This document shows, one piece after another, positions 1-41,210 of a stretch of DNA of 41,210 nt (position 1 is the stretch's first letter; each line of letters begins with the position of its first letter). The position numbers and the translations under genes are program-made. Source of the stretch: Candidatus Scybalocola faecavium (GTDB lineage Bacteria; Bacillota; Clostridia; Lachnospirales; Lachnospiraceae); assembly GCA_018713145.1 (NCBI GenBank), contig DVFP01000017.1:1-41210 (forward strand), written 5' to 3'. Under the pieces are notes generated by a model, which did no database searches, was not told where the DNA came from, and saw nothing but the letters and a program-made list of their open reading frames with translations.

Positions 1-530
1 TAATCAAACTTTTCCACTGCCTTAATAAGCCCTAGATTTCCTTCCTGGATCAGATCCAGGAACAACATTCCCCGGCCTACATAGCGTTTTGCAATACTTA
101 CCACAAGGCGCAGGTTTGCCTCAGCCAGACGCTTTTTGGCCATTTCGTCTCCTTTTTCCATACGTTTGGCCAACTCTGTTTCCTCATCCGCGGAAAGCAG
201 GGGAACTTTGCCGATCTCCTTTAAATACATGCGCACAGGATCCTCCGTGCTGACATTTTCTGGAACTGTAAGATCGTAATCTTCAATATGCTCATCGCTT
301 TCCAAGAGAACATCATCGTCGGGTATATCATCTGAATCATCGCTGATCCTTAAAATATCCACATGATTTTCTTCCAAATATTCATATATTTTTTCTACCT
401 GTTCTTCGTTTAACTCTATGTCTCCGAAGAAATCGTTGATCTCCTGAAATTCCAGGACGCCTTTTTTCTTTTTGGCGTAGGGCACAAGTTCTTTAAGCTT
501 TTCCAGAAACTTATGCATGTTTTCATCCAT
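1..530 (-). CDS. rpoD: RNA polymerase primary sigma factor RpoD (sigma-70/SigA), N-terminal part only
   Basis: The gene runs off the left edge, so only about the first 176 residues are present. It encodes the housekeeping sigma factor that directs core RNA polymerase to -35/-10 promoters. The visible part has the acidic N-terminal region 1.1 and then region 1.2/2.1: '[17 protein letters not shown]', '[20 protein letters not shown]' and '[16 protein letters not shown]' followed by '[21 protein letters not shown]', the classical core-binding segment. The ATG at 528-530 follows GGAGG at a normal distance. The gene starts 34 bases after the dnaG stop on the same strand, the usual Firmicute dnaG-rpoD arrangement, so the two are probably cotranscribed. 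Identification is firm; the C-terminal half lies outside the window. Confidence 0.97.
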
Positions 531-564
531 GGTTTAATCCTCCTGTAAAAATAGTTTTCCCGGG

Positions 565-2346
565 CTATAAAGAAATATGCAGTTTTTGCAGTTCCTTCTT
601 CTGCCGGATGATCTCCTGAAGCACTGAAATATCCCGGGCTGTTTTGCTTTTATGCTCCAGGCTGGCGGTTTTGATCCGCCGGATCGTTTCATTAATGGCT
701 TTTTCCCGGGCAGCCTTATCATCCTCATCACGGATCGTGGTGTTAAATGCCCGGGCAATGGCATCATGCTCGTCCTTGTCCTCAAACAAGCTGATAATCC
801 GGGCAGGGGTTACGGTTTTTTTTGTATCATACTCTTCAAATACACATACTGCCGCTTCATGACACAGGGGGTCCGTAAAATCTTCAGGACTGATCCAGGA
901 ACCGATTTTTTCAAAAAGGCCGGTATCCTCACAAAGCCAGGTCAGTAAAAGTTTCTGGGCAGTAACAACGGCATCCTCTTTTTCCTGGCGCTTTTTCTCT
1001 TTTGAGCCGGAACCATCTGCCCTTGCCGCCGGAGCCGGACGTTCCTGACCGTAACCGGACATAAGGCCAAAACGGTTTACAAGCCGGTTCAAATCGTCAA
1101 ATGCAATACCATACTGTCTGGCAACAGCTTCTATATAGTTTTTACGCTCCAGCTCCTGATTAAATTCCAGAAGTTTTTTGGCCACGCTGTTAAAAAAGCC
1201 GGTTTTGCCTTCCGGATCATTTAAGTTGTAATCTCTTTCCATAATAGAAATCTCAAACATAAAGCTGTTTTGAGCGTGGGCAATCCGGTCTTCAAATGCC
1301 TGGGTGCCGAGATTTTTAATAAATTCATCCGGATCTTTATAGGGTTCCATATGAATAACCCTGGAACGCAGTCCCGCCTCCTTAAGCATGGGTATGGCCC
1401 GGAGGGCTGCCTTTACTCCGGCGCCGTCGCTGTCGTAGGCTAAAAGCACTTCATCGGTATATCTTTTCAGCAAGGACGCCTGAGGACTTGTAAATGCTGT
1501 TCCCAAAGAAGCAACAGCATTGTCAAAGCCGGCCTGATGCATGGAAATCACATCCATGTACCCTTCACAGATGATCATATTGGGCCGTCTGGATCTGCGG
1601 GCAAGATTGAGTCCGTACAGATTCCTGCTTTTATCAAAAAGCTTTGTTTCCGGTGAATTAAGGTACTTGGGCGTTCCATCCCCCAGGACCCGGCCGCCAA
1701 ATCCAATGACCCGGTTATTAATGTCCATAATGGGGAACATGACCCGGTTCCAGAACTTGTCATGTCCTCCCCTTTTCTCATCCAGAGAAATAAGACCGGT
1801 TTCCTTAAGTATGTAATCGTCATAACCGGCAGACTTTAAATACTGATACAGGTCATTGCTGAATTTATTGGAATAGCCAAGGCCAAATTTTACAATGGTC
1901 TCATGGGACAGTTTTCTGCCTTCAAGATAATTCCTGGCCTGCTCTCCCTGAGGCTGCGTCAGCTGATAGTAAAAATATTTCGCCGCCAGTTTATTGATCT
2001 CTAAAAGTCTTTGCCTTAAAGACGCCTCCTTTTTTTCCTGGGCAGAGGGCTCTGCTTCCGGCAAAGTTATGCCGGCACGCTGGGCCAGGGCTTTCACAGC
2101 CTCTACAAATGTATAATTTTCATATTCCATAAGGAATGTGAACACATTCCCCCCTGCTCCGCAGCCAAAGCAATAGTACATCTGCTTTTGTCCGCTGACA
2201 GAAAAAGACGGGGATTTCTCATTATGGAAAGGGCAAAGGCCGAAGTATGAAGATCCCTTTTTTTGAAGCTTGACATAGGCAGAGATTACATCCACAATGT
2301 CGTTTCTGCTCCGAATCTCTTCAATTAATTCTTCGGGATAATACAT
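565..2346 (-). CDS. dnaG: DNA primase DnaG
   Basis: DnaG makes the RNA primers for lagging-strand synthesis at the replication fork. The protein is 593 residues from the chosen start. It opens with a CHC2 zinc-binding domain (C38, H41, C59, C62). The catalytic core follows, with the TOPRIM signature 'IICEGYMDVI' and the metal-binding 'LAYDSDGAG'. The C-terminal helicase-interaction domain is recognisable only by position. The open frame extends six codons further upstream to a GTG, but the run AAGGGGG lies 8 bases before the ATG at 2344-2346 and fits that ATG as a ribosome binding site, giving 'MYYPEELIEEI', the usual start of this family. It is followed at 34 bases by rpoD. The leader contains three copies of a GC-rich heptamer, described separately. 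Confidence 0.97.
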   Translation of the reverse strand: MYYPEELIEEIRSRNDIVDVISAYVKLQKKGSSYFGLCPFHNEKSPSFSVSGQKQMYYCFGCGAGGNVFTFLMEYENYTFVEAVKALAQRAGITLPEAEPSAQEKKEASLRQRLLEINKLAAKYFYYQLTQPQGEQARNYLEGRKLSHETIVKFGLGYSNKFSNDLYQYLKSAGYDDYILKETGLISLDEKRGGHDKFWNRVMFPIMDINNRVIGFGGRVLGDGTPKYLNSPETKLFDKSRNLYGLNLARRSRRPNMIICEGYMDVISMHQAGFDNAVASLGTAFTSPQASLLKRYTDEVLLAYDSDGAGVKAALRAIPMLKEAGLRSRVIHMEPYKDPDEFIKNLGTQAFEDRIAHAQNSFMFEISIMERDYNLNDPEGKTGFFNSVAKKLLEFNQELERKNYIEAVARQYGIAFDDLNRLVNRFGLMSGYGQERPAPAARADGSGSKEKKRQEKEDAVVTAQKLLLTWLCEDTGLFEKIGSWISPEDFTDPLCHEAAVCVFEEYDTKKTVTPARIISLFEDKDEHDAIARAFNTTIRDEDDKAAREKAINETIRRIKTASLEHKSKTARDISVLQEIIRQKKELQKLHISL

Positions 2347-2379
2347 CCCTGATTCCCCCTTCACAGTAAACTTACATGC

Positions 2380-2434
2380 CGCGCTGTATCTTCAGCGCGA
2401 AAAAAAGTCTCTAATATATATATTCGACGCGCTG
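2380..2434 (-). promoter_or_regulatory. dnaG leader with three mutually complementary CGCGCTG heptamers
   Basis: Reading the minus strand towards dnaG, CAGCGCG (2434-2428), CGCGCTG (2399-2393) and CAGCGCG (2386-2380) follow one another. The middle copy can pair with either neighbour: with the downstream copy as a 7-bp GC-rich hairpin with a 6-base loop, or with the upstream copy across 28 bases. A run of eight T precedes the middle copy, so neither hairpin is a standard terminator. A TATATATATT stretch between the first two copies could contain a -10 box. Function is unknown; the complementarity is seen directly. Confidence 0.45.
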
Positions 2435-2468
2435 ATTTTAAATCCTTCTTTTTTTTACAAAAAAATTC

Positions 2469-2497
2469 TGTAAAATTTTTCTCATACAGAGTATAAT
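2469..2497 (+). promoter_or_regulatory. Possible mutY promoter
   Basis: A perfect TATAAT lies at 2492-2497, about 100 bases before the mutY start. A poor -35 (TGTAAA, 2469-2474) sits 17 bases upstream. The surrounding AT-rich sequence makes chance matches likely, so this is a weak call. Confidence 0.35.
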
Positions 2498-2593
2498 GAA
2501 AAGATGACACCCAGGCTAAGTCCATATGGTTTTCATACGTGTAGAAAAAAGCATATCTTCTTAACCTGAAAAACACCCAAATGGAGTTTATTT

Positions 2594-3670
2594 ATGGATC
2601 AGACAAAATACAACGATTTTACCCAAACCATCTGCCGGTGGTACAAAAACCATGGCAGAGATCTTCCCTGGCGCCGGACCCGGGATCCTTACTGTATATG
2701 GATCAGCGAGATCATGCTTCAGCAGACCCAGGTAGAAACCGTGCGCCCCTACTATGAACGCTTCATCGCCGCGTTTCCGGATGTGGAGGCACTGTCTAAT
2801 GCTTCTCAGGATCAGGTGTATAAGCTGTGGGAAGGTCTTGGATATTACCGCCGGGCAAGCCATTTAATGGAAGCCGCCAAGACTGTAATGTCTCGGTATG
2901 GCGGCCGGTTTCCTCAAAATTATGAGGATATTTTAAGCCTGAAAGGCATCGGCGCCTATACTGCCAGCGCCATTGCAAGCATTGCCTTTCATATTCCCAA
3001 AGGGGTGATTGACGGCAATACTTTGCGGATCATTTCCCGGGTATTAAACTGTCAGGAAAATATCGGAAAGGACGCTACGAAAAAACTGTATCAAAAGATC
3101 ATGGATACATGGATCGCCTTTGGCGACCCGTCGGACTTTAACCAGGGAATGATGGATCTGGGGGCTATGATCTGTACCCCTAAAAATCCTTCCTGCCACC
3201 AGTGCCCGGTAAAAGATTTTTGCCAGGCCTTTGCCCAGGGCACCCAAAAACTTCTTCCTGTAAATATAAAAAATAAAAATAAAGAGGATATTTACCTGAT
3301 TACAGGGATCTTAAAGTATAAGGATCGGTATTTTCTAATAAAAAATCAGGAAGGGCTTTTGGCGGATCTGTATGGTTTTGTCCAATATGAGGTCGAATCC
3401 CCCTTAAGTTTTGAAGAGGAATTTTATCGTACCTATCACACCGGAGTACGTCTCCTGGAATATGAAAAAGAGTTCCGCCATATATTTTCCCATAGAGTAT
3501 GGCATATGAGCGTATATGACGGAGAACTGGAAAATGGGGATGACGCCCGGATAAGGGAACATCTTTATACCTGGGACCAGCTTATGGCGCTGCCTATTCC
3601 TACGGCCCATAAAAAAATCCTTGAGGCAGTCTGTTCACGGGAACAGGAGAAATCCCCTCGCAACACCTAG
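2594..3670 (+). CDS. mutY: A/G-specific adenine glycosylase MutY
   Basis: MutY removes adenine mispaired with 8-oxoguanine in base-excision repair. The 358-residue protein has the family layout. The N-terminal helix-hairpin-helix glycosylase domain carries catalytic Glu39 in 'ISEIMLQQTQVETV', the HhH segment 'LKGIGAYTASAIASIAF' and catalytic Asp140 in 'GVIDGNTLRI'. A [4Fe-4S] loop follows with spacing C-X6-C-X2-C-X5-C (C194, C201, C204, C210). The C-terminal part (about 230-340) corresponds to the NUDIX-like domain that recognises 8-oxoG. The ATG at 2594 follows GGAG at 7 bases. The gene is divergent from dnaG and convergent with the molybdoenzyme gene, and is therefore probably monocistronic. 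All catalytic and cluster residues are present. Confidence 0.97.
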   Translation: MDQTKYNDFTQTICRWYKNHGRDLPWRRTRDPYCIWISEIMLQQTQVETVRPYYERFIAAFPDVEALSNASQDQVYKLWEGLGYYRRASHLMEAAKTVMSRYGGRFPQNYEDILSLKGIGAYTASAIASIAFHIPKGVIDGNTLRIISRVLNCQENIGKDATKKLYQKIMDTWIAFGDPSDFNQGMMDLGAMICTPKNPSCHQCPVKDFCQAFAQGTQKLLPVNIKNKNKEDIYLITGILKYKDRYFLIKNQEGLLADLYGFVQYEVESPLSFEEEFYRTYHTGVRLLEYEKEFRHIFSHRVWHMSVYDGELENGDDARIREHLYTWDQLMALPIPTAHKKILEAVCSREQEKSPRNT

Positions 3671-3675
3671 GAAGG

Positions 3676-3740
3676 AAAAGAGACAAGCCAGTATTGCTCC
3701 AAAAGATTAAAAACTTTTGCTTTACTGAATTGTCTCTTTA
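3676..3740. terminator. Bidirectional terminator-like hairpin between mutY and the molybdoenzyme gene
   Basis: A perfect 10-bp inverted repeat (AAAGAGACAA at 3677-3686, TTGTCTCTTT at 3730-3739) encloses a second 6-bp hairpin (CAAAAG/CTTTTG, 3700-3719). It sits exactly between two convergent stop codons, with A/T-rich flanks on both sides. Confidence 0.6.
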
Positions 3741-3748
3741 TTATTAGA

Positions 3749-5791
3749 TTAATATGGCACAACCTTTACCGCATTATCTGACAAAGTGGCAGCCTCTCCG
3801 CTGTCGCTAAGATCCTGGGACAGGAGGGCATTGATGCCAAAAAGGCCCGGCATGGAAGCTGTCGGATAGATTCCTTCTGCCACTACAGTTCCTTCCGGCA
3901 CTTTTTCACTGACCTTAGCCTTAAGAGATACACTGGCCAGATCATTATATACAGTAATGGGATCCCCATCTTTGATCCCCCGGTCTGCGGCATCTTTTAG
4001 GTTCATTTTTAAAGCTGCCTCTCCCCGGCGAAGGCACAAAGCCTCCCGCTCTGTAAAGGTTGTATTTAAGGTCTCCATGGCCGGAGCCACTACAAGGGCC
4101 AGCCAGTCATTTTTTCCAAGACATGTCGCCCTCATGGATTTATTCGGCCGGTATGCAGGTACCGGCTCTGAAAGGTCAGGGGTATACAGCCGGATTTTTT
4201 TGTTTTCCGTTTTAAAATCAAGAGGATCCGGAAGGGGAAGTACAACTCCCATCCCATGAGCAAAAGCCTCTCTGCTTTCCTCATCCCACTGCTGTCTCCA
4301 GGGATTCGGTTCCCGGATCATCTCTTCCAACAGATCTTCATTACTTAAATCCCATATATCTTCCTTAAATCCCATACCCTTGGCCAAAAGGCAAAAAGTA
4401 TCCCAGTTGGATCGGCACTCTCCCAATGGCCTGATCACAGGGAAAATAGCCTGAATACACAAAGAACCGTAAGGGGTGATCAGATCCCCATGCTCTACAG
4501 ATGTGTCTGCCGGGAGCAAAATATCCGCATATCGGGCCGTATCTGTCATAAAGCGTTCATGGACTACGGTAAACAGATCCTCCCTCGAAAGTCCTTCAAG
4601 GACCTGGCGCTGGCCGGGAGCTACATTGGCCGGGTTAGAATTATAAACATACAAACTGTAAACCGGAGACTGGCGGTTGGCTAAAGCCTGCCCAAGCTGA
4701 TTCATATTGATGGAACGGATCCGGGGATCATCCCAGTCCGGACGGGTCAGACGGTCAGTGTTAAAGGCCCCTTTGCTGTTAATATTTCCAAGATAACCTC
4801 CGCCCTTTTTCTTAAACGCACCGGTAAGGGCTGGCAGCGCACTGATGCACCGGGTATTTATGGCGCCGTTGGTATGTCTGGAATAGCCGGAACCAAAAAT
4901 GATCAAAGGTGCTTTAGCCCGGCCGTAAGCCAGAGCCAGCGCCCGTATTCTTTCCGGAGCAATGCCGGTAACCGGTCCTGCCCACTCTGGGGTATAATCA
5001 TCTAAAGTGTCCAGAAAATGTTCAAAGCCGGGAGCATATTCCTTCAAAAAGTCCCTATCGATCAGACCGGCAGCCTTTAGGACACAGGCCATAGAAAGAG
5101 CCAGCGCCCCATCGCTTCCGGGACGGACGCAGAAAGTTTCATGGGCCAAAGGCGCAGACGGTGTTTCGTAAGTATCAACGATGACCACATGACTGCCCTT
5201 TTTTCTTGCTTCCACAACTTTCGCGCTGGCATGGAGCCAGGTCGCTTTAATGTTACAGCCCCAGATCAGGATAAAGTCAGATTCGGGAATATCATTGACA
5301 AAAATCCCCGGCGTATCTCCATAGGCCTGGGCAAATCCCGCGCCTTTAGCCTTTGAGCAAATACTTCGAATCAACTTAGACGCACCCAGCCGATTAAAGA
5401 ACCCTTCGCCGCATTTATTCTGGATCAGGGATTCAGCACCGGCATAAGAATAAGGGAGGATACATTCTCCTCCGTAGTCCCGGATCAGGGCCTTCCAGCG
5501 GGTACAGATCTCATCCACTGCTTCATCCCAGGAAATCCGTACAAAAGCGCCCTCTCCTTTGCGTCCGGTCCGTTTCATCGGATACAGGATACGATCCTTA
5601 TGGTGAACGGTCTGCTCATAGTGGGCCATCTTCTGACAGATAAAGCCCCGGGTCACCGGATGCCGGTCATCCCCTTTTACGCAAAAGATTTCTTTTCCAT
5701 CGGTTTCTATAAGAAGGCCGCAGGCATCCGGACAATCATACGGACAGGCGCTTCTCGCCCAATATTTTTTCTCTGATGTTTTCTGTGCCAT
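3749..5791 (-). CDS. Molybdopterin-dependent oxidoreductase (Mo-bis-PGD, formate dehydrogenase/DMSO reductase superfamily)
   Basis: This 680-residue protein is a soluble-type bis-molybdopterin enzyme of the COG0243 superfamily; substrate unknown. It opens with a [4Fe-4S] motif of spacing C16-X3-C20-X3-C24-X27-C52 within 'SACPYDCPDACGLL'. The molybdopterin-binding region follows, and a C-terminal beta-barrel includes 'MNLKDAADRGIKDGDPITVYN', where the second guanine dinucleotide binds. No Tat signal is visible, so a cytoplasmic location is likely. Cys145 in 'RSICSKAKGAG' lies where formate dehydrogenases carry Cys or Sec as Mo ligand (inferred by position, not alignment). It best fits the uncharacterised MopB_3-like group. 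Its ATG directly abuts the telA stop (TAAATG), so it is the last gene of xpaC-telA-mop. No electron-transfer subunit or FdhD-like gene is nearby. Confidence 0.88.
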   Translation of the reverse strand: MAQKTSEKKYWARSACPYDCPDACGLLIETDGKEIFCVKGDDRHPVTRGFICQKMAHYEQTVHHKDRILYPMKRTGRKGEGAFVRISWDEAVDEICTRWKALIRDYGGECILPYSYAGAESLIQNKCGEGFFNRLGASKLIRSICSKAKGAGFAQAYGDTPGIFVNDIPESDFILIWGCNIKATWLHASAKVVEARKKGSHVVIVDTYETPSAPLAHETFCVRPGSDGALALSMACVLKAAGLIDRDFLKEYAPGFEHFLDTLDDYTPEWAGPVTGIAPERIRALALAYGRAKAPLIIFGSGYSRHTNGAINTRCISALPALTGAFKKKGGGYLGNINSKGAFNTDRLTRPDWDDPRIRSINMNQLGQALANRQSPVYSLYVYNSNPANVAPGQRQVLEGLSREDLFTVVHERFMTDTARYADILLPADTSVEHGDLITPYGSLCIQAIFPVIRPLGECRSNWDTFCLLAKGMGFKEDIWDLSNEDLLEEMIREPNPWRQQWDEESREAFAHGMGVVLPLPDPLDFKTENKKIRLYTPDLSEPVPAYRPNKSMRATCLGKNDWLALVVAPAMETLNTTFTEREALCLRRGEAALKMNLKDAADRGIKDGDPITVYNDLASVSLKAKVSEKVPEGTVVAEGIYPTASMPGLFGINALLSQDLSDSGEAATLSDNAVKVVPY

Positions 5792-6940
5792 TTATTTACG
5801 CCCCACGCTAATCTCAAGAAGTTTATTTTTCAGATCATTTTCCATCTGCTGCAGCTGTGCCTGAGCTTCTACCCGTTTTGCACGGCCTTCCTCATGGATC
5901 TTTGCTACCTCATCGATCGTAGAGATCAGCAGCTCGTTCGTTGCTGTAAGCGTCTCAATATCCACAACCCCCCGCTCCAACGCCTGAGCGGTTTCTACAG
6001 AAGCCAGCTTTAAAGTTTCGGCATTTTTCTTAAGAAGGGCATTGGTCATATCCGTAACTTCTTTCTGAGCCTGAGCCGCCTGTTTGGAATGTGCCACTCC
6101 AAGAGCAAGGACCATCTGGCTTTTCCACAGGGGAACTGTATTAACAATCATGGACTGAATCTTTTCAGACATTAAAATATCATTATTTTGGATCATGCGG
6201 ATCTGAGGCGCCATCTGCATAGCCACCATACGGGTCAGTTCAAGATCATGGATCTTTTTCTCAAACCGGTCACAAAGAGAGGTCAGGTCATTGACCGCGT
6301 TCATATCTTCCTGACTGCCCGTCTGCTGAGCTTTTGTGATCAGCGCTGGGATTTCTTCTTTCTTAACCTGATCCAATTTCTGCTTCCCGGCAGCGATATA
6401 CATGGTCAGTTCTTTAAAATAATTTTTATTCAGCTCATACATCTGATCCAGCATGGCCGAATCTTTTAAAAGCTGTACCTGGTGGTCATTTAATACATTG
6501 CAGATCCGTTCCACATTTGTTTCAGCCTTAGAATAACGGGCCTTCATGGACTCGATTTTTGACGGGACCTTCTTAAAAAAGCCGAAAAGCCCTTTTTCCT
6601 CTTCCTCTGCGTCAAAATCCTTTAATTCATTTACCACCTCAGCCAAAAGCTTTCCCGTTTCTCCCAAATCCTTTGTTTTTACATTTTCTAATGCTGATTC
6701 GGAAAAGTCGGCGATTTTTTTCTGTGCCCCTGCGCCGTATTGCATGACCATCTGGCTGTTGTGCAGATCAATCTGGGAGGCAAACTGGCGCACCATGGCC
6801 TTTTCTTCATCACTTAACTGAGCCTCCTCGGCAATGGCAGTCTCCTGGACAGTCTTTGGCTCAGGCTCTTTCTTCTCTTCTTTAAATGGTTCAAAGGTTA
6901 ATGTAGGTCCTTCTTTCAGCATTTCATTAAAATCACTCAT
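5792..6940 (-). CDS. TelA family protein (toxic anion resistance)
   Basis: The 382-residue protein matches the TelA/KlaA family (PF05816), named after plasmid tellurite resistance. Most chromosomal members have no proven tellurite role and are linked to envelope or chemical stress. The sequence is rich in charged helical segments, with no signal peptide or membrane span, so it is a cytoplasmic coiled-coil-like protein. Family landmarks include 'IDLHNSQMVMQYGAGAQKKI' near the N-terminus and 'IVNTVPLWKSQMVLALG' near residue 260. The start codon overlaps the xpaC stop in ATGA, giving translational coupling. The next gene starts on the base after its stop. TelA next to XpaC is a recurrent pair in Firmicutes; the attached molybdoenzyme is unusual. 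Confidence 0.93.
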   Translation of the reverse strand: MSDFNEMLKEGPTLTFEPFKEEKKEPEPKTVQETAIAEEAQLSDEEKAMVRQFASQIDLHNSQMVMQYGAGAQKKIADFSESALENVKTKDLGETGKLLAEVVNELKDFDAEEEEKGLFGFFKKVPSKIESMKARYSKAETNVERICNVLNDHQVQLLKDSAMLDQMYELNKNYFKELTMYIAAGKQKLDQVKKEEIPALITKAQQTGSQEDMNAVNDLTSLCDRFEKKIHDLELTRMVAMQMAPQIRMIQNNDILMSEKIQSMIVNTVPLWKSQMVLALGVAHSKQAAQAQKEVTDMTNALLKKNAETLKLASVETAQALERGVVDIETLTATNELLISTIDEVAKIHEEGRAKRVEAQAQLQQMENDLKNKLLEISVGRK

Positions 6941-8358
6941 ACTTTACTTCTCCTGTCATCTTTATCTTTTTTTTCAAAAGCGCCTTTGGTCAGTCCTTCT
7001 CTTGCAAGAAGCGTGCGAAGCACACTAATATCACTGGCCACATCCATGGCCGTTTCCTGATACATACTATCGTAAAGCTTTTCATAAGCTTCATTGATCG
7101 TATCCAAGGTTCCGGCAATCTCTGATTTGACTTTTTTTATGTTCTCCCCCTGAATGGTCTGCTGGTCTAAATCTCTATAGGTTTCCACCAGCTTTATAGT
7201 CATCGGCATATAATAATTTTGAAACTGGGACAACCGGTCCGCTTTTTTGGGGTACTTTTTCACATGATCGAAGATCTTTCCGATAATCGCTTCCATACGG
7301 TACAGCTTATTGCTGATTTCCGTGTCCGGAATATCATCATTAGCCTTGCGGATAATCTCCATATATTTTTGCCCTAAAGCCTCCAGTTCTTTTACCTTTT
7401 TAAGTTCCTGCTCCATTTCCGGGGATGCGGCTTTTTTATCCTCACTGTTTTGCGCCCGTTCCTGTTCCTGTCGACTGGCATTCTCCATAGTTTCCAAATA
7501 CTGTTCATAGATCACATCCGTAACCATAAGGCAGGTCTTTTGGGAATCAATATGCCCCTGTGGAAAATATCCCAGCTCCAGCATATGAGAAACATCCCGT
7601 ATAACATACTTTTCTTTTTTGCCGATCAGGGAAGCCAGACTCTTAAAGGTGGCAAAGCTTTTTCCTTTCATAAACTGAATGTACCGGCGAAAGCGCTTGA
7701 CACGGTTTCTCCGGGATGTACCTACAGCCATCATTACTGTAAAAACAAGATCAAAGGGGATCAGTGCTCCTAAGGAAAAAACTGAAGCCAGCCATGGGGT
7801 AAAAAACGCAGTAATTCCGGCGCCGATCGTGCCGCACATAGAAAATGCAAAACCAATGGCTCCGAAAACTGTCAAAAGCGCTCCGGACAGTTCCCCTTTA
7901 GGACACCGATCAACGGGAAATCCGTAGTCAATGGGTGCGTACTTTACCTTTGAGCGGTTTTCGCGGGCGGCTCCTTTGTCCAGTCCATCATCATAAACAT
8001 CAGGTCCATAGCCTTCTTTGGACTGGCCAAATGCCCCTGTGTCCTTACCTGTCCGTGTTCCATGCCACTCCCATGGACGGACCCGCCTGTAGGTCTGCCA
8101 GTTTTCCGCCCGGTAGCCTCCCCCGGTTCCTGCTGAACTGTTTGTTCCGCTGTTTGTTCCTGTCCATCGAAACTTGCGGCGGTGCCCCCCTGGATTTTTT
8201 CCGGGATCATTATTAAAAGAATTTTTTACGCCTGAAATCACATCATCGGCATTTTTTCGAATCTCCCTGTTAAGATTTTCAAAATCAAATGAATCTATGG
8301 CATCACGGATTTTCTTACTCATCTGCTGTCCAAGATTTTCAAAGTCTCTGTAATCCAT
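6937..8358 (-). CDS. XpaC-like protein (5-bromo-4-chloroindolyl phosphate hydrolysis family)
   Basis: The 473-residue protein belongs to the XpaC family (PF10112), named for a Bacillus phenotype; its biochemical function is not established. Residues 1-130 are a low-complexity Gly/Arg/Asn-rich region with many short-range repeats ('SGTNSSAGTGGGY'). Two or three hydrophobic segments follow, about residues 158-215, including 'LTVFGAIGFAFSMCGTIGAG'. The C-terminal half is a cytoplasmic, helical region. The ATG at 8356-8358 has AAGGGG nine bases upstream. The gene heads the xpaC-telA-molybdoenzyme unit. A long N-terminal linker before the membrane segments is a departure from short family members. 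No obvious promoter was found in the 160 bases upstream. Confidence 0.88.
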   Translation of the reverse strand: MDYRDFENLGQQMSKKIRDAIDSFDFENLNREIRKNADDVISGVKNSFNNDPGKNPGGHRRKFRWTGTNSGTNSSAGTGGGYRAENWQTYRRVRPWEWHGTRTGKDTGAFGQSKEGYGPDVYDDGLDKGAARENRSKVKYAPIDYGFPVDRCPKGELSGALLTVFGAIGFAFSMCGTIGAGITAFFTPWLASVFSLGALIPFDLVFTVMMAVGTSRRNRVKRFRRYIQFMKGKSFATFKSLASLIGKKEKYVIRDVSHMLELGYFPQGHIDSQKTCLMVTDVIYEQYLETMENASRQEQERAQNSEDKKAASPEMEQELKKVKELEALGQKYMEIIRKANDDIPDTEISNKLYRMEAIIGKIFDHVKKYPKKADRLSQFQNYYMPMTIKLVETYRDLDQQTIQGENIKKVKSEIAGTLDTINEAYEKLYDSMYQETAMDVASDISVLRTLLAREGLTKGAFEKKDKDDRRSKV

Positions 8359-8520
8359 TCTTTACTACCCCTTACTTTCATATGGCATTTTTATCCCCAC
8401 TGCTGATATTTTCGAGAAAATACTTGTTTTAGGAACATGCCCGATTCTCTTTAAGTTTACCCTACTCTGCCCCTGCTGTCAATTACGATCGGACAGCTCC
8501 CGGCAAATATCTGACCATAC

Positions 8521-8589
8521 AAAAAGACCCTGTCTCATAAATAAGGCAGGCTTTAAGCGGCTGCTTTGTATTTATAAGACAGGATCTTT
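8521..8589 (-). terminator. Intrinsic terminator of feoAB
   Basis: A 21-bp near-perfect stem (arms 8523-8543 and 8569-8589, two non-Watson-Crick positions) lies just past the feoB stop. On the minus strand it ends in TTTTT. The loop contains a smaller hairpin. Confidence 0.85.
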
Positions 8590-8594
8590 ATTGA

Positions 8595-10649
8595 TTAAAT
8601 AAACAAACTTCCGATCTGGAAAATGATCACCGATGCGACCCATGCCACTACAAGATGGAATCCTGCAGCCAGCCACATACTTTTCCATGATCCGGTTTCC
8701 TTTTTGACTGTTGCCAAAGTAGCTGTACATGGTATGTACAGCAGACAAAATACCATCAGGCAAAAGGCATTTAAGGAACCAAATCCCATGGAACCAAGGG
8801 TAGCCGCCAAAGCGCTGGTGCCGGTTATGGAATTAATATTGGTAATCCCAAATAAAACACTGCAGCTGGAAACTACCACTTCCTTTGCAGCAATACCGGC
8901 AATAAGCGCTACGGCAATCTGCCAATAGCCAAGTCCGGCAGGCGCCAGCAGAGGAGATACCCAGTGGCCGATATAGGCTGCAAAGCTGTCTGACATATCG
9001 GTAACCATGCCTGTGGGGCCAAAGTTTAAGATGACCCATAAAATAATGGATGCGATGAAAATCGTTGTTCCGGCCTTTTGCAAGTAGCCTTTCACTTTTT
9101 CCCACACATAAATAGCTATGGTGTAAGCATTAGGTGTTTTGTATTCCGGCAGTTCAATAAGCAGGCAATGATGCGCGGACTTTTTATCCGTCTTTCCAAT
9201 GATCAAAGAAATAACAATAGCCACTACAAGACCGATAACATACATGGAAAAGGCCACTAATGTAGGACATTGCGGGAAAAACATCTTTGAAAACAAAACG
9301 TAAATAGGAAGTCTTGCGCTGCAGGACATAAAAGGCGTCACAAAGATCGTCCGCTTACGATCATGCATATCCTCCAGAGTCCTGGCAGACATAACCGCAG
9401 GCACGGTGCATCCAAAGCCTAAAAGCATAGGGATAAATGCCCGGCCGGACAGTCCCATTTTCCCCATAAGGCCGTCCATTACATAGGCCACTCTGGACAT
9501 ATAACCGCTGTCCTCCAAAATGGCCAAAGCCAAAAACAGGATAAAAATGTTGGGGAGGAAAGTAAGGATACCGCCTACACCGGCAATGATTCCATCCACG
9601 ATCAACGACTGGACTACCGGAGAGGCGTTGATGCTTTCCAGCAAATAGGAAACCCCGGAGGAAAAGTAATCCAGCAGTATCTCAAACCCTCCGGCAATAG
9701 CATCGCCTAAGGTAAAGGTCAATAAAAACACAATGGCCATGATTCCTAAAAAGATAGGCATCCCCCAGATCCGATGGGTCAGTACCCGGTCGATTTTATC
9801 TGTAGCCGCAGCCTTCGTTTCCTTATTGACAAGGACCTCGTCAATGATCTCCTCTATAAAATCATACTTTTGGTTAATGATCTCTTTTTCATAATTCTTA
9901 TCCACAATGTCCTTATACTCAATGGGATATTTCTCCATAATATCCTTATCATGTTCCAGATATTTAATGGCATGCCACCGATGGTTGGACATATCCGGAT
10001 ATTTTTCTTTTAAACGGTCTTTCACCGCGTCAATCTTATCTTCAATCTCATCACTGTACACCATGGCAAATTCCTTATGATGGTCATGGCGGTGAGTGCT
10101 TGGTTTTGTATTATAGTGGTGATGCTCAATAGTATCCACACCCTGGCCAGCATGATGGGCCACAGCATGCATGAGGATTTCAAGTCCCGTCTTTTTCCGG
10201 GCGGATACAGGCACCACAGGGATACCCAGCATTTCCGGAAGCCGGTGAGTATCAATCTCCATCCCCCGCTCACTGACAATATCCATCATATTTAAAGCCA
10301 GCACCACCGGTTTGCCCAGCTCAATAAGCTGAAGGGTCAGATAAAGATTTCTCTCCAGATTAGAAGCATCTGCCACATCCACAATAACATCCACATCGTC
10401 AGAAAGGATATACTGGCGGGACAAAATTTCTTCCATAGAATAACAGGTCAGACTGTAGATTCCCGGAAGGTCCACCAGCTTATAGTTATGGTTGTGGAAG
10501 CGCATCGCTCCTTCTTTCTTTTCAACAGTAACGCCGGGCCAGTTGGCAACCTTCAGCCGGGCTCCGGTATAAGCATTAAACAAAGTCGTTTTTCCACAGT
10601 TGGGATTTCCGATAAATCCTACATTAATTGTATCTTTTTCTGATGTCAT
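8595..10649 (-). CDS. feoB: Ferrous iron transporter FeoB
   Basis: FeoB is the GTPase-gated Fe(II) importer of the cytoplasmic membrane. The 684-residue protein has an N-terminal G domain with G1 'GNPNCGKT' (14-21), G3 'DLPG' (60-63), G4 'NMMD' (120-123) and G5 'SARKK' (149-153). A spacer/helical region follows, then the membrane domain with the FeoB signature 'GFGCTVPAVMSARTLED' and the second gate region 'AGIAAKEVVVSSCSVLFG'. Between the G domain and the membrane region is a His-rich stretch (161-191, ten His in 31 residues), discussed as a finding. Its start overlaps the feoA stop in ATGA. Regulation by iron is indicated by the Fur box upstream of feoA. A strong terminator follows. Confidence 0.97.
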   Translation of the reverse strand: MTSEKDTINVGFIGNPNCGKTTLFNAYTGARLKVANWPGVTVEKKEGAMRFHNHNYKLVDLPGIYSLTCYSMEEILSRQYILSDDVDVIVDVADASNLERNLYLTLQLIELGKPVVLALNMMDIVSERGMEIDTHRLPEMLGIPVVPVSARKKTGLEILMHAVAHHAGQGVDTIEHHHYNTKPSTHRHDHHKEFAMVYSDEIEDKIDAVKDRLKEKYPDMSNHRWHAIKYLEHDKDIMEKYPIEYKDIVDKNYEKEIINQKYDFIEEIIDEVLVNKETKAAATDKIDRVLTHRIWGMPIFLGIMAIVFLLTFTLGDAIAGGFEILLDYFSSGVSYLLESINASPVVQSLIVDGIIAGVGGILTFLPNIFILFLALAILEDSGYMSRVAYVMDGLMGKMGLSGRAFIPMLLGFGCTVPAVMSARTLEDMHDRKRTIFVTPFMSCSARLPIYVLFSKMFFPQCPTLVAFSMYVIGLVVAIVISLIIGKTDKKSAHHCLLIELPEYKTPNAYTIAIYVWEKVKGYLQKAGTTIFIASIILWVILNFGPTGMVTDMSDSFAAYIGHWVSPLLAPAGLGYWQIAVALIAGIAAKEVVVSSCSVLFGITNINSITGTSALAATLGSMGFGSLNAFCLMVFCLLYIPCTATLATVKKETGSWKSMWLAAGFHLVVAWVASVIIFQIGSLFI

Positions 10650-10876
10650 TGCTTAACCCCTCCATCCACAGTGATCCCCTGGGCGATCTGGCGGCCTACC
10701 GCCAGGCGGGTGCCCCGTACATTAAAGATTGATGTTCCATTGCGTTTTCGGTTAAGCAGTTCTATATTTGTGCCTTCAATCAGTCCAAGGGCTTCCAGGC
10801 GCCGCTCTGTATTCTCTTCCAGATCCAGCCCGATCACCTGGTATGTACTTCCTACGTTTCCATCTGCAAGTGTCAT
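10646..10876 (-). CDS. feoA: Ferrous iron transport protein FeoA
   Basis: This 76-residue protein is a stand-alone SH3-like FeoA domain that assists FeoB in Fe(II) uptake. The family pattern is clear: 'LGLIEGTNIELLNRKRNGTS' and then 'NVRGTRLAVGRQIAQGI'. It starts 9 bases after GGAG and overlaps feoB by four bases (ATGA), so the two are translationally coupled. It is the first gene of the operon and is preceded by a consensus promoter and a perfect Fur box. Confidence 0.95.
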   Translation of the reverse strand: MTLADGNVGSTYQVIGLDLEENTERRLEALGLIEGTNIELLNRKRNGTSIFNVRGTRLAVGRQIAQGITVDGGVKQ

Positions 10877-10906
10877 ATGATGCCGCTCCTTTACTCTGTC
10901 TCTTTT

Positions 10907-10921
10907 TGATAATAATTATCA
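10907..10921. promoter_or_regulatory. Fur box of feoAB (perfect 7-1-7 palindrome)
   Basis: TGATAATAATTATCA matches the Bacillus subtilis Fur consensus (TGATAAT-N-ATTATCA) at every position and is fully symmetrical. It lies about 6-20 bases downstream of the predicted transcription start, where bound Fur would block transcription when iron is plentiful. Confidence 0.9.
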
Positions 10922-10933
10922 TTTGCCAATATC

Positions 10934-10962
10934 ATAGTACACTTGTTGATAAAAAATGTCAA
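10934..10962 (-). promoter_or_regulatory. feoAB promoter
   Basis: On the minus strand a perfect -35 TTGACA (10962-10957) is separated by 17 bases from TACTAT (10939-10934). The start point would be near 10927, just before the Fur box. Confidence 0.85.
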
Positions 10963-10968
10963 TACAAA

Positions 10969-11029
10969 GTAACAGTTCACGACGGCGGAAAAAAGCCGGA
11001 CAAGGAGATACGCCGTCATGAAGTATTGC
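10969..11029. repeat. Imperfect inverted repeat sharing the GTAACAGTTCA 11-mer with 40553-40580
   Basis: Two 19-base arms (10969-10987 and 11011-11029) pair with four mismatches. The core GACGGCG/CGCCGTC is perfect. The outer end GTAACAGTTCA is identical to the arm of the perfect palindrome near 40560. It lies immediately upstream of the feoA promoter and may be a dispersed intergenic repeat. Confidence 0.55.
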
Positions 11030-11039
11030 AATATAATAA

Positions 11040-11152
11040 AACAGCAAAGCCAGAGGAACGGCTGGGTTAATGCCTGCGGCCTGCCCCGGGCCTTAAAGGC
11101 CTTTTGGACGTTTTATATTTTGATGGGGCGGCCGCCCTCTGACTTTGCTGTT
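11040..11152. repeat. Large nested hairpin element; terminator of the ABC operon or structured RNA/repeat
   Basis: An outer 17-bp stem with one mismatch (11040-11056 with 11136-11152) encloses a second GC-rich stem (11076-11087 with about 11126-11136, one bulge). At the centre is a GGCC-TTAAA-GGCC hairpin near 11090-11102. On the minus strand the outer stem is followed by TTTTATTAT, so it could end transcription of the ABC genes. It is far larger and more elaborate than the other terminators here, so a small RNA or miniature mobile element is also possible. Confidence 0.55.
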
Positions 11153-11203
11153 ATTTACTAGATATGACTATAGCATATGCAGGAAAAGATTTCAACCTAA
11201 AGT

Positions 11204-12805
11204 TTACCTGAGTTTAAAGGTTTTAGGCGCCATACGGTATACCAGGATCAGTGCGACAATGATATACAGGATGCAAAAAACTGTCATAGCAGTTCCAAAG
11301 ATCAGCGTCGGTGCCCGTCTGGAAATAGCCATATAGCATACAATATAAGTGATTCCGTTTGCAATGCCGTAGGCGGCGTTGCGGCTCTCCAGCTGGATAT
11401 TATAAGGCTGGAGCAGATAATACAGTACCATGTAATGGACAGAAAAAAAGATGGACATCATTAACAGGGTCACAATAATAAGCACATAATTTACCCAAGC
11501 GTCACAGCCGCCGGTCATGGCCAGCAAAAGGGCCAGCTCTGTTCCGATAAAAGCTGCCGGAATCAGGCTGATCAGTGTCAGAGACTTTAACCGCTCCACA
11601 AACAGAGACAAGATCACCTTAGGCTGACGGTAAAAACGGTAGGAAAGCATACTGTGGTCACAATTCATAAACATGGCCTGGGTTATACTCCGCCCCGGGT
11701 GGATCAAATACATAATAAACAGGAAAAATGGCAGCATATTTAAAACCATTTCATTGGTTGCTGTATAAAAATCCTGATTTAATCTAACCGCCACAGCTAT
11801 GGCGGCAAACAGGATTACTGAAACAACACAAATTCTTTTGGCCGGCTTTATAAGAAGCTTTCTATGGCGGGCAAAAAACAAGGCATTAAAATACCCATAG
11901 CCCTTTTTCCCGGACTTTATATTGCCCTGGGTATATTCGATCCGTTTTAAAGTCTGAGATTGGACGAGCTGATTTTGGCTGGTTGCCTGGGACGAAAAGG
12001 CCGGGGCCTTCTTTAATATCTCCCGACACATCCTTGTGTAATCCCTGCATCGAAGAATATACACCAGGGACGGCACGGCAAGGATAAACAGGATTCCTAA
12101 AATGATCCCATACGCTGCTGTAGGGATCACAAATCCGGTAAAAGGCAGGCCAAAGCCAAGGCCGCACAGGGCGGCGGCCGCCAGCCATAAAAGCAGGGAC
12201 ATGCGCTTTTCATCATCTGATCTTATTTTCCCCAGCTTTGAATCCTTAACATCATCCCATAAAATAAAGCCGGAAAATACAAGCTTTACAAAAAGTACAT
12301 ACAGGGTCATGGGAATCCCCCACAAAGGACCTAGGCCGACCAGCCAGGCCATCAAAAGATTCACCGGCAGGAAGCCGATAATGACTTTAAGCAGGAAATA
12401 AATATAATTAGATACTGTATATAGCCTGGCGTCCATGCCCATCAGGATTATGGCATAATATTTGTCGTTGGTGGGATCAAAAAGCTGGGTGTTAAAAAAA
12501 CCGCCCACCAGGGTGAGAAAGAAAAAGGCATTTAAAAAGCTTTGAGCCTCTCTCCCCTCATGTATGCTTATCACCAGCCCGAAAACGACCAGGAGATAGA
12601 CTGCCTTCCATAAAAATGTATTCACAAATTCTGTAAGACCGGCCACAATGTTGGCCAGACACTTTAACCCCCGGCTTTTATAAGCAGTGGACGGAAGCAG
12701 ACGTTTGATCAGAGGAAGCTGGCGCAGGAAATAAATAAAACCGTTAGCTTTATATGTATTTTTCAGGCGGAAGGAAATGAAAAATGCTCTAATCATCTTC
12801 CCCAC
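11204..12805 (-). CDS. ABC transporter permease (large polytopic membrane subunit)
   Basis: This 533-residue protein is very hydrophobic, with about 11-12 predicted membrane segments in two clusters (about 60-240 and 310-530) separated by a basic cytoplasmic linker (about 245-300). It shows no named motif that fixes the substrate. It is placed as the permease because its start overlaps the preceding ATP-binding gene by 17 bases on the same strand. The architecture, an ABC-2-like permease with one ATPase, resembles poorly characterised Firmicute exporters for peptides, bacteriocins or drugs. The substrate cannot be read from the sequence. The gene ends about 50 bases before a large hairpin that may terminate the unit. 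Confidence 0.75.
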   Translation of the reverse strand: MGKMIRAFFISFRLKNTYKANGFIYFLRQLPLIKRLLPSTAYKSRGLKCLANIVAGLTEFVNTFLWKAVYLLVVFGLVISIHEGREAQSFLNAFFFLTLVGGFFNTQLFDPTNDKYYAIILMGMDARLYTVSNYIYFLLKVIIGFLPVNLLMAWLVGLGPLWGIPMTLYVLFVKLVFSGFILWDDVKDSKLGKIRSDDEKRMSLLLWLAAAALCGLGFGLPFTGFVIPTAAYGIILGILFILAVPSLVYILRCRDYTRMCREILKKAPAFSSQATSQNQLVQSQTLKRIEYTQGNIKSGKKGYGYFNALFFARHRKLLIKPAKRICVVSVILFAAIAVAVRLNQDFYTATNEMVLNMLPFFLFIMYLIHPGRSITQAMFMNCDHSMLSYRFYRQPKVILSLFVERLKSLTLISLIPAAFIGTELALLLAMTGGCDAWVNYVLIIVTLLMMSIFFSVHYMVLYYLLQPYNIQLESRNAAYGIANGITYIVCYMAISRRAPTLIFGTAMTVFCILYIIVALILVYRMAPKTFKLR

Positions 12806-13490
12806 CCCGCAGTGTTTCTATGATCCGGTCTTTAAATTCCTGTTGATTTAAGTGCTCCTTTGGCACCTCCTCCAGTATGCCCTGATTTAAAACCACGATT
12901 TCATCGCACAAGTCCAGGGCCAGCTCCATAATGTGGGTAGAAAAAATAATAATATGATCCTTTTTGATCTGACGGAGCATTTCCTTCATCTCCTCAGCCA
13001 CCACCACATCAAAGGAGGTCAGCGGTTCGTCCAGCAAAAGGACCGCCGGGTTTGCAATAAAATTCACCAACATCTGCATTTTATTTTTCATACCATGGGA
13101 AAAGTCTTTTAAAAGCCGGTCCCGGTCCTCTTCCTCAATGCGCATAAAATCAAAATATTCGTCGATTTTTTCAACGTCCTGGCGGTTGATCTCAAGAAAG
13201 AATTTTAAAAATTCCCTGGCGGTTAAAAATTCCGGCACTACCGGGACAGATAAAACATAACCTATATCCGGCCCGGCTACCGGGCGGCGGCCCTTCTCAT
13301 CTTCGATTTCAAAGGCGCCGCCGTCGGTTTTTATATCTTCATTAAGGCAGTTAAAAAAAGTCGTTTTCCCGGCTCCATTCCTTCCAAGAAGCCCGTATAT
13401 ATTTCCCTGCTTAAAATCAAAGGTAATGTCTTTAAGGACCTCTTTTTTGTCAAAATGCTTTGCCAGGTGTTCTACATGCAGTATCATCAT
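12789..13490 (-). CDS. ABC transporter ATP-binding protein
   Basis: This 233-residue ATPase energises the neighbouring permease. Walker A is 'GRNGAGKT' (36-43). The signature loop is divergent, 'DFSHGMKNKM', in place of LSGGQ, which is common in export ATPases of the CcmA/YadG type. Walker B is 'AVLLLDEPLTSFD' and the switch His lies in 'IIIFSTHIMELA'. Two adjacent ATG codons (13490 and 13487) follow AGGAGG, and either could start translation. The gene begins 31 bases after the flavodiiron gene stop on the same strand, so the three genes may form one transcript. Confidence 0.93.
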   Translation of the reverse strand: MMILHVEHLAKHFDKKEVLKDITFDFKQGNIYGLLGRNGAGKTTFFNCLNEDIKTDGGAFEIEDEKGRRPVAGPDIGYVLSVPVVPEFLTAREFLKFFLEINRQDVEKIDEYFDFMRIEEEDRDRLLKDFSHGMKNKMQMLVNFIANPAVLLLDEPLTSFDVVVAEEMKEMLRQIKKDHIIIFSTHIMELALDLCDEIVVLNQGILEEVPKEHLNQQEFKDRIIETLRGGEDD

Positions 13491-13521
13491 AACTCCTCCT
13501 AAGCAGTCAATGCTTTTATGT

Positions 13522-16056
13522 CTATGCCATCACTTCTTTATATGAACGATGCTCATCTAAAGCCTGGGTCAGCTGGGCCATACGGCTTACATCACCGATC
13601 AGGATCACGCCGCACAGACGGTTATTAAGGAAATACAGTTTTTCATACTGTTTTCTGCCCATATCTTTAAATTCTACGGTTTTATAAACCAGGTTAGGAT
13701 TTTTTCCGTTATCTCCGGCTGCAAATAAAGCGGTGTTCATACCGTGGAAGCTTAATGCAGCAGGCACGTGAGTGTAGGAAATATTGTCTCCGGCAGCATT
13801 AGCACCGGCAATCCGTCCCTGTTCTGAAGCTTCCGGCCAGATGGCATAATTAACATTTTCAAACTGGGCGCAGTCTCCGCAGGCATAAATATCCGGAGCG
13901 CTTGTTTCCATCCGGTCATTAACTACGACCGCACGGTCTGCGGCGATGCCTGTGTCTGCGGCCAGGGCAGTATTAGCCCGGACACCTGCGGAAATGACCA
14001 CGAGCTGAGCCGGGAATACTCTTCCATCTGACAGACGGACACCGGTAACTGTGCCGCTGCCCTCAATCTGGGTGATGGACACGCCGGTATGGATCTGGAT
14101 CCCCTGACCCTCACTGATGGTTTTTAACATCTGTCCTGCCCCATCATCTAACTGACGGCCCATAAGCACAGGCGCAGCCTCCAGGACAGTAACATGACAT
14201 TTGGCTTTCTTAAGCTCCCAGGCGGCTTCAAGACCAAGGACACCACCGCCGATAACTACAGCATCTTTTGCATTTTCCAGGAGACGGGCAGTTTTTACCG
14301 CATCATCAAAATGACGGATCGCTACGACTCCTTCCTGATCCGCGCCCTGGATCGGCGGAATAAAGCACTCGGAACCTGTGGCATAAATAAGTTTTGTATA
14401 TTTTAAACGGCTGTGGTCATCCAGTTCTACTTCTTTTTCTTTTGTATCAATGCGGATCACATTTTTTCCTAAAACCTGATAAATATTATTTTTTTCATAC
14501 CAGTCCGCCTCTTCTACGGCAATCTGTTCCGGACTAAGTTCAGACATAATGGACTTGGTGAGCATCGGACGGTTATATGTGCTGTAAGGCTCATTGGAGA
14601 TCATAAGGACAGATCCGGTCTTGTCCCGTTGGCGGATGGCCTTTGCCGCATTTAATCCTGCCGCGCCATTGCCGATGATCACATAGTAATTCTGGGTATT
14701 ATTGGAAAATTCCACAATTTCCTCATCTACAGGGACAAAATTCTCCTTGCCTACGCCGCAAACAGGACAGATTTCCAGGGAAGAATCGAAGATTTCCCCG
14801 CATACAAGGCACTTAACAAGAGAGCGCGCGCCCTTCTTTCCTGTTTTTTTCGTATTTTCTTTATTTTGCAGCAAACATCCGAAATTATAGCCAAAATCAT
14901 AAGCGTCGATAAGATTTGCCTCTCCCGGCTTAAACCGAACCCGAAGCCCGTCTACGGTTTTCATGCGCAGCTGTTTTAATCTTTGGGTCAGATGTTCTAC
15001 AGCTTCTCCGCTCCATCCATAGCTTCCAAAGGCTCCGGCCAGCTTGCCGCCATGGGTTACAGGATACATCTGAGTTGTCAGATCCCAGATCGGCTTTAAC
15101 GCTTCTCCAAGAATTGTCGGGCTTCCCAGAAGGATTCCATCTGCTGCTGCCAGCTCGCCTGCGACCATGGAGGCATCCGTCTCTACCAGGTCGTAAGTCT
15201 TTACCTGAATATCTCCGCTGTCTTTAATGCCCTCAGTGATTTTTTCACACAGCATTTTTGTAAAACCATAAGCACTGACATAAGGAATGACTACTGTTTT
15301 TTTCTCCGGTTTTGGAACAGGACGGCACCATTCCTCATAAGTATCCATTATAAAATCCAAACGGGCGTCAAGTACCGGACCGTGTCCTGGACAGATCATC
15401 GTTACATCCATCTGGCGTACCCGGTCCAGGGCCTTTTTCATGTAAGACTTAAATGGGCCGATAATATTATCAAAATAGTATTTTGTTGCCCGCATATAGC
15501 CTTCCTGATCTGTCACTTTGCTCACAAGCACATCATCAAAAGCGTAATGAGAGCCAAAAGAGTCACATGTAACAAGAATCTGCTCCTCTTCAATATAAGT
15601 GTACATTGTATCCGGCCAGTGAAGATTAGGCACCACTAAAAACCGCAGGGTTTTATCTCCGATCTTTATGGTTTCGTTATCCTTTACAGTGATTACTGTA
15701 AAATCCCCATTCACGATTTCTTTTAAAAATCCGGCAGCGCAGCCTGTGGCAATGATCTTAAGTCCGGGATTCAGTTTTAAGAGCCGCTCAATGCTTCCGG
15801 CATGATCCGGTTCCGTATGATCCACGACTAAATAGTCGATCTTGTCTGTATCTGTGATCTGGCTGACTTTTTCAATAAATTCATCAAAAAATTTCTCTTT
15901 GGCTGTTTCAAACAGGATTGTCTTATCTCCTGCCTTAAGGATATAAGAGTTATAGGTTGTACCAAACTCTGTATACATGATAATATCAAAGACCCGAAGA
16001 TCATGGTCAATGATCCCTGTCCAGTAAAAGTCATTTCTTAATTGTAATGATTTCAT
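13522..16056 (-). CDS. Multidomain flavodiiron protein: diiron-flavodoxin core + short-spaced rubredoxin + NADH:rubredoxin reductase
   Basis: This 844-residue fusion is a self-contained NADH:O2 (and probably NO) reductase. The metallo-beta-lactamase-like diiron domain (1-245) keeps all ligands: H80-X-E82-X-D84-H85, H146, D165 and H225. A flavodoxin domain (about 252-395) binds FMN. A rubredoxin module has C-X2-C pairs ('CLVCG' and 'CPVCG') only ten residues apart, instead of about 29, i.e. 'short-spaced'. The C-terminal reductase has FAD 'GNGAAG' and NAD 'GGGVLG' loops and 'DIYACGDCAQ'. The same architecture was described in Clostridioides difficile as an NADH:oxygen oxidoreductase. An in-frame TTG lies two codons upstream, but AGGAAGG is 8 bases from the ATG at 16056. 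It has its own promoter. Confidence 0.95.
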   Translation of the reverse strand: MKSLQLRNDFYWTGIIDHDLRVFDIIMYTEFGTTYNSYILKAGDKTILFETAKEKFFDEFIEKVSQITDTDKIDYLVVDHTEPDHAGSIERLLKLNPGLKIIATGCAAGFLKEIVNGDFTVITVKDNETIKIGDKTLRFLVVPNLHWPDTMYTYIEEEQILVTCDSFGSHYAFDDVLVSKVTDQEGYMRATKYYFDNIIGPFKSYMKKALDRVRQMDVTMICPGHGPVLDARLDFIMDTYEEWCRPVPKPEKKTVVIPYVSAYGFTKMLCEKITEGIKDSGDIQVKTYDLVETDASMVAGELAAADGILLGSPTILGEALKPIWDLTTQMYPVTHGGKLAGAFGSYGWSGEAVEHLTQRLKQLRMKTVDGLRVRFKPGEANLIDAYDFGYNFGCLLQNKENTKKTGKKGARSLVKCLVCGEIFDSSLEICPVCGVGKENFVPVDEEIVEFSNNTQNYYVIIGNGAAGLNAAKAIRQRDKTGSVLMISNEPYSTYNRPMLTKSIMSELSPEQIAVEEADWYEKNNIYQVLGKNVIRIDTKEKEVELDDHSRLKYTKLIYATGSECFIPPIQGADQEGVVAIRHFDDAVKTARLLENAKDAVVIGGGVLGLEAAWELKKAKCHVTVLEAAPVLMGRQLDDGAGQMLKTISEGQGIQIHTGVSITQIEGSGTVTGVRLSDGRVFPAQLVVISAGVRANTALAADTGIAADRAVVVNDRMETSAPDIYACGDCAQFENVNYAIWPEASEQGRIAGANAAGDNISYTHVPAALSFHGMNTALFAAGDNGKNPNLVYKTVEFKDMGRKQYEKLYFLNNRLCGVILIGDVSRMAQLTQALDEHRSYKEVMA

Positions 16057-16125
16057 AACCAATACCTTCCTTTCATTATTATTTATGCCATATTTTGGGG
16101 CATAAGGGTCTCCCCTTTTATGTAC

Positions 16126-16154
16126 ACTATATATGATTTACCCGGGGATTACAA
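16126..16154 (-). promoter_or_regulatory. Promoter of the flavodiiron gene
   Basis: On the minus strand TTGTAA (16154-16149) and TATAGT (16131-16126) are 17 bases apart. The leader of about 60 bases can form two small hairpins: AAGGG-GAGA-CCCTT with a GNRA loop, and TTATGCC/GGCATAA (about 16083-16105) just before the ribosome binding site. The rest of the 311-base divergent interval (about 16160-16295) shows nothing recognisable. Confidence 0.65.
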
Positions 16155-16300
16155 TCTTTTTCGTACAAAAAAATAATGACGCTGAAAATTGCATCAAGTG
16201 ATCTTCCTTTTCCAAGTCTGTTCTTGGATTTGTCAGGCGCTGTACAGTCCCCCAACGGTATCGGAGCCCCTAAAACACCTTAATATATTTCCATACAAAA

Positions 16301-16328
16301 TTGATTTTTCTGATATTTTTGCTATAAT
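16301..16328 (+). promoter_or_regulatory. Promoter of the small membrane protein gene
   Basis: TTGATT (16301-16306), a 16-base spacer and a perfect TATAAT (16323-16328) lie about 40 bases before the start codon. Confidence 0.7.
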
Positions 16329-16367
16329 TAAAGTATAAATAACGTTTTTTGTATGGGAGGCGGTACT

Positions 16368-16904
16368 ATGAAAAAGATGAGTATCCAGTTTTGTATCAGT
16401 GCGCTGCTGGATCTTTTGGCTGTCAATATTTTGATTTTTCTGTCAGTCATGGATTATAATGGTGTGGCTGTCCTGATTCCTCTGATCGTAGCCTTTTTCA
16501 TCATGAGAAGCTATATGATCTATGTGTTTCAACTGGACGAAGATGTCACCCCCGGATATGCCATCAGCCTTGGATCTTTTGTATTTGCAGTAAGCAGTCT
16601 GATCCAGGCCACGATCATCTTCTACGCAACCAGGGATCTTCACAGCTCTATTTTATTTGCCTTTTGCCTGTTTTTCAGTGAAACTTATCCGCTGCTGGAA
16701 AAGATCTATGTGGGAAGAAAGTACAGTATTTCCCAGATCTGGGCTCATGGTATTTATATTTTCCATGTAATCGTTATCGTATGCATTATTGTAGCTATGA
16801 TCGTTTTTCAGTCCAATTACCTGGAGCTGTATCTGCTGCTGGCAGCCATCTCCTGTATTATTGACTTTATCCTGATCAGCCTGCCTTCAGCAAAAGATAA
16901 TTAA
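16368..16904 (+). CDS. Small integral membrane protein of unknown function
   Basis: I do not recognise this 178-residue protein. It is largely hydrophobic, with about six membrane segments: 'ISALLDLLAVNILIFLSV', 'VLIPLIVAFFIM', 'SLGSFVFAVSSLIQATIIFY', 'SILFAFCLFFSE', 'FHVIVIVCIIVAMIVF' and 'LYLLLAAISCIIDFILI'. No motif or metal ligand stands out. An in-frame ATG five codons upstream overlaps the GGGAGG sequence. That sequence is better read as the ribosome binding site of the ATG at 16368, seven bases away. It has its own promoter and a shared terminator with the convergent pta gene, so it is monocistronic. Confidence 0.75.
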   Translation: MKKMSIQFCISALLDLLAVNILIFLSVMDYNGVAVLIPLIVAFFIMRSYMIYVFQLDEDVTPGYAISLGSFVFAVSSLIQATIIFYATRDLHSSILFAFCLFFSETYPLLEKIYVGRKYSISQIWAHGIYIFHVIVIVCIIVAMIVFQSNYLELYLLLAAISCIIDFILISLPSAKDN

Positions 16905-16905
16905 T

Positions 16906-16950
16906 AAAAAACTCTATGTCAGGAAAGATCTCACTGACATAGAGTTTTTT
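16906..16950. terminator. Bidirectional terminator between the membrane protein gene and pta
   Basis: A perfect 17-bp inverted repeat (16906-16922 and 16934-16950) has AAAAAA on one side and TTTTTT on the other, so it works for both convergent genes. Confidence 0.9.
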
Positions 16951-16991
16951 GTTGGCAAAAATATATTTAAGATGTTAAAAAATATGCTCTT

Positions 16992-17975
16992 TTATGCCAA
17001 AGCTGCAGTAATAATCGCCATAGAGTAAACTTCAAGAGCGTTGCAGCCTCTGGACAGGTCGTTGATCGGCGCGTTTAAGCCGAGAAGGATGGGACCATAG
17101 GCATCAAAATTACCAAGACGCTGAGCAATCTTATAACCGATATTTCCTGCATTAATGTCCGGGAAGATAAAGGTATTTGCATGGCCGGCAACCTTGGAAT
17201 CCTTGCATTTTGTACGAGCCACACGAGGATCTACGGCAGCGTCAAACTGGATCTCGCCTTCAATAGGAAGTTCTGGAGCACGAAGTTTTGCTTTTGCGGC
17301 AGCGTTGCGCATCTTATCTACATCCTCGCCTTTACCTGAACCAAGGGTTGAATAGCTTAAAAATGCAACTTTAGGATCGATACCGAAGATCTTTGCACAC
17401 TCTGCGCACTCAATAGCGATTTCAACCAATTCGTCCTCTGTAGGCTTTATATTAATGGCGCAGTCACCCATAGCAAGCACTTCATTATCGCCAACTGCTG
17501 ATGGGCGGACCATGATAAAGCAGGAAGATACGATCTTATTGCCGGGTTTTGTTTTGATCAGCTGAAGAGCCGGACGTACTGTATCTGCTGTGGAATATGT
17601 AGCGCCGCCAAGAAGAGCATCTGCAATCCCCATCTTTACAAGCATAGTACCAAAATAATTGGCCTGGCTTAATGTCTGTCTTGCCTGTTCCGGTGTTACA
17701 CCTTTGCTCTTTCTTAACTCACAGAACAGATCTACCATCTCGTCCATACGATCGAAATTGTCCGGATCAATGATCTGGGCGCCGCGGATGTTGAAACCTG
17801 CCTCTTCTGCCGCAGCCTGGATCTCATCCGGCTTTCCTACAAGGATAGGATGAAGGAAGTTGCTGGCCAGAAGCCGTGAAGACGCCTCAAGGATACGGGC
17901 ATCGGTTCCTTCTGTGAATACGATCTTTTTAGGACTTTTCTTCAGAATTTCGATTAAATTACTAAATCCAAACAT
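16992..17975 (-). CDS. pta: Phosphate acetyltransferase Pta
   Basis: Pta converts acetyl-CoA and phosphate to acetyl phosphate and CoA, the first step of acetate and ATP formation in fermenters. The 327-residue length fits the short, single-domain type I enzyme without the DRTGG regulatory region. Family landmarks are 'IVFTEGTDARILEASSRLL', 'LVKMGIADALLGGATYSTAD', 'AFLSYSTLGSGKGEDVDKM', 'GEIQFDAAVDPRVA' and 'FIFPDINAGNIGYKIAQRLG'. AAGGGAA precedes the ATG at 17975. The usual partner ackA does not follow: a strong terminator closes the gene, so pta stands alone here. Confidence 0.96.
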   Translation of the reverse strand: MFGFSNLIEILKKSPKKIVFTEGTDARILEASSRLLASNFLHPILVGKPDEIQAAAEEAGFNIRGAQIIDPDNFDRMDEMVDLFCELRKSKGVTPEQARQTLSQANYFGTMLVKMGIADALLGGATYSTADTVRPALQLIKTKPGNKIVSSCFIMVRPSAVGDNEVLAMGDCAINIKPTEDELVEIAIECAECAKIFGIDPKVAFLSYSTLGSGKGEDVDKMRNAAAKAKLRAPELPIEGEIQFDAAVDPRVARTKCKDSKVAGHANTFIFPDINAGNIGYKIAQRLGNFDAYGPILLGLNAPINDLSRGCNALEVYSMAIITAALA

Positions 17976-18023
17976 AATAAAAATTCCCTTCTGATTAATT
18001 TTTTTTGTAAATTTCCATCTCCT

Positions 18024-18052
18024 ATTTTATACTTTTTTTAGTAAAAATACAA
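18024..18052 (-). promoter_or_regulatory. Probable pta promoter
   Basis: On the minus strand TTGTAT (18052-18047) and TAAAAT (18029-18024) are 17 bases apart. A perfect 8-bp inverted repeat (ACAATGCA at 18049-18056, TGCATTGT at 18077-18084) overlaps and extends upstream of the -35 and could be an operator. Confidence 0.55.
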
Positions 18053-18251
18053 TGCATTTCTTTGTATTTTCCCAAGTGCATTGTGAAATTTTGTACCTAT
18101 TATCTCCGGATCGGATCTGGTCATCTGTTTGTTTCCCGGATTTCTCCCAATCTGCTCGGTCCATGGATAGCTCCGGATAAATAGTTGCAACAAAACCTGC
18201 CGTTTGGTCATTTAAAGTGTTACCACAAATCACCTTTTTTGTGAAAATCGC

Positions 18252-18280
18252 TTGACATTTTGTTCAAAAACATCTATAAT
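18252..18280 (+). promoter_or_regulatory. ilvBN promoter
   Basis: Perfect TTGACA (18252-18257) and TATAAT (18275-18280) are separated by exactly 17 bases, a full consensus promoter for the T-box leader; start near 18287. Confidence 0.9.
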
Positions 18281-18286
18281 AACGCT

Positions 18287-18648
18287 AATTTCACTTTATT
18301 TAAATGCAGTGACAAGGAGGAGTACATAAAAGGACGTTTCCTCAGAGAGAAGATGGCTGGTGAAAATCTTTGCAGCGCTTTTATGGAAGTAGCCTTCGAG
18401 CAGTAAAACTGAACCGCAGTGGCGGGGTGTTTTGTGGTATATATTTACTGTAATTTTTAAATTACCGCTTTAAAAATCCCGGCTGCCTATTAAGTTTTAA
18501 CGTATCCCCACGTTACAGGGGCCCGATATTCGTATGATCCGGTATCCGGATATATATTCGTATTGGCAGAGTGCAGAGCTTACGTTCTGAATTTAGGTGG
18601 TACCACGGATGAATTTTCGCCCTAAGCAATTATGCTTAGGGCTTTTTT
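18287..18648 (+). promoter_or_regulatory. T-box leader controlling ilvB-ilvN, probable valine (GUA) specifier
   Basis: The leader senses uncharged tRNA and opens transcription when the amino acid is scarce. Stem I pairs CATAAAAG (18325-18332) with CTTTTATG (18378-18385). The conserved AGAGAG (18344-18349) and GGCTGGTG apical segment lie between. Beside this stem the specifier loop shows GGAGTA on the 5' side and GAA-GTA-G on the 3' side, so the specifier is GTA (18389-18391), valine. AAGG and CCTT close the loop below. The T-box core GGTGGTACC starts at 18596, and its TGGT fits an ACCA tRNA end. The terminator is a perfect 10-bp stem (18619-18628 with 18633-18642) followed by TTTTTT. The specifier assignment is from manual folding. 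Confidence 0.92.
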
Positions 18649-18730
18649 CGGCTGATTCAATCGTATTTCAGCCGATACAAAGTCTGCCGCCTGGAAAGGT
18701 ATAAAACATGGACCAAAGGAGGATTTTAGA

Positions 18731-20452
18731 ATGAAACAAATTACAGGAAACAAATTACTGGTAAAAGCCTTGAAGGAAGAAGGCGTGGAAGTTCTTTTCG
18801 GCTACCCTGGAGCGGCCACCATTGATTTAAGTGATGAGCTGTATCGGCAGGATTCGATCAAGATCATACTGCCAAGACATGAGCAGGCCCTTGTCCATGA
18901 GGCGGATGCCTATGCCAGAACTACAGGCAAAGTGGGGGTATGCCTTGTGACCAGCGGACCTGGAGCAACCAATGTCGTTACCGGACTTGCCACAGCCAAC
19001 TATGACAGTGTGCCTCTGGTATGCTTTACCGGCCAGGTATCACGGTATCTTATTGGGAATGATGCATTCCAGGAAGTAGATATTGTCGGCATTACAAGAA
19101 ATATTACAAAATACAGCGTTACTGTGCGCCACCGGGAAGATCTGGGACGTATTGTTAAAGACGCGTTTTATATTGCAAGGACCGGACGGCCCGGACCGGT
19201 CCTTATCGATCTTCCTAAAGATGTTATGGCAGAGCTTGGAAGCCCCGAGTATCCCAAAACCGTAAACATTCGGGGATACAAGCCAAATACCAGCGTCCAT
19301 GTAGGACAGCTGAAAAAAGCGATTAAAATGCTTCATTCTGCCAAACGCCCTCTCCTGCTGGCCGGCGGCGGCGTAAATATCGCCCATGCCCAGGAAATCT
19401 TTACAAAAGTTGCAGAAAAAACCCAGGTGCCTGTTGTCACAACTATCATGGGCAGAGGGGCTATTTCCACGGATCATCCTCTTTTTGTCGGCGACCTTGG
19501 CATGCATGGCGCTTATGGAGCCAATATGGCTGTAAACAACTGTGATCTTCTGTTTTCCATTGGCACACGTTTCAATGACCGGATCACAGGAAAGCTTCAT
19601 GAATTTGCGCCTCACGCTCAGATCGTTCATATTGATATTGATACAGCCTCTATTTCAAGGAATATCCATGTTCATGTGCCTATTGTAGCTGACGCAAAAG
19701 AGGCATTGACAAAAATGGATGAATATGTTCAGCCTTGTGACACGAAACAGTGGCGTGAACAGATCCATGAATGGTGCCAGGAACACCCTCTGACGATGCG
19801 CAGCAAGCCAAATACCTTAAGTCCCCTGGACATTATTAATGAAATAAATGCACAGTTTGACGAAGCTATTATTGTTACTGATGTAGGCCAGCATCAAATG
19901 CTCGTGACTCAATATGCCCAGATCACCCCTAAGAAACAGCTGGTAATGTCCGGCGGCCTGGGAACTATGGGCTATGGCCTTCCAGGCGGTATCGGCGCAA
20001 AAATCGGCAATCCGGATAAGCCGGTCATTGTTGTATCCGGTGACGGCGGTATGCAGATGAACATTCAGGAAATGGCTACAGCGGTTTTAGAGGAACTTCC
20101 CATTATTATCTGTATTTTTAATAATGAATATCTTGGAATGGTCCGCCAGTGGCAGAAACTTTTCTACGGCAAGCGCTATGCCATGACCAACTTAAGAGCC
20201 GGCGCCCTCTCCCGCCGCACTAATGGGGAAGAATATCCGGAGTATACGCCGGACTTTATCAAGCTTGCCCAAAGCTACGGAGCAAAGGGTATGCAGGTGA
20301 CTAAAAAAGAAGAGGTTGCCGCTGCATTTGAGGAAGCTCGGAAAAATACCAAGACACCAACGATCATTGAATTTATCATTAGTCCGGAAGAAATGGTCTA
20401 TCCGATGATCAAGCCTGGCGGAACTTTGGAAGATATGATCATGGATTGCTGA
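18731..20452 (+). CDS. ilvB: Acetolactate synthase, large catalytic subunit
   Basis: The enzyme condenses pyruvate with pyruvate or 2-oxobutyrate, the first committed step of valine, leucine and isoleucine synthesis. The 573-residue protein has the three ThDP-enzyme domains. The catalytic Glu51 lies in 'PRHEQALVHEADAYAR'. The central FAD-binding domain contains 'RFNDRITGKL'. The C-terminal ThDP motif runs from 'GDGGMQMNIQE' to 'IFNNEYLGMVRQWQ'. The ATG at 18731 follows AAAGGAGG. It is transcribed from the T-box-controlled promoter and followed at 75 bases by the regulatory subunit. Biosynthetic AHAS, rather than catabolic AlsS, is indicated by the T-box and the ACT-domain partner. Confidence 0.97.
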   Translation: MKQITGNKLLVKALKEEGVEVLFGYPGAATIDLSDELYRQDSIKIILPRHEQALVHEADAYARTTGKVGVCLVTSGPGATNVVTGLATANYDSVPLVCFTGQVSRYLIGNDAFQEVDIVGITRNITKYSVTVRHREDLGRIVKDAFYIARTGRPGPVLIDLPKDVMAELGSPEYPKTVNIRGYKPNTSVHVGQLKKAIKMLHSAKRPLLLAGGGVNIAHAQEIFTKVAEKTQVPVVTTIMGRGAISTDHPLFVGDLGMHGAYGANMAVNNCDLLFSIGTRFNDRITGKLHEFAPHAQIVHIDIDTASISRNIHVHVPIVADAKEALTKMDEYVQPCDTKQWREQIHEWCQEHPLTMRSKPNTLSPLDIINEINAQFDEAIIVTDVGQHQMLVTQYAQITPKKQLVMSGGLGTMGYGLPGGIGAKIGNPDKPVIVVSGDGGMQMNIQEMATAVLEELPIIICIFNNEYLGMVRQWQKLFYGKRYAMTNLRAGALSRRTNGEEYPEYTPDFIKLAQSYGAKGMQVTKKEEVAAAFEEARKNTKTPTIIEFIISPEEMVYPMIKPGGTLEDMIMDC

Positions 20453-20527
20453 TCGTCAAACTATTGGATAAATGCCTGTGCCGCCTTTAGCGCGGCACCC
20501 ACCACTATAAATAAGGAGGATGCATTG

Positions 20528-21037
20528 ATGGATAAAGGTATGAAAAAAAGATGGATTTCACTTTATGTTGAAAATCAGGTAGGAGTGCTTTCTAAAATTT
20601 CCGGCTTATTTTCCGGAAAATCATATAACCTGGACAGCCTTACTGTAGGTACAACGGAAGATCCTACAGTATCCCGCATGACCATTGCCACTGTCAGCGA
20701 TGACGAGACTTTTGAACAGATCAAAAAGCAGTTAAACCGCATGATCGAAGTGATCAAAGTCATTGATTTTACAGATATTTTCGTTCGCATGAAAGAAATT
20801 TTATATGTAAAGGTGAGAAATTGCACCTTGGAGGATAAAACCGCCCTTTTCCAAATTGCTGAAGCTTTTAAGGCTAAGGTCATTGACTATGGCCGCGACA
20901 GCCTGCTTTTGGAATTTGTTCAGACAGCTACAAAAAATGATGCTGTGGTCAAGCTTATGAAGGAAGAGTTTAAAAGCATTGAAGTTGTCCGGGGCGGCAG
21001 CGTAGGCATTGAATCCATCAGCATTATGGAGCGATGA
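20528..21037 (+). CDS. ilvN: Acetolactate synthase, small regulatory subunit
   Basis: This 169-residue protein is the valine-binding regulatory partner of IlvB. An N-terminal ACT domain starts at 'WISLYVENQVGVLSKISGLF' and contains 'NLDSLTVGTTEDPTVSRMTI'. The C-terminal ALS_ss_C domain follows ('AEAFKAKVIDYGRDSLLLEF'). The start is the ATG at 20528, eight bases after AGGAGG; the TTG just before it is closer than normal. A 7-bp hairpin (20478-20498, GTGCCGC/GCGGCAC) in the gap after ilvB has no T-run and may affect the stoichiometry of the two subunits. A terminator follows. No ilvC, ilvD or leu genes are adjacent. Confidence 0.96.
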   Translation: MDKGMKKRWISLYVENQVGVLSKISGLFSGKSYNLDSLTVGTTEDPTVSRMTIATVSDDETFEQIKKQLNRMIEVIKVIDFTDIFVRMKEILYVKVRNCTLEDKTALFQIAEAFKAKVIDYGRDSLLLEFVQTATKNDAVVKLMKEEFKSIEVVRGGSVGIESISIMER

Positions 21038-21057
21038 TCCGAAAAATATCAGAGAAG

Positions 21058-21080
21058 TATGGCCATTTGGCCGTATTTTT
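21058..21080 (+). terminator. Intrinsic terminator of ilvBN
   Basis: A 7-bp stem (21058-21064 with 21069-21075, one G-U pair) and an ATTT loop are followed by TTTTT, 20 bases past the ilvN stop. Confidence 0.8.
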
Positions 21081-21103
21081 CAAAATCTGACAGGAGAAAG
21101 TTT

Positions 21104-22231
21104 ATGAAAAAGAAATTTTTACTGCTCATTGCTACACTGGTCCTGACAGCTCTTGTCATTAAATACAGCGATTGGATCCTGGATCTGATCCATCTTGTAT
21201 TTAGTATTATCACCCCCCTGCTGTTGGGATGCGCCGTGGCCTATATTCTGAATATTCCTGTAGTATGGATCGAAAAGCTCCCCTGTTTCAGGAAAGAAGG
21301 AACACGGCTTTATAAAATACGCCGTCCTGTGAGCATCTTAGGATCCATCGTTGTGATTGCCGCTATTGGAATATTGATCATTCTCATCGTTATTCCACAG
21401 CTGGCTCAGGCTATCGGAGTGTTGTTCCAGGAAATCCCTACAGCCGTCACATGGCTTATGAACTGGATGGATTCTGCAGATATTGACTGGCCTCAGCTGA
21501 CCCAGTTTTTAGATTCCTTAAATGTAAACTGGCAGGATCTCTTTCAAAAAGCCATGTCTTATCTGACTACAGGGCTTGGCAGCATTTTTTCATCGACAGT
21601 GAATATTTTAAACACTATTACTTCCGGAATCGTTACTTTGGCAGTGGCTGTAATCTTTTCCATTTATATACTTTCTGCCAAAGAAAAGCTTTTTGCCCAG
21701 TTTCGTACATTAATGGAAACCTATTTGAAAAAAAGGTTCCAAAATGGCCTTACCCTGGTGCTTAAAACGGCCCACAATACGTTCACAAAATTTATTGTAG
21801 GTCAGTGTACAGAGGCAGTGATCCTTGGCTCTTTATGTACTGTCGGCATGTTTATCCTGAGATTTCCATACGCCAGCATGATAGGTACTTTGGTGGGAGC
21901 CACTGCTCTTCTGCCGGTTGTAGGCGCTTACCTGGGCGCCGGTGTAGGCGCATTTATGATCCTAACGGTAAATCCGTTAAGGGCTGTGGGATTTCTGGTT
22001 TTTATTATTATCCTTCAGCAAATTGAAGGAAATCTGATCTATCCCAGAGTTGTAGGCTCCTCGGTGGGCCTTCCCGGAATCTGGGTTCTGGCCGCAGTTA
22101 CCATGGGCGGCGGCATCGGCGGCATTGCCGGGATGCTTTTAGCCGTGCCGGTAACGGCAACCCTTTATAAGCTCCTTGGAAAGGACGTCAAACGGCGGAA
22201 AGAAAAAGTTCGTGCAGACAGCAAAGCATGA
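21104..22231 (+). CDS. AI-2E family transporter (PF01594 permease)
   Basis: This 375-residue membrane protein belongs to the AI-2E family, which includes the putative autoinducer-2 exporter TqsA and sodium/proton antiporters, so the name does not prove an AI-2 role. It has about eight membrane segments in the typical pattern: three in the first 110 residues, a soluble stretch (about 125-180) and a C-terminal cluster. The family signature appears in 'LVGATALLPVVGAYLGAGVGAF' and 'QQIEGNLIYPRVVGSSVGLP'. An earlier in-frame codon at 21059 exists, but the ATG at 21104 has AGGAG at a normal distance and gives a conventional 'MKKKFLLLIATLVL' start. It lies after the ilvBN terminator and has its own terminator, so it is a separate unit. 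Confidence 0.9.
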   Translation: MKKKFLLLIATLVLTALVIKYSDWILDLIHLVFSIITPLLLGCAVAYILNIPVVWIEKLPCFRKEGTRLYKIRRPVSILGSIVVIAAIGILIILIVIPQLAQAIGVLFQEIPTAVTWLMNWMDSADIDWPQLTQFLDSLNVNWQDLFQKAMSYLTTGLGSIFSSTVNILNTITSGIVTLAVAVIFSIYILSAKEKLFAQFRTLMETYLKKRFQNGLTLVLKTAHNTFTKFIVGQCTEAVILGSLCTVGMFILRFPYASMIGTLVGATALLPVVGAYLGAGVGAFMILTVNPLRAVGFLVFIIILQQIEGNLIYPRVVGSSVGLPGIWVLAAVTMGGGIGGIAGMLLAVPVTATLYKLLGKDVKRRKEKVRADSKA

Positions 22232-22257
22232 AACATGAAAAAAACATCCTGAAGCAA

Positions 22258-22306
22258 AAAAAAGACAACCCGGTCCACCCACATTGGGCAACTGGGTTGT
22301 TTTTTG
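22258..22306 (+). terminator. Intrinsic terminator of the AI-2E transporter gene
   Basis: A 10-bp stem with one G-U pair (22265-22274 with 22291-22300) is followed by a T-run and preceded by an A-run. Confidence 0.85.
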
Positions 22307-22336
22307 TACCGGGGAGATGGTTTTCCATCGTCTGTT

Positions 22337-22435
22337 TTATTGAGCAGTGACTTTCTTCCACAATTCGTAGAATTTCCCCTGATTTTCCAACAGTGTCTTT
22401 AGAGAACCATTTTCGACGATGCTTCCTTTTTCCCA
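22337..22435 (-). pseudogene. C-terminal remnant of an ABC exporter ATPase
   Basis: A minus-strand frame ending at the stop 22337-22339 reads 'WEKGSIVENGSLKTLLENQG' and continues 'KFYELWKKVTAQ'. This matches the last part of the ATP-binding domain of ABC exporters, where 'GxIVExGxHxELLxxxGxYxxLW' ends the protein. Only about 33 codons are left. Upstream the frame closes with a stop within about 25 codons and shows no Walker motifs, so the rest of the gene is gone. Confidence 0.65.
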
Positions 22436-22504
22436 TGAATAATTTTGCATTAATGCCTGTTAAGATATGATTACTGTTTATCTCTTTAATCTCTTCCTTT
22501 AAAA

Positions 22505-22542
22505 AGAAAAGAGCCCTACAAATTTAATCATAAGGCTCTTTA
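22505..22542 (-). terminator. Terminator of the Uma2 gene
   Basis: AAAAGAGCC (22507-22515) pairs with GGCTCTT (22534-22540); the minus strand continues with a T-rich run after the stem. Confidence 0.65.
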
Positions 22543-22556
22543 AATTAATAAATTTC

Positions 22557-23099
22557 TTATTCTGTTTTTATTCTGATTTTCAGATCGCTATCATAAATTC
22601 CAACCGGGATTTCATCAGTGAATGAGTATTGGATTGAGTATTCTTCGGTATTAAATCTATATACAGTAACCAGGTTTCTCATAGGATCTACAATCCAGTA
22701 TTCCCTTACTCCAGCGGTCTGATATTTGACCAGTTTCTTTAAATAATCCATAGGCCGGCTGCTTGGAGAGACGACTTCAATCACCCAATCCGGACCACCG
22801 TGGCAACCCTTTTCATCCAGCTTTGATTTATCACAGATCACAGAAATATCAGGCTCAACATAAAGTTTATCATCGTTGTTGAGAAAAACTGCGAATGGTG
22901 CAGGAAACACTTCACAGTCTCCACTTTTGTTTTGAATATAATTACCAATCACACGATCAAAAAAATGAACAAGTCTTTGATGGGTCAGTCCCGGCGGCGC
23001 CGTCATATACATTTCTCCGTCAATAAGCTCTGCTCTCACACCATCCGGCAATGCGTAAATATCTTCAACAGTATATTGCTTCTTCTGTTCTAATGGCAT
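22557..23099 (-). CDS. Uma2 family protein (DUF820, PD-(D/E)XK nuclease fold)
   Basis: This 180-residue protein belongs to the Uma2/DUF820 family, which has a restriction-endonuclease-like fold. Function is not established; many members sit near mobile DNA. The pattern 'VRAELIDGEMYM', 'HQRLVHFFDRVIGNYI', 'LYVEPDISVICDKSK', 'GGPDWVIEVVSPSSR' and 'KLVKYQTAGVREYWIVDP' supplies the acidic and Lys/Gln positions of the nuclease core (VEPDISV, then IEVVSPS). An in-frame ATG ten codons upstream has no ribosome binding site; AGAGGTG precedes the ATG at 23099 by about 6-8 bases. The frame is intact, yet it is surrounded by broken genes (an ABC tail, a DUF6431 fragment and an integrase tail), so it may have arrived with a mobile element. 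Confidence 0.88.
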   Translation of the reverse strand: MPLEQKKQYTVEDIYALPDGVRAELIDGEMYMTAPPGLTHQRLVHFFDRVIGNYIQNKSGDCEVFPAPFAVFLNNDDKLYVEPDISVICDKSKLDEKGCHGGPDWVIEVVSPSSRPMDYLKKLVKYQTAGVREYWIVDPMRNLVTVYRFNTEEYSIQYSFTDEIPVGIYDSDLKIRIKTE

Positions 23100-23169
23100 A
23101 AATATCACCTCTTTGTTGTATTTTAACATAGTCTACATCCTCTCTCAAGTCTCCAACTGGAGTAGTATC

Positions 23170-23310
23170 ACATTTTAATCGGTTCAGAATAACCCATCGT
23201 TTAGATCCTCCCGCACTTTTTACTATCCGATGAACCTTATCATAATGCCTGAGATGTCCTTTACAGTAAGGGCATATAAAATTATTTTCATTAACTATAC
23301 ACAGAATCCC
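23170..23310 (-). pseudogene. Fragment of a DUF6431-like zinc-ribbon protein associated with transposons
   Basis: A minus-strand frame just upstream of the Uma2 gene reads 'FICPYCKGHLRHYDKVHRIV' and 'KSAGGSKRWVILNRLKC'. This resembles the N-terminal CPYC...C zinc-ribbon of DUF6431 proteins, which I recall from Lachnospiraceae as companions of transposase genes. Similarity stops at about 23170, where the normal 'xxCGRxHRELP' continuation is replaced by unrelated sequence, and no start codon with a ribosome binding site is present. It is read as a decayed mobile-element gene. The family name is from memory and needs a profile search. Confidence 0.5.
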
Positions 23311-23490
23311 TCATATTATAATAAAATTGACATTACTACACCATTGGTATACTATTACTACATCGCCGACAAAAAACGTCCCAGACTCCCTAATGGTTTC
23401 GGAAATATTGTTGAAATTAAGAATAAGAATATTAGAAATCGTTTTAATAAAATTAAGATACCGCTTAATCTTAACAACGCTCATAGAGCC

Positions 23491-23651
23491 CATAATGGCC
23501 GGACCCACTTCATAAACAATGGCTAAAAAGTATGAAGTGAGCCCGGCCATCAAATACATCGTAGGCCACGAAATAACCGACTTAACTTAAGAGGGTTTAC
23601 ACCCATCGAAATATTGACTGGTTAAAGACTGAAATTGAAAAAATAAAATGA
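23491..23651 (+). pseudogene. Frameshifted C-terminal remnant of a tyrosine recombinase (phage/ICE integrase)
   Basis: Three frames join into the end of a tyrosine recombinase. Frame A (23491-23518) reads 'HNGRTHFIN', the degraded HxxRHTF box. Frame B (23519-23587) reads 'MAKKYEVSPAIKYIVGHEIT' then 'DLT' and a TAA stop. Frame C (23592-23651) continues 'RVYTHRNIDWLKTEIEKIK' and a stop, giving the catalytic Tyr of 'VYTHR'. Together they match the usual 'IVGHxxxDxTERVYTHR' ending. Two frameshifts and the lack of the N-terminal two thirds show that it is dead. The AT-rich upstream stretch (23310-23490) has no readable integrase sequence. An 18-bp imperfect inverted repeat (about 23497-23551) overlaps it. 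Confidence 0.75.
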
Positions 23652-23759
23652 CTTGTTCGGTGTATCAATATAATGTATCAATAATGTACTAATAGCCTAT
23701 TTTCTATCATTTTTTATCAATTCTAAAAGAGCCTATAACCCTTGATTTTACTGAATTTA

Positions 23760-24770
23760 TCAGAATTTTCCAGCTTTCGCAGCTTCCTCGACGGATACAG
23801 CTACAGCAACTGTAGCGCCAACCATCGGGTTGTTGCCCATACCGATAAGACCCATCATTTCAACGTGAGCCGGTACGGAAGAAGAACCGGCGAACTGAGC
23901 GTCAGAGTGCATACGTCCCATAGTATCTGTCATACCATAGGAAGCAGGACCTGCTGCCATGTTATCCGGATGAAGTGTACGGCCTGTACCACCGCCGGAA
24001 GCAACGGAGAAATACTTCTTGCCGGCTTCAACACACTCTTTCTTGTATGTACCTGCAACCGGATGCTGGAAACGTGTTGGGTTTGTAGAGTTACCTGTAA
24101 TGGAAACATCTACGCCTTCTTTCCACATGATGGCAACGCCTTCACGAACATCGTTAGCGCCGTAGCAGTTTACTTTAGAACGAAGGCCATCAGAATAGGA
24201 TTTTCTGAAAACTTCTTTTAATTCGCCTGTGTAATAATCATATTCAGTTTCAACATATGTAAAACCATTGATTCTGGAAATGATCTGAGCAGCATCTTTT
24301 CCTAAACCGTTCAGGATAACACGAAGAGGTTTTTTACGAACCTTGTTTGCTTTTTCTGCAATACCGATAGCGCCTTCAGCAGCAGCAAAAGACTCATGGC
24401 CAGCCAGGAAGCAGAAGCAATCTGTCTCTTCTTCCAGGAGCATCTTTCCAAGATTACCGTGGCCAAGACCTACTTTACGCTGGTCAGCAACAGATCCGGG
24501 GATACAGAAAGCCTGAAGGCCTTCACCGATAGCTGCGGCAGCATCAGCGGCTCTCTTACATCCTTTTTTAATCGCAATGGCAGCACCTACAGTGTATGCC
24601 CAGCAAGCATTTTCAAAGCAGATCGGCTGGATCTTCTTTACCTGATTGTAAACATCAAGGCCGGCATCTTTTGTGATCTTTTCTGCTTCTTCGATAGAAG
24701 CGATGCCATAGCTGTTTAATACGGCATTGATTTTATCAATTCTTCTTTCATAAGATTCAAATAAAGCCAT
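23760..24770 (-). CDS. GGGtGRT protein (conserved, function unknown)
   Basis: This 336-residue protein belongs to a family that public annotation names only by its motif. 'SGGGTGRTLHPDN' with GGGTGRT at residues 259-265 is present. Other conserved-looking parts are 'QPICFENACWAYTVGAAIAI', 'GLGHGNLGKMLLEEETDCFC', 'FLAGHESFAAAEGAIGIAEK' and 'ITGNSTNPTRFQHPVAGTYK'. There are eight Cys (51, 56, 71, 89, 118, 120, 202, 246), which would be consistent with a metal or Fe-S role, but none forms a standard cluster motif. No signal peptide or membrane segment is seen. It follows the NifU-like gene by 20 bases on the same strand, with GGAGG before its ATG, so the two form an operon. No enzymatic activity can be assigned. 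Confidence 0.85.
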   Translation of the reverse strand: MALFESYERRIDKINAVLNSYGIASIEEAEKITKDAGLDVYNQVKKIQPICFENACWAYTVGAAIAIKKGCKRAADAAAAIGEGLQAFCIPGSVADQRKVGLGHGNLGKMLLEEETDCFCFLAGHESFAAAEGAIGIAEKANKVRKKPLRVILNGLGKDAAQIISRINGFTYVETEYDYYTGELKEVFRKSYSDGLRSKVNCYGANDVREGVAIMWKEGVDVSITGNSTNPTRFQHPVAGTYKKECVEAGKKYFSVASGGGTGRTLHPDNMAAGPASYGMTDTMGRMHSDAQFAGSSSVPAHVEMMGLIGMGNNPMVGATVAVAVSVEEAAKAGKF

Positions 24771-24790
24771 TTTCTATACCTCCGAATGAA

Positions 24791-25483
24791 TTATTCTTTT
24801 CTTGGGTCAATGATCTTAACTGCATCATCAACACGGCCATACTGTCCTCTAGCTTTTTCAAGAGCTGTGTTAGCATCATCACCAGCTTTGATGAAATCCA
24901 TCATCTTGCCAAAGCTGATATACTGGTATCCGATGATCTCATCATTTTCATCCAGCGCGATACCTGTAACATAGCCTTCGGTCATCTCAAGATAACGCGG
25001 GCCTTTCTTTAATGTACCATACATCGTACCTACCTGGGAACGAAGGCCTTTTCCAAGGTCCTCAAGGCCGGCACCGATTGGAAGGCCGTCTTCGGAAAAT
25101 GCAGACTGGGAACGTCCGTATACGATCTGTAAGAACAGTTCTCTCATTGCTGTGTTAATGGCATCACATACAAGGTCTGTATTCAGAGCTTCAAGAATGG
25201 TTCTTCCGGGAAGAATCTCGGCAGCCATAGCTGCAGAATGAGTCATACCTGAACATCCGATAGTTTCAACCAGTGCTTCCTGGATAATACCTTCTTTAAC
25301 GTTTAAAGTCAGCTTGCAGGTACCCTGTTCCGGAGCACACCAGCCAACACCATGTGTTAAACCGGAAATATCTTTAATCTCTTTTGCTTTTACCCATTTT
25401 GCTTCTTCTGGGATCGGCGCGGCACCATGGTTTACACCCTGAGCCACAGGACACATCATTTCTACTTCATGTGAATAAATCAT
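24791..25483 (-). CDS. NifU/IscU-like iron-sulfur cluster scaffold homologue
   Basis: The 230-residue protein has a central region similar to the NifU_N/IscU fold (PF01592). 'GVGWCAPEQGTCKLTLNV' (C49, C56) aligns with the first scaffold Cys region. 'ETIGCSGMTHSAAMAAEILP' (C77) aligns with the 'GCGSAIASSS' box. C106 is near the third position. It lacks the standard LPPVK HscA-recognition motif, and it is longer than IscU by N- and C-terminal additions. It is therefore a scaffold-like protein, not ordinary IscU, and cluster binding is inferred. No IscS/NifS or SufBC gene is adjacent; instead it is paired with GGGtGRT. GGAG lies eight bases before the ATG. A symmetric site is found 43-70 bases upstream. 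Confidence 0.85.
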   Translation of the reverse strand: MIYSHEVEMMCPVAQGVNHGAAPIPEEAKWVKAKEIKDISGLTHGVGWCAPEQGTCKLTLNVKEGIIQEALVETIGCSGMTHSAAMAAEILPGRTILEALNTDLVCDAINTAMRELFLQIVYGRSQSAFSEDGLPIGAGLEDLGKGLRSQVGTMYGTLKKGPRYLEMTEGYVTGIALDENDEIIGYQYISFGKMMDFIKAGDDANTALEKARGQYGRVDDAVKIIDPRKE

Positions 25484-25526
25484 TTTGAGACTCCTTTCAA
25501 AATATGAAATATTGCCTTACACAGGC

Positions 25527-25552
25527 GTATGATTGTTAAAATATAATCATAC
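25527..25552. promoter_or_regulatory. Inverted repeat upstream of the NifU-like/GGGtGRT operon
   Basis: GTATGATT (25527-25534) and AATCATAC (25545-25552) are perfect 8-bp arms separated by 10 bases. On the minus strand the site lies just ahead of the leader and contains possible -10 sequences (TATGAT, TATATT). An operator for an unknown regulator is the simplest reading; a weak leader hairpin is the alternative. Confidence 0.5.
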
Positions 25553-25686
25553 CTACGACTATTCTCTCACTTTTTCGCCATTTCGTCCAGACCTTTTTGT
25601 AATTTTTTTATCAATAATTAGCATCACCTAAGTATCTGTCCGGCCCCCGCTGTCTTAACGGTCGTGTCAGGACTGCTATTTTATAA

Positions 25687-26727
25687 TTACATGAAAATAC
25701 TGCGGATACATTCTTCCAAGGCATAGATGATAAAAATGATCACAAATACATCCATCATACGGTTTTTCTTTATCTTTCCGCGAACCCCCTGGACATAAGC
25801 CTGATCTGCAGGGCGGGCCAGCAGGATTTCCTTTGGTTTTCGGCCATTAACAGCAAAGGTGGCATAGATTAATGCCAGCACTACAATAAGAGCGACCAGT
25901 GCGATTACTGCCAGGACACCCACAAAAATCCCGATCATCTGCGGCACCATATCAGAAACCATAGCATCGATCTGAGCCTCGCTCATAGACGAATACAGAC
26001 CTTGCTGCGACAAAGCCTGCCTGTAGGTCTGAGTCAGAGTCTCCGTCAAAGATAATGACTCTGTCATGCTTTGAGCCGACCCCATCGTAAAGTAGCTGAG
26101 CACTGTGGTAAATCCGTTCAGGCAAAAATGCATGATCATTGTAATCAGGATCGAGTCTGTGGCCTCCAGCATAAGGGCCATGATTACTCCAAGGAAAAAG
26201 GCATACGGCATCTGGTTAAAGTTCATATGCATCAGGCCAAACAGCAAAGCGCTTAAAAAGACTCCGGCCAAAGGACGGACGCGGCTGTATGTATTATACA
26301 GGCATCCCCGGAAAATCGTTTCCTCCATCACAGCCGGGATGACAGCCATGAAGATCAGCGCCGGGATCAGCCCCATTTTCATAACTGACGGAATCACACT
26401 GGCCATAGCATTATCTACAAATAACATAGATATAAAGTTCAGCGCAAGGATCACCGGATAAGAAAAGATCATAACCAGGATAGCCAGGATAATACTGGCA
26501 GGCTTAACTTTTTTAAAACGGATCACTTTCAGGGGATTGCTTTCTGTCCAAATACAGTAAACAGCAAATGGAATGAACATGGTTACCGGAGATAAAAGAA
26601 GCTGCGCCCAAATAGGAATATAAAATCCCGGGACCAAGGCCATTATAAGAGACAATCCCAGGGCTGCCGCCAACTGGACTGCTGCGATTACCAGAAGTAA
26701 TATGTGGGCAGATGAAATTTTTTTCAT
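25687..26727 (-). CDS. CPBP family intramembrane metalloprotease (CAAX protease/Abi type)
   Basis: The 346-residue membrane protein carries all catalytic motifs of the CPBP glutamic/metallo-protease family (PF02517): E135-E136-x3-R140 in 'MEETIFRG', H167 in 'FGLMHMNF', and H200-x3-N204 in 'MIMHFCLNGF'. About eight membrane segments are predicted, with a Met/Ser/Gln-rich loop (about 215-260). Bacterial members act in bacteriocin immunity, peptide processing or unknown roles; the substrate is not evident. Its start overlaps the stop of the acyltransferase gene (ATGA), so it is the third gene of a cls-acyltransferase-protease operon, suggesting an envelope role. Confidence 0.92.
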   Translation of the reverse strand: MKKISSAHILLLVIAAVQLAAALGLSLIMALVPGFYIPIWAQLLLSPVTMFIPFAVYCIWTESNPLKVIRFKKVKPASIILAILVMIFSYPVILALNFISMLFVDNAMASVIPSVMKMGLIPALIFMAVIPAVMEETIFRGCLYNTYSRVRPLAGVFLSALLFGLMHMNFNQMPYAFFLGVIMALMLEATDSILITMIMHFCLNGFTTVLSYFTMGSAQSMTESLSLTETLTQTYRQALSQQGLYSSMSEAQIDAMVSDMVPQMIGIFVGVLAVIALVALIVVLALIYATFAVNGRKPKEILLARPADQAYVQGVRGKIKKNRMMDVFVIIFIIYALEECIRSIFM

Positions 26728-27392
26728 ACCTTTTTAACAACCTCTCCCTGTTTTTTGTAAATGCTTTTTTCAGGCACAAAGCCCCGGACCATGGACAATG
26801 GGTATACATTGGAATAAGAACCGATGACAGTGCCCGGGTTCATTACCGTATTACAGCCGACCTCTACGCCGTCTCCCAGCATTGCGCCAAACTTCTTAAG
26901 TCCTGTATGGATCCTCTCGCCATTAACTACAACATCTACAAGCGTTTTATCGGATTTCACATTAGAAGTAATGGAGCCTGCTCCCATATGTGCCTTGTAT
27001 CCCAAAATGGAATCGCCCACATAATTATAATGGGGCACCTGAACCTTGTTAAAAAGGACAACATTTTTAAGCTCTGTAGAGTTTCCGACAACAGCGCCCT
27101 CTCCCACAATAGCATTGCCACGGATAAAGGCGCAGTGACGCACTTGGGCACCTTTCCCGATAATGGCAGGGCCGTTGATCAGGGCAGAAGGATAAACCTG
27201 TGCATCTTTGGCAATCCATACATTTTCTTTGACCTGATCATATTCATCTTCAGGAAGGGTTTTCCCAAGGGCCACAATAAATTCGCCGATTTTTGGCAAA
27301 GCCTCCCACGGATAAGTCAGCCCATCAAACAAACGGGTTGCAATCGTTTCTTTTAAATCATAAAGTCTGGCAATAGTTAATTCCTCATACAT
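26724..27392 (-). CDS. GlmU-like left-handed beta-helix acyltransferase lacking the uridylyltransferase domain
   Basis: This 222-residue protein resembles only the C-terminal acetyltransferase half of GlmU. It has hexapeptide repeats from about residue 55 ('VWIAKDAQVYPSALINGPAI', 'IGKGAQVRHCAFIRGNAIVG'). It also has the GlmU catalytic segment 'VPHYNYVGDSILG' followed by 'GAGSITSNVKSDKT', where His and Tyr match the acetyl-transfer residues. The N-terminal nucleotidyltransferase domain is absent: the first 50 residues are a short helical region. Databases often call such proteins UDP-GlcNAc pyrophosphorylase, but that activity resides in the missing half. A sugar N- or O-acyltransferase in envelope metabolism is inferred. 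It follows cls by 42 bases and overlaps the CPBP gene by four. Confidence 0.82.
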   Translation of the reverse strand: MYEELTIARLYDLKETIATRLFDGLTYPWEALPKIGEFIVALGKTLPEDEYDQVKENVWIAKDAQVYPSALINGPAIIGKGAQVRHCAFIRGNAIVGEGAVVGNSTELKNVVLFNKVQVPHYNYVGDSILGYKAHMGAGSITSNVKSDKTLVDVVVNGERIHTGLKKFGAMLGDGVEVGCNTVMNPGTVIGSYSNVYPLSMVRGFVPEKSIYKKQGEVVKKV

Positions 27393-27434
27393 CTTCCAAA
27401 ACTCCTTTCCTTGTTATTGCCGTGATTTTTACTG

Positions 27435-28964
27435 CTACAGCAAAGGCGCAAAAACTCTCAGCACAGCCTGAAACAGTCCCTTAATAAAACCGGGACGAGC
27501 ATCTGCCAGAGTGATTTCCCGACTTTCGTTAATGGTATTAATAGCATCCTTTTTAGCGTCAAGGACTGCCCGGGTGCGATACATATATACTCCACATTCA
27601 AAATGCAGGTACAGGCTTCGATAATCCAAATTAATGGAGCCTACTGTAGCAATAATGTCATCAGCCACAAAATTTTTGGCGTGAATAAACCCCGGGGTAT
27701 ATTCATAAATGCGCACGCCGTTGTCCAACAACTGCTCATAGTAAGATTGGGTAAGAAGAAAGATGGTCTTTTTGTCCGGGATCGCCGGTGTGACAATGCG
27801 GACATCCACGCCCCTTTTAGCGGCAAGACATAAGGCAGTCATCATTTCATTATCAATGATCAGATAGGGGGTGAAAATATAAACATATCGACTGGCCTGA
27901 TTGATAATATTTAAATAGGTGCTCTCTCCCACTACCTCATCATCCAGCGGGGAATCTCCATAGGGCTGGATAAAGCCATCCATATAATCTTTATGGATGT
28001 AAACATCCGGCTTAAATATTTCAAAACTTTCATCTTTTTTGTGATAAAAAGCATTCCATGTCTGTAAAAACATAACTGTGAAATTCCAGACCGCCTCGCC
28101 GCGGATCATAATGGCCGTGTCTTTCCAGTAGCCAAAGCGGACAATATGATTAATATACTCATCCGCCAGATTAATGCCTCCGGAAAAGGCAGTATGACCA
28201 TCGATCACAAGGATCTTCCGGTGATCCCTGTTATTCATCACTAAAGAAAAAAGAGGGACAAAGGGGTTAAAAGCCATACATTTGATTCCTATGGCCTCCA
28301 TCTGTTTATAATAATGAATCGGCAGCAGCGAAACACAGCCTACATCATCATAAATAAAACGGACATCAACTCCTTCTTTAACCTTTTGTTTAAGAATATC
28401 CAGAATTCCCTGCCACATAACACCGTCGCCTACGATGAAATACTCCATAAAAATATAATGCCTGGCTTTTTTCAGTTCTTCCAGCATGACCGGGTAACAG
28501 GCTTCACCGGAAGGAAAATATCTGGCTGTTGAATTTTCATAAATGGGGAAACCGCTCCGGCACAGATACCTGGCCTGTCCGGCCACGTTCATATTGAGAT
28601 TTTCCAGATTTTCGATAACCTTGGAATCCTGCCGGACATGGGGCCATATCCTGGCCTTTTCCCGCTCAAGCACACGGCGCATCCCCCGGCTGGGATTTTT
28701 ATTGCCAAAGACCAGATACATCAGGCCGCCCAGTAAAGGCAGCAAAAGGATAGGAACGATCCATGCCAGCTTATATGCGGGATTATCTCTTTTATTAATG
28801 ATCCACAAAGCAACGATGATGCTTAATGCAGAGAAAAAGACTCGGATGACTGCAGAATAATTTCCTAAATGGACAAAAAATACAAAAAGCCATATGATCT
28901 GCAGGATAATAAGGATTCCTACTAAAAACAAGCGGCTTAGCAGCAATTTCATGATCTTTTTCAT
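27435..28964 (-). CDS. cls: Cardiolipin synthase (phospholipase D superfamily)
   Basis: Cls joins two phosphatidylglycerol molecules to cardiolipin and glycerol at the membrane. The 509-residue protein has two or three N-terminal hydrophobic segments (about 10-85, including 'LAWIVPILLLPLLGGLMYLV') and two PLD active-site motifs. HKD1 has H248, K250, D255 in 'NRDHRKILVIDGHTAFSGG'. HKD2 has H428, K430, D435 in 'GFIHAKNFVADD', followed by 'VGSINLDYRS'. All catalytic residues are intact and the length is standard. GAGGAG precedes the ATG at 28964. It is the first gene of the operon with the GlmU-like and CPBP genes; the TTGTAT and CATAAA elements just upstream are a possible weak promoter. Confidence 0.96.
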   Translation of the reverse strand: MKKIMKLLLSRLFLVGILIILQIIWLFVFFVHLGNYSAVIRVFFSALSIIVALWIINKRDNPAYKLAWIVPILLLPLLGGLMYLVFGNKNPSRGMRRVLEREKARIWPHVRQDSKVIENLENLNMNVAGQARYLCRSGFPIYENSTARYFPSGEACYPVMLEELKKARHYIFMEYFIVGDGVMWQGILDILKQKVKEGVDVRFIYDDVGCVSLLPIHYYKQMEAIGIKCMAFNPFVPLFSLVMNNRDHRKILVIDGHTAFSGGINLADEYINHIVRFGYWKDTAIMIRGEAVWNFTVMFLQTWNAFYHKKDESFEIFKPDVYIHKDYMDGFIQPYGDSPLDDEVVGESTYLNIINQASRYVYIFTPYLIIDNEMMTALCLAAKRGVDVRIVTPAIPDKKTIFLLTQSYYEQLLDNGVRIYEYTPGFIHAKNFVADDIIATVGSINLDYRSLYLHFECGVYMYRTRAVLDAKKDAINTINESREITLADARPGFIKGLFQAVLRVFAPLL

Positions 28965-29033
28965 AAATGCAGTCTCCTCTCACGGGTGTATTTTATGTTT
29001 TCGGCCACTTCCTTATACAACTGGCTTTCATGG

Positions 29034-29064
29034 AAAAAAAGCTCCCGGGAAAATATCCCGGGAG
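29034..29064 (-). terminator. Terminator of the sugar epimerase gene
   Basis: A perfect 9-bp GC-rich stem (29042-29050 with 29056-29064, five-base loop) is followed on the minus strand by seven T. Confidence 0.92.
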
Positions 29065-29074
29065 AAAGCATACT

Positions 29075-29989
29075 TTAAATCACAAACTGCTCTAAGTATC
29101 TCTTACTTAAGATAATGGATTTTTTCATATCCTCCAGGCTGCCTTCAAAAGCTTTATCCTCTACTTCAATACAGGTGCAGCCGTCAAACCCAATATCTGT
29201 AAGGGCAGACACATACTTGCCCCAATCAACATCTCCCAGACCCGGAAGCTTTGGAGACATGTACTCAAGGGGTGTTGCCATCACGCCAACATCCGCAAGT
29301 TTATCCTGGTAAACCTTAATGTCTTTATAATGAACATGGAAAATCTTATCTTTAAATTCATAGATAGGTTTAATGTAATCAATCTGCTGCCATACAAAAT
29401 GGGAAGGATCATAGTTAATGCCGAAATTAGGGCTGTCAATGATCTCAAATACTTTTCTCCAGTTGGCAGGACTTGTCATAATGTTCTGTCCGCCTGGCCA
29501 TTCATCATCTGTAAATAACATCGGGCAATTTTCAATACCGATCTTAACGCCCTGTTCTTCAGCCAGCTTAACAATCGGCGGCCATACTTCTTTAACGATT
29601 TCAAGGTTCTCTGCCACTGTCTTATCAGGAACACGGCCCACAAAAGTAGTCACCATGTTTACACCAAGCTTTGCAGATGCGACGATAAGCTTTTTCAGAT
29701 GCTCTACATAAACAGCTCTCTTTTCCAGATCCGGATCCAATGTGTTTGGATAATAAGCCAGAGAAGAAATCTGGATTCCTCTGTCAGCCACATACTTTTT
29801 AATATAAGCAATCTTCTCATCTGTCAGCTCATCCACATTAATATGGGTAACTCCTGCATATCTGCGGACTGCTTTGCCTTTTGGCCAGCATGCTACTTCT
29901 ACACACTGAAAACCGTTTTCCGCAAGGAAATCAATCATTTCTTCAAAGGAAAGATCCCCCAGGATAGCACTTACTAAACCTAATTTCAT
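29075..29989 (-). CDS. Sugar phosphate isomerase/epimerase (xylose isomerase-like TIM barrel)
   Basis: The 304-residue protein is an AP endonuclease family 2 TIM barrel (PF01261). It covers the whole barrel from 'LGLVSAILGDLSFEEMIDFL' to 'GFDGCTCIEVEDKAFEGS'. The usual metal-binding positions are supplied by E in 'KIGIENCPML', D and H in 'NFGINYDPSHFVWQ', H in 'KIFHVHYKDIK' and E in 'CIEVED'. Members include inosose isomerases, tagatose epimerases and hydroxypyruvate isomerases; the substrate cannot be chosen. AGGAGG precedes the ATG. It is flanked by its own promoter and a strong terminator and is monocistronic. No sugar transporter or kinase is next to it. Confidence 0.9.
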   Translation of the reverse strand: MKLGLVSAILGDLSFEEMIDFLAENGFQCVEVACWPKGKAVRRYAGVTHINVDELTDEKIAYIKKYVADRGIQISSLAYYPNTLDPDLEKRAVYVEHLKKLIVASAKLGVNMVTTFVGRVPDKTVAENLEIVKEVWPPIVKLAEEQGVKIGIENCPMLFTDDEWPGGQNIMTSPANWRKVFEIIDSPNFGINYDPSHFVWQQIDYIKPIYEFKDKIFHVHYKDIKVYQDKLADVGVMATPLEYMSPKLPGLGDVDWGKYVSALTDIGFDGCTCIEVEDKAFEGSLEDMKKSIILSKRYLEQFVI

Positions 29990-30065
29990 TTTTTTATCCT
30001 CCTGAATACTTTATAGTTTTTGCCGTCCGGCTAAAAGCCGATTGGAAGTTCTCACTCCATTTTAT

Positions 30066-30093
30066 ATTGTATCATACTTTATTGGAAATTCAA
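30066..30093 (-). promoter_or_regulatory. Promoter of the sugar epimerase gene
   Basis: On the minus strand TTGAAT (30093-30088) and TACAAT (30071-30066) are 16 bases apart. A small CGGCT/AGCCG hairpin (30028-30040) lies in the leader before the ribosome binding site. Confidence 0.6.
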
Positions 30094-30190
30094 TGTCTAT
30101 TTGGAAAATGATGAAGATCTGGCGGAGCAAAACGTCTTTTCTCTCAATTATATGTTATCCCTGGCAGATCAGGGAAAAGCAGCCGCCTCT

Positions 30191-30219
30191 AAAAAAGGCA
30201 CGGGATTTTCCCATGCCTT
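30191..30219 (-). terminator. Terminator of the rubrerythrin gene
   Basis: An 11-bp stem with one mismatch or wobble (30195-30205 with 30209-30219, three-base loop) is followed on the minus strand by a T-run; it starts 21 bases past the stop. Confidence 0.85.
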
Positions 30220-30239
30220 AATAATATATCTTATCCGGA

Positions 30240-30773
30240 TTAATAATTTTTTGCCTGAAGCTGGAAATAGGCTCTCGGATGCGCACATACCGGACAAACC
30301 TCCGGAGCTTCCTTGCCTACGTGAATATGTCCGCAGTTTGCGCACTGCCAGATCATGTCTCCGTCTCTGGAGAATACAAGACCGCCTTCTACATTTTCAA
30401 GAAGCTTTAAGTATCTTTCCTCATGCTCCTTCTCGATCTTGCCTACCTCTTCAAATAAATATGCAATATGGTCAAAACCTTCCTCTTTTGCAACCTTTGC
30501 AAATTCAGCGTACATATCTGTCCATTCGTAATTTTCCCCTTCAGCGGCAGCCTTTAGATTTGATGCGGTATCATTAATTCCATTAAGAAGCTTAAACCAG
30601 ATCTTTGCATGCTCTTTTTCATTATTTGCAGTTTCCAGGAAAAGTGCTGCAATCTGCTCATAACCTTCTTTTTTTGCTTTGCTGGCAAAGTAAGTATATT
30701 TATTTCTTGCCTGTGATTCCCCTGCAAATGCTGCCCACAAATTCGCCTCAGTTTTTGATCCTTTTAACTCCAT
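30240..30773 (-). CDS. rbr: Rubrerythrin
   Basis: Rubrerythrin is the cytoplasmic diiron peroxidase that detoxifies H2O2 in anaerobes with electrons delivered through rubredoxin. The 177-residue protein has the four-helix ferritin-like domain with ligands in '[11 protein letters not shown]' (E19), '[10 protein letters not shown]' (E52, H55) and '[11 protein letters not shown]' (E114, H117). The C-terminal rubredoxin domain has C144/C147 ('CANCG') and C160/C163 ('CPVCA'), the short 12-residue spacing typical of rubrerythrin. Length is slightly under the classical 191. It is monocistronic, with its own promoter, a PerR-like box and a terminator. Functionally it complements the flavodiiron protein encoded at 13.5-16 kb. 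Confidence 0.96.
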
Positions 30774-30856
30774 ATACTTCCTCCTTTTCCGGGCGTCCTT
30801 TAGCCCATACAGGTACTTCCTTAAGAGACCTGCAGATATTATAATAGTGATAAAAA

Positions 30857-30871
30857 TAAGAATAATTCCTA
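30857..30871. promoter_or_regulatory. PerR/Fur-family-like operator of rubrerythrin
   Basis: TAAGAATAATTCCTA is a 7-1-7 palindrome with one mismatched pair, close to Firmicute PerR sites. It lies about 10-24 bases past the -10 element, the same geometry as the Fur box at feoAB. The differing core (GAAT instead of TAAT) argues for PerR, the peroxide sensor, rather than Fur. Confidence 0.6.
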
Positions 30872-30880
30872 TTTTTATTC

Positions 30881-30909
30881 AGTTTAACATGGTTCCCCGA
30901 AAAAGTCAA
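30881..30909 (-). promoter_or_regulatory. Rubrerythrin promoter
   Basis: On the minus strand TTGACT (30909-30904) and TAAACT (30886-30881) are 17 bases apart; transcription would start just before the PerR-like box. Confidence 0.65.
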
Positions 30910-30996
30910 TACATTTTTATAAAGTGTTTTGCTTTTGGCAGCATTTTACCCTTGTCGAATCTTGTATAGGCAAAAATCGATTTCAAAGCGGAACGC

Positions 30997-31025
30997 TTGT
31001 ATCTGAGAAACCAATCTGTTATAAT
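30997..31025 (+). promoter_or_regulatory. Promoter of the DUF5058-M20 operon
   Basis: TTGTAT (30997-31002), 17 bases, and a perfect TATAAT (31020-31025). The leader of about 90 bases holds two hairpins: GGGACAA/TTGTCCC (31034-31055) and CCGGA/TCCGG (31081-31099). Neither has a T-run. Confidence 0.7.
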
Positions 31026-31122
31026 CTGATGCTGGGACAAATAAAGCGTTGTCCCTGATATTATACTATTTCTCAATGCACCGGAAAATATTCCTCCGGG
31101 CAAAATTATTCAGGGAGGTTCA

Positions 31123-31875
31123 ATGATTATGAACGAGTATTTAGCACAGGTAAATTCTGTCCCCATGTATCTGGTCGTTGCCGGGGTTTTAGGATTTATC
31201 TCCATTATGTGTGTGGTTTTTCTTGTGAAAAGCTACCGGGCTGGTGTGGCCTTAGGTATGGATAAAAAGCTTTTGCGCCGCGCTATTACTTCCAGCGCCA
31301 CCTTTACAGTGCTCCCAAGTATTAGCATCCTTTTAGGCGTTCTTGCTTTAAGCGGTACCCTTGGAGTCCCCTTTTCCTGGCTGCGCCTGTCTGTAATCGG
31401 CGCTCTTCAATATGAACTCAATGTAGCTGAAATCGCTGCCACCAGTACCGGCTTATCCGGACTTAAAATCAGCGAATTGACAGCTTCTGCCTTTTCCACC
31501 ATTGGTCTTGTTATGACCGTAGGTATTTTAGGCGGGGTTTTCTGCTGCATCTTTTTCCTGAAAAAATATACAAGTAAGCTTCAGAAAAATATGACTGCTG
31601 CTCCGTCAAAAGAAAAAAAGCCCAGCTTTGGCGCTCATGCCACCGTGGCCATGTTCGTAGGACTTTGCAGCGCTTATATTGGCTCCTATATCGGAACTTT
31701 TACGGCCTATAAAAACTGGATGCCCTTATTTGTTGCCGGCGTATCCGCCCTGGTCATGCTCGTATTTGAATATTTCACTGTAAAAAAAGGAAAAGCCTGG
31801 CTGGATAACTTTAGCGTAGCAACAAGTATGCTTGTAGCTATGATCGCCTCAGTTTTCGCGGGTATGATCGGATGA
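31123..31875 (+). CDS. DUF5058 family integral membrane protein
   Basis: The 250-residue protein matches the uncharacterised DUF5058 membrane family. It has about seven hydrophobic segments, including 'VPMYLVVAGVLGFISIMCVV', 'TVLPSISILLGVLALSG', 'STIGLVMTVGILGGVFCCIF' and the extreme C-terminus 'SVATSMLVAMIASVFAGMIG'. The charged motif 'QYELNVAEIAATSTGLS' lies between segments and looks conserved. Two ATG codons (31123 and 31129) follow GGGAGG at 4 and 10 bases, so the exact start is uncertain. It begins a three-gene plus-strand operon with a second small membrane protein and a membrane-anchored M20 peptidase. A transporter subunit is inferred from this context, not shown. Confidence 0.85.
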   Translation: MIMNEYLAQVNSVPMYLVVAGVLGFISIMCVVFLVKSYRAGVALGMDKKLLRRAITSSATFTVLPSISILLGVLALSGTLGVPFSWLRLSVIGALQYELNVAEIAATSTGLSGLKISELTASAFSTIGLVMTVGILGGVFCCIFFLKKYTSKLQKNMTAAPSKEKKPSFGAHATVAMFVGLCSAYIGSYIGTFTAYKNWMPLFVAGVSALVMLVFEYFTVKKGKAWLDNFSVATSMLVAMIASVFAGMIG

Positions 31876-31941
31876 CGCCAAGGTCAAACATATAGTTTTT
31901 ATCCGGACTTTAAATCATCTATTACAGGAGGAAAATAAAAA

Positions 31942-32619
31942 ATGGATGAAAAACAAAAACAGTTTTTAGAAAATTATAACCGGCAGATCCACCGTCTTGG
32001 ACGATTTACTCTGATTGTATCGGTAGTCCTTCTGATCGGCATCCCATTTTTCTTTGGTGTCCTTTATGATGCTATGCCATCTCCTGCCGGGTTTGCCGCC
32101 GGGATTGCCAAAGTGGCTGCCATATACATTCCTGTTTCTATTGCGGAATTTCTTATTTACGTGCCCATGCTTGGATCCGGCGCCAGCTATCTTACATTTA
32201 TTACAGGAAATGTAACCAACTTAAAGATCCCATGTGCCATTAATTCCAGGGATATTGTAGGCGTATCGGATAATTCTGCGGAAAGCGAAATTGTTTCTAC
32301 ATTAAGTGTGGCCACCAGCGCCCTGGTAACCATGGCAGTGATTTTTGCCGGTGTTCTTCTGATCACGCCCCTTCAGCCGGTACTTCAAAGTCCTGTCCTT
32401 GCCCCTGCCTTTGACAACGTAGTCCCTGCCCTTTTTGGTGCCCTTGGCCTGAAATACTTTTTAAAGAGTCCTAAAATCGCAGTGATCCCTCTCATCGTTA
32501 TGACACTTTTATGTGTTTTTGTTCCGGCAGCTATTTCCCAGACCAGCGTTTTGCTTATTCCTGCCGGCGGACTGGCCCTTGCGATCGGATACATATTATT
32601 TAAACAGGGAAAACTTTAA
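31942..32619 (+). CDS. Integral membrane protein, partner of the DUF5058 protein
   Basis: I do not recognise a named family with certainty. The 225-residue protein has a short charged N-terminus and about six hydrophobic segments. Its middle, 'SVATSALVTMAVIFAG' (122-137), closely resembles the C-terminal end of the preceding DUF5058 protein ('SVATSMLVAMIASVFAG'). The preceding polar stretch 'NSRDIVGVSDNSAESEIVST' parallels the 'AEIAATSTGLS' region of that protein. This suggests the two are distant relatives or share a functional element, like a two-subunit permease. GGAGG is properly placed before the ATG. It lies 66 bases after the DUF5058 gene and 44 before the peptidase gene. Confidence 0.8.
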   Translation: MDEKQKQFLENYNRQIHRLGRFTLIVSVVLLIGIPFFFGVLYDAMPSPAGFAAGIAKVAAIYIPVSIAEFLIYVPMLGSGASYLTFITGNVTNLKIPCAINSRDIVGVSDNSAESEIVSTLSVATSALVTMAVIFAGVLLITPLQPVLQSPVLAPAFDNVVPALFGALGLKYFLKSPKIAVIPLIVMTLLCVFVPAAISQTSVLLIPAGGLALAIGYILFKQGKL

Positions 32620-32663
32620 ATACATAAATAAAGTTTAAATGTACCTGACAAGGAGGTTACTTT

Positions 32664-34106
32664 ATGATCCCATTATATATTATTCTCGGAATCCTGGCCT
32701 TTATTATCTTGATTTTTGCTATATGCCTGGTGCGCGCACTGACAGTTCATCCCACATCTGCCGTGACTGCCCGGATCCCCAAGGCCGATGAAAAACGGAG
32801 CATGGATTATGGGAAATCCCTGTCCAGGCTTGTTCAGATTGAAACTATTTCAAGCCGTTTTGACAAAAGCCGTGATAAATTTTACCGCTTCCATAAAGCC
32901 CTTGAAGACATGTTTCCTCTCATCCATAAAAATCTTGAAAAGCACGAATTTAACGGAAGCCTGCTTTTTAAATGGAAAGGAAAAAGTGATAAAGATCCTA
33001 TTCTTTTAATGAGCCATCATGATGTCGTAGAGGCTTCCGGAGAATGGAAACATCCTCCTTTTTCCGGTGAAATCGCAGACGGCGCTGTATGGGGCCGCGG
33101 TACGGTGGATACAAAGGCCAGTCTGTTTTGCTTTTTGACTGCCGTAGAGGAGCTTTTAGCCCAGGGCTATACCCCGGATCGTGATGTTTATCTGGCAAGC
33201 AGTTGTACAGAAGAATGGAGCGGAGAAGGGGCGCCTTTAACAGTAAAATATTTAAAAGACCAGGGCGTTCATCTGTCCATGCTTATTGATGAAGGGGGAA
33301 TGATCATCCGGGAGCCTATTGGCGGTGTTAAAGGAACTTATGCTATGGTGGGCGTTTTGGAAAAAGGCTACGGGGACTTAAAATTTACAGCAAAAAGCAC
33401 CGGCGGTCATGCCAGTGCTCCTGTAAAAAATACTCCTTTGCCCCGACTGGGAGCATTTATGCAGGACATAGAAAAGCATAACCCTTTCCGGGTAGAATTT
33501 CACCCTTCTGTTCGGGAAATGTTTCGCCGATTTACTCCCAATATGGCCTTTGGCATGAAATTTGTTTTTCGAAACCTATGGCTGTTCGGGCCGCTCCTTA
33601 AAAAGCTTATGCCCATGATCAGTCCGCCGGGAGCTGCAATGCTCCAGACAACCATTGCCTTTACAATGGCTAAAGGTTCTGATGGGTTAAATGTTCTTCC
33701 ACAGGAAGCTTATGTTACGGGAAACTTAAGATTTATCCCTCACCAGGGTACTGATGAAAGTATTGAGATTATTACTCAGGTGGCAAAAAAACATAATATT
33801 GAAACTCAGGTTATTTACAAAGATTACCCCTGCCCGATCGTAGATCACAATGGACGCCCTTTCCAGCTTGTAGAGGAAACCATCCATAAAATCTATCCGG
33901 GTATCGGTGTGTGTCCGTACACCATGACCGGCGGCACTGATGCCAAATATTATTCTGATATTTGTGAAAATGCCATACGCTTTGCCCCTTTGTATATTAC
34001 GAATCAGCAGTATGGCAGCATCCACGGTATTAATGAAAATATTAACTGTGATGCCCTCCCCTTAGGCGTGGACTTTTATAAAGAAATCATAAAAAATGCC
34101 GTTTAA
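32664..34106 (+). CDS. Membrane-anchored M20 family metallopeptidase (carboxypeptidase S-like)
   Basis: The 480-residue protein starts with a single membrane anchor (about 3-25) and continues with an M20/M25/M40 dizinc hydrolase domain. Metal ligands and catalytic residues are in place: H118-x-D120 in 'MSHHDVVEAS', D149 in 'WGRGTVDTKAS', E183/E184 in 'CTEEWSGEGAP', D209 in 'IDEGG', and a C-terminal His in 'SIHGINENI'. The lid/dimerisation region includes 'GGHASAPVKNTPL'. The best fit is the Cps1/PM20D1-like branch, which cleaves peptides or N-acyl amino acids; the true substrate is unknown. Which side of the membrane the domain faces is not certain. It ends the DUF5058 operon, suggesting that the upstream membrane pair handles its substrate or product. 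Confidence 0.92.
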   Translation: MIPLYIILGILAFIILIFAICLVRALTVHPTSAVTARIPKADEKRSMDYGKSLSRLVQIETISSRFDKSRDKFYRFHKALEDMFPLIHKNLEKHEFNGSLLFKWKGKSDKDPILLMSHHDVVEASGEWKHPPFSGEIADGAVWGRGTVDTKASLFCFLTAVEELLAQGYTPDRDVYLASSCTEEWSGEGAPLTVKYLKDQGVHLSMLIDEGGMIIREPIGGVKGTYAMVGVLEKGYGDLKFTAKSTGGHASAPVKNTPLPRLGAFMQDIEKHNPFRVEFHPSVREMFRRFTPNMAFGMKFVFRNLWLFGPLLKKLMPMISPPGAAMLQTTIAFTMAKGSDGLNVLPQEAYVTGNLRFIPHQGTDESIEIITQVAKKHNIETQVIYKDYPCPIVDHNGRPFQLVEETIHKIYPGIGVCPYTMTGGTDAKYYSDICENAIRFAPLYITNQQYGSIHGINENINCDALPLGVDFYKEIIKNAV

Positions 34107-34125
34107 TGGTCAAAGAAAGCAGCCG

Positions 34126-34160
34126 CAGCGCCTGGTAACCCGGGCGCTGTTTTCATTTTA
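34126..34160 (+). terminator. Terminator of the DUF5058-M20 operon
   Basis: A 7-bp stem CAGCGCC/GGCGCTG (34126-34132 with 34143-34149) is followed by TTTTCATTTTA. Confidence 0.75.
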
Positions 34161-34183
34161 TGTACAGTATGTTCCTAAAAATT

Positions 34184-35572
34184 TTATGTTTCATACTCTA
34201 ATATCATTTTTGCCGCCTCTTTACTAAGTAAAAGGATGCAGATCAGATTGGGCACCGCCATGGCCCCATTCATAATATCCGAAAAATTCCATACAGCCTC
34301 CAGGGAAGCCCAGGCCCCTAAAAGGGCACAGCCGCAGTAGATCAGCCGGTAGACAGCCACAAAGCGGCCCGACGCTTTTTTTGTCCATTGAGCAGGAACA
34401 AGATATTCCAGAGCCTTTTCTCCATAATACTCCCATCCGATCAGAGTGGCAAAAGCAAACATAACGATTCCAAAAGTAATGATCATCCGACCTGCCGGTC
34501 CAAGGGCAGACTCAAAGATCCGGTTTGTCAAAGCTACGCCGGTAAGGATCTGTCCGTCACTGCCCCTGGCCCCTAAAAGGCCGGAGGATGCCACAGCCAG
34601 GCCTGTAGCCGAGCACATAAGGACAGTGTCAAAAAAAGGGCCGGTCATAGCAATATAGCTTTGCCCTACCGGATCAAACGTCCGGGCTGCAGCAGCGGCA
34701 ATGGGGGCAGAGCCAAGACCTGCCTCGTGGGAAAATACGCCTCTGGCTATGCCCCATCGCATAGACCGGGCCATGCCGGCAACAATGGTACCGCCCAGTC
34801 CGCCGCCGACTGCCTTGGGTGAAAAGGCCATGACAGCCATTTCGTACAAGCCATGGGGAAGATTTTCTATATTGATAAAGATCACGCCTAAGGTTGCCCC
34901 AAGATAAATGATGGACATGACCGGCACAAGGACAGAGCACACCTTTCCGATGCAGGCAATACCTCCCATAAGAACGAGGAGACATAAAAAGAATACAATG
35001 CTGCCGGAAAGAAGGGAAGGAATATGAAAAGTATCCAAAAGCGCCTGAGCGATCGAATTTGCCTGTGCCATATTTCCCATGCCAAAAGACGCACCAAGTA
35101 CACACAGGGAAAAAATCACAGCCAAAACGCGGCCTAATCCTCTGGGCCTAATCCCTTTGTCCATAACGTACATAGGGCCGCCGCAGATCTGTCCTGCAGT
35201 ATTTTTTTGACGGTATTTCATAGAAAGGACTGTTTCCGTTAAGCTGCAGGACATGCATACCAGAGCAGAAATCACCATCCATATTAGTGCCCCCGGGCCG
35301 CCGAGGACCATAGCAGCAGTCACTCCTGCAATGTTTCCGGTACCCATCATGGCAGCCATGGCCGTCATTAAGGATTGAAAAGGGGAAATCTCCCCTTCCC
35401 CGGTATGCTCTGGCGCCACAATGTTCAGAAAAACCCGGCGCAAAGCAAAACCGAGATTTTTCCACGGCAAAAATTTTAATCGCACAGTAAGAAAAATCCC
35501 GGTTCCCATAAAAAACACAAGCATCCAGGGGCCCCAAAGCCAAGTATTAAGTTTTTCAAGAAATTCTGACAT
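34184..35572 (-). CDS. Alanine/glycine:cation symporter (AGCS family)
   Basis: The 462-residue protein is a sodium- or proton-coupled importer of small neutral amino acids with about ten membrane segments. Family signatures are present: 'LMTAMAAMMGTGNIAGVTAA', 'AGQICGGPMYVMDKG', 'GNMAQANSIAQALLDTF' and 'RSMRWGIARGVFSHEAGLGS'. A codon nine residues upstream is in frame, but AAAGGG precedes the ATG at 35572, which gives the family-typical start 'MSEFLEKLNTWLWGPWMLV'. It is convergent with the M20 gene, and an amino acid importer next to a peptidase is consistent with scavenging, though the two are not in one transcript. Confidence 0.94.
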   Translation of the reverse strand: MSEFLEKLNTWLWGPWMLVFFMGTGIFLTVRLKFLPWKNLGFALRRVFLNIVAPEHTGEGEISPFQSLMTAMAAMMGTGNIAGVTAAMVLGGPGALIWMVISALVCMSCSLTETVLSMKYRQKNTAGQICGGPMYVMDKGIRPRGLGRVLAVIFSLCVLGASFGMGNMAQANSIAQALLDTFHIPSLLSGSIVFFLCLLVLMGGIACIGKVCSVLVPVMSIIYLGATLGVIFINIENLPHGLYEMAVMAFSPKAVGGGLGGTIVAGMARSMRWGIARGVFSHEAGLGSAPIAAAAARTFDPVGQSYIAMTGPFFDTVLMCSATGLAVASSGLLGARGSDGQILTGVALTNRIFESALGPAGRMIITFGIVMFAFATLIGWEYYGEKALEYLVPAQWTKKASGRFVAVYRLIYCGCALLGAWASLEAVWNFSDIMNGAMAVPNLICILLLSKEAAKMILEYET

Positions 35573-35649
35573 TTTAAGCCCTTTCCGCCCGTGAATCATT
35601 TTCTTACGGTGTGCGCGGTAATAACGCCCATCGGATCAGATTGTTGCCG

Positions 35650-35681
35650 GGCATAAGCTTTTTTCACTATCAGCTTATGCC
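35650..35681. other. 9-bp hairpin between the AAA ATPase gene and the AGCS gene
   Basis: GGCATAAGC (35650-35658) pairs perfectly with GCTTATGCC (35673-35681) across 14 bases. There is no T-run outside the stem on the minus strand, so it is not a standard terminator for the AAA gene; it could be a processing site or a factor-dependent end. Confidence 0.5.
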
Positions 35682-35692
35682 AAACATGTCTG

Positions 35693-37150
35693 TTAAATGC
35701 CTAAAAAGTCCGCATATCTGCTCATATGCTCAATGTCCTCAAGAATCTTATCTCTGCCGGAACTAAACAAAAGGCCTTCATTATACTTGTAATACCGCTC
35801 ACATCCGTTGGCGGAAATATAGGCCATCGCCGGACGGCTTGTATTCAGCTCTGTAATAAAGATAACCATTTCCTGGCTTTCTCCAAAAGCTTCCTCCATA
35901 AAATCAAAAGCAGTCTCCAGATGCTTTCCGGCCTTATTTGTCAGCGCTTCCAAATCTGTCACTTCATTTTCAAACAAACCTTTAAGGGTATTAAAATCCC
36001 CGCCCGCCTTAAGACGATCTTTGTAGGTATACAGGGTCCGGATCAGCCGGTGGTCCGCCTTTTCGTCTAGTGGAAGGATGGCTTCTTCCAGGGCTTCGGC
36101 ACCTGCCTGAGGCGGCATTTCCCGAATAGATAATAAAATATCATAAAGCTGTTCCACAAAATGATTTTTCTCTGTCTGGGCCTTAAAATCCTGGTTCAGA
36201 CAGCCCATTAAAAGACCGATCAGGCTTAGTTTTTCATCAAAACGGGCCTCACGTATCCGTGTCACTGTTTCCGGACGGATCTTTCCGTTCATGATCTCAT
36301 CCACATGGTAGTCATCTTTATACTGGTTGTAAAGATCATAATAATTGGCAAAATCCCTGGCGATCTTCGGATGCTGTACATATTGGCCGATCATAGTTTC
36401 TGTCACCGGTTCTCCTAAAAGCTCCTGGGCATAGATCATATAAGACAGATCTTCCCACCCTCTGGCAGTGACAAAACGTTTCCCGGAAGCAGTTGTCTCC
36501 ACCTGATAGAAATTTTCCTTTTTGATTTCCAGATAGGTCATAATCGACGGGTGGACGCCCCGCTCATAGGCGTAACTTTTCCACACGGAAAAATCTTCCG
36601 TAATCGTCATTTTCCGTACTCGGTCCAAGGTCACAATATCAAATTCCTTCACGGATTTATTATATTCCGGAGGATTTCCCGCAGCTACGATGATCCACCC
36701 ATCCGGCACTTTATGATTTCCAAATGTTTTTTTCTGAAGAAACTGGAGCATAGTGGGCGCAAGAGTTTCTGAAACACAGTTGATCTCGTCAAGGAACAAA
36801 ATCCCCCGGTCTTTTTTTGTGGATGCCATATAATCATACACGGCCCCAATGATCTCGCTCATGGTATATTCTGTGGCGCTGTACTCTTTTCCGCCGTAGG
36901 TATGGGAAACGATCATTGGCAGGCCGATGGCGCTTTGCCGGGTATGATGGGTCATAGTATAGGCCACCAGGCCAATCTGGCACTCTGCGGCAATCTGCTC
37001 CATAATAGCGGTTTTCCCGATTCCCGGGGGACCGATGAGCAAAATAGGCCGCTGGGCGATCACCGGGATCCTGTAATCCCCGTTTTCATCAGTCATTAAA
37101 TAGGCTTCAATGGCATTTTTTATTTCCTGCTTTGCCTGTAATATGTTCAT
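35693..37150 (-). CDS. MoxR-like AAA+ ATPase
   Basis: The 485-residue protein is an AAA_5/MoxR-type ATPase. Walker A is 'GPPGIGKT' (40-47), Walker B 'ILFLDE' (117-122), and sensor 1 N159 lies in 'VAAGNPPEYN'. A candidate arginine finger is in 'TLDRVRKM' (R177), and a region after residue 200 ('GKRFVTARGWEDLSYMIYAQ') corresponds to the lid. The C-terminal 170 residues are helical and have no recognisable domain. Such ATPases act as chaperones that insert metals or remodel complexes with a VWA partner. Its start overlaps the stop of the VWA gene by four bases, and it is the last gene of the degV-LRR-VWA-AAA operon. Clients are unknown. Confidence 0.9.
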   Translation of the reverse strand: MNILQAKQEIKNAIEAYLMTDENGDYRIPVIAQRPILLIGPPGIGKTAIMEQIAAECQIGLVAYTMTHHTRQSAIGLPMIVSHTYGGKEYSATEYTMSEIIGAVYDYMASTKKDRGILFLDEINCVSETLAPTMLQFLQKKTFGNHKVPDGWIIVAAGNPPEYNKSVKEFDIVTLDRVRKMTITEDFSVWKSYAYERGVHPSIMTYLEIKKENFYQVETTASGKRFVTARGWEDLSYMIYAQELLGEPVTETMIGQYVQHPKIARDFANYYDLYNQYKDDYHVDEIMNGKIRPETVTRIREARFDEKLSLIGLLMGCLNQDFKAQTEKNHFVEQLYDILLSIREMPPQAGAEALEEAILPLDEKADHRLIRTLYTYKDRLKAGGDFNTLKGLFENEVTDLEALTNKAGKHLETAFDFMEEAFGESQEMVIFITELNTSRPAMAYISANGCERYYKYNEGLLFSSGRDKILEDIEHMSRYADFLGI

Positions 37151-38466
37151 GATTTATTTCCTTCCATTTCCAGATCCTCCCGTGTCAGTACAAGTTTAAT
37201 AGCCCAGGGAGGAACCGTTCTGTCTGAATATTCTTCGCCTATAAATACAAAGGCAGTTTCAAAAGGCGGTTTACTTTTGGGAAATTCCCCGTAACCGTCA
37301 GTAAAGTAGATCAGTCCCTTTAAATGGGACAGTTTTCCTTCTTCCATAAGCTTCCTGGTATAATCAAATACCGGGCGAAAATCGGTACCGCCAAAGCCCT
37401 GTACCTGAAAATCCTCCATATATTGATCAAAATCCTCAGTTCCGGTAATCAAAGTGTCTGAGGAAATGCCTGCATCACACTGAAGGATATGGACATGGAT
37501 TTTTTTAAAAAAACTTTCCCGCAAAGAAAGCATGGAAAAAGTCTCATTGAGAAATTCCCGCACCATTTCCGGAGGACAGGACTGGGATGTGTCAATGGCA
37601 ATGACAAATTCATCAATCTTTTTCACATCCTTATATTCCAAAGGCTCAATCAGAGGCATATTTTTATAATGATCCATGCCATAGGTATAAAAAATATAAT
37701 CAAAGCTGTCATCATCCGGCACGATCTCCTCGCCCCACACAGCAAAACGTTTTAAAAAGTCCCGGTAGTCATACCGTTCCCGGTGTTCTAGCTTTAATCT
37801 GGCTAAAAGATCCCCTGCTGCATCTCCATAGTCCTTAGACAAGGTTTCCATGTTGGTCTGCATTTTCTCGCTGATCTGCTGCCATGCCTGGTAATTTTCC
37901 TCCTGTCGGGGATCCTGCCGGTTTTCGTCTTCATGATCCCAAAAACTGTGATCATCCACCTTAAAGGCCCGGCACATCCGGTCAAACTCCCGCTGTGAAA
38001 TAAAAGTATTTTCCAGGTAATGATAAATGCTCTGGGCATTTAATACTTTCATTTCCTTTTTCAGCCGGCTGTAAACGTATTCCCGGTAATCACTGACTGT
38101 GACAAAAACAGCAGCCGCGTCCATGCTGTCCACAATTGATTCTGCTGCAATATCACAGGCCAGGTTCCAATTTTCTTTATTTTTTCCTCTGCCGGAAAAA
38201 TCATGGCAGAACAGATTGTGGATGAGCATATGCATATATGCCCGGTTCACATATACCCTGTCCACAGTATAGGTATCCATAAGATACCTGGGATTGTATA
38301 AAATAGACTGTCCGTCTGTGCCAATCGTCTTTGTAGACAGATTCATCACATAATCCAGCCGAGCCAGAGCAATGTCCAAAAACCTCATGGAGATATACAG
38401 TTCATTCCGGGATAAACTTAAGATCTTTACTCCAATACGGCTTAACTGTTCCTTTATATCATTCAT
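37147..38466 (-). CDS. VWA-like protein with N-terminal DUF2201 putative metallopeptidase domain
   Basis: The 439-residue protein has two parts. The N-terminal DUF2201 region (about 20-240) holds a zinc-protease-like H79-x3-H83-x4-H88 in 'YMHMLIHNLFCH' and 'NLACDIAAESIVD'. The C-terminal VWA-like domain (about 285-435) has an intact MIDAS start D292-x-S-x-S in 'VIAIDTSQSCPPE', and 'YFTDGYGEFP' supplies a later metal-site Asp. An earlier start would add 40 residues overlapping the LRR gene, but AGGAGG lies seven bases before the ATG at 38466. Its stop overlaps the AAA ATPase start, the classic MoxR-VWA pairing. Whether the HxxxH site is catalytic is not known. Confidence 0.9.
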   Translation of the reverse strand: MNDIKEQLSRIGVKILSLSRNELYISMRFLDIALARLDYVMNLSTKTIGTDGQSILYNPRYLMDTYTVDRVYVNRAYMHMLIHNLFCHDFSGRGKNKENWNLACDIAAESIVDSMDAAAVFVTVSDYREYVYSRLKKEMKVLNAQSIYHYLENTFISQREFDRMCRAFKVDDHSFWDHEDENRQDPRQEENYQAWQQISEKMQTNMETLSKDYGDAAGDLLARLKLEHRERYDYRDFLKRFAVWGEEIVPDDDSFDYIFYTYGMDHYKNMPLIEPLEYKDVKKIDEFVIAIDTSQSCPPEMVREFLNETFSMLSLRESFFKKIHVHILQCDAGISSDTLITGTEDFDQYMEDFQVQGFGGTDFRPVFDYTRKLMEEGKLSHLKGLIYFTDGYGEFPKSKPPFETAFVFIGEEYSDRTVPPWAIKLVLTREDLEMEGNKS

Positions 38467-38480
38467 GGAAAAACCTCCTG

Positions 38481-39434
38481 TCACAAGGTAAAACGGGAAC
38501 GGATCCCTTCCTGCCCTTTTGGACGGGAGATTCCCTGATAATCCATGAGCTGTGCAGTCATGGATGCCTTGCCGTACCGGCTGCACAGATCCAGGGCAGT
38601 TTCCACATCCTTTGGTGTAAGCAGACGGTGGTTAAGCATATAATCAAACAGCGGTTGAATATCATCGGTTCCGCTGCCTCGGATGAGGGTTCCCAGGATT
38701 CCTGTCATATGGTTTTTTATATATGTTTCATATCTTTCCCTGCTGTCTAAAGTCAGCTTATATGGCCAGCACAGCCGGTATGCGGCGATCTTTAGCAAGG
38801 TAGAATCCTCATCCTCTACCTGGGCCAATGAGAAAACAGAATCATACTTATCATAGTCAATACCTGTATCTTTAATACTGATCCGGTAAGAATCCCCGGA
38901 ACCATAGGTTTCCCAGTTAAACTGACGGGCTTCGATCTCAGGGACATATTCGTACTGATAGTCTGTAAACACCAGTCGGGAAACATCCTGGACATTTCCC
39001 GACTCATCCATATACCGGATAGTTACATCTACTTCCTGAAATTCATCCAGCAAAATAGAATTCAGACAGTTTTTCTTCCCCTGCACAATATCTATGGTGA
39101 TTTTATTTAGCTCCAGACAGTTTTTAAAGGCCCCGTATCCGATAGAGGAAATATTCTTCCCAAAGGTGATCTCATGAAGGCCCATACAATTATAAAAGGC
39201 GTAATCTCCCACAGATACCAGGCTGTCAGGAAAAACAAGCTTTTGAAGCTGGCGGCACTCGGCAAAGGCGTAATCCTCTATTGCTGTCACTGTTTTTGGC
39301 AGGATCACCTGCTTTAATCCCTTACAGCCGTAAAATGCCCGCTCACCGATCACAGTTACCGGCTGTCCCTCAATAGTTTCAGGAATTGCGTAAATTTCCG
39401 AAATTTTCTCCGGATCCATAGCCTTAAAGATCAT
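38481..39434 (-). CDS. Leucine-rich repeat (BspA/LRR_5-type) protein with unknown C-terminal domain
   Basis: The 317-residue protein has about five BspA-type repeats of 23 residues in the first 125 positions ('IGERAFYGCKGLKQVILP', 'IEDYAFAECRQLQKLVFP', 'VGDYAFYNCMGLHEITF', 'IGYGAFKNCLELNKITI'). The C-terminal 190 residues show no family I know, apart from a helical end (about 235-305) resembling ankyrin/HEAT-like pairs ('LFDYMLNHRLLTPKDVETAL'). There is no signal peptide, cell-wall anchor or membrane segment, so unlike surface BspA proteins it appears cytoplasmic. Its start overlaps the degV stop (ATGA) and it ends 14 bases before the VWA gene. An adaptor or client-recognition role for the AAA-VWA pair is inferred. 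Confidence 0.87.
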   Translation of the reverse strand: MIFKAMDPEKISEIYAIPETIEGQPVTVIGERAFYGCKGLKQVILPKTVTAIEDYAFAECRQLQKLVFPDSLVSVGDYAFYNCMGLHEITFGKNISSIGYGAFKNCLELNKITIDIVQGKKNCLNSILLDEFQEVDVTIRYMDESGNVQDVSRLVFTDYQYEYVPEIEARQFNWETYGSGDSYRISIKDTGIDYDKYDSVFSLAQVEDEDSTLLKIAAYRLCWPYKLTLDSRERYETYIKNHMTGILGTLIRGSGTDDIQPLFDYMLNHRLLTPKDVETALDLCSRYGKASMTAQLMDYQGISRPKGQEGIRSRFTL

Positions 39435-40300
39435 CGATGATCACCTAAAAACAGCACGCCGATGGCTCCCGGGCCGGAATGAGCACCAATACTTGGGCCT
39501 ACCGGCTGGATCAGGATATTATCATAACCAAATTCCTTTTTAACCAGTTCTGCCAGATATTTCGCATCTTCCTCACAGTCACCGTGGACAATACCGATAA
39601 AAATCTGCTTATCCTTAAAGCTTCCCAGGCGGTCCGCCATATTTTTCACAAGAAGATTTAAAGATTTTTTTCGGCCTCTGGTCTTATCCAATGCCACCAG
39701 TTTTCCTTCATCATCTACATATAAAATCGGCTTAATATTTGCTAATGTTCCTACAATAGCCGTTGTTTTTGATAAACGTCCGCCCCGGTATAAATGATTC
39801 AGATCATCTACGGTAAACTGAACACATAAATGGGGAACAAGGGACTGGACATACTGGGTCGTTTCTTCCAGAGACTTTCCCTGAGCCCGCATATCTACAG
39901 CGGCCTTGATCAGCATTCCCTCGGCCAGGGACACGCTTAAAGTATCTATCACATTTATTTTCATTTCAGGAAACGCTTCCATCACTTCCCTGGCTCCGGA
40001 TACGATGTTCCCATATCCGCCGCTTAAAGCGGATGAAAAGCTGATGTGAAGAATATCTTTCCCTGTCTTTGCAATTTCTGTAAATTTATCCAGGATCACT
40101 GCCGGATTGCTGGCCATAGTCGCAGCCTTTTTTCTGGCCCGCATAGCATCATAAAATTCTTTGATGGAAAGTTCTTTTCCATCGCCATAAACATCATCAT
40201 CCACACTGTAATAATGGGGAATGACACAAATCTGATTTTCCTGCAGAAATTCCTCCGGCATATCGGAATTACTTTCTGTAGATATAATAAAATCTCTCAT
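39431..40300 (-). CDS. DegV family fatty-acid-binding protein
   Basis: The 289-residue protein belongs to the DegV family (PF02645), which binds fatty acids and in Firmicutes delivers them to the FakA kinase. It has the family start 'FIISTESNSDMPEEFLQEN', a ligand-loop segment 'DILHISFSSALSGGYGNIVS', 'HLYRGGRLSKTTAIVGTLAN' with 'IKPILYVDDEGKL', and the C-terminal 'IGAHSGPGAIGVLFLG'. AGGAGAG precedes the ATG at 40300. No fakA (DAK2-domain) gene is adjacent; instead it leads the LRR-VWA-AAA operon and overlaps LRR by four bases. A TATAAT on the minus strand (40396-40391) is a possible -10 but lacks a good -35. Confidence 0.93.
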   Translation of the reverse strand: MRDFIISTESNSDMPEEFLQENQICVIPHYYSVDDDVYGDGKELSIKEFYDAMRARKKAATMASNPAVILDKFTEIAKTGKDILHISFSSALSGGYGNIVSGAREVMEAFPEMKINVIDTLSVSLAEGMLIKAAVDMRAQGKSLEETTQYVQSLVPHLCVQFTVDDLNHLYRGGRLSKTTAIVGTLANIKPILYVDDEGKLVALDKTRGRKKSLNLLVKNMADRLGSFKDKQIFIGIVHGDCEEDAKYLAELVKKEFGYDNILIQPVGPSIGAHSGPGAIGVLFLGDHR

Positions 40301-40552
40301 CGCTTACTCTCCTGTTTTTATATATGGCAGGACTGCATATGGACAGGGTGTTGGTGCGGGCCTGCGCCAGCAGCATACACTCTTCTTCCAATTATAAAGC
40401 AGGGCTGCACAAAACTTTTGGCATTTGGTTAAACCCCTGGTCGACCATAGCAGCAGTTGCCCCGAGGTGAACAGCGGCTTCTTTCAGCACTATATTATAG
40501 GCTATTTTAAATAATAACGCAATGTTTTTCACCAGAGATCTGTTATCTTATA
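40301..40552. other. Intergenic region upstream of degV, no gene seen
   Basis: This forms the first part of a 617-base divergent gap. I see no protein-coding frame with a ribosome binding site and no RNA gene. Only a possible -10 (TATAAT, minus strand, 40396-40391) for degV stands out. The remainder of the gap is described in the next entries. Confidence 0.5.
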
Positions 40553-40580
40553 GTAACAGTTCATCCCGCTGAACTGTTAC
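40553..40580. repeat. Perfect 11-bp palindromic repeat GTAACAGTTCA/TGAACTGTTAC
   Basis: Arms 40553-40563 and 40570-40580 pair perfectly around a six-base loop (TCCCGC). The arm is identical to 10969-10979. There is no T-run, so it is not a terminator. It looks like a dispersed intergenic repeat. Confidence 0.65.
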
Positions 40581-40648
40581 CTCTTATATTCGTGTTTGAC
40601 CGGCCGACAATTTCGGTCTCTTTGTCGATTGCTGTCGATAAATTGTGA

Positions 40649-40677
40649 TTGAACTCATATTTTCGCTATGGTATGAT
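40649..40677 (+). promoter_or_regulatory. Promoter of the Rpn-family gene, with a long structured leader
   Basis: TTGAAC (40649-40654), 17 bases, TATGAT (40672-40677). The leader to the start codon is about 235 bases. It has an outer stem GAGCAGGGAAA (40804-40814) with TTTCCTGCTC (40879-40888), and inside it TTCAG/CTGAA (40839-40852) and GCTGA/TCAGC (40859-40874) hairpins. No known riboswitch was recognised. Confidence 0.6.
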
Positions 40678-40917
40678 GATTATATCATCTTATGTCATAG
40701 AACATATCTGTTCAGTTCAGTCCACTCGATCCTGTCCGATCAACGGATATATTACGGGAAGCAGTTCTTGTCCTCCCGCAGGTTCCATGTTAAAATAAAA
40801 CAAGAGCAGGGAAATGTGCCATATCCATTCTGGTAACATTCAGCCAGCTGAAACCATTGCTGATCATGTTCAGCTAAGTTTCCTGCTCCGCCAAGGTGTA
40901 AAAATGGGGGTATCCAA

Positions 40918-41210
40918 ATGAATCACAACAAGGAAATCAGCATTTTTACAAAAGATAAGCCTTCCGGCAATGTTCCTCCGGAAGATCATACACTTCATGA
41001 TCGCTATAATAATTATAAGGCAGCGATTCAGGACCTTACCATCATGGATGACATTTTCATGCGCAATGTCCTGAAAAAACAGGAATGTACCGAATATATC
41101 CTTCAGGTCATTATGGAAAAGAAGGATCTGAAGGTACAGGAGCAGGTGATCCAGCAGGACTACAAAAATCTTCAGGGCCGCTCTGCCATTCTTGACTGTG
41201 TAGCTATAGA
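40918..41210 (+). CDS. Rpn family / PD-(D/E)XK nuclease-type putative transposase, N-terminal part
   Basis: The gene runs off the right edge; 97 codons are visible. After a variable 35-residue N-terminus it reads 'AIQDLTIMDDIFMRNVLKKQ', 'ECTEYILQVIMEKKDLKVQE' and 'YKNLQGRSAILDCVAI'. This matches the start of the Rpn/PDDEXK_2 family (recombination-promoting nuclease, putative transposase) abundant in Lachnospiraceae. In this family 'GRSxxLD' carries the first catalytic Asp, and the remaining ExK residues would lie beyond the window. The ATG at 40918 follows GGGGG at seven bases. Family members are often multicopy and possibly mobile. Confidence 0.85.
   Translation, partial: MNHNKEISIFTKDKPSGNVPPEDHTLHDRYNNYKAAIQDLTIMDDIFMRNVLKKQECTEYILQVIMEKKDLKVQEQVIQQDYKNLQGRSAILDCVAI

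What the first reader, a model, noticed from the sequence alone, without database searches (positions are those of the whole stretch)
35693..40300. Four-gene coupled operon degV-LRR-VWA/DUF2201-MoxR ATPase
Seen: four genes on one strand with ATGA overlaps at degV/LRR and VWA/AAA and a 14-base gap between. The LRR protein lacks secretion signals. The VWA protein has both an intact MIDAS (D-x-S-x-S) and an HxxxH site, and the ATPase has intact Walker motifs. Known: MoxR-VWA pairs (e.g. RavA-ViaA) are chaperone machines. Inference: the cytoplasmic LRR protein is an adaptor or substrate receptor for an ATP-driven remodelling machine, perhaps linked to membrane lipid state through fatty-acid-binding DegV. 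I know of no described system with this composition.
Basis: partly seen in the sequence, partly recalled or inferred. Interest (0 to 1): 0.7.

Follow-up and report, generated by a model that had tools for sequence, protein, structure and literature searches.

The report
LRR receptor for MoxR-VWA remodelling machine
Many gut Clostridia carry a three-gene set in which a leucine-rich-repeat protein is predicted to feed target proteins into a likely ATP-driven remodelling machine, through a small helical domain that in some species is fused directly to a part of that machine.

Summary
The four genes and their overlaps are as described. degV is not part of the system: it is essentially a genus-level neighbour, and the genome holds six degV genes. 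The other three are. In 250 Lachnospiraceae genomes (249 genera) all 125 with the LRR protein's C-terminal domain also have the VWA protein; none of the 107 without VWA has that domain. It lies beside or inside the VWA-AAA pair in 117 of 141 matches. The constant part is not the LRR but a ~95-residue helical domain (CORE): it occurs with LRRs, alone, with CobW or DUF6273 domains, or fused in front of VWA. Unfused CORE proteins end in a hydrophobic F-x-L-type tail (49 of 58, against 28 of 575 other ORFs). The VWA protein's metallopeptidase domain keeps three histidines but lacks the catalytic glutamate (0 of 54); distant relatives keep it (16 of 18). Most likely this is an ATP-driven protein-remodelling machine with a plug-in client receptor (inferred). 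It is a new variant of the known MoxR-vWA ternary systems; client and function are unknown. The adaptor idea is supported by architecture; the membrane-lipid idea is not.

The parts
38481..39434 (-). third component: BspA-type LRR protein, 317 aa, no predicted signal or membrane segment
   Evidence: Pfam LRR_5 2.1e-27; hydropathy; AlphaFold2 model pLDDT 92.4, pTM 0.88; the only LRR_5 match in the held genome, which is about 81% complete
39075..39434 (-). LRR solenoid, residues 1-120 (variable module: absent or replaced in some relatives)
38481..39035 (-). conserved C-terminal region, residues 134-317: four-strand beta part (135-177), helices (180-303); the helical CORE domain is about residue 215 to the end
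   Evidence: alignment A2, model, CORE profile; co-occurs with VWA in 125 of 125 genomes
38484..38495 (-). free C-terminal tail R-F-T-L, low pLDDT; family motif [FLYMI]-x-[LFI]-COOH
   Evidence: 49 of 58 unfused CORE proteins against 28 of 575 other ORFs and 1 of 11 fused
37147..38466 (-). VWA protein: N-terminal degenerate DUF2201_N metallopeptidase domain plus VWA domain
   Evidence: Pfam DUF2201_N 1.9e-8 and DUF2201 1.3e-11; alignment A4 of 54; model pLDDT 85.2, pTM 0.61
38203..38232 (-). H79-x3-H83-x4-H88; Glu of HExxH replaced by Met80
   Evidence: each His 54/54, Glu 0/54; distant relatives keep HE in 16 of 18
37579..37593 (-). MIDAS D-T-S-Q-S (D292-S296)
   Evidence: D292, S294, S296, T361 and D390 54/54
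35693..37150 (-). AAA+ ATPase of the AAA_5 (dynein-related) group, 485 aa
   Evidence: Pfam AAA_5 8.1e-10; motifs 26/26
37010..37033 (-). Walker A GPPGIGKT
39431..40300 (-). degV: co-oriented neighbour, judged not part of the module
   Evidence: beside the set in the genus and in L091 only; 6 matches in the genome

Best explanation
The LRR, VWA and AAA+ genes form a conserved three-gene module, without degV, that likely encodes an ATP-driven protein-remodelling machine in which the LRR protein would be the client receptor. Shown: the three genes co-occur and sit together across Lachnospiraceae; the constant part of the receptor gene is a helical CORE domain, which in some species is fused in front of the VWA protein; unfused CORE proteins mostly keep an F-x-L-type C-terminus; the VWA protein keeps its MIDAS but has lost the catalytic Glu of its metallopeptidase domain. 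Inferred: the AAA+ protein forms a hexamer; the VWA protein docks on it; the CORE domain and its tail dock on the VWA protein's N-terminal domain or the ring, so that the former peptidase domain now serves as a binding scaffold; the LRR, or another swapped module, selects the client; the MIDAS grips client or receptor through a metal ion; ATP hydrolysis then remodels or releases it. Client unknown.
For: Co-occurrence: C-terminal domain (CTD) 125, VWA 143, both 125, neither 107 of 250 genomes, Fisher p = 7e-52. Of the 18 VWA-only genomes I examined 11: CORE in 8 (E 1.7e-11 to 0.004), an LRR partner cut by the contig end in 2, none in 1. Placement of 141 CTD matches: 87 directly upstream of VWA, 26 at 1.9-2.7 kb downstream of VWA (the place behind the ATPase gene), 4 in the same ORF as VWA, 6 farther off, 18 with no listed VWA on that contig; 105 of the 125 genomes have at least one adjacent or fused pair. 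CORE fused to VWA in 11 of 71 loci. CORE without LRR in seven loci, L048 and L143-L148; CobW-LRR-CORE in L161; CORE with DUF6273 in L164 and L167. Tail motif 49/58 against 28/575. MIDAS 54/54, HxxxHxxxxH 54/54, Glu 0/54. The only LRR_5 match in the held genome is here. Fold: the VWA model matches, among many VWA domains, the MIDAS of human MDN1 solved with NLE1-UBL (8ql1, E 9.2e-5, rank 4), an AAA-MIDAS-adaptor pair like that of Rea1 (PMC6624252, passages). In NorQD the MIDAS is needed for the target but not for binding NorQ (PMC9976466, passages). A group of distant relatives with HExxH has a different repeat protein (DUF4116 in the 3 tested) directly upstream of the ATPase gene in 8 of the 8 loci fetched.
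Against: No physical contact, ATPase activity or client is shown; the tool predicts single chains only. The CTD profile was built from proteins that neighbour VWA, which favours finding VWA-linked ones. LRRs are not essential to the module: 7 loci have CORE alone and none of the 11 fused ORFs shows an LRR by pattern. Within the genus the LRR part does not evolve faster than the CTD (dN 0.17/0.37/0.35 against 0.20/0.32/0.41), so there is no sign of a fast-evolving recogniser; only the whole gene is faster than VWA and AAA, and dS is saturated. L099 (G137) and L054 have a pair without a recognisable third component. No homology between CORE and the DUF4116 proteins was detected (hhalign probability 1%). 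Some fusions may be broken or misassembled genes (L141 and L154 carry partial AAA parts; L139 carries an M20 peptidase). Of 11 fused proteins, 10 keep HxxxHxxxxH and L156 has lost it. The VWA model has a modest pTM of 0.61.
Confidence: 0.6

Rival explanations
1. A conflict (anti-phage) system of the MoxR-vWA ternary kind, in which the LRR protein senses an invader and the VWA-AAA pair sets a threshold for a response.
For: Three-component MoxR-vWA systems with exchangeable third components are proposed as conflict systems (PMC7159879, PMC8195603). Distribution between genera is patchy, 143 of 250 genomes. The bpMoxR model nearly reaches its cut-off (26.5 against 27).
Against: No effector domain: above cut-off Pfam finds only DUF2201_N and DUF2201 in the VWA protein. 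In PADLOC the VWA and LRR proteins match nothing at E up to 1 and the ATPase only AAA-type stretches (best IetA 9.8e-6, residues 6-62); 2 of 76 neighbour genes match at E up to 1e-10. The order degV-LRR-VWA-AAA-symporter is the same in 4 of 4 fetched genomes of the genus, Hpt gene apart. No close relative lies on a plasmid: 19 records match, all below 36% identity, the 6 that cover 80% or more at 22-26%.
Confidence: 0.17
2. A cofactor- or metal-insertion chaperone (NorQD/CoxDE-like) in which the LRR protein recognises one metalloprotein and the HxxxHxxxxH site holds or passes on a metal.
For: Several MoxR-VWA pairs insert metals (PMC9976466 passages; PMC13036017 abstract start in the listing; PMC7159879 section 8). 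Three His and Asp171 are invariant without the catalytic Glu. One third component is fused to a CobW/HypB/UreG GTPase domain (L161).
Against: Only one CobW fusion was seen; among 76 neighbour genes no metalloenzyme family is in more than 2 (Radical_SAM in 2; the first 25 of 155 families are shown); metal binding was not tested.
Confidence: 0.15
3. One reading: a degV-linked machine tied to membrane lipid state.
For: degV overlaps the LRR start codon and lies next to or one gene from LRR in 4 of 4 fetched genomes of the genus; one more degV sits behind the LRR gene in L091, another family. RavA-ViaA binds lipids (PMC9489729, abstract).
Against: Outside the genus only L091 among the immediate neighbours sampled; six degV matches in the genome make chance adjacency easy; the FakB1 model is missed (140 bits, cut-off 350).
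Confidence: 0.03
4. The LRR/CORE protein is a substrate or regulator (for example an inhibitor of the ATPase) rather than a receptor for other clients.
For: The F-x-L tail has low confidence in the model (pLDDT about 49-60) and could be an engagement tag; CORE is in some loci fused to VWA.
Against: Swapping of recognition-type modules (LRR, DUF6273, CobW) on a constant CORE is more natural for a receptor.
Confidence: 0.15

Closest known systems
MoxR-vWA ternary systems (VMAP, iSTAND, beta-propeller, iSTAND2, TERNS3; Kaur 2020 PMC7159879, passages and section 8; Burroughs and Aravind 2021 PMC8195603, passages)
   Same: MoxR-type AAA+ plus vWA, mostly with intact MIDAS, plus a system-specific third component encoded beside them
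   Different: third component is LRR_5 plus CORE; no effector domain on the vWA protein; vWA carries a degenerate DUF2201_N domain; found in Clostridia, not mainly in multicellular bacteria
MoxR plus N-terminal-metallopeptidase vWA pairs of group 2.2 jumbo phages (PMC7824862, passage) and plain DUF2201 pairs of other Bacillota
   Same: metallopeptidase-vWA domain layout (the phage proteins of that paper were not compared residue by residue)
   Different: distant bacterial relatives keep HExxH (16 of 18); the LRR-linked clade has lost the Glu (0 of 54)
Midasin/Rea1 with the UBL-domain factors Rsa4 and Ytm1 (PMC6624252, passages)
   Same: AAA+ ring plus a MIDAS that grips a partner domain; fold match 8ql1; midasin is also the best PDB sequence match of the ATPase (6or5, 3.5e-7, residues 20-62)
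   Different: midasin is one giant chain; no LRR or CORE is mentioned in the passages read
RavA-ViaA and NorQ-NorD (PMC10585395 listing; PMC9489729 abstract; PMC9976466 passages)
   Same: two-gene AAA+/VWA chaperone machines
   Different: no LRR/CORE subunit described in the parts read; whether the VWA N-domains are related was not tested
Type III-A CoCoNuT regions (PMC11090510, passages)
   Same: VWA genes near an AAA+ ATPase that carries a leucine-rich-repeat element
   Different: there the ATPase is CDC48-like and the LRR is fused to it; the setting is a type IV restriction system

Membership tests
MoxR AAA+/VWA chaperone pair (broad sense) | AAA+ with intact Walker A/B, sensor and Arg finger | tested here: met
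   26 of 26; residue roles recalled
MoxR AAA+/VWA chaperone pair (broad sense) | adjacent VWA protein with intact MIDAS | tested here: met
   54 of 54; gene pairs
MoxR AAA+/VWA chaperone pair (broad sense) | helix-2 insert that defines the MoxR clade (PMC7159879) | not tested
   no ATPase structure was predicted
Pfam AAA_3 (classical MoxR, recalled) | score over the curated cut-off | tested here: not met
   13.6 against 27; AAA_5 is met, 39.3 against 22
MoxR-vWA ternary conflict systems | a third component consistently encoded with the pair | tested here: met
   125/125 co-occurrence; 64 of 71 loci with a third component adjacent, nearby or fused (32 of the 71 were picked as unusual)
MoxR-vWA ternary conflict systems | VMAP, iSTAND, iSTAND2 or TERNS3 module | tested here: inconclusive
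   only LRR_5 is above cut-off in the LRR protein; Pfam may lack models for some of these modules
MoxR-vWA ternary conflict systems | effector domain at the C-terminus of vWA or beside it | tested here: not met
   the VWA match runs to residue 427 of 439; PADLOC 2 of 76 neighbours
beta-propeller MoxR (PF20030) | score over the cut-off | tested here: not met
   26.5 against 27, a near miss
DUF2201 predicted metallopeptidase | DUF2201_N and DUF2201 over cut-off | tested here: met
   34.7/23.2 and 45.2/26.4
DUF2201 predicted metallopeptidase | HExxH catalytic Glu | tested here: not met
   0 of 54
BspA-type surface LRR proteins | LRR_5 repeats | tested here: met
   fold matches
BspA-type surface LRR proteins | secretion signal or membrane anchor | tested here: not met
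   68 of 70 CORE proteins below a hydropathy limit of 1.6, the window's at 0.8; a crude test
RavA-ViaA | match to RavA or ViaA family models | tested here: inconclusive
   not among the NCBIfam families listed (best 25 of 34 for the ATPase, 1 for VWA)

The most novel reading that the evidence does not exclude
A receptor-swapping AAA+ machine: a dead metallopeptidase has become the scaffold of a MoxR-VWA motor, and a small helical CORE domain with an F-x-L C-terminal tail plugs interchangeable recognition modules (LRR, CobW-LRR, DUF6273, or none) into it, much as exchangeable substrate receptors plug into ubiquitin ligases.
Probability: 0.4. Interest if true: 0.75.

Novelty: new variant of a known kind. 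Interest (0 to 1): 0.6.

Why it matters
How MoxR-VWA machines choose their clients is poorly understood. A module whose likely receptor is a separate, modular subunit with a short dock and tail makes that question testable in a named gut-type bacterium (Catenibacillus scindens DSM 106146 carries it). The loss of the catalytic Glu throughout the LRR-linked clade gives an evolutionary case of a peptidase likely turned into a scaffold.

Tried and rejected
degV as a component: rejected. HxxxH as an active peptidase site: rejected for lack of Glu. Functional guess from neighbours: 76 immediate neighbour genes share no common function (the most frequent family, response regulators, is in 5); one of the 76, L164's, later proved to be a CORE gene. 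Homology of CORE with the DUF4116 third components and with the 544/548-aa proteins of the paralogous locus L055: not supported (hhalign probability 1-2%; CORE E 0.62 for L055). Fold of the HxxxH domain: likewise barely tested. The single genome-contig scan was made with one protein and found only 2 loci; an alignment would have reached further. dN/dS: dS saturated.

Caveats on counts. The CTD profile was built from VWA-adjacent proteins. The 71-locus table includes 32 of the 40 stretches fetched because they looked unusual, so the less biased numbers are those. In one search the VWA row list was cut by the tool, so 18 'no listed VWA on contig' is an upper bound. Seven of the 18 VWA-only genomes were not examined (G352, G377, G401, G450, G457, G470, G533). 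Exceptions: L046 and L101 stop at a contig end; L055 is a distant paralogue; L095 has a split VWA; in L096 the CORE gene lies beyond the stretch (seen in L171); L054 and L099 have none. Fused VWA proteins were left out of the 54-row alignment: 10 of 11 keep HxxxHxxxxH, none with Glu, and L156 has lost it. HExxH in distant relatives: 18 read, 16 with Glu; L106 and L188 lack it; in L189 no ORF was recognised. Rows dropped: L171 as a duplicate of L096; the seven distant loci L102-L108; seven loci (L149, L152, L158, L174, L175, L176, L178) in which the script saw no VWA gene. The ORFs of my scripts are mechanical, not curated genes.
Full report
What is there. Pfam names DegV, LRR_5, DUF2201_N plus DUF2201, and AAA_5. 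The LRR protein has no predicted membrane or signal segment. It is the only LRR_5 match in the held genome, whereas degV has six matches; the genome is about 81% complete.

Which genes belong together. Of 61 genomes (own included) 22 hold the VWA protein; in most readable loci an LRR protein with a conserved C-terminal region lies directly before VWA or directly after the ATPase gene. I built profiles of the VWA protein (A1) and of the LRR protein's C-terminal region (A2, from VWA-adjacent proteins) and searched the same 250 Lachnospiraceae genomes in 249 genera. C-terminal region: 125 genomes. VWA: 143. Both: 125; region without VWA: 0; VWA without region: 18; neither: 107 (Fisher p 7e-52). 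Of 141 matches of the region, 87 are directly upstream of VWA on the same strand, 26 are 1.9-2.7 kb downstream of it, the place behind the ATPase gene, 4 are in the same ORF as VWA, 6 farther off, and 18 have no listed VWA on their contig; 105 of the 125 genomes have at least one adjacent or fused pair. Of the 18 VWA-only genomes I examined 11: CORE was found in 8, an LRR partner cut by a contig end in 2, nothing in one (G137, L099). DegV is next to or one gene from the set in the four fetched genomes of the genus, an Hpt-domain gene standing between in two, and in one locus of another family (L091).

The constant part is a helical domain, not the LRR. The LRR model is confident (pLDDT 92.4, pTM 0.88): LRRs to about residue 120, four strands at 135-177, helices at 180-303, and a low-confidence tail. 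Relatives split this protein. In L048 and L143-L148 a 102-165 aa protein with only the helical part stands before VWA. In 11 of 71 loci it is the N-terminus of the VWA ORF itself, although L141 and L154 look damaged and L139 carries an M20 peptidase in front. In L161 a CobW-type GTPase domain precedes LRR and CORE; L164 and L167 carry DUF6273; L092 has two CORE genes around VWA. A profile of this CORE (95 positions, 58 sequences) found eight further proteins at E up to 0.004, all of them partners or VWA genes of this module, among 948 ORFs. Unfused CORE proteins end in [FLYMI]-x-[LFI]-COOH in 49 of 58 cases, against 28 of 575 other ORFs and 1 of 11 fused proteins.

The ATPase. The catalytic motifs hold in 26 of 26. 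It belongs to Pfam AAA_5, not AAA_3.

Other third components. Eight fetched loci of distant relatives with HExxH (L105, L179-L184, L191) have a repeat protein directly upstream of the ATPase gene; Pfam calls the three tested DUF4116 (L105 1.7e-13; L179 2.8e-6 and L191 9.4e-13) and the other five align to them. Profile comparison does not link it to CORE. Three other loci (L102-L104) have a SNF2-type helicase there. A repeat-protein third subunit may therefore have been recruited more than once (inference).

Spread. Matches with E below 1e-70 fall mainly in the window's family, with a few in other families of the class and phylum. Plasmids: 19 records, all below 36% identity. Phage records: 31, of which seven short unannotated 'Bacteriophage sp.' faecal records match at 39-48% and may be bacterial contigs (inference); the best of the others listed are at 20-24%. 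PADLOC matches 2 of 76 neighbour genes at E up to 1e-10.

Mechanism. Proposed as the common scheme of MoxR-VWA machines: the VWA domain captures a peptide of a protein and ATP hydrolysis by the ring remodels it (PMC7159879 section 8); in NorQD the MIDAS is needed for the target, not for NorQ (PMC9976466 passages). From this and the anatomy I infer a machine whose client receptor is the LRR/CORE protein, docked through CORE and its tail on the former peptidase domain or on the ring. Docking, hexamer, client and cell role are untested.

Literature. Searches for MoxR with DUF2201, with vWA and leucine-rich repeat, with vWA and metallopeptidase, with LRR and Clostridia, with von Willebrand and Lachnospiraceae, and for COG3864 and DUF2201 alone gave no paper that the listings or passages seen show to describe this set. 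Of the two papers holding MoxR, vWA and leucine-rich repeat, one uses LRR for other proteins; the other describes VWA genes near a CDC48-like ATPase fused to an LRR element in CoCoNuT regions, a different arrangement. The four DUF2201 papers and PMC12067865 were seen as listings only. The library holds open-licence papers only.

Verdict. A real, conserved, apparently undescribed three-gene module of a known kind, with degV removed from it. Interest 0.6.

Noticed in passing
L055 (G000:C31:97481-98755 and neighbours): The same genome has a second, distant VWA-AAA pair (29% identical VWA) without LRR, followed by a 178-aa protein and tandem 544- and 548-aa proteins of no Pfam family; the end of the 544-aa protein weakly resembles CORE (E 0.62).
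   Followed up: partly
L105, L179-L184, L191: Distant MoxR/DUF2201 pairs with HExxH have a DUF4116-type repeat protein with a conserved C-terminus directly upstream of the ATPase gene, in all 8 loci fetched of this type.
   Followed up: partly
L102, L103, L104: Other DUF2201 pairs with HExxH stand directly behind SNF2-type helicases of 1189-1308 aa.
   Followed up: no
L139:170-3676: One ORF joins an M20 peptidase, CORE and VWA; it may be real or an assembly error.
   Followed up: no
L031:4502-4978 and L033:4619-5011: An Hpt-domain protein gene (Pfam 1.6e-6 and 1.1e-6) lies between degV and LRR in two congeners and is absent at that place in the window and in L032.
   Followed up: partly
window 40553-40580: A perfect 11-base inverted repeat (6-base loop) upstream of degV, with a terminator-like tail on the plus strand; possible operator or terminator.
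   Followed up: no
window 35650-35681: A perfect 10-base inverted repeat in the gap between the ATPase gene and the alanine symporter gene.
   Followed up: no
window 18300-18627: T-box leader (121 bits) before a thiamine-pyrophosphate enzyme gene at 18731-20452.
   Followed up: no
phage records MT837836.1, MT839739.1, MT835935.1 and four others: Short unannotated 'Bacteriophage sp.' faecal records carry close relatives (39-48%) of the VWA protein and may be bacterial contigs filed as phage.
   Followed up: no
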